The translations under genes and the position numbers were made by a program. Of a stretch of DNA of 64,000 nucleotides, positions 1 to 64,000 are shown one piece after another. The first letter of the stretch is position 1, and the number at the start of each line of letters is the position of its first letter. Location of the stretch: positions 1-64,000 of the forward strand of contig JAKFWF010000062.1 of assembly GCA_021730785.1 (NCBI GenBank), read 5' to 3'. The notes beneath the pieces were generated by a model, which was not told the DNA's origin, searched no databases, and saw only the letters and a list, made by a program, of their open reading frames with translations. The stretch comes from Hyphomicrobiaceae bacterium. GTDB taxonomy: Bacteria; Pseudomonadota; Alphaproteobacteria; Rhizobiales; Hyphomicrobiaceae.

Positions 1-178
1 CGGTGATTGAAGCGAACTCCTCCTACCAGACGAGCCGGTGGACCTTGTATTTGGCGGTGAACTTGGAGCCGATGCCGGCGCGATGTTCTTCGAGGCGTTT
101 GATCAAGCCGTTGGTCACGCCGATGTAGAGGGTGCCGCGCGGTTGGCTGGCGAGCATGTAAACCCAATAGGCGCGCAC
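1..178 (-). pseudogene. GIY-YIG nuclease-family gene, interrupted by a nonsense codon and cut by the window edge
   Basis: Read on the minus strand from a GTG at 178, the frame shows the two short motifs of a small single-domain GIY-YIG protein (VYM, then TLYIGVTN) followed by the usual KRLEEHRAG helix. After HRLVW there is a TAG at 25-23. The same frame then continues as EEFASIT to the window edge. In this family the spot normally reads LVWYEE, so the stop stands exactly where a Tyr codon is expected. The catalytic Glu of the fold lies further downstream and would be lost. The family is related to UvrC/intron-endonuclease domains; cellular roles of these small members are poorly known. Upstream of the GTG lies a palindromic repeat. 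A sequencing error at one base cannot be excluded. Confidence 0.7.
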
Positions 179-189
179 GGGCGAACCTC

Positions 190-255
190 GCAACACAATC
201 GGACCTATGGAGTATGCTGCACGATGGGTCCTCGGGACAAGCCCGAGGATGACAT
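190..255. repeat. Dispersed palindromic repeat, half copy (family P, copy 1)
   Basis: The stretch from CACAATCGG to the imperfect hairpin GGGTCCTCGGGACAAGCCC and GAGGATGACATC matches the right half of the full element at 30955-31055 and relates to the copy at 23594-23691. Only one half is present here. It sits at the 5' end of the broken GIY-YIG gene. No transposase is nearby, so it looks like a REP/RPE-type non-autonomous element. Confidence 0.6.
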
Positions 256-256
256 C

Positions 257-694
257 TGTGGGTACGGATCGCCTGCGATCAGACAGACGCAACGGGTCAG
301 CCTCGACTGTTACGCCCGCCCACTGACTGTCGGGCATAGTACTCAGCAGCTGTCGAAGCGCAAGCTGCAGACCGCATGATTGCGAATTGGCTGCCCCTGC
401 CCCACCGGCTGGCTAAGCCGGCGTGTTCTTTTGCGCGATATCAGGGGGTAAGCGCACATCGCGCTGGGGTGCCGAGCAGGCAGCTCGCCCTCGCCCGGCT
501 CAGGTCCCCGTGACAATCTGGGAGAGGTGGCGGCGCTTTGCCGCCACACCCCTTCTGGCTCACCTCTGCCCATCGCTGGCCTCGCCCATCACCGGGCGCT
601 GCCAGATCGCAAACCACGCGCCTCCCCCGCATCGGCGGTTGAGGTCTGGCACCGGACGTGTTGTGCAAACCGTACAACAAAATCGGAGATCGCC
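257..694. other. Intergenic region without a convincing gene
   Basis: Frames open here are Arg/Pro-rich and match nothing I recognise. The only clear structure is a hairpin at 527-547 with 8-bp perfect arms (GTGGCGGC and GCCGCCAC) around a 5-base loop, not followed by a T-run. The stretch should hold the promoter of the toxin-antitoxin pair that starts at 695, and the hairpin could be part of its operator, but that is a guess. Confidence 0.5.
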
Positions 695-919
695 ATGCGC
701 CTCGAAATCAAGAAAATCGGCAATTCGACCGACCTCATCCTGCCCAAGGACCTGCTCGCCCGCCTGCGCCTGGAGCAGGGCGATCAAGTGCTCATCAGCG
801 AAGGGCCGGGCGAGTCGTTCACGGTGTCGAAACATGATGACGACGGCGAAGAGACGATGCGCATCGCGCGCGCGTGCATGAAGAAGTATGCCTCGACCTT
901 CAAGGTGCTGGCCAAATGA
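695..919 (+). CDS. AbrB/MazE-type antitoxin of a Doc toxin-antitoxin pair
   Basis: A 74-residue protein starting MRLEIKKIGNSTDLILPKDLLARL, the swapped-hairpin SpoVT-AbrB DNA-binding fold (Pfam MazE/AbrB class), with a C-terminal tail (about residues 50-74) that in this family folds onto the toxin. It should bind its own operator and neutralise the Fic/Doc toxin encoded next. The ATG at 695 was chosen because it begins the conserved domain; the frame is open much further upstream but that part is low-complexity. Its stop overlaps the toxin start (ATGA at 916-919), which shows translational coupling. The antitoxin looks intact, although the toxin is not. Confidence 0.85.
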   Translation: MRLEIKKIGNSTDLILPKDLLARLRLEQGDQVLISEGPGESFTVSKHDDDGEETMRIARACMKKYASTFKVLAK

Positions 920-1298
920 GCGAGCTGCGCTGGATCACCTATGACCAGATCGTCCGCATCCACGACGAGCAGCTGCTGATCTTCGGCGGTCCCGCTGGCC
1001 TGCGCGATGCAGGGCTGCTGCAGTCAGCCATCGACCGTCCACGCAACAAGTTCGGCTACGGCGAGACGAGTTTGCCCGCTCTTGCGGCGGCTTATGGCGA
1101 CGGGCTCGCGCGCAACCATCCGTTCGTGGGCGGCAACATGCGTACGGCCTTCGCGGCGATGGTCGTAGTCCTCGCAAAGAACGGCGTGGCTGTCGACTTC
1201 CCCAGCCCGATGCAGTGCGCACCATCCTTGAACTCGCCGCCGGCAACCTGACGGAAGGCGAACTCGCTGCGTGGATCGGGCAGTATGTTAAACCTTGA
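916..1298 (+). pseudogene. Death-on-curing (Doc/Fic) toxin, frameshifted and with an altered active site
   Basis: Starting at the ATG that overlaps the antitoxin, the product reads like a Doc-family toxin (LRDAGLLQSAIDRPRNKFGYG, then the Fic loop). The frame leaves the family after VAVDFP and stops at 1251 (111 residues). Adding one G between 1203 and 1204 restores FPEPDAVRTILELAAGNL and a normal end at 1298 (127 residues, the usual length). In addition the Fic motif, usually HPFxDGNKRTA, reads HPFVGGNMRTA, so the acidic residue and the Lys are both missing. Doc phosphorylates EF-Tu in the known system; this copy would be expected to be inactive on two counts. Confidence 0.82.
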
Positions 1299-1352
1299 TG
1301 GTCGCCTCAAGGCCGGAAGCACCAAGTTTCGATCAGCTGGATATTCGGCCCC

Positions 1353-2465
1353 TCACACATCGAGATCGCACCAAAGTGCGGCGTGGTCGGACGCCGCGTG
1401 ATAGCTCGTCGTCATTTCAGGGTAGACTTCCCACAGCGGTTTTTTATTGCTGCCCCACACGCCGCGGCGCCAGGTACCGCCCTGCTGCATGCGCGCATAC
1501 AAGGCCGGCGACAGGAGGATATAGTCGATCTTCTCCTTCGCCGTGCCGTTCTGATAGGTGCCGGGATGGCCGTCGTCGATGAAGGCCGGGTGGGTCGCGA
1601 TATCCTTCAGGTCGGTTGACTTTAACAGCGGCGCCAGCGGCACGCTGTCCGGCGTATCGTTCAGATCGCCCATCACCGCGATGTAGGCCGCCCCTTCGCT
1701 CTTCAGGCGCTCGTAGATGCGGGCAACTTCCGTGGCCTGCCGGCGCCGTCGCGCATTGGAGCTGTCCTGGGTGCCATAGCCCTTGCTCTTGAAGTGGTTC
1801 ATCAGCACCCAAATCACGGCGCCGGACGGGGTCCAGATCGAGTACTCCGGGCAGTCGCGGCTGAAGATGCGGCCGTTGCGCTCGTCCAGGTCGTCGACGT
1901 GGCTGCGCATCCAGCCGACCTGATAGCCGTTGCACGCCATGATGCCGACGTCGATGCCGCGGTCGTCATTGCCGTCGATCAGCATCACCTGGTCGAAGGG
2001 CTTGGCGCCCACCGCCGGCAGCAGCACGCCGGAGAACTGCATCAAGGCCTTGCGGTCTTCCGCCTCGATGAGGCCGATGACATCGGGTGTCACGTCGCGC
2101 ACCACTTGGGCCGAGTTGCGGGTCGCGACCTCGTTGATCAACTCAGTCTTTAGTTCGAGCCAGCCGACCCAGTCGCCGCGGCCCGTGGCTTTGATCCTGG
2201 TGCCGCCGATCATCGAATGCGACACGAACTGCCCGCGGCTCTCGCGCAGGATCACGAATTTGCTGTCGTTCTTCTTGTCGATGCCGAGCGCCTTGAGGAT
2301 GGCGAGCATCCGCGACTTGTGGGCGTCCGTATAGACGGCCTCCTCGAACAGCTCGTTCAGCTCGGCATACATGTCGAGGATCTTCTTACCCTCGGCCCAC
2401 GTGTCGAGATTGAGGGCCTTGGCCCGCGAGAACAGGTTCTCGACGTTGTAGGTCGCAATTCGCAT
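1353..2465 (-). CDS. Endonuclease/exonuclease/phosphatase-family protein
   Basis: A 370-residue protein of the EEP (DNase I-like) fold. The family's metal and catalytic motifs appear in order: YNVENLF at the N-terminus, IGLIEAEDR (metal-binding Glu), RGIDVGIM, MNHFKSK, MGDLNDTP (catalytic Asp and Asn) and SDHAALWCDL at the C-terminus. These enzymes cleave phosphodiester bonds with Mg2+; the substrate (DNA, RNA or a phospholipid headgroup) cannot be told from the sequence. I see no signal peptide, so it is probably cytoplasmic. It is transcribed convergently to the toxin-antitoxin remnant and divergently from the DctP gene, so it is probably a single-gene unit. Confidence 0.85.
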   Translation of the reverse strand: MRIATYNVENLFSRAKALNLDTWAEGKKILDMYAELNELFEEAVYTDAHKSRMLAILKALGIDKKNDSKFVILRESRGQFVSHSMIGGTRIKATGRGDWVGWLELKTELINEVATRNSAQVVRDVTPDVIGLIEAEDRKALMQFSGVLLPAVGAKPFDQVMLIDGNDDRGIDVGIMACNGYQVGWMRSHVDDLDERNGRIFSRDCPEYSIWTPSGAVIWVLMNHFKSKGYGTQDSSNARRRRQATEVARIYERLKSEGAAYIAVMGDLNDTPDSVPLAPLLKSTDLKDIATHPAFIDDGHPGTYQNGTAKEKIDYILLSPALYARMQQGGTWRRGVWGSNKKPLWEVYPEMTTSYHAASDHAALWCDLDV

Positions 2466-2682
2466 GACAAAAACCGGCCCCCAACTGCCCCTGATTCCCG
2501 TGCGACCCTAGTCAGTTGCAAGCGCAACGTCAGGTGCGCAATGGCGCGCATGCACAGCAAATCTCGCGGCCGGCAAGACCCTTGCGGACCCGCCGATCCG
2601 CTTCCATAGTGACGGCCGAAGCCCGAGGTGCGGTAAAAGCGCCCGGAGACATTTTTTAGGAAACAGCCAGCGAGGATTTCCC

Positions 2683-3699
2683 GTGACGATCAATCGGCGC
2701 AAACTGATGACCACCACGGCGGCAGTTGCCGTCGCAGCTCCGTTCGTACTGCGCGTGACGCGAGCGAACGCTGCCGAATTCACGATGAAGTTCGCCAACA
2801 ACTCGCCGGTCACACATCCCCTGGTGATCCGTGCCGGAGAGGCCATCGAGAAGATCAAAAAGGAGACCGACGGCAAAGTCGAGATCCAGATGTTTCCAAA
2901 CAACCAGCTCGGCTCCGACACCGATATGCTGAGCCAGCTGCGCTCGGGCGCGATCGAGTTCTTCACGCTGTCCGGTTTGATCCTGTCGACGCTGGTGCCG
3001 GCCGCCTCCATCAACGGCGTGGGCTTTGCCTGGTCGGGCTACGACAAGGTGTGGCCGGCCATGGATGGTGAGCTCGGCACCCATGTGCGCGCACAGATCG
3101 CCAAGGCCGGCCTCGTGGCACAGGAGCAGATGTGGGACAACGGCTACCGGCAGATGACGTCGAGCACGAAGCCGATCACGGGCCCCGATGATCTCAAGGG
3201 CTTCAAGATCCGTGTCCCACCGTCGCCACTGTGGACCTCGATGTTCAAGGCGTTCGACGCCTCGCCCGCCAGCATCAACTTCTCGGAAGTCTATTCCGCA
3301 CTGCAGACCAAGGTGGTGGAGGGCCAGGAAAACCCGCTCGCCATCATCAACACGGCCAAGCTCTACGAAGTGCAGAAATTCCTCTCCAAGACCAACCACA
3401 TGTGGGACGGTTTCTGGTTCCTGGCCAACGGCAAAGCCTGGAACGGCATTCCAGAGAACCTGCGGACGATCATCTCGAAAAACCTCAACGAAGCGGGCCG
3501 CAAGCAGCGTGAGGATATTTTCGCGTTGAACGCCACCCTGGAAAAGGAACTGGCGGGTAAAGGGCTCGCCTTCAACGACGTGAACCAGGCAGCCTTCCGC
3601 GACAAGCTGTCGGCAGCCGGTTTCTACAAGGAGTGGAAGGGCAAGTATGGCGATGAAGCCTGGGCGCTGCTCGAAAAGTACGCCGGCAAGATCAGCTGA
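2683..3699 (+). CDS. TRAP transporter substrate-binding protein, DctP family (orphan)
   Basis: A 338-residue periplasmic binding protein. The GTG at 2683 follows GAGGA at 2672-2676. The N-terminus carries a twin-arginine-like signal (NRRKL, a hydrophobic run, cleavage near ANA/AEF). The mature part has the DctP pattern, including FKIRVPPS with the Arg that anchors ligand carboxylates, the INFSEVYSALQTKVVEGQENP block, and a C-terminal helix. DctP proteins capture organic acids or similar anions and hand them to a DctQM membrane complex driven by an ion gradient. No dctQ or dctM is next to it: the neighbours are a nuclease and a peptidase, so it either works with permeases elsewhere or has another role. 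Confidence 0.9.
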   Translation: MTINRRKLMTTTAAVAVAAPFVLRVTRANAAEFTMKFANNSPVTHPLVIRAGEAIEKIKKETDGKVEIQMFPNNQLGSDTDMLSQLRSGAIEFFTLSGLILSTLVPAASINGVGFAWSGYDKVWPAMDGELGTHVRAQIAKAGLVAQEQMWDNGYRQMTSSTKPITGPDDLKGFKIRVPPSPLWTSMFKAFDASPASINFSEVYSALQTKVVEGQENPLAIINTAKLYEVQKFLSKTNHMWDGFWFLANGKAWNGIPENLRTIISKNLNEAGRKQREDIFALNATLEKELAGKGLAFNDVNQAAFRDKLSAAGFYKEWKGKYGDEAWALLEKYAGKIS

Positions 3700-3876
3700 G
3701 CGGGGGACTGCGGCGACGGCTGACAGGGGCAATCCTGGTTTGATGCGACCGCAGCTATCTCATTCACTGATGGCGGCCTTGGCACCGCATGGCGACAACC
3801 ACCGGCCGGCGCAATAGGGCCGAAGCAACGACCTATCGCACCCAGCCAAAAAAGGCTGTGATCGACCGGCGCCCCT

Positions 3877-4713
3877 TCACCCCTTCTTCGCGGCCTTGGC
3901 CCGTTCGTAGAGCGGCATCACGTCCTTGAGGTTTGCTTTAATGGTGGCGATGCGCGTGGTGCCGGACGGGTGGGTCGACATGAACTCCAAGGGCTGGCCC
4001 TTGCTGGCGGCGCTCATCTTCTCCCACAGCTTGATGCCCGATGCCGGATCGTAGCCGGCCCGTGCGGCCAGCTCCATGCCGATCAGGTCGGCCTCGGTCT
4101 CGTCGCTGCGCGAGAAGCGCAAGCCGAGCAGGCCCCCGCCGACCCGTGCCAACTCGCCGGCGTTGCCGCCGACCAGCACGCTGACCGCGATGGTGCCGAA
4201 GTTGGTCAGCTTCTGTTTGGCGGCGCGGGCGCGGGAATGCTCGCGCAGGGCGTGCGCGATCTCGTGGCCCATCACCATTGCCGCTTCGTCGTCGGTCAAC
4301 TGGATCTTCTGCAGGATGCCGGTGAAGAACGCGATCTTGCCGCCCGGCATGCAGAAGGCGTTGACCTGGGGCGAGTTGAATACGCTCACCTCCCATTTCC
4401 AGTTGCGGGCGCGCTCGTTGAACTTGTAGGAGTGCGGCAGCAGATCCTCGAAGATCTTGCGCAGGCGCTGCGACTGCGGGTGCTCGGGCGGCAGCAGTGC
4501 GCCCTTCTGGAACGCCTCGCGGCGCATCTGCGCATACTGCTTCTCGCCGACCTGCTCGATGGCGTCCGGCGACTGCAGCCAGCGAATGGCGGAGCTGATC
4601 ACGCCGATCTTGCCGATTTTGACGCCTTCCTCGGGCTCCTTCGAGGCGGCGGGTGCCGCCACCGCGATTGCGGCGCCGATGATCGCCATGGTCAGAACGC
4701 TGCGCAATCGCAT
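3877..4713 (-). CDS. M48-family zinc metallopeptidase, exported
   Basis: A 278-residue protein with an N-terminal signal peptide (about residues 1-24). The zinc site is complete: HEIAH in MVMGHEIAHALREH and the third ligand Glu in SDETEADLIGMELAARAGYDP. This is the BepA/LoiP branch of M48 peptidases, which act in the periplasm on misfolded outer-membrane proteins. There is no TPR domain like that of BepA, so it resembles LoiP/YcaL. The start at 4713 has a GGGAGA ribosome site. It is divergent from the next gene with 135 bases between them. Confidence 0.9.
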   Translation of the reverse strand: MRLRSVLTMAIIGAAIAVAAPAASKEPEEGVKIGKIGVISSAIRWLQSPDAIEQVGEKQYAQMRREAFQKGALLPPEHPQSQRLRKIFEDLLPHSYKFNERARNWKWEVSVFNSPQVNAFCMPGGKIAFFTGILQKIQLTDDEAAMVMGHEIAHALREHSRARAAKQKLTNFGTIAVSVLVGGNAGELARVGGGLLGLRFSRSDETEADLIGMELAARAGYDPASGIKLWEKMSAASKGQPLEFMSTHPSGTTRIATIKANLKDVMPLYERAKAAKKG

Positions 4714-4848
4714 GGGTCGTGTCTCCCGCCCTTTGAAACCTCGGTCTCACGATATAGCGATCGAAAGGTGCGGGCGGAAGGGCCTCGCAACTGATCCTGG
4801 TGCGCTGGCGCGCGTAGACTATAAGAACGTTAGGCTTGCGAGGATGCG

Positions 4849-6030
4849 ATGGCCGACACAAATGCTGCCGAGTTGAGGGTAGAGCCACGCGTGAGCGCCA
4901 TCGACGCTGCCGCCTGGGACGCGTGCGCCACGCCGGCGGCTGCGACCCACAACCCGTTCGTCTCGCATGCGTTTCTGAAATGCCTGGAGGATGCGGGCTG
5001 CGTTGGTGGTCGTTCGGGCTGGCTTCCACAACACCTCGTGGTGGCGGACCCGGCGGGTGGGTTGGCCGCCTGCATGCCGGCTTACGTCAAGTCGCACAGT
5101 CAGGGCGAATATGTGTTCGACCACGGCTGGGCCGAAGCCTACGGCCGGGCCGGCGGACATTACTATCCCAAGCTGCAGGTGGCGGTGCCGTTCTCGCCGG
5201 TGCCGGGGCCCCGCCTCCTGGTGAAGCCCGGCCCGGGCGCTGCCGAAGCAGCCCTATTGCTGGGCGCAGGCGCGGTCGAACTCAGTCGGCGGCTGGGCTT
5301 GTCTTCCGTGCACGTGACGTTTTGCCGGGAAGCAGAGTGGGATCAGCTCAGCGAGCTGGGTTACCTCAAGCGCACCGACCAGCAGTTCCATTGGCTGAAC
5401 CAGGGCTACGCGACGTTCGACGCGTTTCTTGCCAGCCTGTCGTCGCGCAAGCGCAAGACCATACGCAAGGAGCGGGCGCAGGCCTTGAGCGCCGAGCTCG
5501 AGATCATCCAGCTCACCGGCACCGACATCACGGAAGCGCACTGGGATGCGTTCTTCGCGTTCTACATGGATACCGGCAATCGCAAGTGGGGGCGGCCGTA
5601 CCTCAATCGCAAGTTTTTCTCGCTGTTGGGCGGGGCAATGGCGGACCGCTGCCTGCTGATCTTGGCGGTGCGCGATCGCCAGCCGATCGCCGGCGCCTTG
5701 AACCTCATCGGCGGCGATTGCCTGTACGGCCGCTACTGGGGCGCCAGTGAGCAGCACCCGTGCTTGCATTTCGAGGTCTGCTATTATCAGGCGATCGACT
5801 ATGCCATTGCTCACAAGCTCGCGCGCGTGGAAGCGGGCGCCCAGGGCGAGCACAAGCTCGCGCGCGGCTACTTGCCGGCTGCGACCTTCAGCGCCCACTG
5901 GATCGCCGATCCGGGTCTGCGCCGCGCCGTGTCCCGCTATCTCGACGAAGAGCGGCGCGCAGTCGCCGAGCACCGGGAGATGCTCGCTGAATACGGGCCC
6001 TACCGCAAGGTCGTCGAGGAGCAGGATTGA
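4849..6030 (+). CDS. FemAB/GNAT-like protein of the COG3146 (DUF482) family
   Basis: A 393-residue protein that matches the family often annotated as peptidoglycan biosynthesis protein or GNAT N-acetyltransferase (Pfam FemAB_like, PF04339). Recognisable stretches are HNPFVSHAFLKCLE near the N-terminus, the basic segment SSRKRKTIRKERA, and FYMDTGNRKWGRPYLNRKFF. The fold is predicted to transfer an acyl or aminoacyl group, but no substrate has been settled for the family. The ATG at 4849 follows GAGGA by six bases. It stands alone between the divergent M48 gene and mtoX, about 100 bases upstream of the latter. Confidence 0.82.
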   Translation: MADTNAAELRVEPRVSAIDAAAWDACATPAAATHNPFVSHAFLKCLEDAGCVGGRSGWLPQHLVVADPAGGLAACMPAYVKSHSQGEYVFDHGWAEAYGRAGGHYYPKLQVAVPFSPVPGPRLLVKPGPGAAEAALLLGAGAVELSRRLGLSSVHVTFCREAEWDQLSELGYLKRTDQQFHWLNQGYATFDAFLASLSSRKRKTIRKERAQALSAELEIIQLTGTDITEAHWDAFFAFYMDTGNRKWGRPYLNRKFFSLLGGAMADRCLLILAVRDRQPIAGALNLIGGDCLYGRYWGASEQHPCLHFEVCYYQAIDYAIAHKLARVEAGAQGEHKLARGYLPAATFSAHWIADPGLRRAVSRYLDEERRAVAEHREMLAEYGPYRKVVEEQD

Positions 6031-6133
6031 CTTTCGAGCGCAATAAACATGGTATAAAGACGTTATAGACAGAGCATGCACGACAATTGCATTCTGTTCT
6101 CAAACTCCGGCCACCAACCCGCGAGGCATGTCG

Positions 6134-7534
6134 ATGGCGCTGCGGCCTGATCCAACCTTCCATGCGTCACCCAAACTGGCGATGCAGGCACCGCCCGAGA
6201 CCTATGCCTATACCCTGCTGCTCAGTCCCGACCAATCGAAGCCCGATGCGCTCGCGGTGGTCGATGTGAAGCCGGGCTCGGCCACCTACAGCCAGGTCGT
6301 GCATACGGTGGTGATGCCCTACAAGGGCGACGAGTTTCACCATTTCGGCTGGAACGCCTGCTCGTCGTCCCTGTCGCCGCTGACCGGGCACGCGTTCCTC
6401 GAGCGCCGTTTTCTGATCATTCCGGGCATCCGCTCGTCCCGCATCTACGTGATCGATACCAAACCGCATCCGACCCAAGCCAAGATCCACAAGATCATCG
6501 AGCCGGACGAATTGTTCCGCAAGACCGGCTACTCGCGGCCGCACACCGTGCACTGCGGGCCGGGCGGCATCTACGTCAGCGCGCTCGGCGGCGGCGGCCG
6601 TGACGGCACCGACGGGCCGCCCGGCATCTTCATCATGGACTGCGAGACGTTCGAGATCCTGGGCCGTTGGGAGATCGATCGCGGTGCCCAGACCAAGCAC
6701 TATGACTTCTGGTGGAACCTGCCGCGCAACTACATGGTGACGAGCGAGTGGGGGCTGCCGCCGCAATACGAAAACGGCATCGTGCCGGAGGAACTGCTCG
6801 CCAACAAGTATGGCCACCATATCCATTTCTGGGACCTCAGCGCCCGTCGCAATGTGCAGACGATCGATCTCGGCGCCAACCATCAGATGGGGCTTGAAGT
6901 CAGACCCGCGCACGATCCGATCCGCGAGTACGGCTTCCTCGGCGTCGTCGTCGACACCAACAACCTCGAGGGCTCGATCTGGACCTGGTGGCGGGAAGGT
7001 GGACGGTTCCACATCGAGAAGACGGCGACAATTCCGGCCGAGCCGGCGCCCAAGGACCAGTTGCCGCCGCTGCTGCAAGGGTTCGGTGCCGTGCCTCCCC
7101 TGGTCACCGACATCGATCTCTCGCTCGACGACAAGTATCTGTATGTCGCCTGCTGGGGCACCGGTGAACTTCGCCAGTACGACGTCACCGAGCCGCGCAA
7201 GCCGAAGCTCGCAGGCTCGGTCCACATCGGTGGGATTGTGCGCCGCACACCCCATCCCAGCGGGCGGACCTTTGCCGGCGGTCCGCAGATGCTGGAGGTC
7301 AGCCGCGATGGCAAGCGGGTGTACTGGACCAACTCGCTCTATTCGAGCTGGGACGATCAGTTTTATCCAGGCGGTATGCCGGGTGCCCAGGTGATGGCGA
7401 TTTCGAAGCCGGGCGGTGGCCTCGAATTAGCCAAGGACTACTGGGTGAGCGCTCCCGACGGTTACCGGGCGCACCAGATCAGGCTCGAGGGCGGCGACTG
7501 CTCGACGGATAGTTTCTGTTATCCCTCGGTTTGA
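6134..7534 (+). CDS. mtoX: Methanethiol oxidase / selenium-binding protein 1 family (SBP56)
   Basis: A 466-residue beta-propeller protein of the SBP56 family. Bacterial members (MtoX of Hyphomicrobium) oxidise methanethiol to formaldehyde, H2S and H2O2 with copper. The conserved metal-site pattern is visible: His69-His70 with Cys76 in FHHFGWNACSS, His137 and His140 in SRPHTVHCGPGG, and a C-terminal His in YRAHQIRLEGGDCS. I place the start at 6134 because GAGG at 6123-6126 is well spaced from it; an ATG six bases earlier is too close to that site. Known exported MtoX proteins carry a signal peptide; none is obvious here. Its stop overlaps the next start, so the two are translationally coupled. 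The usual partners SCO1/senC and mauG are absent. Confidence 0.88.
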   Translation: MALRPDPTFHASPKLAMQAPPETYAYTLLLSPDQSKPDALAVVDVKPGSATYSQVVHTVVMPYKGDEFHHFGWNACSSSLSPLTGHAFLERRFLIIPGIRSSRIYVIDTKPHPTQAKIHKIIEPDELFRKTGYSRPHTVHCGPGGIYVSALGGGGRDGTDGPPGIFIMDCETFEILGRWEIDRGAQTKHYDFWWNLPRNYMVTSEWGLPPQYENGIVPEELLANKYGHHIHFWDLSARRNVQTIDLGANHQMGLEVRPAHDPIREYGFLGVVVDTNNLEGSIWTWWREGGRFHIEKTATIPAEPAPKDQLPPLLQGFGAVPPLVTDIDLSLDDKYLYVACWGTGELRQYDVTEPRKPKLAGSVHIGGIVRRTPHPSGRTFAGGPQMLEVSRDGKRVYWTNSLYSSWDDQFYPGGMPGAQVMAISKPGGGLELAKDYWVSAPDGYRAHQIRLEGGDCSTDSFCYPSV

Positions 7535-8211
7535 CCGTGCCTATTGAAACCTGGACGCTCGGCTGGCTCTGGCTCGCCGTCGTGGGCAGCGGTCTCTATC
7601 ACGGGGTGAACCCCGGGATGGGGTGGCCGCTCGCGGTTTCAGCCGGCTTGATGGCCAAGACTTCGCGGGCCTTGTGGCTGGCGCTGTGGCCACTGGCGAT
7701 CGGTCACCTCCTGGCCATGCTGGTCGTGATCCTGCCGTTCTCGATCCTTGCTGCGGTGGTGTCCTGGCAGCAGCAGATCCAGATCGGCGCAGGCCTGCTG
7801 GTGATCGGCTTTGGTGTATTCCAGCTGCTCGGCAGGCGTCACCCGCGGGTGCTGACGCGCATCAAGCCGACGCAACTCGGACTCTGGTCCTTTGCCGTCG
7901 CAATAGCACACGGCGCTGGACTGATGCTGGTGCCGATCTACCTCGGGCTGTGCCGGCCGGGTGAACTCGACCGCGGGCACCAGGCAGCGGGCGCCCTGAT
8001 CAGCGCCAATCTCGTCATGGCGGTATTGGTTTCGCTCGTCCATGCGCTGGCGATGATCTTGGCGGGAGGGGGCATGGCGTGGCTCGTCTATCGCTACCTC
8101 GGCGTCGCGTTCGTGGCGCGCAGCTGGTTCAATCTCGATGTGATTTGGGCTGCGAGCCTGATGGTGGTGGGTGCGATCGCGCTTGGCTTCGCAGTTGCTG
8201 GTCTGCACTGA
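7531..8211 (+). CDS. Six-helix membrane protein coupled to mtoX, function unknown
   Basis: A 226-residue integral membrane protein with about six hydrophobic segments. It may start at TTG 7531 (TTGA overlap with the mtoX stop) or GTG 7537. Two motif-like regions stand out: GLYHGVNPGMGWPLAV in the first helix and AHGAGLMLVPIYLGLC in the middle. Each pairs a His with Gly/Pro in or near a membrane segment, reminiscent of metal or small-anion exporters (RcnA/NicO-like, sulfite exporters), but I cannot assign it to one. The tight coupling to mtoX suggests a role linked to that enzyme, for example copper supply or removal of a sulfur product. This is inference only. Confidence 0.75.
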   Translation: MTVPIETWTLGWLWLAVVGSGLYHGVNPGMGWPLAVSAGLMAKTSRALWLALWPLAIGHLLAMLVVILPFSILAAVVSWQQQIQIGAGLLVIGFGVFQLLGRRHPRVLTRIKPTQLGLWSFAVAIAHGAGLMLVPIYLGLCRPGELDRGHQAAGALISANLVMAVLVSLVHALAMILAGGGMAWLVYRYLGVAFVARSWFNLDVIWAASLMVVGAIALGFAVAGLH

Positions 8212-8330
8212 GCGGCGGCTTCGGCTCCAAGGCGCTGGTGCTTGGTGCAGTCACATGCGCCGCAGGACGCTGGACTGCGGCGGGCGCGGCGGCTACACCC
8301 GCGCAGACCGCAACAGGGGACGCTTCGTCC

Positions 8331-8882
8331 ATGGAAATCGAACCGCTGGCGATCCCAGATGTCAAACTGATCCACCCGAAGCGGTTTGGCGACGCGCGCG
8401 GTTTTTTCTCCGAGGTCTACAGCCAGTCGGCTTTGGCCAAGGGCGGCATCGACACGGTTTTCGTCCAGGACAACCATTCGCTGTCGGCGACCGTCGGCAC
8501 TATCCGTGGTTTGCACTTTCAGACTGCGCCGTTCGCGCAGGCCAAGCTCGTGCGCGTGATCCGTGGCCGCATTCTGGACGTTGCTGTCGACCTGCGGCAC
8601 ACGTCGAAGAGCTTTGGCCAGCATGTCAGTGCTGAGTTGTCGGCAGAGAATTGGACGCAGATTTTGGTGCCGGCCGGGTTCGCGCACGGTTTCTGCACGC
8701 TCGAGCCGGACACCGAGGTGATCTACAAGGTCTCGAACGTCTACGCGCCGGCCAGCGACGGCGGCATCCTGTGGAACGATCCCGATCTCGGCATCGATTG
8801 GCCGCTCGGCGGCGGGTCACCCGTGCTGTCCGACAAGGATCAGAAACTACCGCGCCTGCGCGATTTGCCGGCCCTGTTTTGA
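8331..8882 (+). CDS. rfbC: dTDP-4-dehydrorhamnose 3,5-epimerase
   Basis: A 183-residue cupin enzyme of the RmlC family, third step of dTDP-L-rhamnose synthesis. It shows GTIRGLHFQ, where the family's catalytic His lies, [22 protein letters not shown], and [14 protein letters not shown] near the C-terminus. I chose ATG 8331 because it starts the domain and has AGGGGA about ten bases upstream; the frame is open further upstream without family similarity. It leads a four-gene rhamnose cluster (rfbC, rfbB, rfbD, rfbA) with short gaps, clearly one operon. The cluster supplies activated rhamnose for lipopolysaccharide or another surface polysaccharide. Confidence 0.95.
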
Positions 8883-8902
8883 GCGTTGCGAGCGAGATCA
8901 TC

Positions 8903-9961
8903 ATGAAAGTCGTCATCACCGGCGGGGCCGGGTTCATCGGATCGGCGCTTTGTCGCCATGTGGTCACCGCGAAGGGCTGGCAGGTGACCAACGTCGACAA
9001 GCTGACGTACGCCGCCAACCTCGCGTCCCTGACGGCGATCGAGGCGACGCCCGGCTACCGCTTCGTCCAGGCCGACATCTGCGACCGTGCTAAGATTGAC
9101 AAGGTGCTGGCCGATGCACAGCCGGACGCCATCATGCACCTGGCAGCCGAGAGCCACGTCGACCGCTCGATCACCGGCTCGGCGGACTTCATCGCGACCA
9201 ACATCGTCGGCACGTATACGCTGCTCGAGGCGGCACGCGCCTACTGGGGCGGTTTGCCCGCATCCCGCCGCCAGGCGTTCCGCTTCCTGCACGTTTCGAC
9301 CGATGAGGTGTACGGCAGCCTCGGTCCGGAAGGGTATTTCGTCGAGACCACGCCCTATGATCCCCGCTCGCCCTACTCGGCCAGCAAGGCGGCGTCTGAT
9401 CACCTGGTGAGCGCCTGGCACGAGACCTATGGCCTGCCCACCCTGATCACCAACTGCTCAAACAATTATGGCCCCTACCACTTCCCCGAGAAGCTGATCC
9501 CGCTGGTGCTGCTTAACGCGCTCGAAGGCAAGCCGCTGCCGGTCTACGGCGATGGGCGCCAGGAGCGCGACTGGCTCTATGTCGATGACCACGCGAAGGC
9601 GCTCGCCCTGGTGCTGGAGCGCGGTCGCATCGGCCAGACCTACAACGTGGGCGGCCGGGCGCCGATGCAGAACCTCGTCGTGGTGGAGACCATCTGCGAT
9701 ATCCTCGACCGCCTGCGGCCAGGGGCGGCGCCGCGTCGCGCGCTGATCACGTTCGTCAAGGACCGCCCCGGCCACGATCGCCGCTATGCCATCGACCCGA
9801 CCAAGATCGAGACCGAACTGGGCTGGCGGTCGCAGGAGACGTTCGCCACGGGTTTGGAAAAGACCATCCGCTGGTATCTCGATAACGAAGCCTGGTGGCA
9901 GCCCCTGCGCAAGGGCGTCTACGGCGGCCAGCGGCTCGGATTGGTCGAGACCAAGCCATGA
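8903..9961 (+). CDS. rfbB: dTDP-glucose 4,6-dehydratase
   Basis: A 352-residue extended SDR enzyme, RmlB, which converts dTDP-glucose to the 4-keto-6-deoxy sugar using bound NAD+. It has the dinucleotide site [10 protein letters not shown] at the N-terminus, the substrate-binding [12 protein letters not shown], the [10 protein letters not shown] stretch that carries the dehydratase acid pair in this family, and [12 protein letters not shown] with the catalytic Tyr and Lys. The ATG at 8903 was chosen as the start of the Rossmann fold; the longer open frame reads back into rfbC. It overlaps the next gene by ATGA. Confidence 0.96.
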
Positions 9962-10854
9962 GCGGTCCGGTGCGTGCCGTCCTGATCGGAGCCAAAGGGC
10001 AGGTGGCTTTGAGCCTCGCCCGCACCTTGCCAGCCGCCGGCTTCGAGGTGACGACCTTGGCGCGGCCCGCGCACGATCTGACCCGGCTCGACGCGTTGAC
10101 GGCTGCCATCATCGCCGCACGCCCGGCCGTCGTCATCAACCCGGCCGCCTACACGGCCGTCGACAGGGCCGAGGATGAACCGGACGCGGCCTATGCCATC
10201 AATCGCGATGCGGCGGGCGCCATCGCTGCGGCCGCAGCCAAGGCCGAAGCCGCCGTTATCCAGTTCTCCACCGACTACGTGTTCGCCGGCACGCAGAGCA
10301 CAGCCTACGTCGAGACCGACGTGACCGGGCCGATCGGCGTCTATGGTGCGTCGAAGCTCGCGGGCGAGGTAGCGGTCGCCGCCGCCAACCCGCGCCACGT
10401 GATCCTGCGCACGGCCTGGGTGTGCAGCGCGGACGGCGCCAACTTTCTCAAGACCATGATGCGGCTGGCGGCCGAGCGGCCGGAAGTGAAGGTCGTCGAC
10501 GACCAGGTGGGCAGCCCGACCTTTGCCGCCGACCTCGCCGCAGCGACGGTTCGCATCGCACAAGCGGCCGTCGGCGCGGCGGCGGTGGCCGCACAGTTCG
10601 GCACGTTCCATCTGGTCTCACAGGGCTCGACCACATGGTGCGGCTTTGCCCGCGCCATCATGGCGGCATCGAAAGCGCGCGGTGGACAAGGCGTGCCGGT
10701 GCATGCGATCACCACTGCTGAATTCCCGACAAAAGCGCGCCGGCCGGCCTACTCGAAACTCGACACGGGCAAGATCAAACGCGTCTATGGCATAGAGCTG
10801 CCGCACTGGCAGGCAGCCCTTGAAACCTGTCTCGACGACATAATCGTAAAGTGA
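9958..10854 (+). CDS. rfbD: dTDP-4-dehydrorhamnose reductase
   Basis: A 298-residue RmlD-family SDR that makes dTDP-L-rhamnose with NAD(P)H. The Rossmann motif is slightly unusual ([16 protein letters not shown] instead of the common GxxGQLG), but the signature STDYVFAG and the catalytic pair in YGASKLAGE are intact. [16 protein letters not shown] is the typical later motif. The ATG overlaps the rfbB stop (ATGA, 9958-9961), showing coupling within the operon. The C-terminal end reads [23 protein letters not shown] in the family pattern. Confidence 0.95.
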
Positions 10855-10897
10855 TGCGAGAGACGACACGGCTTTCGCGACCTACGGAGCAGACGGC

Positions 10898-11776
10898 ATG
10901 AAGGGCATCATTCTGGCAGGCGGCAGCGGGACGCGGCTCTATCCCGTGACGCTCGGGCTGTCGAAGCAACTTCTCCCGGTCTACGACAAGCCGATGATCT
11001 ATTATCCGTTGTCGGTGCTGATGCTGGCCGGCATCCGCGAGGTCCTGATCATTACGACGCCGCACGATCAGGCCCAGTTCAAAGCGCTGCTGGGGGATGG
11101 CAGTCAATTTGGCGTGAAGCTCACGTTCGCGATCCAGCCGAAGCCCGACGGCCTGGCGCAAGCCTTCATCATCGGCGCCGATTTCGTCGGCGGCGACCGC
11201 TGCGCGCTGGTTCTCGGCGACAACATCTTCTTTGGCCACGACCTGCCGCAGATGCTGACCTCGGCCGGTGGAAATCGCGCTGGCGCCACCGTCTTCGCCT
11301 ACGAGGTGCGTGATCCTGAACGCTATGGCGTGGTTGCCTTCGACGCCAACGGCCGCGCCACCAGCATCGAGGAAAAGCCAACGGCGCCGAAATCGAACTG
11401 GGCGGTGACCGGGCTTTACTTCTACGATAACGACGTGCTGCGCCATGCCGCCTCGATCAAGCCGTCGGCGCGGGGCGAACTCGAGATCACCGACGTCAAC
11501 CGCTGTTATCTCGAAGTCGGCGCGCTGCGGGTCGAGCGCATGGGCCGCGGGTACGCCTGGCTCGACACCGGCACTTACGATTCTCTGCTCGAAGCCTCGC
11601 AGTTCGTGGCGACGCTCGAACGCCGCCAGGGCATGAAGATCTCATGCCCCGAGGAAATCGCCCTGCGCTACGGGTTCACAACCCTCGCCGCGATGGAACC
11701 CTGGCTCAACAAGCTCGGCAAGTCCGACTATGCAGCCTACGTCCGCCGCATCGGCGCGGCCAAGGGCGGGATTTGA
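10898..11776 (+). CDS. rfbA: Glucose-1-phosphate thymidylyltransferase
   Basis: A 292-residue RmlA enzyme, the first step of the pathway (dTTP plus glucose-1-phosphate). It begins [19 protein letters not shown] with the nucleotide-binding signature, then [18 protein letters not shown] and, later, the sugar-binding [21 protein letters not shown] and [18 protein letters not shown] ribosome site lies before the ATG. It closes the four-gene rhamnose operon. No rhamnosyltransferase lies directly next to it. Confidence 0.96.
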
Positions 11777-11926
11777 GCATTGTTTCCCATGGCCGGCTTA
11801 CCTTTTTGCCGGCGCAGTTGCAACATTGACATTTCAGTCACAGGCGATAGCGTCCCTGAACATTGCGCCCGGGGTCATGAACTTGCGACCCCCACTATCG
11901 CCATTGCAGCACTCGGATCGTAGACG

Positions 11927-12853
11927 ATGAAGTCGTACATGCGGCGTTGCAAGGAACGCGCGTGGGCGGTTTCGACACGAGGCTTGTTCTGGCGGCGCAG
12001 CTTCCGGCGCGTTGCTCTGCGCACGTTGTTCTCAAGGCACCTTTCGCCCACCGCAATCGGTTTCGTCGACTACGGCGACCACGGGTTTTTCGTCGATCCC
12101 CGGGACCATATGATCGGCTATAGCCTGTTGGCGGGAGTGGGCTGGCAGCGCAGTACCTTCGACAGGGCGCTGCACGTGGCGGGGGAGGCTGGCGCCATCC
12201 GTCCGGGGCGCTGGTTCATCGACGTTGGCGCCAACATCGGGACGCACACGGTTTATGCCATGCGCTCCGGGCATTTTGCCGGCTGCATCGCGATCGAGCC
12301 AGATCCGCGCAATTTCGCGCTTTTGCAGCGCAACATCGCGCACAATGGCCTGACCGGCCAGGTGCGCGCCTTCCAGATGGCCGCGAGCAGCGGCGATGGC
12401 ACCACCTTGCTGGTTTGTGACGAGGAGAACCACGGCGCGCATCATATCGCCAGTGGCTCGGAATGCCGGCCAGGGCGCACTGAAAAAGTTGCGACCGGCA
12501 CGCTCGACGAGATCGTGCGGCGTGTCGGCATCGAGCCTGGCGATGTGGGGTTCGTCTGGATCGACGTCGAGGGGCATGAAATCGAGGTGCTGAAGGGCAT
12601 GGCCGCGATCCGCAGCCATGGCGTGCCGATGGTCGCCGAAGTGAACAGCAATGATGTGGTTCAGGACCGTGCTCTGCGGGCGCTGCTGGCGGGCGATTAT
12701 GCGCACTCATTGGCACTCGATGCGCAATCGGCAGGTAGCGCAGGGAGGCTTGCTGCCTGGTGGTCCGGCCAAGCCCACCGGCGCAGTGACGTCATGTACT
12801 ACAACCGCGTCGCGGCACCAGTGCCACGATTGGCCGACACGATCGGCCCCTAA
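11927..12853 (+). CDS. FkbM-family methyltransferase
   Basis: A 308-residue SAM-dependent methyltransferase. The SAM-binding core is [16 protein letters not shown] with the acidic end of strand 2 at [15 protein letters not shown], and the family's later strand is [17 protein letters not shown]. FkbM enzymes commonly O-methylate sugars; the position after the rhamnose operon suggests methylation of a rhamnose-containing glycan, but this is inference. The first 40 residues are Arg-rich and the start has a weak ribosome site, so a shorter start is possible. Its stop codon overlaps the stop of the convergent lolD gene by a few bases. Confidence 0.85.
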
Positions 12854-13548
12854 CGTGCGACCTCCACGAGCAGGCCGTTTTCCAGGCGCAGCGTGCGGTG
12901 CATGCGGGATGCCAGTTCCATATTGTGGGTGGCGATCAAAGCTGCGACGCCGGTCTTTTCGATCAGCGCGATCAATTCGCTGAAGACGTGCTCCGATGTC
13001 TTCGGGTCGAGGTTGCCGGTCGGCTCATCCGCCAACAGAAGCTTCGGTGAATTGGCGAGCGCCCGGCAGATGGCGGTACGCTGCTGCTCGCCGCCCGATA
13101 GTTCGGCCGGGCGGTGCTTCAAGCGGGTCGCCAGCCCGATGTTGCTGAGGAGTTCGGTGGCGCGCTCTTCGGCTGCCTTCTGCGACCGGCCGCGGATCAA
13201 CTGCGGGATGACGACGTTTTCCAGCGCCGAGAACTCCGGCAGCAGCTGGTGGAACTGATAGACGAAGCCCATTTCCGCGCGGCGCACGCGCGTGCGCTCC
13301 TCGTCGCCCATCTTGGCGCAGTCGCGGCCCTGGACCAGCACCTGGCCCGAATCGGGCGTCTCCAGCAGGCCGGCCACATGCAGCAGCGTCGACTTGCCGG
13401 CGCCCGACGGCCCGACCAGCGCCACCGCTTGTCCTGGATAGAGCGTGGCCGATGCGCCGGTCAGCACATGGATCTGCGCGTCGCCTCGGCCGAAGCTACG
13501 GCGCAGATCGGCCAGTTTGAGGATCGGTTCGATGACAGCGTCCTTCAT
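12850..13548 (-). CDS. lolD: Lipoprotein-releasing ABC transporter ATP-binding protein LolD
   Basis: A 232-residue ABC ATPase with Walker [16 protein letters not shown], signature [15 protein letters not shown], Walker [13 protein letters not shown] and the H-loop at IATHNMELA, all typical of the MacB/LolD branch. LolD powers extraction of lipoproteins from the inner membrane so they can travel to the outer membrane. It follows the permease gene on the same strand with 15 bases between, so the two form a lolC/E-lolD operon. Only one permease is present, in keeping with the single LolF-type permease found in some bacteria, unless the second is elsewhere. Confidence 0.93.
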
Positions 13549-13563
13549 GGCGTCACGCGGTCC

Positions 13564-14856
13564 TCATTCGTAACGCAGCGCTTCGACTGGATCGAGCTTG
13601 GAGGCGCGCCATGACGGATAGAGCGTGGCCAGCACCGACAGCACGAGCGCCATGATCACGATGCCGGCGGTCTCGCGCGGATTGATCTCGGCCGGCAGCC
13701 GGGTCAGGTAGTAGACGGATGGGTCCATCAGCGTGGTGCTGGTCCAGTACTGGACGAACTGCCGGATCGCTTCGATGTTCCAGCAGAAGATGATGCCGAT
13801 GATCAGCCCGGCCAGCGTGCCCACAATCCCGATCGAAGCGCCGGTGATCAGGAACACCCGCATGATCGAATTCTTGGTTGCGCCCATGGTGCGCAGAACG
13901 GCGATGTCGCGGCCCTTGTCCTTCACCAGCATCATCATGCCCGACACAATGTTGAGGGCTGCCACCAGAATGATCAGCGACAGGATGATGAACATCACCG
14001 TGCGCTCGACCTCCAGCACCGTGAAGAACGTCTGGTTGCGCTGGCGCCAATTGGTGATGACGATGTCGGGCCCGCCCGCCTTCTCGATTGCGGCCGCGTA
14101 CTCGTCGACCCGGTCCCGGTCTTCAGCGACGATCTCCAGCACGTCGACCTGATCGCCCTTGTTGAAGTAGCGCTTCGATTCGGCTAGCGGCATGAAGATC
14201 ATGGTGCGATCGTACTCGGCCATGCCCATCTCGAACAAGGCAGCGATTCGATATTGCTTCTGCCGCGGTACGGTGCCGAACGGGGTTTGCGCACCGCGCG
14301 GCGAGATCAGGGTGATGTTGTCGCCGAGCTTGACGCCGAGCGAGGTCGCAAGCCTGCTGCCGATGGCGATGCCATCCTGGCTGTCGAAGTTATCGAGCGA
14401 GCCGAGCTGGATGTTGTTCGAAATGAGCGGCAGCGAGCGCAGGCCCTCTTCGTTCATGCCGCGCACAAGGCCGCCGAGCGCCGCCAGATTGGACGATACC
14501 ATGACCTGACCTTCGATCAGCGGTACGGCCGTCCTGATGCCGGAGATCGACTTGATTTTCTTCGCCACCGCGTCGTAGTCGTCGAACGGGCCGGCGCCGG
14601 CGACCTTGTAGACCACTAGGTGGCCGTTGAGGCCGAGGATCTTTTCGAACAGCTGGTTGCGGAAACCGTTCATGACGGCCATCACAATGATGAGCGTCGC
14701 AACGCCCAGCAGAATGCCGATGAACGAGAACCCGGCGATGACCGAGATGAACCCCTCCTTGCGGCGTGCCCGCAGATAGCGCATGGCGAGCAACCACTCG
14801 AACGGCGCAAACGGGCGGGTGTCGGAGGAGTCGACAGTCGTAGCGGCCGTTGTCAT
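13564..14856 (-). CDS. Lipoprotein-releasing ABC transporter permease (LolC/LolE type)
   Basis: A 430-residue membrane protein with the Lol permease layout: one N-terminal membrane helix (FISVIAGFSFIGILLGVATLIIVMAVMNG), a large periplasmic domain (about residues 75-290), and three C-terminal helices starting near VMFIILSLIILVAALNIV, then DKGRDIAVLRTMGAT and the last helix. This matches LolC/LolE of the FtsX-like permease family, the partners of LolD. The ATG at 14856 is followed by a Ser/Thr-rich cytoplasmic tail before the conserved FEWLLAMRYLRARRKEGF. A REP-like element lies directly upstream. Confidence 0.92.
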   Translation of the reverse strand: MTTAATTVDSSDTRPFAPFEWLLAMRYLRARRKEGFISVIAGFSFIGILLGVATLIIVMAVMNGFRNQLFEKILGLNGHLVVYKVAGAGPFDDYDAVAKKIKSISGIRTAVPLIEGQVMVSSNLAALGGLVRGMNEEGLRSLPLISNNIQLGSLDNFDSQDGIAIGSRLATSLGVKLGDNITLISPRGAQTPFGTVPRQKQYRIAALFEMGMAEYDRTMIFMPLAESKRYFNKGDQVDVLEIVAEDRDRVDEYAAAIEKAGGPDIVITNWRQRNQTFFTVLEVERTVMFIILSLIILVAALNIVSGMMMLVKDKGRDIAVLRTMGATKNSIMRVFLITGASIGIVGTLAGLIIGIIFCWNIEAIRQFVQYWTSTTLMDPSVYYLTRLPAEINPRETAGIVIMALVLSVLATLYPSWRASKLDPVEALRYE

Positions 14857-14878
14857 GAAGGCTCCAGTTTCCCAAACC

Positions 14879-14986
14879 GTAGGTTGGGTTAGACCGGCCC
14901 ACTTGCCGGTCGTAACCCAACAACTTTGAGCACCGCCCGTCGAATGTTGGGTTACGCGCCGAAGTGGCGGCGCTAACCCAACCTAC
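14879..14986. repeat. REP-like nested inverted repeat (family R, copy 1)
   Basis: Outer arms are GTAGGTTGGGTTAG and CTAACCCAACCTAC; inner arms are CGTAACCCAACA and TGTTGGGTTACG. The same design of four GTTGGGTTA-type units recurs at 29963-30112 and 33849-33953. It lies between the start of the Lol permease gene and the end of proS. The whole could fold as a cruciform. No RAYT transposase gene is in the window. Confidence 0.85.
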
Positions 14987-14997
14987 GTAACCGTGCA

Positions 14998-16344
14998 CTA
15001 CGCCAGCATCCGTTTTGCCTTGACCGCTGCCACGACCTTTGCCAATGCGGCATCCATCGGCAGCGTCTCTCGCGCGCCGCCCTTGCGCACCTTGATCTCG
15101 GCCTCGCCGGCCTTGACGCCTTTCGGTCCCACGATCAGCTGGTAGGGCAGGCCGATCAGGTCCATGGTCGCAAACTTACCCCCTGCCCGCTCGTCGGTGT
15201 CGTCGAGCAGGACGTCGATACCGGCCGCTTCGAGCTTGGCGTAGAGATCGTTCGCGGCTGCGTCCGTGTCCTTGTCCCCGGCCTTCAGATTGATCAGTCC
15301 AACCTCGAAAGGCGCCACTGGAACCGGCCAGACGATTCCGGCGGCATCGTGGCAGGCTTCGATGATCGCGCCCGCCAACCGCGAGACGCCGACGCCATAG
15401 GAACCCATTTGCACCACGATCTTCTGCCCGTCCGGCCCCTGCACCTTGCAGCCCATGGGCTCGGAGTACTTGGTGCCGAAGAAGAAGATGTGACCAACCT
15501 CGATGCCGCGAGCGGAAACTTGCTTGTCCTTGGGCACTTGCTCGTCGAACTTCGCCGCATCGTGCTTTTCGTCGGTCGCAGCATACAGCGACGTCCAGCG
15601 CTGGATGATGGGCGACAGATCGCCGTCGTAGTCGGTGTCGATTGGTGGCACGGCGCCCTCGATCAGGTCCTTGTGGCAGAACACCTGGCTCTCACCCGTA
15701 TCGGCCAGGATGATGAACTCGTGACTCATGTCGCCGCCGATGGGGCCCGAGTCGGCTGCCATCGGCACGGCCTTTAGGCCCATCCGCGCGAAGGTACGCA
15801 GGTAGGCCGTGAACATGCGGTTATAGGACAGGCGGCCCGCTTCCGGCGTCAGATCGAACGAATAGGCGTCCTTCATGAGGAACTCGCGGCCGCGCATGAC
15901 GCCAAAGCGCGGGCGCACCTCGTCCCGGAACTTCCACTGGATGTGATAGAGGTTGCGCGGCAGGTCCTTGTAGCTCTTGATGCCATCGCGGAAGATCGCG
16001 GTGATCAATTCCTCGTTGGTCGGCCCATACAACATTTCGCGGTCGTGGCGGTCGGCGATGCGCAGCATCTCCTTGCCATACGCTTCGTAGCGGCCCGACT
16101 GGCGCCACAGGTCGGCCGACTGGATGGTCGGCATCAAGACTTCGATGGCACCGGCCCGATTCTGCTCTTCGCGCACGATGCGGTCGATCTTCATCAGCAC
16201 CTTGTAGCCGAGCGGCAGCCACGAATAGATGCCGGCGCTCGCCTGCTTGACCATGCCGGTGCGCAGCATCAGCTGGTGTGATACGATTTCCGCTTCCTTG
16301 GGCGTCTCGCGCAGGACCGGCATGAAATAGCGGGAGAGGCGCAT
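14998..16344 (-). CDS. proS: Proline--tRNA ligase, short alphaproteobacterial type
   Basis: A 448-residue class II aminoacyl-tRNA synthetase. Motif 2 is visible in [25 protein letters not shown] and motif 3 in [20 protein letters not shown] and the C-terminal anticodon-binding domain (about residues 350-448) follow the ProS pattern. The editing (INS) domain present in E. coli ProS is missing, which explains the shorter length and is normal for Alphaproteobacteria. I chose the ATG at 16344 (MRLSRYF) as it begins the conserved N-terminus; an earlier in-frame ATG would add ten residues. It is upstream of the lol genes on the same strand, separated by the repeat. Confidence 0.95.
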
Positions 16345-16471
16345 GGGGAGCGTCCAGAGGTTGAGTGCGCGCACTGTTTCGAAAGGCGCCCTGCATCGCG
16401 GGCGTTACAACCCCGGCTGATATCCGGTTCGATCGGGCGAGGCAATCCCGCATCCCCACTCCCGTGGCGGT

Positions 16472-17740
16472 TCAACCGGCCACACGCAGCTCGACGCCGA
16501 GCCCCTGCAGCACCTGCCAGAAGCCGGGAAAGGTCTTTGCCACGCAGCCCGGATTGTCGATCACGACGCCCGCAAGACGCAGGCCGGCCAGCGCAAAGCT
16601 CATGGCAATGCGGTGGTCCTGCCAGGTGTCGATGACCGCGGGCGGCGCCGCAATGCCCGTGAGCCCACCGGCCACCAGCAGGTCATCGCCCAGCTCCTGC
16701 GCCAGCCCAGGCGACAGCGTGTTGAGCCCCACCGCCAGTGCGCGAATGCGGTCGCACTCCTTGACGCGCAGGTTGGCGATGCCGACGAAGCGCACGGGGT
16801 GGGCGTTGAAGGCCGCCAGGATGGCCAGGGTCGGCACCGCATCCTGCATCTGCGCGCCATCGATGGTGGCTGGCAGGTGGGGGAAACGACGGATGACGTC
16901 GCGCGCGCGGGCGTCGGGCTGGGTCGAGGTATCCATGGGCGTCAGGAAGCTCAACCGGCCGCCGGTCAATGCTTCCGCCGCCCAGATGTAGGTCGCAGCT
17001 GACGCGTCCGGCTCGATGGCGAAGTCGGTTGCCGTATATCCCGTCGCATCGACACGCCAGGTGCGCTCGTCAAGTATACGATAGCGCGCACCAAAGCGCG
17101 TCATCGCCTCGAGTGTGAGGTCAATGTAGCCGCGCGCGCCGATCTCACCGCTGCCGTCGATCGCAACGTCCACCGCCTCGCGCCCGCAGGGGCTGAGCAT
17201 GAGGATGGCCGACACGAACTGGCTCGACAATGCAGCGTCGATGCGGGTGGCCGTGCCAGGGAAGCGGCCCGTGCCGCGGATCGTGACCGGTGGGCAGTTG
17301 GTTGGTGCGGTGGCGTCGATGCCAAGCAGCTGCAGGGCATCGACCAGCGGCCGGATCGGGCGCTTGCGCATGTGCGCATCGCCGTCGACCACGACGGTGC
17401 CGTCGACAAGGCCGCTGGCGGCGGTGAGAAAGCGCGTCGCCGTGCCGGCATTGCCGAGGAACAGCGGGGCCACGGGCGCCCGCAGCGTGCCGTCGCCCGT
17501 CACCGCCAGCGTCGTCGCTCCGTCTTCTGCGATGCCGACCCCCATGGCGCGCAGCGCGGTTGCCATGTGCCGTGTGTCGTCGCTGGCCAGCACGCCGGTC
17601 AGGACGCTGCGGCCCCGGGCCAGGGCTGCGATCAGCAGTGCCCGGTTGGTGATCGATTTGGAGCCGGGGACGTGCACGGCGCCGATCAAGGGCCAGCCGG
17701 GCGGCACGATTTCAACGCGGGGAAGGGATAGGATGTTCAT
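16472..17740 (-). CDS. aroA: 3-phosphoshikimate 1-carboxyvinyltransferase (EPSP synthase)
   Basis: A 422-residue enolpyruvyl transferase of the shikimate pathway (shikimate-3-phosphate plus PEP). Catalytic residues are in place: Lys28 in PGSKSITNRALL, the PEP-binding GNAGTATR (Arg103), the catalytic Asp in MQDAVPTLAI and Glu in NLRVKECDRIRAL. At the position of E. coli Pro101, next to that Arg, there is Phe104 and the preceding Met is Thr, which departs from the common GNAGTAMRPL. Changes of this Pro are known to weaken glyphosate binding in other EPSP synthases. The ATG at 17740 (MNILSLP) was preferred over an in-frame ATG 24 bases earlier. It is divergent from murA, 132 bases away. Confidence 0.92.
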   Translation of the reverse strand: MNILSLPRVEIVPPGWPLIGAVHVPGSKSITNRALLIAALARGRSVLTGVLASDDTRHMATALRAMGVGIAEDGATTLAVTGDGTLRAPVAPLFLGNAGTATRFLTAASGLVDGTVVVDGDAHMRKRPIRPLVDALQLLGIDATAPTNCPPVTIRGTGRFPGTATRIDAALSSQFVSAILMLSPCGREAVDVAIDGSGEIGARGYIDLTLEAMTRFGARYRILDERTWRVDATGYTATDFAIEPDASAATYIWAAEALTGGRLSFLTPMDTSTQPDARARDVIRRFPHLPATIDGAQMQDAVPTLAILAAFNAHPVRFVGIANLRVKECDRIRALAVGLNTLSPGLAQELGDDLLVAGGLTGIAAPPAVIDTWQDHRIAMSFALAGLRLAGVVIDNPGCVAKTFPGFWQVLQGLGVELRVAG

Positions 17741-17872
17741 CAACTCGCGTCCAAAGGTCCACACCAGGCGATCGCGTCACGCGCCGAGGCCGGGGATGGT
17801 GCAAGGGGCATGGGGCCGTGCCATGGTAGGCTCGAATCGAGCGAACATCCAGGTCAAGTGACGAGGACACCG

Positions 17873-19180
17873 ATGGCACAGGCGGACCGCAGCGGGGGCA
17901 TCCAGTACATCGTCGAAGGCGGCCATCGCCTGTCGGGCCAGTTGGAGCCGTCCGGCAACAAGAACGCCGCCCTGCCGATCATCGCGGCGGCGCTGCTGAC
18001 CGACAAGAAGGTCACACTCACCAATGTGCCGCGCATCCGCGACACCGAGACGCTGGTGCAACTGATCCGCTCGGTCGGCGCCGAGGCGACCTGGACCGCG
18101 ACCAACGTTCTCGAAATCACGGCAAAGAACGTGCGCGCGGTCGATCTCGATCCCGAACTGTGCGCCAACATCCGCGCGTCGATCCTGCTGGCGGGCCCCC
18201 TGCTCGCGCGCTGCGGCAAGGTGGTGCTGCCGCCTCCCGGCGGCGACGTGATCGGACGCCGGCGTGTCGACACGCATTTCCTTGCCCTGCAGCAGCTCGG
18301 CGCCACGGTGTCGGCCGACACGCTCTATCGGTTCGAAGCCACGAAGCTGACCGGCGCCGACGTGTTCCTCGACGAGCCGAGCGTGACCGCGACCGAGAAT
18401 GCCCTGATGGCGGCCGCCTGTGCGGAAGGAATGACCGTCCTGCGGAACGCTGCGTCCGAGCCGCACGTGCAGGATCTCGCGCAGTTTCTGGTGGCGATGG
18501 GCAGCAAGATCGACGGCATTGGCACCAATACCATGACGGTGCACGGTGGCCGGCCGCTCGGCAGCGCGACGCACGCCATCGGGCCCGATCACATCGAGGT
18601 CGGCTCGTTCATTGGCTTGGCCGCCGTGACGCGCTCGCCGTTGCGCATCGTGCGGGCCGGCACGCAGCACCTGCGCTCGACGCTGATGGGCTTCGAGCGT
18701 CTGGGCATCGTCTGCGAGATCGACGGCGACGACCTGATCGTGCCGGCGCACCAGAGCCGCACCATTCGTACCGACCTTGGTGGCCATATCCCGAAACTCG
18801 AGGACCAGCCCTGGCCGGCCTTCCCAGCCGACCTCATGTCGATCGCGATCGTCACCGCGACCCAGTGCGACGGCGTCATCCTGATGTTTGAAAAGATGTT
18901 CGAGAGCCGCATGTTCTTCACCGACAAGCTGATCGCCATGGGCGCGCGCATCGTGCTGTGCGATCCGCACCGGGCGCTCGTGTCGGGTCCAGCGCGCCTG
19001 CGGGCGGGGCGCATGGAAAGCCCCGACATCCGCGCCGGCATGGCGATGCTGCTGGCAGCGCTGTGCGCCAAGGGCACCAGCACGATCAACAACGCCCAGC
19101 AGATCGAGCGCGGCTATGAGCGCATCGACGAACGCCTCAATGCACTCGGCGCCAGGATCGAGCGGGTGCCCGCGAGGTAG
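17873..19180 (+). CDS. murA: UDP-N-acetylglucosamine 1-carboxyvinyltransferase with Asp in place of the catalytic Cys
   Basis: A 435-residue enolpyruvyl transferase, the first committed step of peptidoglycan synthesis. Conserved active-site residues are Lys30-Asn31 (SGNKNAALP), Arg101 (NIRASILLAGPL), Arg130, the catalytic Asp in WPAFPADLM and an Arg in DIRAGMAML. The loop that in E. coli reads GGCTIGARPVD here reads GGDVIGRRRVD, so the Cys attacked by fosfomycin is Asp125. The same natural swap in Mycobacterium and Chlamydia gives an active, fosfomycin-resistant enzyme. ATG 17873 follows GAGGA; a longer start is less likely. It could be a second MurA copy rather than the only one. Confidence 0.92.
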   Translation: MAQADRSGGIQYIVEGGHRLSGQLEPSGNKNAALPIIAAALLTDKKVTLTNVPRIRDTETLVQLIRSVGAEATWTATNVLEITAKNVRAVDLDPELCANIRASILLAGPLLARCGKVVLPPPGGDVIGRRRVDTHFLALQQLGATVSADTLYRFEATKLTGADVFLDEPSVTATENALMAAACAEGMTVLRNAASEPHVQDLAQFLVAMGSKIDGIGTNTMTVHGGRPLGSATHAIGPDHIEVGSFIGLAAVTRSPLRIVRAGTQHLRSTLMGFERLGIVCEIDGDDLIVPAHQSRTIRTDLGGHIPKLEDQPWPAFPADLMSIAIVTATQCDGVILMFEKMFESRMFFTDKLIAMGARIVLCDPHRALVSGPARLRAGRMESPDIRAGMAMLLAALCAKGTSTINNAQQIERGYERIDERLNALGARIERVPAR

Positions 19181-19226
19181 GGGCTGGAGGGGCATGGCTG
19201 CCCGACCTTGCGCTTATGGAGCTGAC

Positions 19227-19526
19227 ATGATCCCCCGATCACTGCTCGTTCTGCTGCTTGTGTTCGCGCCGCTCGGTGCCGCCCGCGCCCACTCCTGGTA
19301 TGATCCACGCTGCTGCAACGACCGGGACTGTCGGCGCGCCACGAACGTCGAGATGCTGGAGTACGGCGGCCGGCGCATTACCGCCGATACCGGCATCGTG
19401 GTGGACGTGCCGGCGAACTTCGCCCGCACCTACCCCTCGCAGGATAACGACTTTCACGTCTGCTATTACTTCACCTGGAGGGGTGAGCCCGTGGCGCGCT
19501 GCCTTTATGTGCCGGGCGCGTCGTAG
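19227..19526 (+). CDS. Small secreted cysteine-rich protein, unknown function
   Basis: A 99-residue protein with a clean Sec signal peptide (LLVLLLVFAPLGAARA) and a mature part beginning HSWYDPRCCNDRDCRRA. It has six Cys after cleavage if those near the C-terminus (FHVCYYFTWRGEPVARCLY) are counted, an arrangement I recognise from uncharacterised proteins common in Hyphomicrobiales that start HSWY..CC...DC. Disulfide-bonded periplasmic protein is the likely state. GGAG at 19218-19221 supports the ATG at 19227. It follows murA in the same direction with 46 bases between, so it may share its transcript. Confidence 0.75.
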   Translation: MIPRSLLVLLLVFAPLGAARAHSWYDPRCCNDRDCRRATNVEMLEYGGRRITADTGIVVDVPANFARTYPSQDNDFHVCYYFTWRGEPVARCLYVPGAS

Positions 19527-19785
19527 CTGCATCTCGCAAGGTGAAGCCCGAAAGGGCGCCCATCGTTCGCCAGCTGCAACCGCCGGTATATGCTTGCCAA
19601 AAGCGGCGCCCGCGTGTATCACGCGCCCACTCCACATGCGGACTATCGCGCTGGGGCGGACCACATCTTCCGCTTCCTGGTGCTCCGGTGGGCCTATCCT
19701 TGCGTGCTTGGATTTCCAAGGGCGCCCGTGAAACGGCCTATTTCGGTCCGCAGAGGTCAACCGGAAAACAAGGATAAACGGTCCC

Positions 19786-20781
19786 ATGGCGCTTCCCGCC
19801 TTCAATATGCGTCAGCTGCTCGAAGCTGGCGTGCACTTCGGTCACCAGTCGCATCGCTGGAACCCCAAGATGGCGACGTACATCTACGGCGCCCGCAACA
19901 ACATCCACATCGTCGACCTGACCCAGACGACGCCGCTGCTGCATCAGGCCCTCGTCAAGATCGCCGATACGGTGGCAGCCGGCGGCCGCGTGCTCTACGT
20001 CGGCACCAAGCGCCAGGCGTCCGAAGCCATCGCCGAAGCCGCCAAGCGCTCGGCGCAGTATTACATCAATCATCGCTGGCTCGGCGGCACGCTGACCAAC
20101 TGGAAGACGATTTCCGCCTCCATCCGCCGCCTGCGTCAGCTGGACGACATTCTGGCCGACCCGCAGGGCCGCACCAAGAAGGAAATCCTCACCATCACGC
20201 GTGAGCGCGAGAAGCTGAACCAGGCGCTGGGCGGCATCAAGGAGATGGGCGGCACGCCCGATCTGCTGTTCGTGATCGACACCAACAAGGAGCAGATCGC
20301 CATTGCCGAAGCGCGCAAGCTCGGCATTCCGATCGTCGCCGTGGTCGACACCAACTGCAACCCCGACGGCATCGATTTCCCGATCCCCGGTAACGACGAC
20401 GCCGGTCGCGCCATCACGCTCTATTGCGACCTGATCGCCCGTGCCGCGATCGACGGCATCCAGCGCAGCCAGGCCGGCTCCGGCGTCGACCTCGGCGCCA
20501 TGGAGAACCCGGCTGCCGAAATCCTGCCCACGGCCAAGGCCGTGTTCAAGGGCATCGAGGCGGCGCGCGGCGAAGCCGACGACTTGAAGCGCATCACCGG
20601 CGTCACCGAAAAGATCGAGCAGCGCTTGAACGATTCAGGCGTGTTCCACTTCTGGCAGATCGCCGACATGGACCCGGACAGCCAAGGCTTGCTCGACAAG
20701 CAGCTGCGCTTGAAGGGCCAGATCGCCAAGGATGACTGGATCGGCCAAGCCAAGAAGCTGGTGGCTGCCGCGGCTGTTTGA
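19786..20781 (+). CDS. rpsB: 30S ribosomal protein S2 with a C-terminal extension
   Basis: A 331-residue S2. The first 235 or so residues are ordinary ([82 protein letters not shown]). About 90 residues longer than E. coli S2, it ends in a domain [17 protein letters not shown] and HFWQIADMD that resembles a helix-hairpin-helix unit also seen fused to other proteins in Alphaproteobacteria; long S2 is known from Bradyrhizobium. It is in the usual order rpsB-tsf. Confidence 0.96.
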
Positions 20782-20880
20782 GAGCGAGTGAATAGGGAGT
20801 AGCGACTAGCGAATAGTGGTTTCGATCGCTACGCGCCGCTCGCTACTTGCCATTCGCTACGCACCATTCGCTATTCGCTC
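20782..20880. repeat. Palindromic spacer repeat of CGAATAG/CTATTCG type between rpsB and tsf
   Basis: The left side carries GAATAGGGAGTAGCGA and AGCGAATAGTGG. The right side carries their imperfect complements CCATTCGCTA and CCATTCGCTATTCGCTC. The whole gap folds back on itself. Similar arms (CTATTCGAACTCGCTCC) recur near 52390-52430. This is a dispersed element sitting inside an essential operon. The RNA could form a long stem between the two genes and affect their relative expression. Confidence 0.65.
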
Positions 20881-20892
20881 GGAGCAACATCA

Positions 20893-21822
20893 ATGACCAC
20901 GATAACCGCTGCCCTCGTCGCAGATTTGCGCGCCAAGACCGGCGTTGGCATGATGGACTGCAAGAAGGCGCTCAACGAGACCAAGGGCGATATGGAAGCG
21001 GCCATCGACTGGCTGCGCAAGAAGGGTCTGTCGAAGGCTGCGGCGAAGTCCGATCGGATCGCCGCGGAAGGCCTCGTTGGCATCATCGCCAAGGGGCCCA
21101 TGGGGGCGGTGACGGAGGTCAACTCCGAGACCGACTTCGTCGCCCGCAACACTCAGTTCCAGGAGATGGTGACTGCCATCACCGGGCTGTCGCCCAAGGC
21201 CAACGGCGACGTCGAGAAGCTGCTCGCCATGACCTATCCGGGCAAGACCGCGATCGTCGCCGACGTGGTCAAGGAAATGATCGCCACCATCGGCGAGAAC
21301 ATGAACGTGCGCCGCACCGCCACCGTCGCAGTGAGCGAAGGCGTAGTCGCCGACTACACCCATAACAAGGTGGCCGACGGCCTCGGCAAGATCGGCGTGC
21401 TGGTCGGCCTCGAGAGCAAGGGCGATGCCGCCAAGCTTACCGCGCTCGGCCGCCAGGTCGCCATGCACATCGCCGCCCGCAACCCCGTCGCCCTCGACAT
21501 CGACGGCATTCCAGCCGACATCCTGGCCCGCGAAAAGGCGATCCTGCTCGACAAGAACAAGGGCAAGCCCGACCACGTGCTGGAAAAGATCGCCGCCAGC
21601 GGCCTCAAGACCTACGCCAAGGAGAACTGCCTGCTCGACCAGGTGTTCGTGCTCGACGAAACCAAGACCGTGGCGCAGGCCCTCAAAGACGCCGAGAAGG
21701 GCGTTGGCGGGGCGATCAAGCTCACGAAGTACGTGCGCTATGCCCTGGGCGAAGGCATCGAAAAGAAGACCGAAGATTTCGCGGCCGAAGTGGCCGCTGC
21801 CGGCGGCGCTCCGAAGGCTTGA
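20893..21822 (+). CDS. tsf: Translation elongation factor Ts
   Basis: A 309-residue EF-Ts, the nucleotide exchange factor for EF-Tu. It shows the N-terminal UBA-like module (VADLRAKTGVGMMDCKKALNE), the conserved EVNSETDFVARN stretch that contacts EF-Tu, and two core subdomains (VLVGLESKGD, MHIAARNPVALD). GGAGCAAC precedes the ATG. It is the second gene of the rpsB-tsf operon, the classic bacterial arrangement. Confidence 0.97.
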   Translation: MTTITAALVADLRAKTGVGMMDCKKALNETKGDMEAAIDWLRKKGLSKAAAKSDRIAAEGLVGIIAKGPMGAVTEVNSETDFVARNTQFQEMVTAITGLSPKANGDVEKLLAMTYPGKTAIVADVVKEMIATIGENMNVRRTATVAVSEGVVADYTHNKVADGLGKIGVLVGLESKGDAAKLTALGRQVAMHIAARNPVALDIDGIPADILAREKAILLDKNKGKPDHVLEKIAASGLKTYAKENCLLDQVFVLDETKTVAQALKDAEKGVGGAIKLTKYVRYALGEGIEKKTEDFAAEVAAAGGAPKA

Positions 21823-21986
21823 ACAGCGCGCGGACTGAGCGTTCTTGGAGTGGCCGGCACGGGCAACCCAGCCGGCTGTTTCGTATGCGACATAACCATG
21901 ACACGCCCCGCGCTTGCTGGCGCATCTGCAATCCGGCATAAAGCGCGGAACCGCAAGACCAACAGACGCCAACAGGACTCCAGACC

Positions 21987-22409
21987 ATGGCCATCGAGCG
22001 TACCTTTTCCATTCTGAAGCCGGATGCAACCGCGCGCAATCTGACGGGCGGCATCAATGCTGTCATCGAGAAGGCCAGCCTGCGGATCGTTGCGCAGAAG
22101 CGCGTGCGCTGGACCCGCGCCCAGGCCGAAGCATTCTACGCCGAGCACAAGGCGCGCCCCTTCTTCGGGGAACTCGTGAACTTCATGACCTCGGGCCCGA
22201 TCGTGCTCCAGGTGCTCGAGGGCGAAGATGCCATCCTCAAGTATCGTGAGGTCATGGGCGCGACCGATCCGAAGGAAGCCAAGGATGGCACGATCCGCAA
22301 ACTGTTCGCCGTGTCAAAGGGCGAGAACTCGTCGCATGGCTCCGACAGCCCTGCGGCTGCCGAGCGTGAGATTGCGATGAATTTCCGCCTCGACGAAATC
22401 GTTGGCTGA
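21987..22409 (+). CDS. ndk: Nucleoside-diphosphate kinase
   Basis: A 140-residue NDK that passes phosphate from ATP to nucleoside diphosphates through a phospho-histidine. It starts [15 protein letters not shown] with the conserved Lys, and the active-site His is in [16 protein letters not shown]. The length is standard. It lies 164 bases after tsf in the same direction and probably has its own promoter. Confidence 0.97.
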
Positions 22410-22571
22410 TCGAGCAGCTGCAGTGACGTAGGTGCTATGCGGGCGGCAGGCGAGGTTGCGACCAGACAGCATCGACGCGTGACATCAAGTGGCTCGCGCA
22501 GAGCCTGCAAAACGCGAAGTAGTCGGACCTGACAAAGTCAGTACTGGCCAGCATGGAGAGCAAGGATCGCC

Positions 22572-22961
22572 ATGACCCGCCGCCTCATTTCGTCAGGATC
22601 GAAATTCGAAGCTGAGATCGGCTATTCCCGTGCCGTGGTCGACGGCGGCTTCGTGTTTGTCTCCGGCACCACCGGCTATGACTATGCAACCATGACGCTG
22701 GCCGATGGGGTCGTCGCCCAGTGCCGGCAGACGCTCGCCAACATTGAAGCGGCGCTGAAGGAAGCCGGCTGCAGCTTCGATGATGTGGTGCGCGTGACCT
22801 ACATCGTGCCTGATCCGGCGGACTTCGAGCGCTGTTGGCCGCTGCTGCGGGCTGCGTTCGCAAGAGCACGTCCGGCCGCCACCATGCTGAGCACGGCGCT
22901 GATGAACCCGGCCATGAAAATCGAGATCGAAGTGACGGCACGGCTGAGGACACATCCATGA
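22572..22961 (+). CDS. RidA-superfamily (YjgF/YER057c/UK114) protein
   Basis: A 129-residue Rid-fold protein. The family pattern is seen in VVDGGFVFVSGTTGYDY, a central helix QTLANIEAALKEAG, VVRVTYIVPDPADF and the C-terminal MKIEIEVTA. The Arg that makes RidA an imine deaminase (VARLPK in E. coli) is not at the matching place, which reads STALMNPAMKIEIE. It probably belongs to one of the Rid subgroups without proven deaminase activity. It is coupled to the following DinB gene by ATGA. Confidence 0.85.
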   Translation: MTRRLISSGSKFEAEIGYSRAVVDGGFVFVSGTTGYDYATMTLADGVVAQCRQTLANIEAALKEAGCSFDDVVRVTYIVPDPADFERCWPLLRAAFARARPAATMLSTALMNPAMKIEIEVTARLRTHP

Positions 22962-23464
22962 TCACGCCGGCTCACGCCCAGGCGATGGCGCGCTATAATC
23001 GCTGGCAGAACCGCTCGCTCTATGGCACAGCCGATCGATTGCCGGACGTCGAGCGCAAGCGGGCGCGCGGGGCCTTCTTCGAAAGCATCCATGGCACGTT
23101 GAGCCACATCCTGTTCGGCGACCAGATCTGGCTGTTTCGCTTCACCGGCACCACTCAACAACCGCTGGCGAAGTCCATCGCCGAGTCGGCAACGGCGATC
23201 CCCGAATGGGCGGAACTGAAGGCCGCACGCATCGACTTCGACGAGGTCACTATCGCGTGGGCCGATCAGCTCACGGCCGCCGATCTCGAGGGCGACCTCA
23301 CCTGGTATTCGGGCGCCAGGGGAGAGAACATCACGCGACCGCGCTGGCTCTTGATCACGCACATGTTCAATCACCAGACGCACCATCGCGGGCAGGTGCA
23401 TTGCCTGCTGACCCAGAACGGCCTCAGGATGGACGATACCGACATTCCGTTCGGGCCGGTTTAG
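22958..23464 (+). CDS. DinB-family protein (metal-binding four-helix bundle)
   Basis: A 168-residue protein of the DinB/YfiT superfamily. Candidate metal ligands are the His in HGTLSHILFGDQIW (about residue 50) and the HxxxH in MFNHQTHHRGQVHCLL (about residues 130-137). These proteins are thiol- or damage-related transferases in some bacteria; most have no assigned substrate. The ATG overlaps the RidA-like stop, so the two are co-translated. The N-terminal MITPAHAQAMARYNRWQN is typical of the family. Confidence 0.87.
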   Translation: MITPAHAQAMARYNRWQNRSLYGTADRLPDVERKRARGAFFESIHGTLSHILFGDQIWLFRFTGTTQQPLAKSIAESATAIPEWAELKAARIDFDEVTIAWADQLTAADLEGDLTWYSGARGENITRPRWLLITHMFNHQTHHRGQVHCLLTQNGLRMDDTDIPFGPV

Positions 23465-23802
23465 CCAATTGACGCGACCGGCGCCTGTCGGATGTTGTCC
23501 GGACCTGTCGACGGTCTTTGGCCCATGGGTGGTGGCGCGTTGGCTGGTTCAATCCTTGCGTGATCTCAGTATCGATCCGTCCGCGCTGGCCCTGGTGTCA
23601 TCCCGGCACTTGTGATCGGAACCCAGTGGGCGACTGCCGAGGTGACAGCGCTTGTCGCGCAATGAATTCCAGCGCAAGTGGCCAGGATGACTTCTTTGGG
23701 CGGCTGATCTGAGCTCGGCCGCCGATCCGCTGTACCTTGAGAAACAAAGGAATTTCGGAATACTCAACATTCCTGTAGCGAGTAGAGGTCGGACTGTCGA
23801 CT
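23465..23802. other. Intergenic region holding a palindromic repeat
   Basis: No gene is convincing here. The middle is taken by the second copy of the P repeat (listed separately). Both neighbouring genes end into this region, DinB from the left and the last small secreted protein from the right. I see no strong T-run terminator; the palindrome may serve as one. Confidence 0.55.
23594..23691. repeat. Dispersed palindromic repeat (family P, copy 2, degenerate)
   Basis: It begins GGTGTCATCCCGGCACTTG, followed by CGGAACCCA, and ends CAAGTGGCCAGGATGAC, so its ends are inverted complements with some mismatches. The first half is nearly the same as the start of the full copy at 30955 (GGTGTCATCCCGGCATTT). 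The centre has drifted. Confidence 0.65.
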
Positions 23803-24054
23803 TTAGCGCGACGAACTCTGTCCGCCCAAGGCAACACGCGCCCAATCTGGATAGTTTTTGTAATTGCCGGCCGGGTCGGCGTCGTGCGCGCGATATGAGT
23901 ACTCGTTTCGAACCTGCGCAGGCGGACGATCCGGCACTGCCGGCGCGACGGTGCGGCGCAAGGGCGTACGACGCTCGGCCGCTTCTGCCGCTCCGATACC
24001 GGGAAACAGGGCAAAGACAGCAGCGACTGTGCCGGCCACGACCGTGATCCGCAT
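23803..24054 (-). CDS. Small secreted protein, type A (A3) of a tandem family
   Basis: An 83-residue protein with a signal peptide (MRITVVAGTVAAVFALFPG, cleavage near AEA/AERR) and a basic mature part of about 57 residues. It ends with the family motif RA(x3)DPA(x2)Y(x2)YPDWARVAL and the tail GGQSSSR. GGAGG six bases before the ATG supports the start. Nineteen bases separate it from the type B gene upstream (B3), so the two form a B-A pair. I do not recognise a function; the conserved motif near the C-terminus, not enzyme residues, is what the copies share. Confidence 0.75.
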   Translation of the reverse strand: MRITVVAGTVAAVFALFPGIGAAEAAERRTPLRRTVAPAVPDRPPAQVRNEYSYRAHDADPAGNYKNYPDWARVALGGQSSSR

Positions 24055-24073
24055 GACAAACCTCCACGATGTT

Positions 24074-24340
24074 TCAGCGGCTTCGGCCACCGTACTTGGG
24101 TGAGAGCGCGACACGGGCCCAATCGGGATACTCCCCGTAGGTGCGGGCCGGATCGAGGCTGTTGGCGCGTACCGTGTGCGAGTTGTCGCGCGAGGCAGTC
24201 TTCGGGCGATTTTTCCCATCGCTGCGCCGTTCGGCTTGAGCACGCGTGCGAGCAGAACTCTCGGCGGCGTCGGCAACTGTCACGAATGTCATTGCCGCAA
24301 TGCTGCTGGCAAGTGCTGACATCATAAGTTTGAACCGCAT
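24074..24340 (-). CDS. Small secreted protein, type B (B3) of a tandem family
   Basis: An 88-residue protein: signal peptide of about 25 residues (ASSIAAMTFVTVADA), then SSARTRAQAERRSDG, a Lys/Arg-rich middle, NSHTVRANSLDPARTYGEYP and DWARVALSPKYGGRSR. It shares the YPDWAR core with the type A proteins but differs in the signal peptide and middle. It is first in the B3-A3 pair. A 25-base element upstream (24405-24429) is nearly identical to one before the other intact type B gene. Function unknown. Confidence 0.75.
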   Translation of the reverse strand: MRFKLMMSALASSIAAMTFVTVADAAESSARTRAQAERRSDGKNRPKTASRDNSHTVRANSLDPARTYGEYPDWARVALSPKYGGRSR

Positions 24341-24404
24341 CAGAGGAAGCCTTTCGGTATTTTCTATGATCAGTTCGGAGATTAAATGCTACGGTTTCAG
24401 GCTC

Positions 24405-24429
24405 GTCACTGGCAACACAATGTTTCGTG
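24405..24429 (-). promoter_or_regulatory. Duplicated upstream element of the B3-A3 pair
   Basis: These 25 bases differ at one position from 25574-25598. They sit 64 bases before the B3 start, and the other copy sits 59 bases before B1. On the minus strand it reads CACGAAACATTGTGTTGCC then RGTGAC. TTGCC followed 17-18 bases later by an AT-rich hexamer could be a -35/-10 pair. Conservation of the upstream DNA suggests common control. Confidence 0.45.
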
Positions 24430-24572
24430 GTTTCGTGTTGAAGTCGCAGCAGCGAACACGCGCGTCTACGTGAGCCGCTCACTGTGAGTGATCGGGTGCC
24501 AAACCAAGCATCCATGCGAGCGCCAATGCTCGGCGATTTCGGATCGATCCGCGCAGGGAGGTTGCAGAAACG

Positions 24573-24824
24573 TCAGCGCGACGAGCTTCTGGAACCGAGC
24601 GCAACGCGGGCCCAATTGGGATAATTCTTGTAGGTGCCGGCCGGGTCGGCGACGTGGGCGCGCACAGCATACTCTTCTTCCAGCCGCGCCGACGACCTGT
24701 CGGGCACCGGTTGCGCGACGACTTTGCGCACAGTTGGTCGGCGCTCGGCGGCATCCGCCGGCAGTGCTCCGAACACGACAAAGTATGCTGCAGCCAAGCT
24801 ACCGGCGAAACTCACGATTCGCAT
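24573..24824 (-). CDS. Small secreted protein, type A (A2) of a tandem family
   Basis: An 83-residue protein, collinear with A3 and A1: signal peptide MRIVSFAGSLAAAYFVVFGA (cleavage near ADA/AERR), a basic linker KVVAQPVPDRSSARLEEE, then RAHVADPAGTYKNYPNWARV and the same C-terminal SRSSSR. The ATG at 24824 has CAGGAG upstream, in the same position as in A1. Its expected type B partner is reduced to a remnant just upstream. Function unknown. Confidence 0.75.
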   Translation of the reverse strand: MRIVSFAGSLAAAYFVVFGALPADAAERRPTVRKVVAQPVPDRSSARLEEEYAVRAHVADPAGTYKNYPNWARVALGSRSSSR

Positions 24825-24837
24825 GACCAACTCCTGA

Positions 24838-24912
24838 TGTCGTATCGGCGCCACCTGCCACCATCGACCTTCGGCGCCATAGCTACGCGCAACCAGCGCG
24901 GATAACCGTTGA
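24838..24912 (-). pseudogene. Remnant of a third type B gene (B2)
   Basis: On the minus strand this stretch reads NGYPRWLRVAMAPKVDGGRW, which matches the C-terminal end of B1 (GGYPDWARVALSPKSDGG). It lies directly upstream of A2, at the place where B1 and B3 lie before A1 and A3. The stop codon and the N-terminal two thirds are gone. This shows that the locus once held three B-A units and that one B gene was lost by deletion. Confidence 0.7.
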
Positions 24913-24967
24913 CTCTGCCTGATAAGTGGACATCGTGCCACCTGGACAGACTTGGGCGGCAATGACG

Positions 24968-25225
24968 CTAGCGCGACGAGCTTCTGGAGCCGAGCGCCGT
25001 GCGAGCCCAATCGGGATAATTCTTGTAATTTCCGGCTGGATCAGCGTCGTGTGCACGCCACGAATCGCTGCTGTCGACCCGCGACTGCGACCGATCAGGT
25101 GCCTGCTGCTTCGGCACGACCGCTCGACGTACGGATGTACGACGCTCGGCTGCTTCCACGGGAAGGGCGCTTGGCACGATTAGGCACACGGCGGCTAGGC
25201 CGCCGACGAAGCTCGCGATTCGCAT
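24968..25225 (-). CDS. Small secreted protein, type A (A1) of a tandem family
   Basis: An 85-residue protein: signal peptide MRIASFVGGLAAVCLIVPSA (cleavage near VEA/AERR), middle VVPKQQAPDRSQSRVDSSDS, then the family motif RAHDADPAGNYKNYPDWAR and TALGSRSSSR. The start at 25225 has CAGGAG upstream. It lies 19 bases after B1, the same gap as between B3 and A3. Function unknown. Confidence 0.75.
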   Translation of the reverse strand: MRIASFVGGLAAVCLIVPSALPVEAAERRTSVRRAVVPKQQAPDRSQSRVDSSDSWRAHDADPAGNYKNYPDWARTALGSRSSSR

Positions 25226-25244
25226 GATCACTCCTGATGAAGTT

Positions 25245-25514
25245 TTAGCGGCGCCTGCCGCCGCCATCGGACTTGGGCGAGAGCGCTACGCGTGCCCAGT
25301 CGGGATAACCGCCGTATGTGCGGGCGGGATCGAGGCTATTGGCACGTACCGTGTGCGAATTTTCTTTCGATGCGCGATACTTGCGGTACTTGGAGTAGCG
25401 CTGCTCGGCTTGGGCACGTGTACGATTGGAAGTTTCAGCGGCAGTTGCGACAGAGACGAGGGAAGCTGCTGCCACGCTGCCAGTGAGTGCCACAATTAGA
25501 AATTTGAGGCGCAT
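25245..25514 (-). CDS. Small secreted protein, type B (B1) of a tandem family
   Basis: An 89-residue protein. The signal peptide (LIVALTGSVAAASLVSVATA) is followed by AETSNRTRAQAEQRYSKYRK, then NSHTVRANSLDPARTYGGYP, DWARVALSPKSDGG and an Arg tail. It is about 70% like B3 by eye. It is the most upstream gene of the array and probably carries the promoter for B1-A1. The mature protein is short, very basic and rich in Tyr and Arg, which would suit binding to nucleic acid, membrane or cell wall, but nothing proves this. Confidence 0.75.
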   Translation of the reverse strand: MRLKFLIVALTGSVAAASLVSVATAAETSNRTRAQAEQRYSKYRKYRASKENSHTVRANSLDPARTYGGYPDWARVALSPKSDGGGRRR

Positions 25515-25573
25515 CTGCCAAACCTTCCAGAGGGGAAACGAAGCGAACTGCCATAACTTATGGCAGACAGCCT

Positions 25574-25598
25574 GTCACCGGCAACACAATGTTTCGTG
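25574..25598 (-). promoter_or_regulatory. Duplicated upstream element of the B1-A1 pair
   Basis: Nearly identical to 24405-24429 and at the same distance from its gene. On the minus strand TTGCCG is followed after 17 bases by ATAAGT, a reasonable vegetative promoter. The duplication unit therefore included the control region, not just the genes. Confidence 0.45.
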
Positions 25599-25686
25599 TG
25601 TCCGTTGCCGCAGCAAACCGGCAAGGGTAGGTTCGTTGCGGGGTTCCAAGGGGTATTAAACCAGCAAAGCAGGCCGGGACGTTCGC

Positions 25687-26124
25687 ATGATCGTGACCAA
25701 GGGGAAGAGCTATTGTTTCGAGGATTTGGAGCTTGGGCACGTTGCCAGCATGGAACGCGTCGTAGCTCAAACCGACGTCACGTCGTTTGCCGCCATCAGT
25801 GGCGACCACAATCCCATCCATCTGGACGAAGCCTACGCTGCCAAGACGAGGTTTGGCGGGTGCATTACGCACGGAATGCTGACGGCGAGCTATATCTCGG
25901 CGGTGTTTGCCATGGAATTGCCGGGGCCGGGTGCGGTTTACATCTCCCAGACGCTGAATTTCGTCGGGCCGGTGCGGGTTGGCGACACGGTGCGAACACA
26001 AGTCACGGTGGTCGAGTTGTTCCCGGCCAAGCGCCGCGTCCGCTTCGCTTGTGAGTGCTCGGTCGCTGGCAAAAACGTACTGACTGGCGAAGCCATGCTG
26101 ATGGTGCAAGCCCGCCCCGTGTGA
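25687..26124 (+). CDS. MaoC-like (R)-specific enoyl-CoA hydratase
   Basis: A 145-residue single hot-dog protein. The hydratase 2 motif is present: FAAISGDHNPIHLD supplies the catalytic Asp and His, followed by ARFGGCITHGML-like FGGCITHGMLTASYIS. PhaJ-type members turn crotonyl-CoA-like substrates into (R)-3-hydroxyacyl-CoA, often for polyhydroxyalkanoate; other members act in dehydration of other acyl-CoAs. The size fits PhaJ, and it is too short for mesaconyl-CoA hydratase. It stands alone, divergent from the small-protein array. Confidence 0.88.
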   Translation: MIVTKGKSYCFEDLELGHVASMERVVAQTDVTSFAAISGDHNPIHLDEAYAAKTRFGGCITHGMLTASYISAVFAMELPGPGAVYISQTLNFVGPVRVGDTVRTQVTVVELFPAKRRVRFACECSVAGKNVLTGEAMLMVQARPV

Positions 26125-26402
26125 GCTGGCCGATGCAGGAACAGGTGCGGCGGCAGCAGCGCGAGCTGCCGTTTCGCACGTCGGCAAATCGTCCGAACAA
26201 GGGCGGTAAGAGTTTTGCGCTGCTCAAATTTTGTAACTGTCAACAGGCGCCTTGTGCTCAATCCATTTCAAACATGTACAAATAGTTAGAACAGTTTCTT
26301 TCCTTGCTTGAAGTAGGCCATCGGTTGTCGTAGCACCGCCCCACAAACGTGGAGTTGCGGACCTACGAAATGGCAATCCTGAGTATACGTACAAGTCATC
26401 AC

Positions 26403-27356
26403 ATGCAGTTGAAATCTGCCTTGCTTCCTGTGCTTTTGGCGCTGACGGCATCCGGTGCGACGAAACCGGCGCACGCTGGCAATCCGATGTTCGGCGCGAT
26501 GGAGCAACTGGCCAAGATCCAGGACGTGGAGTTCAAGGATCTCGATGGCGAACCTCTGTACCTGGGATTCAAGTATTCCTACCACTCTTTTGTTGCACCC
26601 TATCGCGTGACCGATGACGGCTACATCATCGGCGTGGTCGGTCAGAACCGCTACTATCCGCTCAGTGCCAATCTGATCAACGAACTGCAGGGCAAAGGCC
26701 AGTTGCCAAAGCCACTGCCGACCTACCAGTTGTCGCCCCAAACCTATGCCTATGGGCACATCGTGTGGATCATCCTGGCGGGGTTCCTGGCGTCCGTGTT
26801 CGGCGCAACACGGGGCCACGCACGCACGCGCCGGGCCCTGCCGTTTGCCAACGAAGGCATCGCGCTCGAACGGGCGGGCAATTTCGAGCATGCGCTTGCC
26901 GCCTATGACAAAGCATTGAAGCGTGCGCCGCGCCATTGCGACATCCTGTGCCGTCGCGCCAATCTGCATCACAACCGCGGCAACTTCGATTCAGCGATCG
27001 CCGACTTCACGCGCGCGATCACCGTCGACAAGCGCAATGCGCTCGCCCTGCTCGGGCGCGGCTCGGCGTTCGAAGCCAAGAATCTCGGCCGGGAAGCGAT
27101 CGAGGATTATAGCCACGCGATCAGGATCAGCGAGGGTGCGCTCGCCTATTTCGCCCGCGGCAACGCATACCTCGCCGCCGCTGAGTTCGACAAGGCGATC
27201 GCTGACTTCACGACCGTCATCGCCAAGGAGCCGCAGTTGGCCGCCGCCTACCAGAACCGCGGCCTCGCCCACGAGCGCACTGGTGCTGCCCCACAGGCCC
27301 AGGCCGACTATCAGCTCGCCGCTACGCTCGCAGCAGCCCAGAAGTCCGCGGCATAG
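26403..27356 (+). CDS. Membrane-anchored TPR protein
   Basis: A 317-residue protein with a signal-like N-terminus (LLPVLLALTASGATKPAHA), a domain of about 90 residues without known match (GAMEQLAKIQDVEFKDLDGE), a membrane helix (IVWIILAGFLASVFGAT, about residues 120-138), and four to five TPR units from about residue 150 on (GNFEHALAAYDKALKRAPRH, GNFDSAIADFTRAITVDKRN, REAIEDYSHAIRIS, AEFDKAIADFTTVIAKEPQL). TPRs hold partner proteins; the partner is unknown. ATG 26403 was chosen because it begins the signal sequence. Confidence 0.8.
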   Translation: MQLKSALLPVLLALTASGATKPAHAGNPMFGAMEQLAKIQDVEFKDLDGEPLYLGFKYSYHSFVAPYRVTDDGYIIGVVGQNRYYPLSANLINELQGKGQLPKPLPTYQLSPQTYAYGHIVWIILAGFLASVFGATRGHARTRRALPFANEGIALERAGNFEHALAAYDKALKRAPRHCDILCRRANLHHNRGNFDSAIADFTRAITVDKRNALALLGRGSAFEAKNLGREAIEDYSHAIRISEGALAYFARGNAYLAAAEFDKAIADFTTVIAKEPQLAAAYQNRGLAHERTGAAPQAQADYQLAATLAAAQKSAA

Positions 27357-27439
27357 CGCCCATGCGGTCCGCGCGATGTTCGCAGCCGGCCGTGCGCTGG
27401 TAGTGTCCTGCGCCAGTCGCCACGCAAGGAGCCCGCCGC

Positions 27440-28648
27440 ATGCCGTCTTCGAAGCCCGCGAAATCCGCCAAGGCCACCAAATCACCAGCTGTGGTGCGCG
27501 CCGATAAGATCCGCGTTGCAACCTACGATGGTCCGGGCGCCGAGCCGGTGATCCGCGAGGTGCCCTGGCCGCGCATCGGGCCCAAGGCTGCCCTGATCCA
27601 GATCGGTGCCTGTGGCGTGTGCGGCACCGACCAGCACATCCTCAAGGGCCATTGGCCCAAGCCGCTGCCGTGGCCGTTCACGCTCGGCCATGAGTTGGCC
27701 GGCAAAATCGTCGAGATCGGCGCCGATCTGAAAGCCGACCACATGGGCAAAGCGATCGGCATCGGCTCGAAGCTGATGCTGCCGCCGCTGATGCCGTGCG
27801 GCTTCTGCGACTGGTGCAAGCGCTATCCCGAGCAGTCGAACAAGTGCCTCACCCCCGTCTACTATGGGCGCTATCTCGGCTTCGACAAGCCGCCGCACCT
27901 GTGGGGCGGCTGGGCCGAGTACGTCTATGTCGATCTTGAGGAATTGCCTGGCACCAAGATCTACAAGTTGCCAGACGACATGAGCTATCGCCTTGGCTCG
28001 CTGTCGGAGCCTCTGACCTCGTGCATCCGCGCGTTCAACCGGGCAGCCAGAGCCGGCGGCTTCAAGTGGGGCGACACGGTCGTCATCCAGGGCACCGGGC
28101 CGATCGGCATTCTCGCCATTGCCGCGGCCCAGGAGATGGGGGCTGGCCGTGTCATCGCGGTCGGTGCGCCCGAGACGCCGCGGTTGAAACTTGCCCGCCG
28201 GTTCGGTGCGGAAGCAACCGTCGACATCGAGGCGGTGACCTCGCCCGAGGCGCGGATTAAAGCGGTGCGCGACATCGTCGGTGGCTATGGTGCTGATCTT
28301 GTGATGGATTGCTCTGGCCATCCGAGTGCCGGACCCGAAGGCATCGAATTCCTGCGCGACGGCGGCACCTATGTCGAGATGGGGCAGTTCACGGACGCGG
28401 GATCGATCATGACCTCCTGGCATCGCATCTGTACGAAGGATCTGAACGTGCTGGGCTCGTGGGCCTTCACTGCGAACGATCTGGCGCTCGGCGTCGAGAT
28501 GCTCGACCGTGCCCGCAACAAGTATCCCTGGCTCGACATGCAGACGACGTATCCGTTTACCCTGCAGGGTGTGAAAGCTGCGGTTGCCGACGCGATGGCG
28601 ATGAGGACCGTGAAAAGCACGATCATTCCGTTCGAAGAGCTGGTGTGA
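27440..28648 (+). CDS. Zinc-dependent alcohol dehydrogenase-family oxidoreductase
   Basis: A 402-residue medium-chain dehydrogenase. Catalytic zinc ligands are in GACGVCGTDQHI and TLGHELAG; four structural-zinc Cys lie in PCGFCDWCKRYPEQSNKC. The Rossmann site is IQGTGPIGILAIAAAQ. A Lys/Ala-rich tail precedes the domain. The loops are closer to polyol/threonine dehydrogenases than to ethanol dehydrogenase, but the substrate is unclear. AGGAG nine bases upstream supports the ATG. The next gene, an MFS transporter, follows closely and may bring in or remove its substrate. Confidence 0.87.
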   Translation: MPSSKPAKSAKATKSPAVVRADKIRVATYDGPGAEPVIREVPWPRIGPKAALIQIGACGVCGTDQHILKGHWPKPLPWPFTLGHELAGKIVEIGADLKADHMGKAIGIGSKLMLPPLMPCGFCDWCKRYPEQSNKCLTPVYYGRYLGFDKPPHLWGGWAEYVYVDLEELPGTKIYKLPDDMSYRLGSLSEPLTSCIRAFNRAARAGGFKWGDTVVIQGTGPIGILAIAAAQEMGAGRVIAVGAPETPRLKLARRFGAEATVDIEAVTSPEARIKAVRDIVGGYGADLVMDCSGHPSAGPEGIEFLRDGGTYVEMGQFTDAGSIMTSWHRICTKDLNVLGSWAFTANDLALGVEMLDRARNKYPWLDMQTTYPFTLQGVKAAVADAMAMRTVKSTIIPFEELV

Positions 28649-28712
28649 ACCGGTAATGCCTGCACCTCCGACGTCAGCGAACGGAACCCCCATGATGCGG
28701 GCAGGACAAGAC

Positions 28713-29966
28713 ATGACGGCAGCGCTTGCCGCGGCCAAGGCCGACATCGACGGCGCCTATGCGTGGCGGCGGCTCCTGGTGTCGCTGCTGCTGTCGACGA
28801 TCGGCGGCATCGGCCTGTGGTCGGTGGTAGTCGCGTTGCCGACCGTGCAGGCCGAGTTCGGCGTGCAGCGCGGCACCGCATCCCTGCCCTACACCATGAC
28901 GATGCTCGGGATCGCAATCGGCGGCATCGGTATGGGCCGGCTCGCCGATCGTTTCGGCATCGTCCGGCCGCTCACGATCGCGACGCTGGCGCTGGCCGGC
29001 GGGTTCATCCTGTCGTCGCAGGTGCGCACGCTGTGGGAGTTCATCCTGGTCCAGGGGCTGGTGATCGGCATGGCCGGCAGTGCCGCAACCTTCGGGCCGC
29101 TGATCGCCGATATCTCGCACTGGTTCAACCGGCGTCGGGGCATTGCGGTTGCTATTTGCGCCAGTGGCAACTATCTCGCCGGCACCATTTGGCCACCCCT
29201 CCTGCAGGCGGTAATCGCCGACCATGGCTGGCGTACGGCGCACGTCGACATCGGCGTCATCTGCCTCGTCACCATGCTGCCGCTGATCCTGCTGCTGCGG
29301 CGGCCCTCGCCGATCGAGCGCGGACCTGCGGTTGTAGCGCTGTCCGGCGTCACCGGCGCGCCGCTCGCATCGACCTCGACCGGACTGCTGCAAACGCTGC
29401 TGATCATTGCCGGCTTCGCCTGCTGCGTCGCCATGGCGATGCCGCAGGTGCACATCGTTGCCTATTGCGCGGATCTGGGTTTTGGGCCGGCGCGGGGTGC
29501 GGAGATGCTGTCGCTGATGCTGGGGCTGGGCGTCGTCAGCCGTATCGCGTCGGGCTGGATCGCCGACCGCATCGGCGGGGCTGCGACCTTGCTCGTCGGC
29601 TCCGCATTGCAGTGCCTGACCTTGATCCTCTATCTCCCATTCGACGGCCTCATGTCGCTCTATGTCGTGTCTGCGCTGTTCGGCTTGAGCCAGGGCGGCA
29701 TCGTGCCGAGCTACGCGATCATCGTGCGCGAACGATTTCCGGCGACCGAAGCCGGCACCCGCGTTGGCCTCGTCATCATGGCGACGATTGTCGGCATGGC
29801 AGTCGGTGGCTGGCTGACGGGGGCGATCTACGATCTGACCGGCTCCTACCAGACCGCATTCCTGCACGGCATCGCCTGGAACGTCGTCAACGTGGCGATC
29901 GCACTGTGGCTCTGGCTCGGGCGCACACTACGGCCTGCGGCGCGTTTGTCCGTTCAGGGAGCGTAG
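28713..29966 (+). CDS. MFS transporter
   Basis: A 417-residue protein with twelve predicted membrane helices. The MFS loop signature between helices 2 and 3 is visible as GMGRLADRFGIVRPL, and its repeat in the second half is GWIADRIGG. The overall layout resembles the oxalate/formate or monocarboxylate group. I chose ATG 28713, which has AGGA six bases upstream; in-frame ATGs at 28656 and 28692 are possible. It probably shares a transcript with the dehydrogenase. The stop codon (TAG) is made by the first bases of the REP-like element that starts at 29963. Confidence 0.87.
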   Translation: MTAALAAAKADIDGAYAWRRLLVSLLLSTIGGIGLWSVVVALPTVQAEFGVQRGTASLPYTMTMLGIAIGGIGMGRLADRFGIVRPLTIATLALAGGFILSSQVRTLWEFILVQGLVIGMAGSAATFGPLIADISHWFNRRRGIAVAICASGNYLAGTIWPPLLQAVIADHGWRTAHVDIGVICLVTMLPLILLLRRPSPIERGPAVVALSGVTGAPLASTSTGLLQTLLIIAGFACCVAMAMPQVHIVAYCADLGFGPARGAEMLSLMLGLGVVSRIASGWIADRIGGAATLLVGSALQCLTLILYLPFDGLMSLYVVSALFGLSQGGIVPSYAIIVRERFPATEAGTRVGLVIMATIVGMAVGGWLTGAIYDLTGSYQTAFLHGIAWNVVNVAIALWLWLGRTLRPAARLSVQGA

Positions 29967-30112
29967 GTTGGGATAGCGGGCCCCAATGGTCGCGGCCATG
30001 GGGATATCGAAGTTCCCGCGCAACCCAACGACTACCCGTGGAATGTTGGGTTACAGCGGAATGAAATGCGGCATGTTTATTCGTGGTGCGGTGGCCGCCT
30101 AACCCAACCTAC
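29963..30112. repeat. REP-like nested inverted repeat (family R, copy 2)
   Basis: Outer arms GTAGGTTGGGATAG and CTAACCCAACCTAC, inner arms CAACCCAACG and TGTTGGGTTAC, with a longer centre than the other two copies. It fills the whole gap between the converging MFS gene and ABC ATPase gene and supplies the TAG stop of both: GTAG for MFS, and GTAGGTTGGGTTAG read as R-L-G-stop for the ATPase. It could also end transcription from both sides. Confidence 0.85.
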
Positions 30113-31949
30113 GGCGACCAGCGCTTGGAGGTGTGGCGCTCCCCGGCTCGAAGTGCGGGATCGCGGCGATCAATCCCTGAGTATAGGGATCGGTCGGGGC
30201 GGTGAACAGCACGGCACTCTGCCCCTGCTCGACGATCGCGCCTTGCTTCAGGACAATCGTGCGTTCGCACATCATGCGGATGACGTTGAGGTCGTGACTG
30301 ACGAACAGGTAGGCCATCCCCTGTTCGCGGCGCAGGCGATCGAGCAGCTGCAGGATGATGGCCTGCACCGACACGTCGAGGGCGGCGGTCGGCTCGTCGA
30401 GGATCAGCAGTTTCGGTTGAGTTGCGATCGCGCGCGCGATGCCGACGCGGGCGCGCTGGCCGCCCGACAGCTGGTGGGGGAAACGCGCGATCAGTTCCGG
30501 CCCAAGGCCGCAGCGGGTGGCGCACTCGAGGACGCGGGTACGCAGGGCCATGCCATCGCGCAGGCCCTTCAGGCGGCGCAGCGGGTCGGCGATGCTGTCG
30601 AATGCCGAGAACCGCGGATTGAGGCTGTCGCCGGGGTCCTGGAATACGATCTGGATGTCGGCGCGCTGGGTTGCCTTGTGGAAGGTGCTCGCCGGCATCG
30701 CGCCGATATCGGCACCGTCAAAGCGTATTGTACCAGTGGTCGGGTCGATCAATCGGCACACGATGCGCGCGATGGTGCTTTTGCCCGAGCCCGACTCGCC
30801 GACGAGGCCGACGCTTTCGCCGGCTCCAATGTCGAACGACACGCCGGCGACGGCGGTGATGTCACGGTCATAGCGCATGACGAGGTTGGCGACGGTCATG
30901 AGGGGGGGAGGAGTGAGAGGCACCAGAAGTGTGCCGCGTTGGTCCAGCTCAACAGGTGTCATCCCGGCATTTATTGCCGGAACCCATGGCGCCACAATCG
31001 CGGACACCTCGGCAGCGGCACCATGGGTCCCGGGGACAAGCCCCGGGATGACACCTTTCGGGTTGCCCGAGTTGATGTCGTGCGGGTGCGCCGCTCGGCT
31101 CTCAGCTGTCCCCTCCGCCGACAAGCTCGCGACCGTCGAGGTTGGCGTCGGCGAGGCGGCGACCAGACGGCGCGTGTAGGGGTGCGAGGGCGCGCTGAAT
31201 ACCACGGCCGGCGCCGCCGTTTCGACCACCAGGCCCTGCTGCATCACTGCGACCCGATCGCAGTATTGGGCTGCAAGTCCGAGATCGTGGGTGATCAGCA
31301 TCATCGCCATGCCGCGCTCGCGCACGAGGGCTGCGAGCTGGTCCATGACCGCCTTCTGCGTCGTCACGTCGAGGCCGGTGGTCGGCTCGTCGGCGATCAG
31401 CAGATCGGGCTCGCAGGCCATCGCCATCGCCATCATCACGCGCTGGCACATGCCGCCCGACAGCTCGTGCGGGTAGGCACTGATGCGCTTTTCCGGCTCC
31501 CGGATCAGGACGCCTGCGAGCAGGTCGAGGGCGCGGGCTTTCGCCGCGCTGCGCGACAGGGGGCGGTGCGCCCGCAAGGTATCGGCGATCTGATCACCGA
31601 CGGTGCGAATGGGGTTCAAGCAGCTGCGCGGGTTCTGGAAGATCATGGCCAGGGCAGCACCCCGCAGATTGCGCAGATCGGTGGTACCGAGCTTGGTTAT
31701 GTCGATCCCGCGGAAGCGGATGCTGCCGCCCGTGATCCGCCCCGCCCGGTCGAGCAGCCGCATGATGGCCAGTGCGGTGACCGACTTGCCCGAGCCGCTC
31801 TCGCCGACGATGCCGAGGATTTCGCCTCGCGCCACGGCCAGCGATACGCCGCGCACGGCATCGATCGGCCCGGCTCGGGTCGCAAACGTGACATCGAGGT
31901 TCTCGATTTCGAGCAGCGGGGCCGCGTTGATCGTCGCCTCACCTGTCAC
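30099..31949 (-). CDS. Peptide/nickel-type ABC importer ATPase, two nucleotide-binding domains in one chain
   Basis: A 616-residue protein that fuses the DppD-like and DppF-like ATPases. Domain 1 (about residues 10-270) has [26 protein letters not shown] and [13 protein letters not shown]; domain 2 (about 345-610) has [26 protein letters not shown] and [13 protein letters not shown]. It starts at GTG 31949, overlapping the permease stop (GTGA). The linker, residues 299-332, is entirely encoded by a 101-bp palindromic repeat at 30955-31055 ([16 protein letters not shown] and so on). The last residues RRLG and the stop come from a second repeat. A longer frame upstream is not part of the protein. 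Confidence 0.9.
30955..31055. repeat. Dispersed palindromic repeat inside the ABC ATPase gene (family P, full copy)
   Basis: The element starts GGTGTCATCCCGG and ends CCGGGATGACACC, perfect 13-base inverted ends, with further inner pairing (GGAACCCATGG and CCATGGGTCCCGG). It lies in frame in the linker between the two ATPase domains and leaves the frame open. The other copies (190-255 and 23594-23691) are intergenic or near a gene start. This resembles the Rickettsia palindromic elements that are kept inside proteins. Confidence 0.85.
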
Positions 31950-32794
31950 GTGCGCATCCGTGGATCGAGGATGTCGCGCAGGCCATCGCCCAGCAGGTTG
32001 AAGCACAGCACGGCGAGCATGAGAGCGAGGCCCGGGAAGGCAACCAGCCACCACTTGCCGGTGGTGATGTGGCGCGCCCCCTCCGCCACCATGATCCCCC
32101 ACTCCGGTGTCGGCGGCTGCACGCCGAGCCCGATGAACGACAATCCAGCGGCATTGAGGATCGCCCAGCCCAGATTGAGCGAGATCTGCACCGCCATGGC
32201 TGGCAGGATGTTGGGCAGCAGGAAGTGCGTCACCACCTGGAAATGGCTGTTGCCCGAGGCACGCGCCGCCTCCACCCAGCCGAGGTTGCGGCGCACGTTC
32301 ACTTCGGCACGCGCGAAGCGAATGTAGAACGGCAGGTTGATGAGGGCCGTCGCATAGATGATGTTTTCGACGCGGTTGCCGAGCGCCGCCACCATCGCCA
32401 TGGCCAGCACGAACAGCGGGAACGCCATCAGGATGTCGACGACGCGGCCGATCCAGCGGTCGACGCGTCCGCCGTGATAGCCGCACAGGCTGCCGATCAG
32501 CGCGCCAACGACAAAGGACAGGCTGACGGCGGATGCCGCGATCAGCAGATCGAGGCGAGTTGCCGCTATGATGCGGCTCGCGATGTCGCGCCCGAGCTGG
32601 TCCGTTCCGGCCCAGTGGGCAAAACTCGGCGGCTGCAGGGCGATCGAGACGTTCGAGGCGATCGGATCGTAGGGCGTGATCCAGGGGCCGAGGATCGCGA
32701 CGGCAATCAACAGCGCCGTGCCAGCGGCCGCAGCCGCTGTCACCAGATTACCCCGCAGGACGTAGGCAACGTGGTTTAGTGTCGACGTGGTCAT
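31946..32794 (-). CDS. Peptide/nickel-type ABC transporter permease (DppC-like)
   Basis: A 282-residue inner-membrane permease with about six helices. It begins MTTSTLNHVAYVLRGN, contains the DppC mark HWAGTDQLGRDIASRIIAATR, and has the EAA loop EAARASGNSHFQVVTHFLLPN that docks to the ATPase. The start at 32794 overlaps the stop of the DppB-like gene (ATGA), and its stop overlaps the ATPase start, so all three are translationally coupled. It forms a heterodimer with the DppB-like protein. Confidence 0.92.
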   Translation of the reverse strand: MTTSTLNHVAYVLRGNLVTAAAAAGTALLIAVAILGPWITPYDPIASNVSIALQPPSFAHWAGTDQLGRDIASRIIAATRLDLLIAASAVSLSFVVGALIGSLCGYHGGRVDRWIGRVVDILMAFPLFVLAMAMVAALGNRVENIIYATALINLPFYIRFARAEVNVRRNLGWVEAARASGNSHFQVVTHFLLPNILPAMAVQISLNLGWAILNAAGLSFIGLGVQPPTPEWGIMVAEGARHITTGKWWLVAFPGLALMLAVLCFNLLGDGLRDILDPRMRT

Positions 32795-33822
32795 TCGATG
32801 CCGATCCTGGGGTCGGCGATGCCGTATAACACGTCGATCGTGAGGTTCACGACGACGAAGATCGAGGCCATCAGCAGCACGAAGCCCTGGACGGGCGCGT
32901 AGTCGGAGGCGAGCAGCGCATCGAGCGCATAGGAGGCAACGCCCGGCCACGAGAACACCTTCTCGACCAGCACGTTTGCGCCCAGCATGGTCGAGAACAC
33001 GATGCCGGCAATGGTGAGCACGGGGAGCATCGCATTGCGAAGCGCGTAGACCCCGACCACGCGGGCACGCGACAGGCCCATGGCGTCAGCCGTGCGGATG
33101 AAGTCGCTCCCCAGCACGGCCAGCATCGAGGCGCGGGTCATGCGGGCGAGGGGCGCGAGCACGAACAGCGCCATGGTGGCGGCCGGCAGGATCAGTTGGC
33201 TGGCGGCGGCCAACCCCGTGGTGCCATCGCGCGCGATGAGACTGTCGATCAGCAAAAAGCCGGTGATGCGCGGCGGCGCTTGCGCAAAGATGTCGAGCCG
33301 ACCGGTCGGGTCAGGGGCCCAGCCGAGCAGGTAGTAGAACGCGTAGATCAGCAGCAGTCCGGACACGAAGGTCGGCACGCACACGCCGAGCGTACAGGCG
33401 AAGCGCACGGCGTGGTCGACGAGCTTGCCAGGGTTGAGGGCCGCTGCAATGCCGAGCGGGAGCGCAAGGGTCAAGGCCAGGACCAGGGCGGTGAAGGTCA
33501 ACTCCAGGGAAGCGGGCAGCCGCTGCTGGATGTCGGCAAGCACCGGCTGTCCGGTGGTCAATGAGCGGCCGAGATTGCCAGTGGCGATATCGCGCAGATA
33601 CAAGGCGAGCTGATAGAGCAGCGGCTGGTCGAGCCCCATCAGCCGGCGCACTTCCTCGATCTCCGCCTTTCCAGCGTTCGGACCTGACGCGAAGAACACC
33701 GCCGGATCGCCGGGCAACACGCGCATCAGAATGAACGTGAAGACGACGACACCCAGCAACGCCGGCAGCGACGACACGAAGCGGGTGCCGGTTCTGCGTG
33801 AGATGCTGGCGAGGGTGGTCAT
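32791..33822 (-). CDS. Peptide/nickel-type ABC transporter permease (DppB-like)
   Basis: A 343-residue permease. Family marks are the first helix followed by RVLPGDPAVFFASGPNAGKAEIEEVRRLMGL, a run of about five further helices, the EAA-like loop DAMGLSRARVVGVYALRNAMLP, and the end FVVVNLTIDVLYGIADPRIG. It is the first gene of the permease-permease-ATPase unit. The gene for the binding protein is upstream on the same strand, separated by a REP-like element, so separate control of the binding protein is possible. Confidence 0.93.
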   Translation of the reverse strand: MTTLASISRRTGTRFVSSLPALLGVVVFTFILMRVLPGDPAVFFASGPNAGKAEIEEVRRLMGLDQPLLYQLALYLRDIATGNLGRSLTTGQPVLADIQQRLPASLELTFTALVLALTLALPLGIAAALNPGKLVDHAVRFACTLGVCVPTFVSGLLLIYAFYYLLGWAPDPTGRLDIFAQAPPRITGFLLIDSLIARDGTTGLAAASQLILPAATMALFVLAPLARMTRASMLAVLGSDFIRTADAMGLSRARVVGVYALRNAMLPVLTIAGIVFSTMLGANVLVEKVFSWPGVASYALDALLASDYAPVQGFVLLMASIFVVVNLTIDVLYGIADPRIGIE

Positions 33823-33848
33823 GGGGTCCTATGAAGCGAGCAGGAGTC

Positions 33849-33953
33849 GTAGGTTGGGCTAGATCCCCCCTTGCGATCGTAACTCAACAATCCACGGGGG
33901 ATGCGGGAAGCTGTTGGGTTACGCGCCGAAGGGGCGGCGCTAACCCAACCTAC
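33849..33953. repeat. REP-like nested inverted repeat (family R, copy 3)
   Basis: Outer arms GTAGGTTGGGCTAG and CTAACCCAACCTAC, inner arms CGTAACTCAACA and TGTTGGGTTACG. It fills the gap between the binding-protein gene and the DppB-like permease gene and gives the binding-protein gene its TAG stop (33950-33952). In operons of this type, such a stem after the binding-protein gene commonly protects the upstream mRNA and lowers expression downstream. Confidence 0.85.
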
Positions 33954-35578
33954 GATCCCTTGCGGGCGAGATCGCGGAAGTCGACCTGACGGTGGAACCA
34001 GTACGTATAGCCCTCGATTGCGGGCGCCATCACCGCGTCCTGGTTCGGCTGCCACAGCAAAATCGCCGGCACCTCGGCGGCGGCGAGCGCGATCATGCGC
34101 CGTGTCTGCGTATCATACCGTGCGGGGTCAAGCTCGAAGCGCGCCTGGTCGGTCAGGCTTGCGATCTCGGCATTGTCCCAGGACGAATAGTTCCAGCGCT
34201 GGGGGCCGGTGAAGAATACGCGGAAGAAGTAGTCGGTCGAGGGTAGCCACGCGATCGAGGCTTCGAGGAAAAACGGCACCTTTTTCTCGTTGATGAAGGT
34301 CGACATTTGCGCGTCCGGCACCTTCTGCACGTCGACCTTGATGCCGATCTTGGCAAGCGCCTCCTTGGTCAGGGCCGCGATCGGCTCGCTGACGGCGGCC
34401 GAGCCCACGTTGAACGAAAACGTCGTTTCGAAGCCGTTGGCAAAGCCCGCTTCGGCAAGGAGTGCTTTCGCGCGGGCGAGGTCTTGCTGCACCGGCATCG
34501 CTTGGGGGAAATCACTGGTCTCGGGCGCGCTTGCCCACTTGCCCTGGTAGAGTGGCTGTCCGCGCTGGAAAATCGCCGCCTTGAACAGATCGCCGTAGGG
34601 CAGGGCCGCGGCAATCGCCTGGCGCACCTTCACGTTGTCGAAGGGGGGGGCCTTGGTATTGAAGGCGATCAGGGAGAACGCATTGAACTGCGGCGTCGAG
34701 ACGATTTTCAGGCGACCCTTGCTCTCGAGCGACAGCACATCGCTTGCCGCCAGATCGATCGAGATGTCGGCATCGCCCTTCTCGACGAGGCTCGCGCGCG
34801 TCGCTGCCTCCGGCACCGTTTGCATGATGATGCGCTTGAAGGGAGCCGGCTTGCCGTCGATGCCGCCCGTCCACTCCTCGTTGCGCTTGAGGACGATCTG
34901 CTCGCCGAGCTTGAACGTCTCGATCGTGTAGGCGCCGCTGCCGGCCGTGTTGTCCTTCAGCCAGCCCTGCGCCCAGGGGTCGTCCGGCGTGGCCTTGCTC
35001 TTGGCGAGCTTGGAGTTGAAGACGATGGCGTAGACGATGGCGAGGTTGGGCAGTGCGAACCGATCCGGTTTGTCGAGCGTCACCTCGAAGGTGTACGGGT
35101 CGATGACCTTGAACTGTTCGGGCTTGGTGAGCGAGCCCGTCGCCAATTGCGAGGCTGCGAGCGATTTCGACGACACGTGCCGGTCGAGCGACCATTTCAC
35201 GTCGTCCGCGGTGACCGGCGTGCCGTCGTGAAACTTCGCGTCCCGCTTGAGCTTGAACGTAAACTTCAGGCCGTCGGGCGACACCGTGTAGCTCTCGGCC
35301 AGTTCGCCGCGGAGCTTGTCCTTTTCGAAGATGTAGCCGTTGCCGCGGGGTTTGCGCGTGAACGCCACCAGGCGGTCGTACACGTTCATCGACAGGCCGA
35401 ATGCTTCTCGCGTTGCGCCTGCCATGGTCGGATCGAGTGTGTTGATGGTGTTGGCGGTCACCTGGCGCAGTGTCTCGGCACGGGTCTGTGCGTCGGCGGA
35501 TCCTGGGCCTGCGATGACTGCGCAACAGAAAACTGCGACCGCCCAGATCCAGGCCAGACGCGGACTTGAACTCGGCAT
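33950..35578 (-). CDS. ABC transporter substrate-binding protein, DppA/OppA-like (family 5)
   Basis: A 542-residue periplasmic binding protein. Signal peptide: PRLAWIWAVAVFCCAVIAGPGSADAQ. The mature part shows RQVTANTINTLDPTMAGATRE, the family 5 stretch LAESYTVSPDGLKFTFKLKRDAKFHDGTPVTADDVKWSL, and the C-terminal YWFHRQVDFRDLARKGS. These proteins bind peptides, nickel complexes or similar ligands; the ligand cannot be read from the sequence. I use ATG 35578, which has AGGGA upstream and begins the signal peptide. The transporter downstream should be its partner. Confidence 0.91.
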   Translation of the reverse strand: MPSSSPRLAWIWAVAVFCCAVIAGPGSADAQTRAETLRQVTANTINTLDPTMAGATREAFGLSMNVYDRLVAFTRKPRGNGYIFEKDKLRGELAESYTVSPDGLKFTFKLKRDAKFHDGTPVTADDVKWSLDRHVSSKSLAASQLATGSLTKPEQFKVIDPYTFEVTLDKPDRFALPNLAIVYAIVFNSKLAKSKATPDDPWAQGWLKDNTAGSGAYTIETFKLGEQIVLKRNEEWTGGIDGKPAPFKRIIMQTVPEAATRASLVEKGDADISIDLAASDVLSLESKGRLKIVSTPQFNAFSLIAFNTKAPPFDNVKVRQAIAAALPYGDLFKAAIFQRGQPLYQGKWASAPETSDFPQAMPVQQDLARAKALLAEAGFANGFETTFSFNVGSAAVSEPIAALTKEALAKIGIKVDVQKVPDAQMSTFINEKKVPFFLEASIAWLPSTDYFFRVFFTGPQRWNYSSWDNAEIASLTDQARFELDPARYDTQTRRMIALAAAEVPAILLWQPNQDAVMAPAIEGYTYWFHRQVDFRDLARKGS

Positions 35579-36192
35579 GTCGGATTTCCCTGCGACTTCA
35601 TTTGCGCAACAGCACGTGACGCTATCGCATGGATGCCGTGTGCCCAAGAGGCAGCAGTCCGGTGGACTAACGAAACTTGCGGCGTTCCACCGGAGCCGCA
35701 CGCCGGCCGTGGAGACAAGGGTCCAGCATCTGGCAATTAATGTGCTAATTTTGCAACTGCAATGCAGCCGTCGCTTCGAGCAGCAAATATAACAACCTGG
35801 ACTCTAGGGCTGCGTGACGAATTCTGTTAATTGATTCGGGGGTTGAGGTTGCGGTTTGCTACAGAATCGATTGGGGCTGAAGTGAGACGGGGTCTCCCTT
35901 GCGGGGGAGCAGTCAGTCACGGTGTGCCCATGGGTGTAAATCAGCCAAGCATCAGCGTGTACGCCAACTCCGGCACAGTCGTGCCGGTCTAGCGTTCCGG
36001 TGCGTCACGGTTGGGTGATGGCTGCTGGTCATTGTGGTGTCGCAGTTCAGACTTTTTAAAGTCGTGATGAGAGTTTGTTAACTTCTGGGCCTTAACTTCC
36101 TAACAACGACTTAGCGGCAGATCAGTATCCGTGCGTGCTCTTTCAACACCGGGGCAGGGGCCTTTCAGCGGGCCGGGATAAGAGGCGAGACT
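35579..36192. other. Intergenic control region between the binding-protein gene and ctrA
   Basis: About 600 bases, divergent promoters on both sides, no gene visible. It is noticeably richer in A and T than the flanking genes in 35740-35880 and 36050-36120. The right end carries TTAAC repeats before ctrA (listed separately). I see no riboswitch or hairpin of note. Confidence 0.55.
36056..36096 (+). promoter_or_regulatory. Possible CtrA-binding half-sites upstream of ctrA
   Basis: TTAAA at 36056, TTAAC at 36078 and TTAAC at 36092 lie 97-137 bases before the ctrA start. CtrA binds TTAA-N7-TTAA; here the spacing between the last two is ten, so the match is imperfect. In many Alphaproteobacteria ctrA regulates itself, which makes these sites worth noting. 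Confidence 0.35.
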
Positions 36193-36891
36193 ATGAGAGT
36201 CCTTCTGATCGAAGACGACAGCGCGACGGCGCAAAGCATCGAACTGATGCTGCAGTCCGAAGGTTTCAATGTGTATACCACCGACTTGGGCGAGGAAGGC
36301 GTCGACCTGGGCAAGCTGTATGATTACGACATCATTCTGCTCGACCTCGGCTTGCCCGATATGAGCGGCTATGACGTATTAAAGACATTGCGGGTTTCAA
36401 AGGTTTCTACGCCGATTCTCATTTTGTCCGGCTATGCCCAGATCGACGACAAGGTCAAAGGCTTAGGCTTTGGCGCTGACGATTACATGACCAAGCCGTT
36501 CCACAAGGATGAGCTTGTTGCCCGTATTCAAGCGATCGTGCGGCGCTCGAAGGGGCATGCGCAGTCGGTGATCGACACCGGCGAGCTGCGCGTCAATCTC
36601 GACACCAAGACCGTCGAAGTGAACGGCGCCCGCGTGCACCTGACCGGCAAGGAATATCAGATGCTGGAGCTGCTCTCGCTGCGCAAGGGTACCACGCTGA
36701 CCAAGGAAATGTTCCTCAATCACCTCTATGGCGGCATGGACGAGCCCGAACTCAAGATCATCGACGTGTTCATCTGCAAGCTGCGCAAGAAGCTGCAGAC
36801 CGCGACCGGCGGCAAGCATTACATCGAGACCGTCTGGGGCCGCGGCTACGTGCTGCGCGATCCGGCGCACGAAGGCACTGTTGCCGCCTGA
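36193..36891 (+). CDS. ctrA: Cell-cycle response regulator CtrA
   Basis: A 232-residue OmpR-type regulator, essentially full family length. The receiver starts [20 protein letters not shown], with the phospho-acceptor Asp in [22 protein letters not shown] and the conserved Lys in [13 protein letters not shown]. The winged-helix domain has [40 protein letters not shown] and [11 protein letters not shown], a signature of CtrA. It governs the start of replication, division and polar development in Alphaproteobacteria. It stands alone and ends at a strong terminator. Confidence 0.97.
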
Positions 36892-36932
36892 GCTGTGCTT
36901 CACAGCTGACATCGAATGACGAAACAAGAGCG

Positions 36933-36961
36933 CGGGATCCTTCGGGGTCCCGTTTTCGTTT
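36933..36961 (+). terminator. Rho-independent terminator after ctrA
   Basis: CGGGATCC, a TTCG tetraloop and GGGTCCCG form a stem with one G-T pair, followed by TTTTCGTTT. It ends 40-70 bases after the ctrA stop. Confidence 0.85.
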
Positions 36962-36989
36962 CATCCGCGTGAAGCAGAGCAGGCTGCCT

Positions 36990-37020
36990 GGGCGCTATAT
37001 TGCAATGCAATATATCGCCC
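36990..37020. promoter_or_regulatory. 31-bp near-perfect dyad
   Basis: Arms GGGCGCTATATTGCA and TGCAATATATCGCCC around a single A, with one mismatched pair. It has an AT-rich core and GC ends and no T-run, so it does not look like a terminator. It lies between ctrA and the small gene at 37261, about 240 bases before the latter. It could be an operator or a protein-binding site. Confidence 0.5.
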
Positions 37021-37260
37021 TCCTGCGCCATCATTCCATACCTTATTCGGGCGCCTCCCATGCACTCGGCGCTGATCGTGTCATATGACGAAAAAATGAG
37101 CGTTTTCAGCGTTCTTCATGCGCTTTAAGCATCCCTGCAGCGCGCTCTTGGGTCTTGTTCGCAAGTGCAGCAAGAGCCAATTCTCAACAGCCGACAGGTG
37201 CCCGTTCGAGGCATCACCGGCTCCACTGTTGAGATCGATCCTGAGCAAGGAGAACTACCT

Positions 37261-37494
37261 ATGGCCACCATCCTCACTTCGACCCTGAGCCCGGTCGCGT
37301 CGGCCAGTGCAGCCGGCACGCAAACCCGTCCCAGTTTTCTGGCGCGTGCCTGGAACGCTGTGGTCGAGGCCCGTCACCGCGCAGCCGAGCGCGAGATCGA
37401 GCGCTTCATCATGGCGCGCGGCGGCAATCTGACCGACAGCGTCGAGCGTGAACTCAGCCGCACGTTCGGCACACCGGCCGGCCGCAAGGACTGA
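37261..37494 (+). CDS. Small conserved-looking protein, unknown function
   Basis: A 77-residue protein: a Ser/Thr/Ala-rich start, then an amphipathic part SFLARAWNAVVEARHRAAER, EIERFIMARGGNLTDSVERE and LSRTFGTPAGRKD. The pattern of RGG..TDSVERE is familiar from small helical proteins of Hyphomicrobiales, but I cannot name a function. AAGGAG upstream and a terminator just after the stop support it as a real single gene. Confidence 0.7.
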   Translation: MATILTSTLSPVASASAAGTQTRPSFLARAWNAVVEARHRAAEREIERFIMARGGNLTDSVERELSRTFGTPAGRKD

Positions 37495-37526
37495 ACCGGC
37501 CAGTTGGCTCGTCGAACCGCATCAAC

Positions 37527-37559
37527 CCCTGCGATTGGCCACGCCAATCGCGGGGGCTT
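37527..37559 (+). terminator. Rho-independent terminator after the small gene
   Basis: GCGATTGGC, a CAC loop and GCCAATCGC form a perfect 9-bp stem extended by CCCC and GGGG on the outside, followed by CTTTTG. It lies 33 bases after the stop at 37494 and also faces the end of the convergent oxygenase gene. Confidence 0.85.
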
Positions 37560-37578
37560 TTGCATGAGGCTGCCGTCA

Positions 37579-38199
37579 TCAGGCCGTGGTCAATTTTTTG
37601 ACGACCGCCGAAATCTTATGGCGGATGGCATGGAAGCCCTTCGAGCCTTCCGAGGTCATCCAGTTCATCTGCAGCGAGCGGCGCGGGCCATCGAAGGGGT
37701 GGTGGCCGTGCCAGGAATTATCGGCGCGCTTGAACACCAGCAGCGTGCCATTGTCGGGCGGCACCTCGGCCACGTAATCCTCGACGCTGTGGCCGTTCTT
37801 CAATAGCCGCAGCTTGCCGCCGGCATGCTGCCAATTCTCGTTCAGGTACAGCAGGACGGTGATGATCTTGTCCTTCGAATCGGTGTGGATTTGCCCGTCC
37901 TTGGCGCGCGTGTAGCCGCGCAGCGAGTACATCTTCGGGCGGCCGGCCAGTTCGACGTTGAATTTCTCGGCGATCATCGCCTCGAATTCCGCGCTGTCGA
38001 GTTCATCGATCACTTCCTTGATCGCCATGCCCGCTTCCAGGCTCTCGACCGGATAGGAGCCGCCCTTCTCGATCTTGGGGTAGGTGGCGTTGATTCGAGC
38101 GACCGAATCGGGCCGCAGGAACCCCGGCACGATCGTGTAGCTGTAGGGCTGCGACTCGACGCGGGCGACTTTCAGCTTGTCGAGTTCGAGATGGCTCAT
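37579..38199 (-). CDS. 2-oxoglutarate/Fe(II)-dependent oxygenase
   Basis: A 206-residue double-stranded beta-helix protein of the prolyl-hydroxylase-like 2OG-Fe(II) family. The iron site is H-x-D in GQIHTDSKDK with a distal His in NSWHGHHPFDG; the Arg of PRRSLQMNW would bind 2-oxoglutarate. ITVLLYLNENWQHAGGKLRLL is the usual central strand pair. The substrate is not known. It has a good ribosome site (GAGGA). The DUF1022 gene lies 43 bases upstream on the same strand, so the two may form an operon. Confidence 0.87.
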   Translation of the reverse strand: MSHLELDKLKVARVESQPYSYTIVPGFLRPDSVARINATYPKIEKGGSYPVESLEAGMAIKEVIDELDSAEFEAMIAEKFNVELAGRPKMYSLRGYTRAKDGQIHTDSKDKIITVLLYLNENWQHAGGKLRLLKNGHSVEDYVAEVPPDNGTLLVFKRADNSWHGHHPFDGPRRSLQMNWMTSEGSKGFHAIRHKISAVVKKLTTA

Positions 38200-38242
38200 G
38201 ATGTCCTCGCAAGGTCCGTCTGCCTGTTGATCAGTGCTTTCG

Positions 38243-39268
38243 TCACGCGGCCAGCATGCCGCGCTGGTTCAGCCAGCGCCGCTCGACTTCGGCGGCAATC
38301 GTTCGGGCTGAATCGAGCGGCTCGTAGGCCCATGTTTCCAACGTATCGACCCTTGCCGGCAAGCGGCGTGTTGCCCCACTTCGGCGCAAGGCTTCGTGAA
38401 AGCGCGTGAACTTGGCGCTGCCGCCCGACGGCTCGAACACATAGACCGGCCGACCGGTGGCGCAGGCTTCCCCGGTCATATTGACGCTGTCGGCGGTGAC
38501 GACCAGCATGTCGGCGTGCGCCAAGAATGCTGGATAGGGATTGGGACCCGTGCCATCCCACAAGATCCGCGGCTGGCCGGCGGTGGCGAGGTCGGCTGCG
38601 TGAATCAGCCGCTGGTGGCTGCGGCGCGAAGGCGTGATCATGAAGCTCGCGCCCTGGGCGCCCAGCGACGCGAGTGACGTTTGCAGCCGGTCGTCATCGG
38701 CGTCGGTGAACCGGTAGATGCCGTTCTTGCCGCCGAGGATCACCGCGATGCGCGGGCTGGGCAGGGCGGCGATTTCCGGCGGGCAGCTTCGCCTCAGTTC
38801 AGCCAGGACGGATGCAGAAAAGCCATGCGGGGAGGTCGGCGTGGTGATCACGTTGGCGCCGCGGCGCCGGTCGTGCTCCGGCACCCAGATGAGGTCCGCG
38901 GTATCCGCCCCGGTCTTTGGGTCCTGCAGCACGATGCAATAGGTCTTGTGGGCAGCCTTGCGGCGCAGCGCGCGGATGTAGGGAATGCTGGCCCGCCCCG
39001 TCGCAATGCACACTGCCGGCCAGGGTGGGGCAAACAGGGCACTGTCGGCTTGCCCCATGCGGGCCTTCGGATCGGCCGGCCCCCAGGGGGCTGCGAGTTT
39101 CCACAGGCCGCTCGGGCTCACGTGCTTCATGTGGACATCGAGTTCCAGCGCCTGCGCGAGGCCCCGCGCCTGCACGTCCATGCCGACCTTGCCGTCCGTG
39201 ATCACCCAGGCGGTCAGCCCGGCGAGCGGACGGCGATGGCGTTCAGCGCTGGCGTTGGCGGTCTGCAT
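38243..39268 (-). CDS. ELM1/GtrOC1 family protein (DUF1022)
   Basis: A 341-residue protein of the family named for plant mitochondrial fission protein ELM1. The glycosyltransferase-B-like layout is visible: LTAWVITDGKVGMDVQARGLAQALE at the N-terminus, PRIAVILGGKNGIYRFTDAD in the middle, and HADMLVVTADSVNMTGEACATGRPVYVFEP near the C-terminus. In bacteria the family is thought to act in envelope sugar metabolism; the reaction is unproven. I use ATG 39268 since the conserved part begins soon after; the frame extends 33 codons upstream. It is upstream of the oxygenase on the same strand. Confidence 0.83.
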   Translation of the reverse strand: MQTANASAERHRRPLAGLTAWVITDGKVGMDVQARGLAQALELDVHMKHVSPSGLWKLAAPWGPADPKARMGQADSALFAPPWPAVCIATGRASIPYIRALRRKAAHKTYCIVLQDPKTGADTADLIWVPEHDRRRGANVITTPTSPHGFSASVLAELRRSCPPEIAALPSPRIAVILGGKNGIYRFTDADDDRLQTSLASLGAQGASFMITPSRRSHQRLIHAADLATAGQPRILWDGTGPNPYPAFLAHADMLVVTADSVNMTGEACATGRPVYVFEPSGGSAKFTRFHEALRRSGATRRLPARVDTLETWAYEPLDSARTIAAEVERRWLNQRGMLAA

Positions 39269-39423
39269 GGCGGCTCTATCGCGCAAAACACGAGCGGCTG
39301 TCGATGGTCCGTGCCGCCGCAGGCCTTGCGCAAGGAGTGCAAAGTTGGCAGGTGTGGCACTTGCCATTAATTGCGTGGGCAGCCCGGGATTGGGTGAGCT
39401 GCCGGGTTCTGGAGATGCCGACC

Positions 39424-39903
39424 ATGCGCGTTCGCCTCGATCCTCTCGACTGGCGAATCCTGAAGGAATTGCAAGCCGATGGGCGCATCACCAACGTCGC
39501 GCTGAGCCAGCGGGTGGGCCTGTCGGCGCCGCCCTGCCTGCGCCGGGTGCGGGCGCTGGAGGATGCGGGCTATGTGCGCGGCTACACGGCGCTGCTCGAC
39601 GAAAAAATGCTGGGATTCGAGCTCACCGCTTTTGCCATGGTCGGCCTGCATGCCCAGGCGGAAGCCGATCTGCGTGCATTCGAGAACCGCGTGCTCGCCT
39701 GGCCGCTGGTGCGCGAGTGTCATATGATGTCGGGGGAGACCGACTACATCCTGCGCTGCGTCGCCCCTGACATCGGCACCTTCCAGGAGTTCGTGATCAA
39801 GGACTTGACTGCGGCACCGAACGTCGCCGGCGTCAAGACATCGCTCGCCATCCGCCGGGCTAAGTCCGAACCCGGCATCCCGATCGTGGTGCCGCGGGGG
39901 TGA
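39424..39903 (+). CDS. Lrp/AsnC-family transcriptional regulator
   Basis: A 159-residue regulator with an N-terminal helix-turn-helix (RLDPLDWRILKELQADGRIT, NVALSQRVGLSAPPCLRRVR) and a C-terminal RAM ligand domain (about residues 70-150: VRECHMMSGETDYILRCVAPD). These proteins sense amino acids and control their metabolism. ATG 39424 has GGAG nine bases upstream. It is divergent from the DUF1022 gene and upstream of an ABC exporter in the same direction, which might be a target. Confidence 0.92.
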   Translation: MRVRLDPLDWRILKELQADGRITNVALSQRVGLSAPPCLRRVRALEDAGYVRGYTALLDEKMLGFELTAFAMVGLHAQAEADLRAFENRVLAWPLVRECHMMSGETDYILRCVAPDIGTFQEFVIKDLTAAPNVAGVKTSLAIRRAKSEPGIPIVVPRG

Positions 39904-39954
39904 GGGTCCTGCCCGCCAGCTTGCCGCAGCCCTCCCAGATGTTGCACCGGCCGA

Positions 39955-41901
39955 ATGCGGTCGCGCGCAGAGCCGCTACCATGGGCTAGGGGGATACCAG
40001 CGCTCGATTGCCTCACTTGCCGCTGGCGCCCGCCTCGGGCATGGTCGGCGGCCGTAGAACCATTGCAAACCGAGGCGCTGCCGTTGGCCCCCCGCACTGA
40101 AACTGCCCCTTCGCCCGCGCCGCGCGAGACCGATGCGAGCGACAAGCGCGCGAAGTCGCTGCGCCCGCTGCTCATGCTGCGGCCCTATATTCTGCGGCAC
40201 CCCAGGATGCTGGCGCTGGCCGGTGTGGCGCTGGTGGTGTCGGCCTTTGCCATGCTGACTGTACCGATGGCGGTGCGGCGCATGGTCGACTTCGGATTTG
40301 CCGACCGCATCAGCGGGTTCATCAACCAGTACTTCCTGATGCTGATTTTAATCGGCCTCGTCATCAGTTGCGCGAGTTCGGCGCGGTTCTTTCTGGTGAA
40401 CTGGCTGGGCGAGCGGGTCGTCGCCGACGTGCGCGCCGATGTGTTTCGCCATTTGTCGATCCTTGGCCCGGCGTTCTACGACCGCACGCACTCGGGCGAG
40501 ATCATGAGCCGGCTCACGGCCGACACGACACTGATCAAGTCGGCGTCGGGCTCGACCATCAGCCAGGCGATCCGCAACATTATCATGCTGGTCGGGGCGC
40601 TGGGCCTGATGTTCATCACCAGCCCCGGCCTTTCGCTCCTCGTCCTGGTGGCGATCCCGCTGATCATCGCGCCGTTCCTGATCACGGGCCGCATGGTGCG
40701 ACGCCTGTCACGCCGCGCCCAGGACACGCTCGCCGAAAGTTCGGCCTATGCCGCCGAAAACCTCGCCGCCGTTCGCACCATGCAGGCCTTCACCCACGAA
40801 ACGGTGGTGGCGGATCGCTATGCCAAGGCGGTCGCGCTGTCGTTCGATGCCGTGGTCGAACGGCTGAAATCGCGCGCGCTGCTGACCGGGCTGACGTTCT
40901 TTCTGGTGGTGGCAAGTATCGTCGGCATCCTGTGGGTCGGCGCTGCCCAGGTGATCGCCGGCGACATGACCGGCGGGCGGCTGCTGCAGTTCGTGCTGTA
41001 CGCCCTGTTCGCGGGCGCGGCCGTCGCCGAACTCGCCGAGGTGTGGGGCGAGGTGTCCCAGGCGGCAGGCGCAACCGAACGACTGGCCGAATTGCTGGCC
41101 GCTGTGCCGCAGATCCGCTCGCCCGCAGTGGCCGTGCCGATGCCGACACCGGCGCGCGGCGAAGTGACCTTCGACAACGTCAGGTTTTCATATCCCTCGC
41201 GACCCGATACAACGGCGCTCGATGCCATCTCGTTCACCGTCAAGCCCGGCGAGACGGTGGCCCTCGTCGGCCCGTCGGGCGCGGGCAAGAGCACGGTTTT
41301 GAACCTCATCCTGCGCTTTTATGATCCACAGTCTGGCGCGGTGCGGATCGACGGCGTCACACTGCCCGATGCCGCACTCGATGCCCTGCGTGGCCGCATG
41401 GCGCTCGTCCCGCAGGAGATCGCGCTGTTTGCCGATACGGTCGCTGAGAACATCCGCTATGGCCATGCCGGCGCCACTCTGGAAGATGTGCAGCGTGCGG
41501 CCGAAGCTGCCCAGGCCGACGCCTTCATCAAGGCCCTGCCACAGGGTTACGAGACCATGCTCGGCGAACGTGGCGTCACGCTGTCGGGCGGCCAGCGCCA
41601 GCGCATCGCGATTGCGCGCGCGGTGCTGCGCGATGCGCCCATCCTGCTGCTCGACGAAGCAACGAGTGCGCTCGATGCGGAGAGTGAGGGCCTCGTGCAG
41701 AAAGCTCTGGAACGCCTCATGCGCAATCGCACGACGGTTGTCATCGCGCACCGGCTGGCAACCATTCAGCGCGCGAACCGCATCCTCGTGCTTGAAGAGG
41801 GGCGCATCGTGGAAGAAGGCACGCACCAGTCGCTGTTGCGGGCGGGCGGCGTCTATGCGCGCCTTGCCGAGCTGCAGTTCTCGCTCGAGGCGGCGCAGTA
41901 G
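39955..41901 (+). CDS. ABC exporter, fused membrane and ATPase domains (MsbA/ABCB type)
   Basis: A protein of up to 648 residues with a six-helix exporter domain (about residues 80-370) and a C-terminal ATPase: [15 protein letters not shown], the signature LSGGQRQRIAIARAV, ILLLDEATSALDAES and the H-loop VIAHRLATI. It should work as a homodimer moving lipids, drugs or other hydrophobic compounds. The true start is unclear: ATG 39955 lacks a ribosome site, the first 60 residues are not conserved, and a TTG start near 40062 is possible. An Lrp regulator precedes it. Confidence 0.9.
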   Translation: MRSRAEPLPWARGIPALDCLTCRWRPPRAWSAAVEPLQTEALPLAPRTETAPSPAPRETDASDKRAKSLRPLLMLRPYILRHPRMLALAGVALVVSAFAMLTVPMAVRRMVDFGFADRISGFINQYFLMLILIGLVISCASSARFFLVNWLGERVVADVRADVFRHLSILGPAFYDRTHSGEIMSRLTADTTLIKSASGSTISQAIRNIIMLVGALGLMFITSPGLSLLVLVAIPLIIAPFLITGRMVRRLSRRAQDTLAESSAYAAENLAAVRTMQAFTHETVVADRYAKAVALSFDAVVERLKSRALLTGLTFFLVVASIVGILWVGAAQVIAGDMTGGRLLQFVLYALFAGAAVAELAEVWGEVSQAAGATERLAELLAAVPQIRSPAVAVPMPTPARGEVTFDNVRFSYPSRPDTTALDAISFTVKPGETVALVGPSGAGKSTVLNLILRFYDPQSGAVRIDGVTLPDAALDALRGRMALVPQEIALFADTVAENIRYGHAGATLEDVQRAAEAAQADAFIKALPQGYETMLGERGVTLSGGQRQRIAIARAVLRDAPILLLDEATSALDAESEGLVQKALERLMRNRTTVVIAHRLATIQRANRILVLEEGRIVEEGTHQSLLRAGGVYARLAELQFSLEAAQ

Positions 41902-42006
41902 GCGGCGGCGCTTCGAGACGCTGTTCGCCTCTCGAACTCTCCAAGCAGGGCCTGAGGCCATCTACCCCTCGGTTGATCAAGAACAACGATCGGGTTTCCG
42001 ACGACC

Positions 42007-42606
42007 TCAGTCCTTGGCGCTGCGATCTGGATAGCACGGCGTGACGGTCGCATAGAACGCCTGGATCTCGGCGAGGTCAGCTTCGAAATTGCCGGTTGGA
42101 TGGAACACGCGGGCGATGCCGGCGGCCTTGCGCTTGTAATCCAGGAAGCCAAGCGCCAGCGGGATCTTGGCGCCGACCGCGATGTGGTAGAAACCTGACT
42201 TCCACCGCGTGACCCTGCCGCGCGTGCCTTCGGGGGGAATGACCAGCACCAGTTTGTCCTCGTGATCGAAGCGCTCGATCATCTGGGCGACCGCGTTGTT
42301 AGCTTTGCTGCGGTCGACCGGGATGCCGCCGAGCCAGCGCATGAAACCGGCGTAGGGCCATTTGAACAAACTGTCCTTGCCCATCCAGTGCACGCGGACG
42401 CCGAACTCGAGGCCGGCTGCCAGCACGTGCGGCAGATCCCAGTTGGAGCTGTGGGGCGCGGCCACGATGATGAACTTCGGGTCCTTGGGCATTTCGCCTT
42501 CGATGTGCCAGCCGGTTATCCGAAGCCACAGGCGGGCCAAGGGACGAAAGACGCGCACCGCCAGCGACGGTTTTGGCAGCGATAGCGCAGGGGCGACTTC
42601 GGGCAT
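42007..42606 (-). CDS. Lysophospholipid acyltransferase-family protein (PlsC-like)
   Basis: A 199-residue acyltransferase. The catalytic motif is HSSNWD (HxxxxD), followed by FMRWLGGIPVDRSKAN and the PEGTRGR block that binds glycerol phosphate. LARLWLRITGWHIEGEMP precedes it as in related proteins. It probably transfers an acyl chain onto a lysophospholipid or another lipid. ATG 42606 (MPEVAPALSLP) was selected; an earlier ATG is in frame. It is close to the end of the next gene on the same strand. Confidence 0.85.
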   Translation of the reverse strand: MPEVAPALSLPKPSLAVRVFRPLARLWLRITGWHIEGEMPKDPKFIIVAAPHSSNWDLPHVLAAGLEFGVRVHWMGKDSLFKWPYAGFMRWLGGIPVDRSKANNAVAQMIERFDHEDKLVLVIPPEGTRGRVTRWKSGFYHIAVGAKIPLALGFLDYKRKAAGIARVFHPTGNFEADLAEIQAFYATVTPCYPDRSAKD

Positions 42607-42692
42607 GGCGGACCTTAGGACTTTCCTGGCGTTTCTTGGTTGACCGTCTATGTAAGTGAGCCGCCCGGACAGCGCCAGCATTCCTTGCCCGT

Positions 42693-43367
42693 TCAAGCAG
42701 CTGCGATGGCCGCGATCCGGTCCGAGCCGTAGATCGTCGTGCCGGGTAGGGGCGCCGTTGCAACTTCAACCATGGCGCGCGCCACGTGCACGGCAAGGAT
42801 CGGTCGAAGTGCGCGCGCCGACCCGATCATGAAAACGCCAAGCCCACGCAGCAGTGGCTCGGACAGCTTCTCTTTCCAGCGAAATTCCTCGCGGTCGCCG
42901 AGCAGCAGCGAGGGGCGAAAGATCGAGACGCTGTCGAGACCTTCGGCAGTAACCGCAGCCTCCACCTCGCCCTTGACCTTCAGGTAGAAGTTGGCCGAGC
43001 GGGAATCGGCGCCGAGCGAGGAAACGAGCGCGATGTGGGTTGCGCCATTGGCCTTGGCCAGGCGGGCTGAGGCGCGCGGGAACTCGACCTCGATGTGGCG
43101 GAAGGCTGGTTGCGAGCCGGCATTCTTTTGTGTCGTACCGAGGCAGCAGAACACGTCATCGATTGGGCCGATGTCGGGCGCCCTGATGTCACCGAGGCGG
43201 TCGAGCGGCAGGACGATTTCGGCGAGCTTCGAGTGTTTTTTGCCGGTCGACCGGCGGCCGATCGCGACGATGCGGGCATAGCGCCCTGCCTGCAGCAGTT
43301 CGTCGAGGCAATGGCGCCCGACGACGCCGGTGGCGCCGACGATCAGTGCTGCCTTCGGTGCTGTCAC
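42693..43367 (-). CDS. NAD(P)-binding atypical SDR (HTATIP2/TIP30-like oxidoreductase)
   Basis: A 224-residue Rossmann protein: ALIVGATGVVGRHCLDELL at the N-terminus, DDVFCCLGTTQKNAGS, VSSLGADSRSANFYLKVKGE with the Tyr-x3-Lys pair, and SIFRPSLLLGDREEFR. This layout matches the TIP30/YbjT-like group. The reaction is unknown. GTG 43367 is the start; there is no ATG before the Rossmann motif. It follows the carbon-nitrogen hydrolase gene after 16 bases, so it is probably the third gene of a GNAT-hydrolase-SDR operon. Confidence 0.83.
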   Translation of the reverse strand: MTAPKAALIVGATGVVGRHCLDELLQAGRYARIVAIGRRSTGKKHSKLAEIVLPLDRLGDIRAPDIGPIDDVFCCLGTTQKNAGSQPAFRHIEVEFPRASARLAKANGATHIALVSSLGADSRSANFYLKVKGEVEAAVTAEGLDSVSIFRPSLLLGDREEFRWKEKLSEPLLRGLGVFMIGSARALRPILAVHVARAMVEVATAPLPGTTIYGSDRIAAIAAA

Positions 43368-43383
43368 GATGCGGGCTCCCTGC

Positions 43384-44337
43384 TCAGCGCAACGATACGA
43401 CCTCGCACTGGCTGGCCAGGGGGGCCGCGCCCGGCTGCCGATGCCAATCGGCGTGATTGCGCATTTCGCCGTTGCTTCTGATTTGGCGCAGCGCGGCAAG
43501 ATCAATCGTCGCCGCGATCCATCCCGGCTCATTCAATCGCCCCTCGGCCAGCACGCCGGTTTCCGCAATACGGACTTCCGGCGGCGTAAAGATGCCCGCC
43601 GCCCCCGTATTGCGGTCGACGGCCGGCGACCACAGCGCGTCGCCGATGGTCGGCGAGGTGATGGTTGCGATCTGGTTTTCGAGCGCCCGCGCCCTGGCGC
43701 CCGCGCGCACCCGGTGGAAGCCCGCGAGCCGCTCGGTGCAGGAGGGAACCAGGATGATCTCGGCGCCGGCCTCGACCTGCGCCCGCACCAGCAGCGGGAA
43801 TTCGCAGTCGTAGCAGATGGCGATGCCGATGCGGCCGAGCGCCGTGTCAAAGACCCGCAGTCTGTCACCCGGCACCACGCCCCAGGCGACCTCGAACGGC
43901 GTCATGATCATCTTGTCCTGCACGCCGACGCGGCCCGCGGGTGTGATCAGCCGTGCCCTGTTGGTGAAGCGCCCGTCGGCGCGGCGGGCGGGCCCGCTGC
44001 CGGCCAAAATGTGCATACCGTATTGGCGGGCGAAGCGCGCAATCGTCGCTTCCATGTGGGGCGCGAGATCGGCGACGGCTGCAAGCGTCGCCTGCAGATC
44101 GCTGTAGACAGTGACGCCGCAGGTGGCGGCAAGTTCGATCGCGCCATATTCGGGGAAGACCAGCAGTTCGGCGCCGGTTGCGGCCCGTGCGGCAACCCAC
44201 CCTTCGATCTTTTCAGCCCACGCTTCGAACGTTGCCGGCTGGTCGAGCGGGTATTGCGCGGCGGCGACCTGGACCGTGTGCGGCCGCTCCGCATCTTCCA
44301 GCGGGCGCGCGGCCGGCGGATCGGATGGCGCCATCAC
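43384..44337 (-). CDS. Carbon-nitrogen hydrolase (nitrilase superfamily)
   Basis: A 317-residue enzyme with the Glu-Lys-Cys triad: Glu in LLVFPEYGAIEL, Lys in VQDKMIMTPFE and Cys in IGIAICYDCEFPLL. The superfamily hydrolyses amides or nitriles through the Cys thiol. Its ATG overlaps the stop of the GNAT gene (44334-44337). Fusion or pairing of GNAT and nitrilase domains is known in other bacteria, so the two likely act on the same compound. No signal peptide. Confidence 0.9.
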   Translation of the reverse strand: MMAPSDPPAARPLEDAERPHTVQVAAAQYPLDQPATFEAWAEKIEGWVAARAATGAELLVFPEYGAIELAATCGVTVYSDLQATLAAVADLAPHMEATIARFARQYGMHILAGSGPARRADGRFTNRARLITPAGRVGVQDKMIMTPFEVAWGVVPGDRLRVFDTALGRIGIAICYDCEFPLLVRAQVEAGAEIILVPSCTERLAGFHRVRAGARARALENQIATITSPTIGDALWSPAVDRNTGAAGIFTPPEVRIAETGVLAEGRLNEPGWIAATIDLAALRQIRSNGEMRNHADWHRQPGAAPLASQCEVVSLR

Positions 44338-44936
44338 AGACCTCGCACCCAGAACTGCATGGGCTTTTCTGTTTCAGTGGGTTCGCCCAGGTCTTGCCAG
44401 CTGTACGTGCCGAGCATGCCTGCTTGTTTGACATAGCCGCGCTTCGTCCAGAAGGCGTCGAGGGGCACGTAGTCCGCAGGCCGCGCCGGGTGGTCGAGGG
44501 GCCGCACCACGCCGCAGAACGCCGTGTGCGTGAAGGGCTTGCCACCGGAGCTATGGCTGCGGGCACGCGCCTCGCGATGGTCGAAGAAGGCGTGGCCCAA
44601 TCCACGCCCGCGGTAGGCAGGCAGCAGCACGCTCTCGCCGAAATAGAAGATGCGATCGGGATCGAAACCGTTGGCCTCGAACAGCGGGGCGAAGCGCTCG
44701 GTATGCTCGCGCAAGGGTGAAGCCGTTGCAACGCCGACGATTCTGTCGCCGTCGCGGGCGGCCACCACCACGGCATCACGGGCGGCCGCGAACTTCGCGA
44801 GATAGTCCTGCTCGTAGTCGAGCGTGCCGTCGTACAGATAGGGCCAGTCGCGAAACACCGTGATGCGCAGCTGGGCGAGTGCCGGCAACGCTGCGCCGAG
44901 CTCCGGGCCGGTCAGGGTTTGCACGGTGAGGGGCAT
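44334..44936 (-). CDS. GNAT-family N-acetyltransferase coupled to the nitrilase gene
   Basis: A 200-residue GNAT protein. The acetyl-CoA loop is LLPAYRGRGLGHAFFDHREA, preceded by RIFYFGESVL; DYVPLDAFWTKRGYVKQ is the typical C-terminal motif. I placed the start at ATG 44936 (MPLTVQTLTG); the frame is open further upstream but not conserved. It heads the operon with the carbon-nitrogen hydrolase. Substrate unknown, most likely a small amine. Confidence 0.87.
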   Translation of the reverse strand: MPLTVQTLTGPELGAALPALAQLRITVFRDWPYLYDGTLDYEQDYLAKFAAARDAVVVAARDGDRIVGVATASPLREHTERFAPLFEANGFDPDRIFYFGESVLLPAYRGRGLGHAFFDHREARARSHSSGGKPFTHTAFCGVVRPLDHPARPADYVPLDAFWTKRGYVKQAGMLGTYSWQDLGEPTETEKPMQFWVRGL

Positions 44937-45231
44937 CGGGTGTTCCAGCGTCTCAGGTGCGGCGAGGATTGCATGGGATAGCGCGTGCTTGGCAAGTGGA
45001 GGTGGTGTGGGGGGCGAGATAGCGAGGAGCGGGCACCGCTGCCGGAAAATTGAGGAGCCCGATCTGATTGCCCAACGTTCAGTGAAATGCAACGTTTGGT
45101 GATGAATCGAAGCTGGCGTCACCGCTTTGACTGCAACCTCCCCGGTTCGGTTTGCCGGATATTTGGCCAGCGCTGAAACACGCTGCCCAGATTCCGGGAA
45201 ACCGACATGTGACGACTGGCTCACCCCACCC

Positions 45232-45642
45232 CTACGCCGACACCTGCATGATCCAGTCGGTGAGGTTGTAGTAGGTGGTGACGCGGGTGATCTTGCCGTC
45301 GCGGATGGCAAAGAACGTGCCGGCGGGCAGGCGATAGGTCTGGCCCTTGGCCTCGGGCAGGCCGGTTTCGGTGACGAGGTACTGGCCGATCACGTTGAAC
45401 TCGGCCGCAGCTCGTCCGCCGTCGGCCGTCGTCATGATCACGATGCCGTCGAGCTGCTCCCCATAGTGGTGCGACATGCGCGCGCAAAAGGCGTGGAAAC
45501 GCTCGCGCCCCTCGCGCCGTTCGCCCTGGTTGGTGTCGTGCACGATGTCGTCGGCAACGCAGGCGAGCATGCCGTCGATGTCGCCCTTGTTGAAGGCTTC
45601 GTAGTAGCGGGTGATGAGGGCCTGGGTGACGGGTGCTGGCAT
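45232..45642 (-). CDS. SnoaL/NTF2-like protein (ketosteroid isomerase-related)
   Basis: A 136-residue cone-fold protein. It reads ITRYYEAFNKGDIDGMLACV, then ADDIVHDTNQGERREGRERF, GQYLVTETGLPEAKGQTYRL and FAIRDGKITRVTTYYNLTDW, all in keeping with the family. Members are isomerases, hydrolases or binding proteins; the activity here is open. It is downstream of urtE (77 bases) on the same strand and may ride on its transcript by chance. Confidence 0.82.
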   Translation of the reverse strand: MPAPVTQALITRYYEAFNKGDIDGMLACVADDIVHDTNQGERREGRERFHAFCARMSHHYGEQLDGIVIMTTADGGRAAAEFNVIGQYLVTETGLPEAKGQTYRLPAGTFFAIRDGKITRVTTYYNLTDWIMQVSA

Positions 45643-45719
45643 GGCTTGTGTCTCGTGATGGCGTGGGGCGGGACGGGGCTCCTCGCGACTTTACGACCTC
45701 GCGCCGTCGGCCGACAGCC

Positions 45720-46415
45720 TTAAACCGTCATGAGCTTGCGCACATCCGCCTCGACCATGCTGGCCTTGGTGCCGGCCAGCACGACCTCGCCGCGCTCCAG
45801 CACAGCGAAGGTGTCAGTCAGCTCCTTGGCGAAGTCGAAGTACTGCTCGACGAGGACGATCGCCATGGTGCCCTTGGTGCGCAGAAAGGTGATCGCCCGG
45901 CCGATGTCCTTGATGATCGACGGCTGGATGCCCTCGGTCGGCTCGTCGAGCACCAGAAGCTTCGGCCGCGTGACGAGCGCGCGCGCAATCGCCAACTGCT
46001 GCTGCTGCCCGCCGGACAGATCGCCGCCGCGCCGCCCCAGCATGGATTTGAGGATCGGAAACAGCTCGAACAGTTCAGGTGGAATATGCCGGTCGATGCG
46101 CTGCAGCGGCGCATAGCCGGTCTCGAGGTTTTCCTTGACCGTCAGCAGCGGAAAGATCTCGCGGCCCTGCGGCACGTAGGCGATGCCGCGCCGCGCCCGC
46201 TCGTGCGGCTTGAGCTTCGAGATGTCTTCGCCATTGAAGTGGATCGCGCCGCCACTGATCGGCTGGTGGCCGACAATGGCGCGCAGCAGCGAGCTTTTGC
46301 CGACGCCGTTGCGGCCGAGCACGCAGGTGATGCGGCCGGTCTCGGCGGTGATGGACACGCGCCGCAGGGCCTGTGCCGCGCCATAGTGCAAATCGATCGC
46401 GTTGACGGTGAGCAT
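45720..46415 (-). CDS. urtE: Urea ABC transporter ATP-binding protein UrtE
   Basis: A 231-residue LivF-like ATPase. Walker A is GRNGVGKSSLLRAI, the signature LSGGQQQQLAIARAL, Walker B LLVLDEPTEGIQPSII, where the EGIQPS is typical of UrtE. ATG 46415 (MLTVNAIDLHYG) has GGAG upstream; a start nine codons earlier would overlap the Uma2 gene. It is the last gene of the urea-transport operon urtABCDE and is separated from urtD by the inserted Uma2 gene. Confidence 0.93.
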   Translation of the reverse strand: MLTVNAIDLHYGAAQALRRVSITAETGRITCVLGRNGVGKSSLLRAIVGHQPISGGAIHFNGEDISKLKPHERARRGIAYVPQGREIFPLLTVKENLETGYAPLQRIDRHIPPELFELFPILKSMLGRRGGDLSGGQQQQLAIARALVTRPKLLVLDEPTEGIQPSIIKDIGRAITFLRTKGTMAIVLVEQYFDFAKELTDTFAVLERGEVVLAGTKASMVEADVRKLMTV

Positions 46416-46438
46416 GGGGTGCTCCGATTGTTCCGTGA

Positions 46439-47038
46439 TCACTCGACCTCGACGCCAAGGTCGGTGAGGCGGAGCGCCAAGGCCGGCACGGCGAGCGGCG
46501 TGATTGGATCGGCTGGCCCGTAGTCTTTCACGTCGCCGTAGCCGTCCGATCCAGGCTGGCGATGCACGGTGGTGACGAGGCTGCGGGCATCAATCACCCA
46601 GTACTCGCGCACGCCGAACGCGGCATAAACCGGCGCCTTGACCTTCAGGTCGTAGGAGATGCTGGTATCGGACACCTCTACGACGAGCAATGCCGTGTCG
46701 CCGCGCACATCGGGCACGTAGAGGTTACCAGGGAAAACCAGGATGTCGGGTTCCGGCTCGTGATGGTCCACAAGGCGGAACGCTGGCTCGGTCGCGAACT
46801 TGATGTCGAGCGGCAGCCGCCGTGCCCAGTTCAGCATCAGTTCGCTGCGCACGATCTCGTGCCGGTTGCCCTTGGCCGCCATCGTGATGATCTCCCCGTC
46901 GATCAATTCGACGCGTTCCTCCTCGTGGATGACGCCGACCCTGACCAACTGCTCCAGTTCACCGGCGGTCCATCGGCGGCGCGCTGGCTCGCTCAGGCGC
47001 GGTAGCGCTTGCGGCGGGGATTTGAGGTGGATGTTCAT
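46439..47038 (-). CDS. Uma2-family (DUF820) putative nuclease inserted in the urea operon
   Basis: A 199-residue protein with a restriction-like PD-(D/E)xK fold: EPDILVFPGN (Asp), LLVVEVSDTS (Glu) and YDLKVKAPVYAAFGVREYWVID (Lys and the following helix). The first part, RRWTAGELEQLVRVGVIHEEERVELIDGEI, is the classic opening of Uma2 proteins. They are frequent in cyanobacteria and some Alphaproteobacteria and have no settled role. It lies between urtD (46 bases before) and urtE (23 bases after) on the same strand, so it is probably co-transcribed. It is not part of urt operons elsewhere. Confidence 0.87.
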   Translation of the reverse strand: MNIHLKSPPQALPRLSEPARRRWTAGELEQLVRVGVIHEEERVELIDGEIITMAAKGNRHEIVRSELMLNWARRLPLDIKFATEPAFRLVDHHEPEPDILVFPGNLYVPDVRGDTALLVVEVSDTSISYDLKVKAPVYAAFGVREYWVIDARSLVTTVHRQPGSDGYGDVKDYGPADPITPLAVPALALRLTDLGVEVE

Positions 47039-47084
47039 GCCAAGTTCTTACCACGACCGCCGCCGTGTCCGCCAGATTGCTGAC

Positions 47085-47834
47085 TCACCGCCCCAGATAG
47101 ACCTCGATCACGCGCTCGTTGGCGGAGACCTGGTCGAGCGAGCCTTCGGCCAGCACGCTGCCCTCGTGCAGCACGGTGACGCGCACGCCGAGGCGGCGCA
47201 CGAAGTCCATGTCGTGCTCGACGACGATGACGGAATGGTCGCGCGCGATTTCGCGCAGCAGATCGGCGGTGGTCTCGGTCTCAGCATCGGTCATGCCGGC
47301 GACCGGCTCGTCGACGAGCAGGAGCTTGGGGTCCTGGGCGATCAGCATGCCGATTTCGAGCCACTGCTTCTGCCCGTGGGAGAGCGCACCGGCCGCCCGC
47401 GCGCGATGGTCGCCGAGACGGATGGTGCCGAGGATCTGGTCGATGCGCCCTTCGTCCGGTGCATTGCGGCGCCAGAAAAGATTGTGCACGACGCGCCGGT
47501 TGCCGCGCAAGGCGAGGAGCAGGTTGTCCTCCACCGTGTGCATCTCGAACACGGTCGGCTTCTGGAACTTGCGGCCGATGCCGAGGTTGGCGATTGCCGC
47601 TTCGTCGAGCTTGGTGAGGTCATTGGTGCGGTCGAACAGCACCTCGCCATCGTCGGGCCGGGTCTTGCCGGTGATCACGTCCATCATCGTGGTCTTGCCG
47701 GCGCCGTTCGGCCCGATGATCGCGCGCATCTCGCCGTGGCGGATGTCGAGGGAAAGGCCGTTCAACGCGCGGAAGCCGTCAAAGGAAACTTCGACGCCCG
47801 AGAGATACAGCAGCGAATGGGTGATGTCGGTCAT
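47085..47834 (-). CDS. urtD: Urea ABC transporter ATP-binding protein UrtD
   Basis: A 249-residue LivG-like ATPase. VSFDGFRALNGLSLDIRHGE, Walker A GPNGAGKTTMMDVITG, KTRPDDGEVLFD, the signature region LSHGQKQWLEIGMLI, and Walker B LLLVDEPVAGMTDAET are all characteristic of UrtD. The ATG overlaps the urtC stop (47831-47834). Together with UrtE it powers the UrtBC permease. Confidence 0.95.
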   Translation of the reverse strand: MTDITHSLLYLSGVEVSFDGFRALNGLSLDIRHGEMRAIIGPNGAGKTTMMDVITGKTRPDDGEVLFDRTNDLTKLDEAAIANLGIGRKFQKPTVFEMHTVEDNLLLALRGNRRVVHNLFWRRNAPDEGRIDQILGTIRLGDHRARAAGALSHGQKQWLEIGMLIAQDPKLLLVDEPVAGMTDAETETTADLLREIARDHSVIVVEHDMDFVRRLGVRVTVLHEGSVLAEGSLDQVSANERVIEVYLGR

Positions 47835-49006
47835 TTTAGTGGCGCTTCCGACTCCGCTTCGCGGAGCCGGCCGGAAGCGCTGGTTGATCCCGCATGTGCC
47901 GGCCGGCGCGCGGAACGCGTGTCGGCAGCGACATCAAAGAATGTCCCGACAATGCCGTTGGGCAGGAAGCGCGTCACCAGCACGAACAGCGCGCCGAGCA
48001 CGAACAGCCAGTAGGGGGCGAGGATGCCGCTGGTGAAGGTCGTCTTGGCAAAGTTCACGAGGATCGCGCCGAGGGCGGCTCCAACGAGCGTGCCCCGTCC
48101 GCCGACTGCGACCCACAGCACCACCTCGATCGACTGGGCGGGGTGGAATTCACTCGGGTTGATGATGCCGACCTGGGGCACGTAAAGCGCGCCTGCAATG
48201 CCAGCCATCGCAGCTGATAGCGTGAATAGGAACGTCTTGTAGGCGTCTACCCGGTAGCCGAGGAAGCGCGTGCGGCTTTCAGCGTCCCGGATCGCAACCA
48301 GCACCTTGCCGAGCTTGGAGGCGACGACGTAGCGCGCAACGATATAGCACAGCATCAAAGTCATGGCCGTGATCGAGAACAGCGCCGCACGCGTGGCCGG
48401 CGCCTGTACGGGAAAGCCGAGGATGTCCTTGAAGTCGGTGAGGCCGTTGTTGCCGCCAAATCCCATGTCGTTGCGAAAGAACGACAGCCACAGCGCATAG
48501 GTCAGCATTTGCGTGATGATCGACAGGTAGACACCTGTGACCCGTGACCGGAAGGCGAACCAGCCGAACACGAAGGCGAGGATGCCGGGCGCCAGGACCA
48601 CCATCAGTGCCGCGAACGGGAAGATGTCGAAGCCCCACCAGTACCAGGGCAACTCCTTCCAGTTCAGGAACACCATGAAGTCGGGCAACAGCGGGTTCGC
48701 ATAAACGCCGCGGCTGCCGATCTGGCGCATGAGGTACATGCCCATGGCGTAGCCGCCGAGCGCGAAGAAGGCGCCGTGGCCGAGGCTTAGGATGCCGGCA
48801 TAGCCCCAGATCAGGTCGAGCGAGAGGGCGAGGATCGCAAACGACAGATACTTGCCCCACAGTGCCACGCTGGACGTGCCGATGTGCAGCAACGATGAGG
48901 GCGGGAATACCAGATGGCAGAACGGCACGACGACGGCTGCAATGGCGAGCAGTCCGAGGAAGATCGCAGACCGGCGGTCGTCGGTAAGGAACGTGCGTGC
49001 GATCAT
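47831..49006 (-). CDS. urtC: Urea ABC transporter permease UrtC
   Basis: A 391-residue LivM-like permease with about ten helices. SLDLIWGYAGILSLGHGAFFALGGYAMGMYLM is the family hallmark. The UrtC middle part LLPDFMVFLNWKELPWYWWG is also clear, and the later IRDAESRTRFLGYRVDAYK is the ATPase-contact loop. The start is ATG 49006, which overlaps the urtB stop. The C-terminal tail of about 40 residues (DVAADTRSARRPAHAG) is not conserved. Confidence 0.94.
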   Translation of the reverse strand: MIARTFLTDDRRSAIFLGLLAIAAVVVPFCHLVFPPSSLLHIGTSSVALWGKYLSFAILALSLDLIWGYAGILSLGHGAFFALGGYAMGMYLMRQIGSRGVYANPLLPDFMVFLNWKELPWYWWGFDIFPFAALMVVLAPGILAFVFGWFAFRSRVTGVYLSIITQMLTYALWLSFFRNDMGFGGNNGLTDFKDILGFPVQAPATRAALFSITAMTLMLCYIVARYVVASKLGKVLVAIRDAESRTRFLGYRVDAYKTFLFTLSAAMAGIAGALYVPQVGIINPSEFHPAQSIEVVLWVAVGGRGTLVGAALGAILVNFAKTTFTSGILAPYWLFVLGALFVLVTRFLPNGIVGTFFDVAADTRSARRPAHAGSTSASGRLREAESEAPLK

Positions 49007-50595
49007 GTCTCCACCGCCCGGCCCTTCAAGGCGAACATGCCGCGCGGCCGCTTCTGGATGAACATGATGACGGCGATCAGCAATATGATCTTGCCGAGTA
49101 CGGCGCCGGCAAAGGGCTCGAGCAGCTTGTTTGCAAGGCCGAGCGAGAGCGCGCCAACCAGCGTGCCCCACAGATTGCCGACGCCGCCAAAGACGACGAC
49201 GAGGAAGCTGTCGACGATGTAGCCCTGACCGAGGTTCGGTGACACGTTGTCGATCTGGCTGAGCGCGACGCCGGCTAATCCTGCGATCCCCGAGCCGAGC
49301 CCGAAGGTCAGCGCATCGACGCGGGCTGTTGGAATGCCCATGGAACTCGCCATGCGGCGGTTCTGGGTGACCGCGCGCATGTGCAACCCGAGCGCGGTGT
49401 ACTTCAAGGCCATCAGCAGGCCAATGAAGATCAGGCCGGCGAACACGATGATCCAGAGCCGGTTCCAGGTGATGACGAGTTCACCAATCTTGAAGGCACC
49501 CGACATGAAATTCGGTGCGCCAACTTCCCGGTTGGTCGGGCCGAACCACGTGCGCACGGCCTGCTGCAGGATCAAGCTGACGCCCCAGGTGGCGAGCAGC
49601 GTGTCGAGCGGGCGGCCGTAGAGGAAGCGGATCACGGTGCGTTCGATGGCCATGCCGATGGCGCCGGCCACCAGGAATGCGAGCGGGATCGCCATCGCCA
49701 GCGAATAGTCGAACAGTCCGGGCGCGGCGTTGCGGATCACCTCCTGCACCACGAACGTGGTGTAGGCGCCGAGCATCACCATCTCGCCGTGCGCCATGTT
49801 GATGACGCCCATGACGCCGAAGGTGATGGCGAGGCCGATCGCCGCCAGCAGCAGCACGGAGCCGAGCGACAGCCCATACCAGACGTTCTGGCCGATCCGC
49901 CAAACGGCGAGACCTTTCTCGATGTCGGCGACGGCGCGGTTGGCGGCGTCCCTGAGTGCTGCGGGCGCATCTGCCGGCACATTGCGCAGGGCCGCGATTG
50001 CCGACTGGTCGCCGCGCTGCTTCAAGGTGACGACGGCCGCCAGGCGGGCGGTCTGCGGCGCATCGGCCTTGCCGAGCAGGATGACCGCGCGGGCCGCTTC
50101 CAGCGCGAGGCTGACCCTGGGGTCCTTCTCGCCGTCCAGCGCCGCTTCGACCTGGGACAGCTTCGTCGCATCCTGCGACTTGAAGATCGACTGCGCGGCG
50201 TCGAGGCGCTTTGCCGGATCGGGCGACAGCAACGTCATGGCGCCAAGGGCTTCCTGCACGGCACCACGCACGCGGTTGTTCTGGCGCACGGGCGTGAGGT
50301 CGGCCGGTGGTGCCGTGACCACAGCGCCGGTCGCAGCATTGGCGAGCTTGCCCTCCTTGCCCGTTATCGCGACCAGTTTCTGGGCGGCGGAAAACTGCAG
50401 GCGGTTGTCGGCGAGGGCTTCGAGAATGGCGCTGGCATTAGCATCGCCCGAGGTTGCGATCTCGCCGGCGGCGATTGCGGTTTCCCCATAGCTGTCGTCG
50501 AGCAGGCGGGCGAGGGCCTCATCGAGCTTGGCGGCGGTTGCGGGCGCAGCCAGCAGCACGGCCAACAGCCACAGGAGGGTCGCGAGGCGGCGCAT
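49003..50595 (-). CDS. urtB: Urea ABC transporter permease UrtB
   Basis: A 530-residue protein with the UrtB layout: signal-like start (LATLLWLLAVLLAAPATAA), a periplasmic alpha-helical domain of about 210 residues (DEALARLLDDSYGETAIAAGE) and a LivH-like permease (IGLAITFGVMGVINMAHGEMVMLGAYTTF, RMASSMGIPTARVDALTFGLGSGIAGLAGV). I use ATG 50595 (MRRLATLLW); an earlier frame is not conserved. It lies 155 bases after urtA, with a perfect hairpin between. Confidence 0.95.
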   Translation of the reverse strand: MRRLATLLWLLAVLLAAPATAAKLDEALARLLDDSYGETAIAAGEIATSGDANASAILEALADNRLQFSAAQKLVAITGKEGKLANAATGAVVTAPPADLTPVRQNNRVRGAVQEALGAMTLLSPDPAKRLDAAQSIFKSQDATKLSQVEAALDGEKDPRVSLALEAARAVILLGKADAPQTARLAAVVTLKQRGDQSAIAALRNVPADAPAALRDAANRAVADIEKGLAVWRIGQNVWYGLSLGSVLLLAAIGLAITFGVMGVINMAHGEMVMLGAYTTFVVQEVIRNAAPGLFDYSLAMAIPLAFLVAGAIGMAIERTVIRFLYGRPLDTLLATWGVSLILQQAVRTWFGPTNREVGAPNFMSGAFKIGELVITWNRLWIIVFAGLIFIGLLMALKYTALGLHMRAVTQNRRMASSMGIPTARVDALTFGLGSGIAGLAGVALSQIDNVSPNLGQGYIVDSFLVVVFGGVGNLWGTLVGALSLGLANKLLEPFAGAVLGKIILLIAVIMFIQKRPRGMFALKGRAVET

Positions 50596-50636
50596 TATCG
50601 TGTTCAATTCCAAGCAATGAGCGTCGGATGTCGCGG

Positions 50637-50671
50637 ATCGGGCGGCATACTGCAACAGCATGCCGCCCGAT
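50637..50671. terminator. Hairpin between urtA and urtB
   Basis: Arms ATCGGGCGGCAT and ATGCCGCCCGAT (12 bp, perfect) with an 11-base loop. On the urt coding strand it is not followed by a T-run, so it probably works as a partial terminator or mRNA stabiliser that lets urtA be made in excess over the membrane and ATPase parts. This is inferred from position. Confidence 0.6.
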
Positions 50672-50750
50672 TATTATTCCAGCGTGTCCCGGGGGACGCT
50701 GATGATGCTCTCCCCCGGCACGCGTGGTGCCGAGGGAAAGGCACGTCACA

Positions 50751-52028
50751 TCAACCGCACTTGCCGGTCTTGGTGTTGAAGTTGCCGCATTTCTTCTCCA
50801 CCCAGTCGCCGATCAGGTCCTTCGAGCCTTCGAGGCTCTTTGACCAGGCATCGCCCGCGACGAGACCGCTGGTCTTCCAGACGGTTTCCATCTGGCCGTC
50901 GGCCTTGATCTCGCCGATCAGCACGGGCTTGGTGATGTGGTGATTGGGCAGCATCTTCGATACGCCACCGGTCAGGTTGGCAGCTTCGATGCCGGGCAGC
51001 GTGTCGATCACCTTGTCGACGTCGACGGTGCCGGCCTTCTCGACGGCCTTGACCCACATGTTGAAGCCGATCACGTGCGCTTCCATCGGGTCGTTGGTTA
51101 CGCGCTTCGGGTTCTTGGTGAAGGCCTTCCACTTGGCGATGAACTCTTCGTTCGACTTGTCCTTCACGCTCTGGAAATAGTTCCAGGCGGTCAGGTGGCC
51201 GACGAGGTTCTTGGTATCGATGCCGGCGAGCTCTTCTTCGCCGACCGAGAAGGCGACCACGGGAATGTCGGTTGCCTTCACGCCGGCATTGGCGAGTTCC
51301 TTGTAGAACGGCACGTTGGCGTCGCCATTGATCGTCGAGACGACGGCGGTCTTCTTGCCGGCGGTGCCGAACTTCTTGATGTCGGACACGATCGTCTGCC
51401 AGTCCGCGTGGCCGAACGGCGTGTAGTTGATCAGAATGTCATCCTTCGAGACGCCCTTCGCGATCAGGTAGGCTTCGAGGATCTTGTTGGTGGTGCGCGG
51501 ATAGACGTAGTCGGTGCCGGCGAGCACCCAACGCTTCACTTCGCCACCGTCCTTCGACATCAGGTAGTCGACGGCGGGGATCGCCTGCTGGTTCGGCGCA
51601 GCGCCTGTGTAGAACACGTTGCGCTCGGATTCTTCACCCTCGTATTGCACGGGGTAGAACAGGATGCTGTTCAGCTCCTTGAACACGGGCAGCACCGACT
51701 TGCGCGACACGCTGGTCCAGCATCCGAACACCGCCGCGACCTTTTCCTTCGAGATCAGCTCGCGGGCTTTTTCCGCAAACAGCGGCCAGTTGGAGGCCGG
51801 ATCGACGACGACGGCTTCGAGCTTCTTGCCGAGCAATCCGCCCTTCTTGTTCTGCTCGTCGATCAGGAACAGCATGGTGTCCTTCAGCGTGGTTTCGCTG
51901 ATCGCCATGGTGCCCGAGAGCGAGTGCAGAACGCCGACCTTGATCGTGTCCTGGGCGTGGGCCGTGGCGCCGATCGTGAGCGTTGCAGCCGCTGCGAGCG
52001 CAGCAGCCGTGTGACGAACTGAAAACAT
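50751..52028 (-). CDS. urtA: Urea ABC transporter substrate-binding protein UrtA
   Basis: A 425-residue periplasmic binding protein. Signal peptide MFSVRHTAAALAAAATLTIG ending ATAHAQ; then DTIKVGVLHSLSGTMAISET, the UrtA hallmark FGCWTSVSRKSVLPVFKELN, LFYPVQYEGEESERNVFYTG and TDYVYPRTTNKILEAYL. The short Cys-containing tail KKCGNFNTKTGKCG is also typical. First gene of the operon, under a sigma-54 promoter. No urease genes are in this window. Confidence 0.96.
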   Translation of the reverse strand: MFSVRHTAAALAAAATLTIGATAHAQDTIKVGVLHSLSGTMAISETTLKDTMLFLIDEQNKKGGLLGKKLEAVVVDPASNWPLFAEKARELISKEKVAAVFGCWTSVSRKSVLPVFKELNSILFYPVQYEGEESERNVFYTGAAPNQQAIPAVDYLMSKDGGEVKRWVLAGTDYVYPRTTNKILEAYLIAKGVSKDDILINYTPFGHADWQTIVSDIKKFGTAGKKTAVVSTINGDANVPFYKELANAGVKATDIPVVAFSVGEEELAGIDTKNLVGHLTAWNYFQSVKDKSNEEFIAKWKAFTKNPKRVTNDPMEAHVIGFNMWVKAVEKAGTVDVDKVIDTLPGIEAANLTGGVSKMLPNHHITKPVLIGEIKADGQMETVWKTSGLVAGDAWSKSLEGSKDLIGDWVEKKCGNFNTKTGKCG

Positions 52029-52066
52029 GCAGAACCCCTTTGATGGTTAAAGACCGATTAAGGGCA

Positions 52067-52082
52067 AGCAATCCATGTGCCA
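52067..52082 (-). promoter_or_regulatory. Sigma-54 promoter of urtA
   Basis: On the minus strand TGGCACATGGATTGCT matches the -24/-12 consensus (TGGCAC-N5-TTGC), with GG and GC twelve bases apart. It lies about 40 bases before the urtA start codon, so transcription should begin near 52055. This fits NtrC control under nitrogen limitation. I see no clear NtrC dyad, only a weak one around 52155-52172. Confidence 0.8.
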
Positions 52083-52886
52083 CGTCGAGGGCTGGATTGT
52101 AAGCCAAAGAAAACGCTATAGAATTAGCGATTCCTCGACCTATCGGATGGCGGGGAGTGGTGGCGCAGCACAAAATATAGGCGGATTACAATGAGAATGC
52201 GGAAAAAATAGGCGAACTTTGCGCCCAATGAATAGCCGTAACGCGCAGGACTTGGGCGTGTGTGAGGGCGCATCGCAGAGCGCATGAGCGGGATGATGTC
52301 CTGCGGCCTGCCGCTTGTCCGGCGGGTGCATCGGCGCACGACGCAAGTGGGCTATTGTGCCATACGGACCGGTGTGATTGCCTACTGCCTATTCGAACTC
52401 GCTCCTCCCTATTCCCAATTCGCTCCCTTCCAAACTTATCCACGCTTTCCGCGCCCGTGATATTCTGCACACGTTCCGGTCCACGAGGGGCGCGCTTCGA
52501 AGGCGTTCTGGGTGTGGGATCGGGATGGACGGTCCGACCAAAAAATCCCGACGCTTCGGGGACGGCGGAGGATATCGCGTGCCCCTCGGTCGGGGTGGTA
52601 AAGCCGGAAGGCCAGGCCTTGGACGCGGTGCGACCCAAAAATCCGTTCGCTGCGGGGGGCTCTGGCCCACCTGTTTCACTATGCGGACTACCGCCGTGGA
52701 CCACGGCTCCCCGCACCCCCTCAAACGAGGGGAAATTTGAAAAGGCCAACCGCCAATATGCGGCAGAGCGTGTCGGTTTGTGTATATGCATGTTATTGGC
52801 GCGAGCCTGGCAGTTGCCCAAGTGCAATCGCCTCGATGAATCGGGGCATTGTTCGAGGTCGACAAAAATACCCAACGCCAAGTGGG
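52083..52886. other. Long intergenic region with repeats
   Basis: About 800 bases without a convincing gene between urtA and the acyl-CoA ligase. It holds arms related to the rpsB-tsf spacer repeat at 52383-52432 (CTATTCGAACTCGCTCC). It also holds two imperfect direct copies of about 35 bases at 52528-52565 and 52627-52664 (GACCAAAAAATCC..CTTCGGGG and GACCCAAAAATCC..CTGCGGGG), and a hairpin-like CCCCCTCAAACGAGGGG near 52718. A long open frame on the minus strand is a shadow. Confidence 0.5.
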
Positions 52887-54443
52887 CTACTGCTTCGAGT
52901 TCGCCGGCAGCACCAACGCTGCCCGCTTCAGCTTGCCGTTGGCGGTGCGAGGCAGGGTGTCGACAAAGACGACTTCGCGCGGGCATTTGTAGGCGGCGAG
53001 ATGTTGGGCCGCAAAAGACTTCAAGCCGTCGGCATCGCGCAGCGCCCCGGGCTTTGTCACCACGAATGCTGCGATGATCGACACGTCTGCCCGCACCTTG
53101 ACCTCCCGGCAGGCAACTTCGGCGACGGCACCGTGGGCCCCGATCACGGCCTCGACCTCCTGCGGCGCGACGCGATAGCCGCCGGCCTTCATGATGTCGT
53201 TGGCGCGGCCGTGGTGGGTGACGTAGCCGTCCGTGTCCATGCTGGCGAGGTCGCCGCCGACGAACCAGTCGCCGCGCAAAACCTCCCGCTCTTCGTCCGG
53301 CCGGTGCCAGTAGCCGAGCATCAAGCCGGGATCGCTGCGATGCACCGCCAGCAGTCCTTCGGCGCCTGTTGGCAGCGGCTCGGCGCCGCCATCGACGTCG
53401 AGGATCGTAACCGACCGGCCGGGTTGCGGGCGGCCGATGGCGCCGGCCCGGCGCGGCGTCGTCGGGCTCGTCGACACGAAGGTCGACAGCTCGCTCATGC
53501 CGATCGATTCGTACAGCTCGAGACCGGTGCGGTCCCGCCATTCCTCGAAGAACCCGGGCGGCGGCGCTTCGCCGGCAGTCAAGCCGTGGCGCAGGCGCCC
53601 GAGGGTGCCGGGGCGCACGTCGCCATACTTCATGATCTGTCGGTAGAGCCCCGGCACCGCGGCAAAGATCGACGCGCCGTGGGTGGCAATCAGGCCGGGC
53701 CAAACGGCTGGATCCTTCGGCCCGGTGTAGATCACCGAAGTTGCGCCATTGGCCCAGGCATCGGTCAGGCCGACGCCCAGCGTGTAGGTCCAGTTGAAGG
53801 CGCCCGCATGCAGGATGCGATCGTCGGGGCGAATGCCATACCAGCCTTGGTACATCGGCCGTCGACCCCACGCCGCGCGGTGCGCATGCAGCACACCCTT
53901 CGGCCGCGACGTGGTGCCGGACGTGTAGATCAGATAGGCCGGCTGGTTGGCCGTGGTTGCCGCATAGGTGCCGGGCGGGCCCTGCGCGATCATGCGGCGG
54001 GCTTCGGTCTGCTGGATGACACGGACGCCGGCTGGCACCTGTCCGCTCGCCAGATGATCGGCGACGCACATCGCCTCCGCCCCACTGTTCTCGAGCAGGA
54101 ATGAGACCTCAGCGTCGGTCAACTGGGTCGAGGCCGGGATCGGCACGAAGCCAGCGGCGACCGCGCCAAAGAACATCAACGCATAGTCGCTGGTGTTGTC
54201 GAGCCGGATGAGAATGCGGGCGCCAGGCGTCAAGCGGCTCTGCGACAGCGCACCGGCAACGTGCAGGATTGCTCGCTCCAGGCGCTGGTACGTCCAGATC
54301 TCGGCCGGTTCGGCGCGCGGATCAGATACGACGATCAGCGCCGGCTTGTCGGGCACAGCCAGCGCGGCGCGGCCAATGCAATAGCGCGCCATGTTGAAGG
54401 CCATGGGTGGCATCTCGCCGTGGTAGCCGATCACCGGCGTCAC
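52887..54443 (-). CDS. Acyl-CoA synthetase (AMP-dependent ligase, ANL family)
   Basis: A 518-residue enzyme. The ANL core motifs are YLIYTSGTTSRPKGVLHAHRAA (A3), ELYESIGMSELS (A5), WFVGGDLASMDTDGYVTHHGRANDIMKAGGYRV (A7-A8) and a C-terminal Lys in RTANGKLKRAAL (A10). It should join CoA to a carboxylic acid through an acyl-AMP; the acid is unknown, but the layout resembles benzoate/aryl-CoA and short-chain ligases. The start is GTG 54443, overlapping the stop of the upstream binding-protein gene (GTGA), so the two are translationally coupled. Confidence 0.89.
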   Translation of the reverse strand: MTPVIGYHGEMPPMAFNMARYCIGRAALAVPDKPALIVVSDPRAEPAEIWTYQRLERAILHVAGALSQSRLTPGARILIRLDNTSDYALMFFGAVAAGFVPIPASTQLTDAEVSFLLENSGAEAMCVADHLASGQVPAGVRVIQQTEARRMIAQGPPGTYAATTANQPAYLIYTSGTTSRPKGVLHAHRAAWGRRPMYQGWYGIRPDDRILHAGAFNWTYTLGVGLTDAWANGATSVIYTGPKDPAVWPGLIATHGASIFAAVPGLYRQIMKYGDVRPGTLGRLRHGLTAGEAPPPGFFEEWRDRTGLELYESIGMSELSTFVSTSPTTPRRAGAIGRPQPGRSVTILDVDGGAEPLPTGAEGLLAVHRSDPGLMLGYWHRPDEEREVLRGDWFVGGDLASMDTDGYVTHHGRANDIMKAGGYRVAPQEVEAVIGAHGAVAEVACREVKVRADVSIIAAFVVTKPGALRDADGLKSFAAQHLAAYKCPREVVFVDTLPRTANGKLKRAALVLPANSKQ

Positions 54444-56227
54444 TTGTCGCCCTCCATCCACCAGGTGTCGAAGTCGGCGCCGCCGAGCCCGGTGCGCGGC
54501 GGGAACTTCAGGTGTCGCCAATGGGCAATCCACTGGCGCTTCACATGAAACAGCGGAATGAAGTAATCGCCCGACATGATGACGCGGTCGAGGGCGCGTA
54601 CCGCCGACGTGAACTGCTCCGCTGTCTCAGCTCGCAGGATGGCATCGATCATGGCGTCGGCGGCCTTGCTCTTCACACCGGCATAGTTGCGCGTGTTCGG
54701 CTCGCCGGCACTGGCCGAGCCCCAGCGGTTGACCTGCTCGTTGCCGGGCGACAGGGACGCGGGCCACAACCATTGCATCATGTCGAAATCATAGTCCTTG
54801 AGCCGCGCCCAGTACTGCGCATCATCAACCTGGCGGATCGACAGTTGGATGCCCAACTGCTTGAGCGGTTCCTGGAAGGTCAGGAGCAGGCGCTCCTGTC
54901 CCCGGGTGCGCGCCAGGAACTCGAATGCCAAGGGCTGCCGCGTCGCAGCCTGCACCAACTTTGCCCCGTCGAGCACATAGCCGGCTTCACGCAGCAGCTG
55001 TGCTGCGTTCTTCAGGTTATCCCGGTTGTTGTTGCCCTCGCGACTGTCGGGCAATAGGAAGCGACCCGCCATGATCTCCTCTGTCACGGCATCCGGGAAC
55101 GGCGCCAGCAACGCACGCTCTGCTGCGTCGGCCGGTCGCCCGGTCGATGCCAGCGCCGAGCGCTCGAACAGGCTTTGCGTTCTGGCATAGAGCGAGTGGT
55201 AGAGGTTGCGGTTGATCCAGGAAAAATCGAACGCCAGGATCAGCGCGCGGCGCACGCGGGCGTCGTTGAAGGGGGCTTTGCGCGTATTGAACACGAGTGC
55301 CGACATGCCGGCCGGCAAGGCGATGGCGAAGTCGCGCTGCAGAATGCGGCCGCTCTCGACGGCTGGAATGCGATAGCCCTGTGCCCAGCGACCCGGATCT
55401 TCTTCGAAGCGCGCATCGATTGCACCGGCCTTGAACGCTTCGAACAGAGCATTACTGTCGCGGAAATACTCGTAGCGCACTTCGTCGAAGTTGAAGCGGC
55501 CCTTGAGCACGGGCAAGCCGTGGGCCCAGTAGTTCGGATTGCGGCGGTACAGCAGCGAGCGGCCGGTGTCGATCGATGCCACGACATAGGGGCCGCTGCC
55601 GACGGGCGGCTCGAGCGTGGTCCGCTCGAACGACTGGTCTGTGAACTTGTGGCGCGGCAATACCGGCATCAGGCCCATGATCAGGGGCAACTCGCGGTCA
55701 CCGGCAGGCTCCAGCCCAAAGCGAATGGTGTGCGGGTCAAGGATCGCGACCTCGCGCACCTTATTGTAGTAGCCGCGCAAAATCGGGTTGCCCTTGTCCT
55801 TCAGGATGGCGTGCGAGAAGGCGACATCGGCGGCCGTCAGCGGCTCGCCGTCCGAGAAGCGGGCTGCTTTGCGCAGGTGGAAGGTGATGCTGCCGCGGTC
55901 GGCTCGCACGTCGATGCGCTCGGCGATCAGCCCATACAGCGTGAACGCTTCGTCCGGCCCGCGCACCATCAGACTTTCATACACGTACTCGCGCAATCCT
56001 TGCGCTGCAATTCCCTTGATATTCAGCGGGTTCAGCGTGTCGAACGTGCCTTGCACGCCAAGGTTCAGCCGGCCGCCGCGCGGAGCGTTCGGATTGACGT
56101 GCGGAAAGTTCGGGAATTCGGCGGCCAACGCCGGCGCTCCGTGCATGGCGATGCCATGCGTCGGCTCGGCGTGCGAAACGCCACAGCTGAGCATCACCAG
56201 CAAGGCGCAGATCCAAGCCGTTTTCAT
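54440..56227 (-). CDS. YejA-like extracellular substrate-binding protein (ABC, family 5)
   Basis: A 595-residue periplasmic protein with signal peptide (AWICALLVMLSCGVSHA). HGIAMHGAPALAAEFPNFPHVNPNAPRGGRL is the YejA-type opening, and SITFHLRKAARFSDGEPLTAADVAFS is the family 5 core. YejA proteins carry oligopeptides or microcin-like peptides to YejBEF. No permease or ATPase lies near; instead the next gene is an acyl-CoA ligase. ATG 56227 was preferred to one six codons earlier. Confidence 0.89.
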   Translation of the reverse strand: MKTAWICALLVMLSCGVSHAEPTHGIAMHGAPALAAEFPNFPHVNPNAPRGGRLNLGVQGTFDTLNPLNIKGIAAQGLREYVYESLMVRGPDEAFTLYGLIAERIDVRADRGSITFHLRKAARFSDGEPLTAADVAFSHAILKDKGNPILRGYYNKVREVAILDPHTIRFGLEPAGDRELPLIMGLMPVLPRHKFTDQSFERTTLEPPVGSGPYVVASIDTGRSLLYRRNPNYWAHGLPVLKGRFNFDEVRYEYFRDSNALFEAFKAGAIDARFEEDPGRWAQGYRIPAVESGRILQRDFAIALPAGMSALVFNTRKAPFNDARVRRALILAFDFSWINRNLYHSLYARTQSLFERSALASTGRPADAAERALLAPFPDAVTEEIMAGRFLLPDSREGNNNRDNLKNAAQLLREAGYVLDGAKLVQAATRQPLAFEFLARTRGQERLLLTFQEPLKQLGIQLSIRQVDDAQYWARLKDYDFDMMQWLWPASLSPGNEQVNRWGSASAGEPNTRNYAGVKSKAADAMIDAILRAETAEQFTSAVRALDRVIMSGDYFIPLFHVKRQWIAHWRHLKFPPRTGLGGADFDTWWMEGDK

Positions 56228-56573
56228 TGCACTTGCGGTCTCCACGGCCGATCACACGTTGCATCGTGCCGCATGAACATGCCGCGCCCAAGGCGGGCGG
56301 GCGTCCTGCCACGTCGGCGCGTTGCCCCTTTGCCACGTGGCAGACGTCATGCACAAGACCGGCGCAGCGCGTGGCGAAGTCCGCCACGGGATTGCCGCAA
56401 TCGGGCCCTTACTGCCCCTCTCAACGATACGTCGGCACTCGGATACAAGGGCCGCGATCTTCGCCACTTCGCGCAGGATATGATAGTTCGGGATCGGGAC
56501 GACGGTATCTTGTGAGCAGAATTCTGGGGTAGGGCGAGCTTGGCTCGCAGACAAGCAAGAGGTCAGAGCAAAG

Positions 56574-57440
56574 ATGAACTACGGCAGACAGACGACCTCG
56601 CGCATCGTTGCGCGGCATGGCAAGGGGCTCGGGGCCAAGCTGGCCGCAGGCCTGGTGATCGTTGGCATTGCAGCCGGCAGCGCCATGGCGCAGACGCAAC
56701 CCAAGGCGCCAGCCGCCGCCCCGAAGGCGCCGGCCGCCCCAGCGGCGGCTGCGCCCGCGACCGCTGCCGCCGCAGCGCCCGCGTCTCCGCCGATCTACTG
56801 GGTGAAGCTCTGCGAGAAGGCGCAAGTGCCCGTGCCGGAGAAGGATGGCAAGGTCACGGCCCAGGAGCGCAACATCTGCCTGACGCATCACGAGCGGCTT
56901 GATGGCAACTCGGGCCTGGTGATCGTGTCTGCGGCGCTGCGTCAGGTCGAAGGATCTGAAAAGCAGCACCTCATGGTGATGGTGCCGATCGCCATCGGCG
57001 TCGCCATTCCCGCGGGCCTGCGGGCTGCCGTATACAACAAGGAAGTCTGGGCCAAGGCGCAAAAGAACGAAACCTATGATGAGAAGCAGCTGAAGCCGGT
57101 CGATCTCAAGTACACGCTGTGCCATCCCACGGGTTGCACGGCGGAAATCGAAGCGACCAAGGAAATGATCGATAACCTGAAGTCCGGCGGTGGTCTGGTG
57201 ATCCTTGCCATGAACGGCCAGGCGCAGCCGGTGCCGTTCTCGATCCCGCTGGATGGCTTCGCGGTGGCCCAGGCTGGCGCACCGGCCGACGCCAAGGCCT
57301 ATGGCCAGCAGCGTGAGTTGTTCTTCAACCAACTGCGCGCCCGTCAGGAAGAGGAATACAAGAAGTTCCTGGAACAGCAGCAGCGGTTGGCGCCGAAGGA
57401 ACTCGTCCCGCCGCCCGCTCCTGCGGCCAAGAAGCCCTGA
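56574..57440 (+). CDS. Invasion-associated locus B (IalB) family protein
   Basis: A 288-residue exported protein. A signal peptide (LAAGLVIVGIAAGSAMAQ) is followed by an Ala/Pro-rich linker (about residues 41-72), the IalB domain (WVKLCEKAQVPVPEKDGKVT, ICLTHHERLDGNSGLVIVSA, LMVMVPIAIGVAIPAGLRAAV, YTLCHPTGCTAEIEA), and a charged Gln/Glu-rich C-terminal coil (RARQEEEYKKFLEQQQRL). Family members in Bartonella help invasion; in free-living relatives the role is unclear. A terminator follows. Confidence 0.9.
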   Translation: MNYGRQTTSRIVARHGKGLGAKLAAGLVIVGIAAGSAMAQTQPKAPAAAPKAPAAPAAAAPATAAAAAPASPPIYWVKLCEKAQVPVPEKDGKVTAQERNICLTHHERLDGNSGLVIVSAALRQVEGSEKQHLMVMVPIAIGVAIPAGLRAAVYNKEVWAKAQKNETYDEKQLKPVDLKYTLCHPTGCTAEIEATKEMIDNLKSGGGLVILAMNGQAQPVPFSIPLDGFAVAQAGAPADAKAYGQQRELFFNQLRARQEEEYKKFLEQQQRLAPKELVPPPAPAAKKP

Positions 57441-57478
57441 TCGGGGCTAAACACTAAGTCGCCGACCTGGGCGATGCT

Positions 57479-57520
57479 GCGCCCGCTGGACGAAAACGTC
57501 CGGCGGGCGCTGTTGTTTTC
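57479..57520 (+). terminator. Rho-independent terminator after ialB
   Basis: GCGCCCGC-T-GGACG, an AAAA loop and CGTCC-G-GCGGGCGC make a 13-bp stem with one mismatch, followed by TGTTGTTTTC. It ends transcription 38 bases after the stop. Confidence 0.88.
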
Positions 57521-57584
57521 GTGGCGAGGCGCAGAAACTGACGCGGACCTGTGGTAAAATCGTCTGCGTCGCTTTGGATCGAAA

Positions 57585-58484
57585 ATGCCCCCCCTGTCGC
57601 CTCCCTCCCCCGTGCTGCTGCGCATTGCGCCGATGCTGTTCGTCTTCCTGTGGTCCACGGGATGGATCGTGGCGCGGGCGATTGCGCCGTATGCCGAGCC
57701 GTTCACGTTTCTCTCGGCACGGTTCGCGCTGGCAGCCCTGGTCCTTGTTGCCATTGCCTTTGCCACCGGCGTGCGCTGGCCTGAAACCAATGCTGAGTTC
57801 GGCCACATGGTGCTGAACGGCATCCTCTCCGTCGGCTTCTACTTCGCGGGCGTGTGGTATGCGATCGCGAACGGGGTGCCGGCCGGCGTATCGGGCTTGA
57901 TCGCCGCGGTGCAGCCGCTATTGACGGCACTGCTGGCGCCGGTGTTTCTCAACGAGCGCATCGGCTGGTCGCAATGGGTCGGCATTGCGCTGAGCACCGC
58001 CGGCATCGCCCTCGTGCTGCAGCCGAAACTGGCGGGCGTCGCACCGGCCGATCTTTCCGCCGTGAGCTTCGCGCTGGGCTTCAATGTGCTCGGCATGGTG
58101 ACGTTCACCTGCGCCTCGATCCATCAGAAGAAGTATCTCGGCCATAGCGACCTGCAGGCGTTGACGCCGATCCAGATCCTGAGCGGACTTTGCACGACGT
58201 TGCCCATCGCCATCCTCACCGAGGAGTTGCGGCTCGAATGGAACGTGGTCACGGTCGGCGTGATGGCGTGGTCCGTCCTGGTGCTGTCGATTGGTGCCGG
58301 CGCGCTGTACGTGACGATGATCCGTGCCGGTGCCGTGTCGAAAGTGGCAGCCCTGATCTATCTGGTGCCGCTGGTGGTCGCCGTCGAAGCCTATGTGCTG
58401 TTCGGCGAGATCATGACGCCCGTACAGATGGCCGGCATGGTGGTGACGTCGGTCGGCGTCGCACTCGCGGTGCGCAAGGGCTGA
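57585..58484 (+). CDS. EamA/DMT-family transporter
   Basis: A 299-residue membrane protein with ten helices arranged as two EamA repeats (LFVFLWSTGWIVARAIAPYAEPFTFLSARF in the first and VSFALGFNVLGMVTFTCASI at the start of the second). Members export amino acids, metabolites or drugs. The end VAVEAYVLFGEIMTPVQMAGMVV is typical. It follows the ialB terminator and is probably a single gene. Confidence 0.9.
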   Translation: MPPLSPPSPVLLRIAPMLFVFLWSTGWIVARAIAPYAEPFTFLSARFALAALVLVAIAFATGVRWPETNAEFGHMVLNGILSVGFYFAGVWYAIANGVPAGVSGLIAAVQPLLTALLAPVFLNERIGWSQWVGIALSTAGIALVLQPKLAGVAPADLSAVSFALGFNVLGMVTFTCASIHQKKYLGHSDLQALTPIQILSGLCTTLPIAILTEELRLEWNVVTVGVMAWSVLVLSIGAGALYVTMIRAGAVSKVAALIYLVPLVVAVEAYVLFGEIMTPVQMAGMVVTSVGVALAVRKG

Positions 58485-58584
58485 TCGGCCACCCTACAGT
58501 ATGACGAGGACAACGCCTGTTCCGTCATGGTTCGCAATTGATGTAACGGCATAGGTGCGGATTGCCGTCACCAGAGCTCGATCA

Positions 58585-59880
58585 TCATAGGCTTCGCGCA
58601 ATGTAGGCCAAGGCAAAGCAATATAGGCTCGGCAACAGTGGATTCCAAACGAACAGATTAGGTGTGAGAACAGAATTTGCCAGCAAAATTGCCAGTACCG
58701 GCCACACGGCCATAGCCACGAGCCCGTGGCGGTTTTCGGCCCGCGCCCACCGCAACATCTGCGGCAGGCTTAACAGTCCGATCATGGTCAATACTGTGAC
58801 GCCGCCCCACAGACCTCGCCAGAAAACGATCGGAAAGCTGATCAGAAAGGCGAGCCACTGCCCGATCACAAACGTGTCGAATAGCCAATGCAGTTGGGCT
58901 GGGCCGTCGCGACCGCCCGCCATGGCAAGATTGCGCAGTCGCGTGCTGCCTTCGAAAACGAATGCTCCTGGCACATCGTAGCCGAGCTTGCGCAAATCTG
59001 CCTCTGACGCAATCCAAGTGGCCGCCCGCCCAATGATGGGAAGCGGCTGGAAAAGCCCGGTGAGCCAGGTCGGAACATCGATCGCGTTGAAAGCCACGCG
59101 CTGGGCCAGCTGATTCGCCACCTGCGAAGCCCCCTGCTCCAGCGGATAACCCAGCGCTTGCGCCACCCACATCTGGCTGCCGACCGTGATGGCACAACCA
59201 CACGCGAATGCGGTCGCCCAGAGTGCGCGCGACCACTTGGTTTGCCCGGGCATAATGTGAGGGCAAAAGCAGGCGAGCCCGACGACCACCGGCGCCGCAA
59301 CCAGCACCGGTGGTTCAAAGGCAGCTGCAACGGCAAGCAACCCGCCGCCAGCGAAGGCCAGCGATGGTGCGCGTCGCCGAAGTGCCCAGAGGGTCACGGC
59401 CAGAAACGCATGCGATACCAAGTGCAAAGCGACGTAGGGTCGGGCGACGAGGATGAATGTACCGTACTGCGTGGCCCAATAGGATAACGCAACGGTCAGC
59501 ACTGCAACGTTGTTGGAGCCGGACAGGAGAAATGCAATCCAGCCCACCAGCGCGAGCGCCAGCAGCTCCATGACCGTGTGCGCCCAAATCACCAACTGCA
59601 GGAATCGCCCGGACTCGCATCCTGATGACGGTGTTGCAAGGCACCTCAGCCCCTGTCGGGCGCTATCACTCGTGGCTGCGATCAACGCGAGCACACCAGG
59701 GTAACCGGGCGCGCGTCCGTACAGTTGCCGTGTCCCGTGGGTCGGCTCAATCAGGGCGGCTCCCAGCTGGATACTGGCCGCGTCAATATGTTCGGGTGCA
59801 ATGGATCTGTATTTAAGAGGCTTATATAACACGGCACAAACAATGATGAGGATCAGTAGAACCAATAACCTTTGTGCCAT
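58585..59880 (-). CDS. Polytopic membrane protein, function unknown
   Basis: A 431-residue protein with about ten hydrophobic segments. It opens LVLLILIIVCAVLYKPLKYR, then an extracytoplasmic loop HGTRQLYGRAPGYPGVLALI, and further helices in WIAFLLSGSNNVAVLTVALSYW and LAVAAAFEPPVLVAAPVVVG. The layout is that of a GT-C-like glycosyltransferase or an O-antigen-type protein, but no catalytic motif stands out to me. Start ATG 59880. It follows the SDR gene with seven bases between, on the same strand, so they form an operon. Codon use is less GC-biased than that of the neighbours. Confidence 0.65.
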   Translation of the reverse strand: MAQRLLVLLILIIVCAVLYKPLKYRSIAPEHIDAASIQLGAALIEPTHGTRQLYGRAPGYPGVLALIAATSDSARQGLRCLATPSSGCESGRFLQLVIWAHTVMELLALALVGWIAFLLSGSNNVAVLTVALSYWATQYGTFILVARPYVALHLVSHAFLAVTLWALRRRAPSLAFAGGGLLAVAAAFEPPVLVAAPVVVGLACFCPHIMPGQTKWSRALWATAFACGCAITVGSQMWVAQALGYPLEQGASQVANQLAQRVAFNAIDVPTWLTGLFQPLPIIGRAATWIASEADLRKLGYDVPGAFVFEGSTRLRNLAMAGGRDGPAQLHWLFDTFVIGQWLAFLISFPIVFWRGLWGGVTVLTMIGLLSLPQMLRWARAENRHGLVAMAVWPVLAILLANSVLTPNLFVWNPLLPSLYCFALAYIARSL

Positions 59881-59887
59881 ACTGGGT

Positions 59888-60796
59888 CTATTCGCCCACG
59901 GGCACAGAGACGACGTCCGGCGCCGTGTGATTGATCGACGCCTTTGGCGTCGGCACACCGAACAACCAAGGTGATACGGCCGCATAAAGCCATGCCGCGA
60001 ACGACGCTGGCACCATCATCAATGCGACGCGCAATGCTTGCGCCGCCAGTCCCGGCACGATCACGCCCTGCTTGGTCATCAGTCCCAGATAGGCCGCCTG
60101 CGCCACCGCGGCTGGCTCGATCGCGACGAGCTTGAACAGAATGTTCGACCGGCCCTGGTTCGAGATCACACCCGCCTGCGTGAAGTCCGTTGCGACGACC
60201 CCTGGCAGCAACAGGGAGACACTGACGCCTGTGTCGGCGGTTTCGCGTTGCAGTGCGAGCGTCAGCGTCGCCAAGAACGCCTTGCTGCTGCTGTAAAGAG
60301 CACTGCCCGCTGCCGGAAACGCCCCGGCCAAGGAGCCGACATTGAGAATATAGCCGTGCCGTCGCGACACCATTCCCGGTAAAAATCGGTGCACGAGAGT
60401 TATGCCTTGGGTGATGTTGGCGCCGATAAGTCGGGGAATATCCGTGGCAGTGAGCGTTACAATCGGCTCGTAGGACCATAAGGCGACATTATTCACGAGG
60501 ATATCGACGTAGAATCCTTCAGACTCGACCTTGGCGGCGATCAATTCAGTTGCGTCTTGCCCGGTGACGTCGCAAGCTAATGTCAGTATGCGGCGGTCAA
60601 CGTGCCTTGCCAGCAGATGCTGCCGCGTTTTTGCCAAGCTGTCCGCGTCCCGCGCCACGAGCAACAGATCGTTCCCGGCAAGCGCAAATCGATCAGCTAG
60701 GGCCAAACCGATGCCGCGGGAGCCACCCGTGATCAAAGTGATCGGGGCCAGCATCTGTGTAATCTTTGAGTTTTGGACGGCGCCCGTTGGCGTCAT
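59888..60796 (-). CDS. Short-chain dehydrogenase/reductase
   Basis: A 302-residue classical SDR: TGGSRGIGLALADRFALAG, the NNVA-like LVNNVALWS, NVGSLAGAFPAAGSALYSSSKAFL with the Tyr and Lys of the active site, and PGVVATDFTQAG. A C-terminal hydrophobic extension (VALMMVPASFAAWLYAAVSPWL) suggests membrane contact, as in 17-beta-HSD12/3-ketoacyl-CoA reductase-like enzymes. I chose ATG 60796 because GAGGTG lies upstream; a longer start at 60874 lacks one. It is co-transcribed with the membrane protein. Confidence 0.82.
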   Translation of the reverse strand: MTPTGAVQNSKITQMLAPITLITGGSRGIGLALADRFALAGNDLLLVARDADSLAKTRQHLLARHVDRRILTLACDVTGQDATELIAAKVESEGFYVDILVNNVALWSYEPIVTLTATDIPRLIGANITQGITLVHRFLPGMVSRRHGYILNVGSLAGAFPAAGSALYSSSKAFLATLTLALQRETADTGVSVSLLLPGVVATDFTQAGVISNQGRSNILFKLVAIEPAAVAQAAYLGLMTKQGVIVPGLAAQALRVALMMVPASFAAWLYAAVSPWLFGVPTPKASINHTAPDVVSVPVGE

Positions 60797-61496
60797 AACG
60801 CGTTGCACCTCGATGGACGATCTGGATATCGCCAGCAGCGAGATACGATAGACGATTTGCAAAATACGCTGCAACCCGGAAACGTGTAAAAACCTATGCC
60901 CTTAGCTCCGGAAGGTCCGACAACGCATGGTGTTATCGATGGGCTGCCGCATCGTTATTGGCGGCATCGGCTGCGATACACGCGCCGGTCGACTGTCACG
61001 GAGCGCGACAAGGACCATCACTTTTCCCCCACGTGATCGACCCACGAAAGCTTCGTCGATTTTAACGGCTTCCTGGATGGTTTCAGCAGTGTGCCCGACG
61101 TCAGCCTCGTCTGATGGCCGTAGTCGGCGCACTCGAACAGGAAGCCGCCGCGCTCCAGCCAAACCCGCGCAGTGCACTGGCTTTCAACTTTGACTTTACG
61201 GCCGGTTCGACGGCCATGAACTGATCAAAAGCGCTATCACGCTTGATTCTAGCGTACCGCACTTGACGGCTGGTTCCCTGTTCGCGGCCTCTGCCCTCTC
61301 GCCCGAAGTGGCGGGGGAGAGGGGACTACAGCGTCCCTGTCGCGCGGTCGTGAACCAAGCGCTAGACTGAGAACATTAGCTGAGTTTAGTTTCCGGCACT
61401 TTGGCGTGCGGGCACCATAGCAACTCGGTGCCGCCATGGGGATTTGGTTCTTTGCCATTACGCCGGAGTGCCGATTGGCCAGATGTTGCCCTCTCC
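60797..61496. other. Intergenic region without a convincing gene
   Basis: Short open frames exist on both strands around 60900-61200 but none has a good start or a family match. One minus-strand frame reads ARVWLERGGFLFECADYGHQ, which looks protein-like but has no start codon and a stop just upstream; it may be the end of a decayed gene. A repeat-like hairpin lies at 61294-61323. Confidence 0.5.
61294..61323. repeat. Interspersed palindrome of CCCTCTC/GAGAGGG type
   Basis: CCCTCTCGCCC and GGGGGAGAGGG pair with one mismatch around an eight-base loop. Hairpins of this wording are common between genes in Hyphomicrobiales. It lies between the SDR gene and mcd. Confidence 0.5.
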
Positions 61497-63179
61497 TCAA
61501 TTCGCGCCCTCCAACAGCCGCCGCGCGATCACTTGGGCTTGGATTTCGGCGGCGCCTTCGAAGATGTTGAGGATGCGCGCGTCGCACAGCACGCGGCTGA
61601 TCGGATATTCCAGGGCGAAGCCGTTGCCGCCGTGGATCTGCAGTGCGTTGTCGGCTGCGGCCCAGGCGACGCGGGCGGCGAGCAACTTGGCCATGCCGGC
61701 TTCGAGATCGCACCTGCGCCCGGCATCCTTCTCGCGGGCGGCGAAGTAGGTGAGCTGGCGCGCGATCATGGTCTCGACCGCCATCATGACGATCTTGTTG
61801 GCGACGCGGGGAAACGCAAAGATCGGCTGGCCGAACTGGACGCGATCGCGGGCATAGCTGAGCGCCAGATCGAGCGCGTTCTGGGCGACACCGACGGCGC
61901 GCGCTGCGGTTTGGATGCGTGCCGCCTCGAACGTCGCCATCAGCTGCTTGAAGCCCTGGCCTTCGACGCCGCCGAGCAGTTGTGATGTCGGCACCTCGAA
62001 GTTGTCGAAGGCGATCTCGTACTCCTTCATGCCGCGATAGCCGAGCACTTCGATCTCGCCGCCGGTCATGCCTTTGGCCGGGAACGGCAGCGCATCCGTG
62101 CCGCGCGGCTTTTCGGCCAGGAACATCGAGAGGCCGCGATAGCCCTTCTCGTCGGGATTGGTGCGGGCGAGCACGGTCATCAGGTCGGCCCGCACGGGAT
62201 GCGTGATCCAGGTCTTCTGGCCGGTGATCAGGTATTTGTCGCCCTGGCGCACGGCGCGCGTCTTCAATGAGGCGAGGTCTGATCCCGTATTGGGTTCGGT
62301 GAACACAGCCGTTGGCAGGATCGAGCCGGCGGCGATCCCCGGCAGATACTTCGCCTTCTGCTCCGGTGTGCCGTGCGCGATGATCAGTTCGCCGGCGATC
62401 TCCGACCGGGTGCCGAGCGAGCCGACGCCGATGTAGCCGCGCGACAGCTCTTCGGAGACGACGCACATGGCTTCTTTGCCGAGGCCCAATCCGCCCCAGT
62501 CTTCCGGCATCGACACGCCAAACACGCCGAGATCGGCGAGCCTGGCGATGATGTCGAGCGGGATGTAGGCGTTGGCGAGGTGCCATTGGTGCGCCTGCGG
62601 TATCACCTCGGCCTGCGAGAAGCGGTGCATCTCGGCGTGCATGGCCGCGTGCGTTTCATCGAGGCCGCTGTCGCCGAACGTGAGCGCGGTCGGATTGGCG
62701 GCGATCAGCCCCGCCAGCCGTGCCTTGGTTGCATCGCTCGAGCCGGCGGCAATCATCGCTGCCGCCGCATCTTCGAACCGGCGGGCTTCGCCAACCGACA
62801 CGCCGAGCGCAGCCAGGCGGATGACCTCGCTCTGATTCATCGGGATGCCGCCGACGATCTGGGCCGCATACTCAGCCACGCCGATGGCAAGGATCAGCCG
62901 TTCGATTTCACCACACCGGTTGTCCGCTTCCAGGCGGTTCGACCAGGCGAACAGCTGGCGCATCGCTTCGACGGTGGTTGCGAGCCAAGCGAAGCCGTGC
63001 CCTGCATGCTGTGCTGCATCGAGGCCGCCTGCCGCCTGCACTTTAACGCCAACGGCTGCTTTGGCGACCAACAACAGCCGATCGGCGGCGGTCAAGACGG
63101 CGCTATAGTCGAGCGCCAACTCCTCGGACTTGCGGCTTGCGATGGCCATGGCTGCACTCTCGTGTTTTGCTTGCTGCAT
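61497..63179 (-). CDS. mcd: (2S)-methylsuccinyl-CoA dehydrogenase
   Basis: A protein of about 560 residues, longer than ordinary acyl-CoA dehydrogenases because of an N-terminal domain: GHGFAWLATTVEAMRQLFAW and EIERLILAIGVAEYAAQIVG followed by GGIPMNQSE, which is diagnostic of Mcd. The core has AVFTEPNTGSDLASLKTRA, FEAARIQTAARAVGVAQ and the flavin/catalytic region LQIHGGNGFALEYPISRVL. Mcd oxidises (2S)-methylsuccinyl-CoA to mesaconyl-CoA in the ethylmalonyl-CoA pathway, used to grow on C1 or C2 compounds. Start at 63179 or 63149. No other pathway gene is near. Confidence 0.9.
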   Translation of the reverse strand: MQQAKHESAAMAIASRKSEELALDYSAVLTAADRLLLVAKAAVGVKVQAAGGLDAAQHAGHGFAWLATTVEAMRQLFAWSNRLEADNRCGEIERLILAIGVAEYAAQIVGGIPMNQSEVIRLAALGVSVGEARRFEDAAAAMIAAGSSDATKARLAGLIAANPTALTFGDSGLDETHAAMHAEMHRFSQAEVIPQAHQWHLANAYIPLDIIARLADLGVFGVSMPEDWGGLGLGKEAMCVVSEELSRGYIGVGSLGTRSEIAGELIIAHGTPEQKAKYLPGIAAGSILPTAVFTEPNTGSDLASLKTRAVRQGDKYLITGQKTWITHPVRADLMTVLARTNPDEKGYRGLSMFLAEKPRGTDALPFPAKGMTGGEIEVLGYRGMKEYEIAFDNFEVPTSQLLGGVEGQGFKQLMATFEAARIQTAARAVGVAQNALDLALSYARDRVQFGQPIFAFPRVANKIVMMAVETMIARQLTYFAAREKDAGRRCDLEAGMAKLLAARVAWAAADNALQIHGGNGFALEYPISRVLCDARILNIFEGAAEIQAQVIARRLLEGAN

Positions 63180-63241
63180 CGCAACATACCCGGTTCGCAA
63201 ACGGCGGCAACCGCATGTCGCTGCGTCCAAATCGACTGCGG

Positions 63242-64000
63242 TCAACGCGTCCGATCAGTCGGCTTGGCGCCGGGTTTGACAATCTCGACCGTCGCTTCTT
63301 CGATCTCGGTGCGATAGGCCGCATACGTTGCCTGATCGATGTCGTCGAGCGGCGGGCTGCGTTTGAGGCGCGCGAGCAGGCCGCGGGTCGCCGCATCGGG
63401 CCGCGGTTGCGCGACCGTCACGACCGGTGCGCGCGACACGATCACAACGTCGGCTTCGTCGACAATCAGTTCCGCAAACTCCTCATCCTCGATGTGAATG
63501 GACGAATGTGCAGGCGGTACCGGTGAGGAACTGGTGAATGCAGCCAACTCGCTCATGTCCGCTGGCACAAGCGTGTCTGTGCGATCACTCTCGGCTGCAA
63601 CCAGGGTCGCCGTTCGGCGCTCCAACGCCGCCAGTCGGTCGAGCAGGGGCATGGGCGGTGGCAAGGCGGTGGCAACGGCCAGTTCGGCCGGAACCCGAAG
63701 CGGCTCGGGATCGGCCACGGGTGGGTCCACGGTTTCGGGTGGTGGTGAGGCAACAGCGGGACTGTCGGGGGCCGGCTCGGCCAGAAAAATCGGGCTTACG
63801 ACGATTGGTTCGACTTTCACCTCTGGGATCTCAGGCTGCACTACTATGGTCGCGTGCTCAACCGGAAAGATCGGCGGATCAAGAGCTTCGAGCGGCGGGG
63901 GGGCGACGAGTGCGGCGAAGTCACCACGCGAAGTGCGCAGCGCATGCACCGTCGATCGGCCGGCCGCAAGCAGCGCCGCCTGCTCGATCCAGCCTTGCTT
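63242..64000 (-). CDS. Proline-rich acidic protein, partial (5' end outside the window)
   Basis: The frame is open from the right edge (KQGWIEQAALLAAGRSTVHA) to a stop at 63242, at least 252 residues. It is rich in Pro, Glu and Val (VEHATIVVQPEIPEVKVEPI, SPPPETVDPPVADPEPLR), then has an acidic stretch (IHIEDEEFAELIVDEADVVI) and a C-terminal part LLARLKRSPPLDDIDQATYA. A GTG at 63949 could be a start, but the upstream frame reads like protein, so the gene probably begins outside. No family recognised; the Pro-rich part may be a spacer in an envelope or scaffold protein. It ends 63 bases before mcd on the same strand. Confidence 0.6.
   Translation of the reverse strand, partial: KQGWIEQAALLAAGRSTVHALRTSRGDFAALVAPPPLEALDPPIFPVEHATIVVQPEIPEVKVEPIVVSPIFLAEPAPDSPAVASPPPETVDPPVADPEPLRVPAELAVATALPPPMPLLDRLAALERRTATLVAAESDRTDTLVPADMSELAAFTSSSPVPPAHSSIHIEDEEFAELIVDEADVVIVSRAPVVTVAQPRPDAATRGLLARLKRSPPLDDIDQATYAAYRTEIEEATVEIVKPGAKPTDRTR

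Follow-up and report, generated by a model that had tools for sequence, protein, structure and literature searches.

The window analyzed here, a 64,000-nucleotide stretch of a Hyphomicrobiaceae bacterium, carries a row of short genes for two types of small protein, termed B and A. This arrangement raises the question of what such proteins do and whether the two types need each other.

Genes, selection, and upstream sequence of the array

An initial annotation described five short genes on one strand, and this was confirmed as five intact minus-strand ORFs in the order B1-A1-A2-B3-A3: B1 (25245 to 25514, 89 aa), A1 (24968 to 25225, 85 aa), A2 (24573 to 24824, 83 aa), B3 (24074 to 24340, 88 aa), and A3 (23803 to 24054, 83 aa). 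All five proteins have a signal-like N terminus (MR..., a hydrophobic stretch, and an AxA-type end, as judged by eye and by simple hydropathy), and the C-terminal motif RAxxxDPAxxYxxYP[DN]WARxAL, proposed as common to both types, is present in 5/5 of them. The mature parts are basic, as first described, with net charges of +3.9 to +8.9 and pI values of 10.1 to 10.9 when cleavage sites are set by eye. A gap of 19 bases separates the genes of both intact pairs (25226 to 25244 for B1-A1; 24055 to 24073 for B3-A3). A2 is preceded by a remnant, B2 (24835 to 24908, minus strand), which was recovered by repeat search, alignment, and translation and covers the final ∼21 codons of a gene of type B. The remnant reads GYPRWLRVAMAPKVDGGRWRR, with an altered motif and a lost stop, and aligns to the tail of B1 at 72% DNA identity. 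The view that the locus holds two paralogous types, formed by repeated duplication of a B-A unit and kept as two lasting lineages, was upheld. A further copy of the array family was not found in the source genome, which is 99.26% complete.

Over their full length, four same-type pairs gave dN values of 0.24 to 0.36, dS values of 1.05 to 1.98, and dN/dS ratios of 0.17 to 0.25. Between same-type paralogues, dN was 0.05 to 0.12 in the motif (the last 29 to 31 codons), while the stretch before it was the least conserved (dN of 0.36 to 0.54). These values point to old duplications with the motif under strong purifying selection, and, judging by them, the array genes are not a chance pattern. The existence of B2 as a remnant only would fit an array that is decaying or nonfunctional. 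However, the low dN/dS ratios and a motif dN of at most 0.12 argue against decay, which we regard as most improbable.

A 25-base element lies upstream of B1 (25574 to 25598, minus strand, 59 bases from the start codon) and, with one mismatch, upstream of B3 (24405 to 24429, minus strand, 64 bases from the start codon); apart from this element, the sequences upstream of B1 and B3 are much diverged. Genome-wide, the element occurs twice at ≤3 mismatches, with no occurrence in the reversed control. Before A1, A2, and A3, and before three genes of the related genomes G010 and G006, the best matches (11 to 13 of 25 bases) were at the level of random windows. The element at B1 and B3, taken with the random-level matches at A1, A2, and A3, suggests that the genes likely form two transcription units, B1-A1-remnant-A2 and B3-A3. 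Promoter-like sites between 23500 and 25800 numbered two versus 0.7 expected (sd 0.9) and were left out of the argument. An inverted repeat (CTGCCATAA-C-TTATGGCAG, plus strand) was seen by eye at 25548 to 25566, between the element and B1, and none was seen by eye before B3. There was no Rfam match in 20000 to 30000.

The statement that no described system has this makeup holds for the libraries searched, in which Pfam and NCBIfam cutoffs were not reached. The best subthreshold Pfam/NCBIfam matches of the five proteins, C_GCAxxG_C_C (E 0.0057) and Pur_ac_phosph_N (E 0.0074), both to B1, fell far under the cutoffs and were rejected; the single match in a PDB sequence search run with B1 only (E 0.068) was dropped. 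Six motif strings of the family did not occur in the literature searched. Kinship with BA14K (PF07886) had been suggested by eye, as BA14K proteins are likewise small, come from the same bacteria, and have a C-terminal motif with a C..DPxxGxYxxY look. Alignment of the two motifs by hhalign gave a probability of 0.5% (E 0.13), and the kinship was rejected; PF07886 was absent from the Pfam matches, listed to E 10, for the 15 family members scanned, and BA14K genes are present separately in 5/6 genomes tested. DUF4148 (PF13663) proteins are also short, with a signal-like start and similarity to the TRAQ of type B and the DP..YP stretch. This candidate was rejected as well, with B3 scoring 10.6 bits against a cutoff of 27 and hhalign covering the signal stretch only.

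Distribution of the family and the pairing of A and B

A profile search within the same taxonomic family, covering 103 genomes, matched 12 at E 0.01, and 8 were accepted, with genes at E 1.7e-14 or better. These 8/103 carrier genomes hold 16 family genes, a distribution suggesting that the family is dispensable in most relatives. Among the other four matched genomes, one (G013) was accepted as carrying a mini-peptide (see below) and three (G068, G072, and G081) were left uncounted; the G072 ORF ends in LPCWARKAFSDDRT and is without a signal-like start in the stretch read. A full-length profile, with limited sensitivity, found the family in 3/397 genomes of the order, all from its own taxonomic family, and a class-wide search found it in 1/385 genomes, the source genome itself. 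Because these order and class searches scored at most 13 to 19 candidates per genome, and because the sampling of the five other carriers in family f1 is uncertain, absence elsewhere counts as weak evidence.

Duplication with retention of two types had been taken as a sign that B and A work together, and in its strict form this reading has them forming one complex as an obligate two-partner system. The B-A units were indeed duplicated whole, with their 19-base gaps retained, and G010 also has two adjacent relatives. However, among the 8 carrier genomes, adjacent family genes occur in the window and in G010 only. G006, G029, G017, G018, and G035 each have one family gene, G062 has three on separate contigs, and G010 has a third family gene elsewhere in addition to its pair. 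Single or unlinked genes are thus found in 6/8 carrier genomes, two of which are incomplete (G017, 73%; G062, 83%). Type B does not always sit next to type A: in G017, a B-like gene (55.5 bits to B1 versus 39.3 to A1) is the sole family member on its contig, and A2 has outlived the decayed B2 in the window itself. In the tree, the window A genes group together (98/97), as do the window B genes (87/86), but the G010 pair is not separated into B plus A; its second gene has PDRP and the motif in common with A3. Gene layout and tree across the carriers indicate that pairing is a local event rather than a rule. An obligate A-B pair appears unlikely from these comparisons, and we give a single complex of the two a rather poor chance.

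Mini-peptides with a similar C terminus and the chromosomal slot

Outside the family, a profile of the C-terminal module matched peptides of very small size with YPxWA[RQ]xAF, or something close to it, at their end. At E 0.01, and again with at most 13 to 19 candidates scored per genome, this profile matched 14/397 genomes of the order: 3 in family f1, 4 (G042, G045, G059, and G159) with mini-peptides that could be read out, and 7 (loci L058, L059, L062, L063, L064, L067, and L068) that were rejected as having no framing signal-like start and stop. At one of the latter, L058 (G162, from another family; E 6.7e-4), the sequence around 1501 to 1572 reads DPGGKHRNYPCRLRRAL, resembling a damaged version of the motif. 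A mini-peptide profile matched 109/337 order genomes at E 0.01. Many of these matches covered the signal stretch only and were not counted, and those in G000 and G018 were to the long-linker family. Mini-peptides were confirmed by reading in at least 10/337 genomes from at least 6 families of the order, some with looser ends (e.g., LPIWAQDVF or QPGWAQQIF); G013, from the same taxonomic family as the window, also carries one. The array family is real and unmodelled in the libraries searched, and its motif is wider than first thought. Peptides of the YPTFVENS type in family f33 are no more than candidates for the mini-peptide set. Small f33 peptides at L131, L132, L164, and L165 have a signal-like start with FGI[KQ]YP nearby, repeated in two of them, and may be a distinct family of equal size.

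The mini-peptides resemble the window proteins in having a signal-like start and YPxWAxxA[FL], or a near form of it, shortly before the stop, and they resemble the array in forming tandem rows of different types. In contrast to the window proteins, they are mostly acidic and lack both a basic linker and the full RAxxxDPxG part. The YPxWAxxA[FLI] core near the C terminus, by which the mini-peptide set was defined, is found in all five window proteins. Alignment of the family core with the mini-peptides by hhalign gave 96.7% (E 4.6e-10), and a second comparison gave 97.2% (E 3.2e-11), values that are not independent because the mini-peptides were found through the same motif. Matches between the two groups are weak both ways, and the 19 to 22 columns aligned by hhalign are so short that convergence is possible.

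In genus g35, 3 genomes have rows of three mini-peptide types whose order is always alpha-beta-gamma(n), with 7 genes in G045, 4 in G195, and 4 in G253 and gaps of 42 to 53 bases. The products of these rows, which represent three species (L150:7024-8237, L151:7550-8232, and L152:6770-7447), are peptides of ∼44 residues with a signal-like part, past which they extend only ∼20 residues. Their dN/dS ratios are 0.11 to 0.47 (16 pairs computed), and type alpha has the motif only in a loose version with W, SNW[VL]LDSY. Under a broad reading, all YPxWAxxA[FL] proteins would be one superfamily of exported peptides in this order, acting as messages from cell to cell or from envelope to regulator and encoded in multi-peptide operons, with the window proteins as its long-linker branch and the g35 rows as its minimal branch; we consider this quite unlikely.

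The mini-peptides also bear on the proposal that the window proteins are basic periplasmic proteins binding DNA, lipopolysaccharide (LPS), or another polymer, with charge as the function. The pI and net charge of the mature window proteins are in keeping with such a role, but the basic linker is the part that changes fastest (the pre-motif dN exceeds that of the motif, as given above), and 7/8 of the mini-peptide relatives computed are acidic, with pI values of 4.1 to 4.4. The wider motif set shows no conservation of charge, and polymer binding by charge seems decidedly improbable.

Neighboring genes differ among the mini-peptide loci. G042 has one mini-peptide gene after a fasciclin gene, which in turn is divergent from an ECF sigma/RskA pair; a second one stands in line with genes for an ECF sigma factor, a small protein without a name, and a cupredoxin-like protein (L153:4949-7289 and L154:4998-7208). 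The G045 row is flanked by a Mur-ligase-domain gene (folC-like, our own label) and a thioredoxin gene, and the rows of G195, G253, and G159 are flanked by an ORF of 440 residues that is alike by its first residues. Beyond G042, tested neighbors of mini-peptide loci were a Mur-ligase-domain gene, thioredoxin, and smpB. The neighborhoods in G042 and around the rows weakly indicate envelope or redox stress.

The position of the array is marked by a convergent DinB-family gene from outside the family (22958 to 23464, plus strand; PF05163, E 2.4e-24). The 3' ends of the family genes point toward a DinB-family gene in G006, in G010, and in the window; the G029 family gene instead faces ndk, with no DinB homologue there past E 1e-30. 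The other flank is a molybdopterin oxidoreductase gene in G006 and G010, was also judged to be one in G029 from its first residues only, and is a MaoC gene in the window. DinB homologues occur in 39/103 genomes of the same taxonomic family. A small ORF combining the motif core with a signal-like start occupied the convergent slot at 4 of the 29 non-own DinB loci listed, in a scan spanning 900 bases (four loci were shorter, at 10, 293, 527, and 805). These slots belong to G006 and to three genomes of genus g12 (G011, G033, and G079), and none was seen in the DinB slot of a fourth g12 genome, G080. In the g12 proteins, H[PA]xWAANAF comes a short way past the signal and is followed by a tail that we label His/Tyr-rich. 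The G011 gene had previously been a weak match to the mini-peptide profile (E 0.0048), whereas position was the sole guide to the G033 and G079 genes; their recovery in this way lends support to the WAxxAF core. The slot convergent to DinB has been retained across several genera. At g12 loci L099, L101, and L103, beside DinB (L162:4030-4305 for G011), the pattern CSxRGxHCxHxxWAANAFEGP was observed, and these His/Tyr-rich proteins could bind metal.

A bacteriocin-like or toxin/immunity pair was another early suggestion. The proteins are small, probably exported, and of two tandem types, and 1/15 family members weakly matches the putative bacteriocin Pfam model YxzE (E 0.036). However, the five window neighbors tested are ndk, Rid-family, DinB, MaoC, and TPR genes; none (0/5) has a role in toxicity, immunity, or transport, and a class II bacteriocin operon with adjacent immunity and export genes was not found among them. 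PADLOC gave no match for the array proteins (E up to 0.1), and PHROGs gave nothing better than E 0.052 (B1, to an entry of unknown function). A3 had no match in plasmids and phages, alignment A4 gave 26 stretches in viral contigs with 0 confirmed, and one mini-peptide searched against plasmids at E up to 10 returned two weak unrelated matches only. As the position is also held by a chromosomal slot, we judge this option very unlikely.

The C-terminal module as a candidate docking domain

AF2 models of B1 and A1 were weak overall (mean pLDDT values of 65.0 and 63.5 and pTM values of 0.33 and 0.34 across the two models), with residues 51 to 80 reaching block means of 77 to 86 pLDDT. A1 was modelled with helices at 53 to 61 and 72 to 82, and B1 with one helix at 3 to 61 (mostly low confidence) and another at 72 to 78. 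In alignments, cysteine pairs surround the module as C..DP..YPC in 6/16 genes and as CDP..AFxC in 2/16, with neither form in 8/16. These cysteines may form disulfides in a folded, extracytoplasmic module.

These features are relevant to the possibility that the proteins are secreted peptide signals, in which the C-terminal end, once released or exposed, would be the message, the linker a pro-region, and the rows of different types a means of sending several messages. A signal-like start, a variable middle, and a conserved end near the stop are consistent with peptide signals, as are the g35 peptides, with their short span after the signal-like part, their fixed rows, and their dN/dS ratios. 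In contrast, the cysteine pairs and the helix-loop-helix of the models speak more for a domain that folds than for a peptide that is processed, g35 type alpha retains the loose W motif only, and no receptor, protease, or exporter was present among the subset of neighbors tested. Peptide signaling is thus unlikely, in our estimate.

We tentatively favor, at somewhat less than an even chance, the interpretation that these are extracytoplasmic docking microproteins with a conserved C-terminal module and variable linkers, tandem-duplicated for dosage and specificity. They would form a family of narrow taxonomic range, probably exported and enlarged by tandem duplication, each member with a signal-like N terminus, a fast-evolving basic linker, and a conserved C-terminal module of ∼30 residues (RAxxxDPxGxYxxYPxWARxAL) that the models show as a pair of helices with a DP...YP loop between them. 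The module would dock on a common extracytoplasmic partner, either an envelope protein or a polymer, and the linker would tune the position of the protein. A and B would then be two diverged versions retained for specificity and dosage, expressed from two putative transcription units under one common regulatory element, perhaps with envelope or redox stress input.

We counted in favor of docking the concentration of purifying selection in the module, the AF2 block means, the core alignment with the mini-peptides, the conserved DinB slot, and the 25-base element; the cysteine pairs in relatives would fit a folded module in an oxidizing compartment. The fasciclin/ECF sigma/RskA and ECF sigma/cupredoxin-like neighborhoods of G042 were counted for docking and a stress connection. 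Against docking, we counted the weak overall AF2 models and the presence of the family in few genomes; the stress link comes from one genome, the neighbors tested at other mini-peptide loci being the Mur-ligase-domain, thioredoxin, and smpB genes, with no sigma factor among the tested neighbors of the window array. From the functions initially listed, a cell-envelope factor was kept, and toxin/immunity, bacteriocin, and charge-based DNA or polymer binding were not retained.

If the docking interpretation is right, the family would provide a motif for microproteins that Pfam and NCBIfam miss at their cutoffs and that are seen in ordered tandem rows. It would also offer a small testable system, in which an extracytoplasmic partner would read the YPxWAxxAF end and there would be a reason for keeping several versions side by side.
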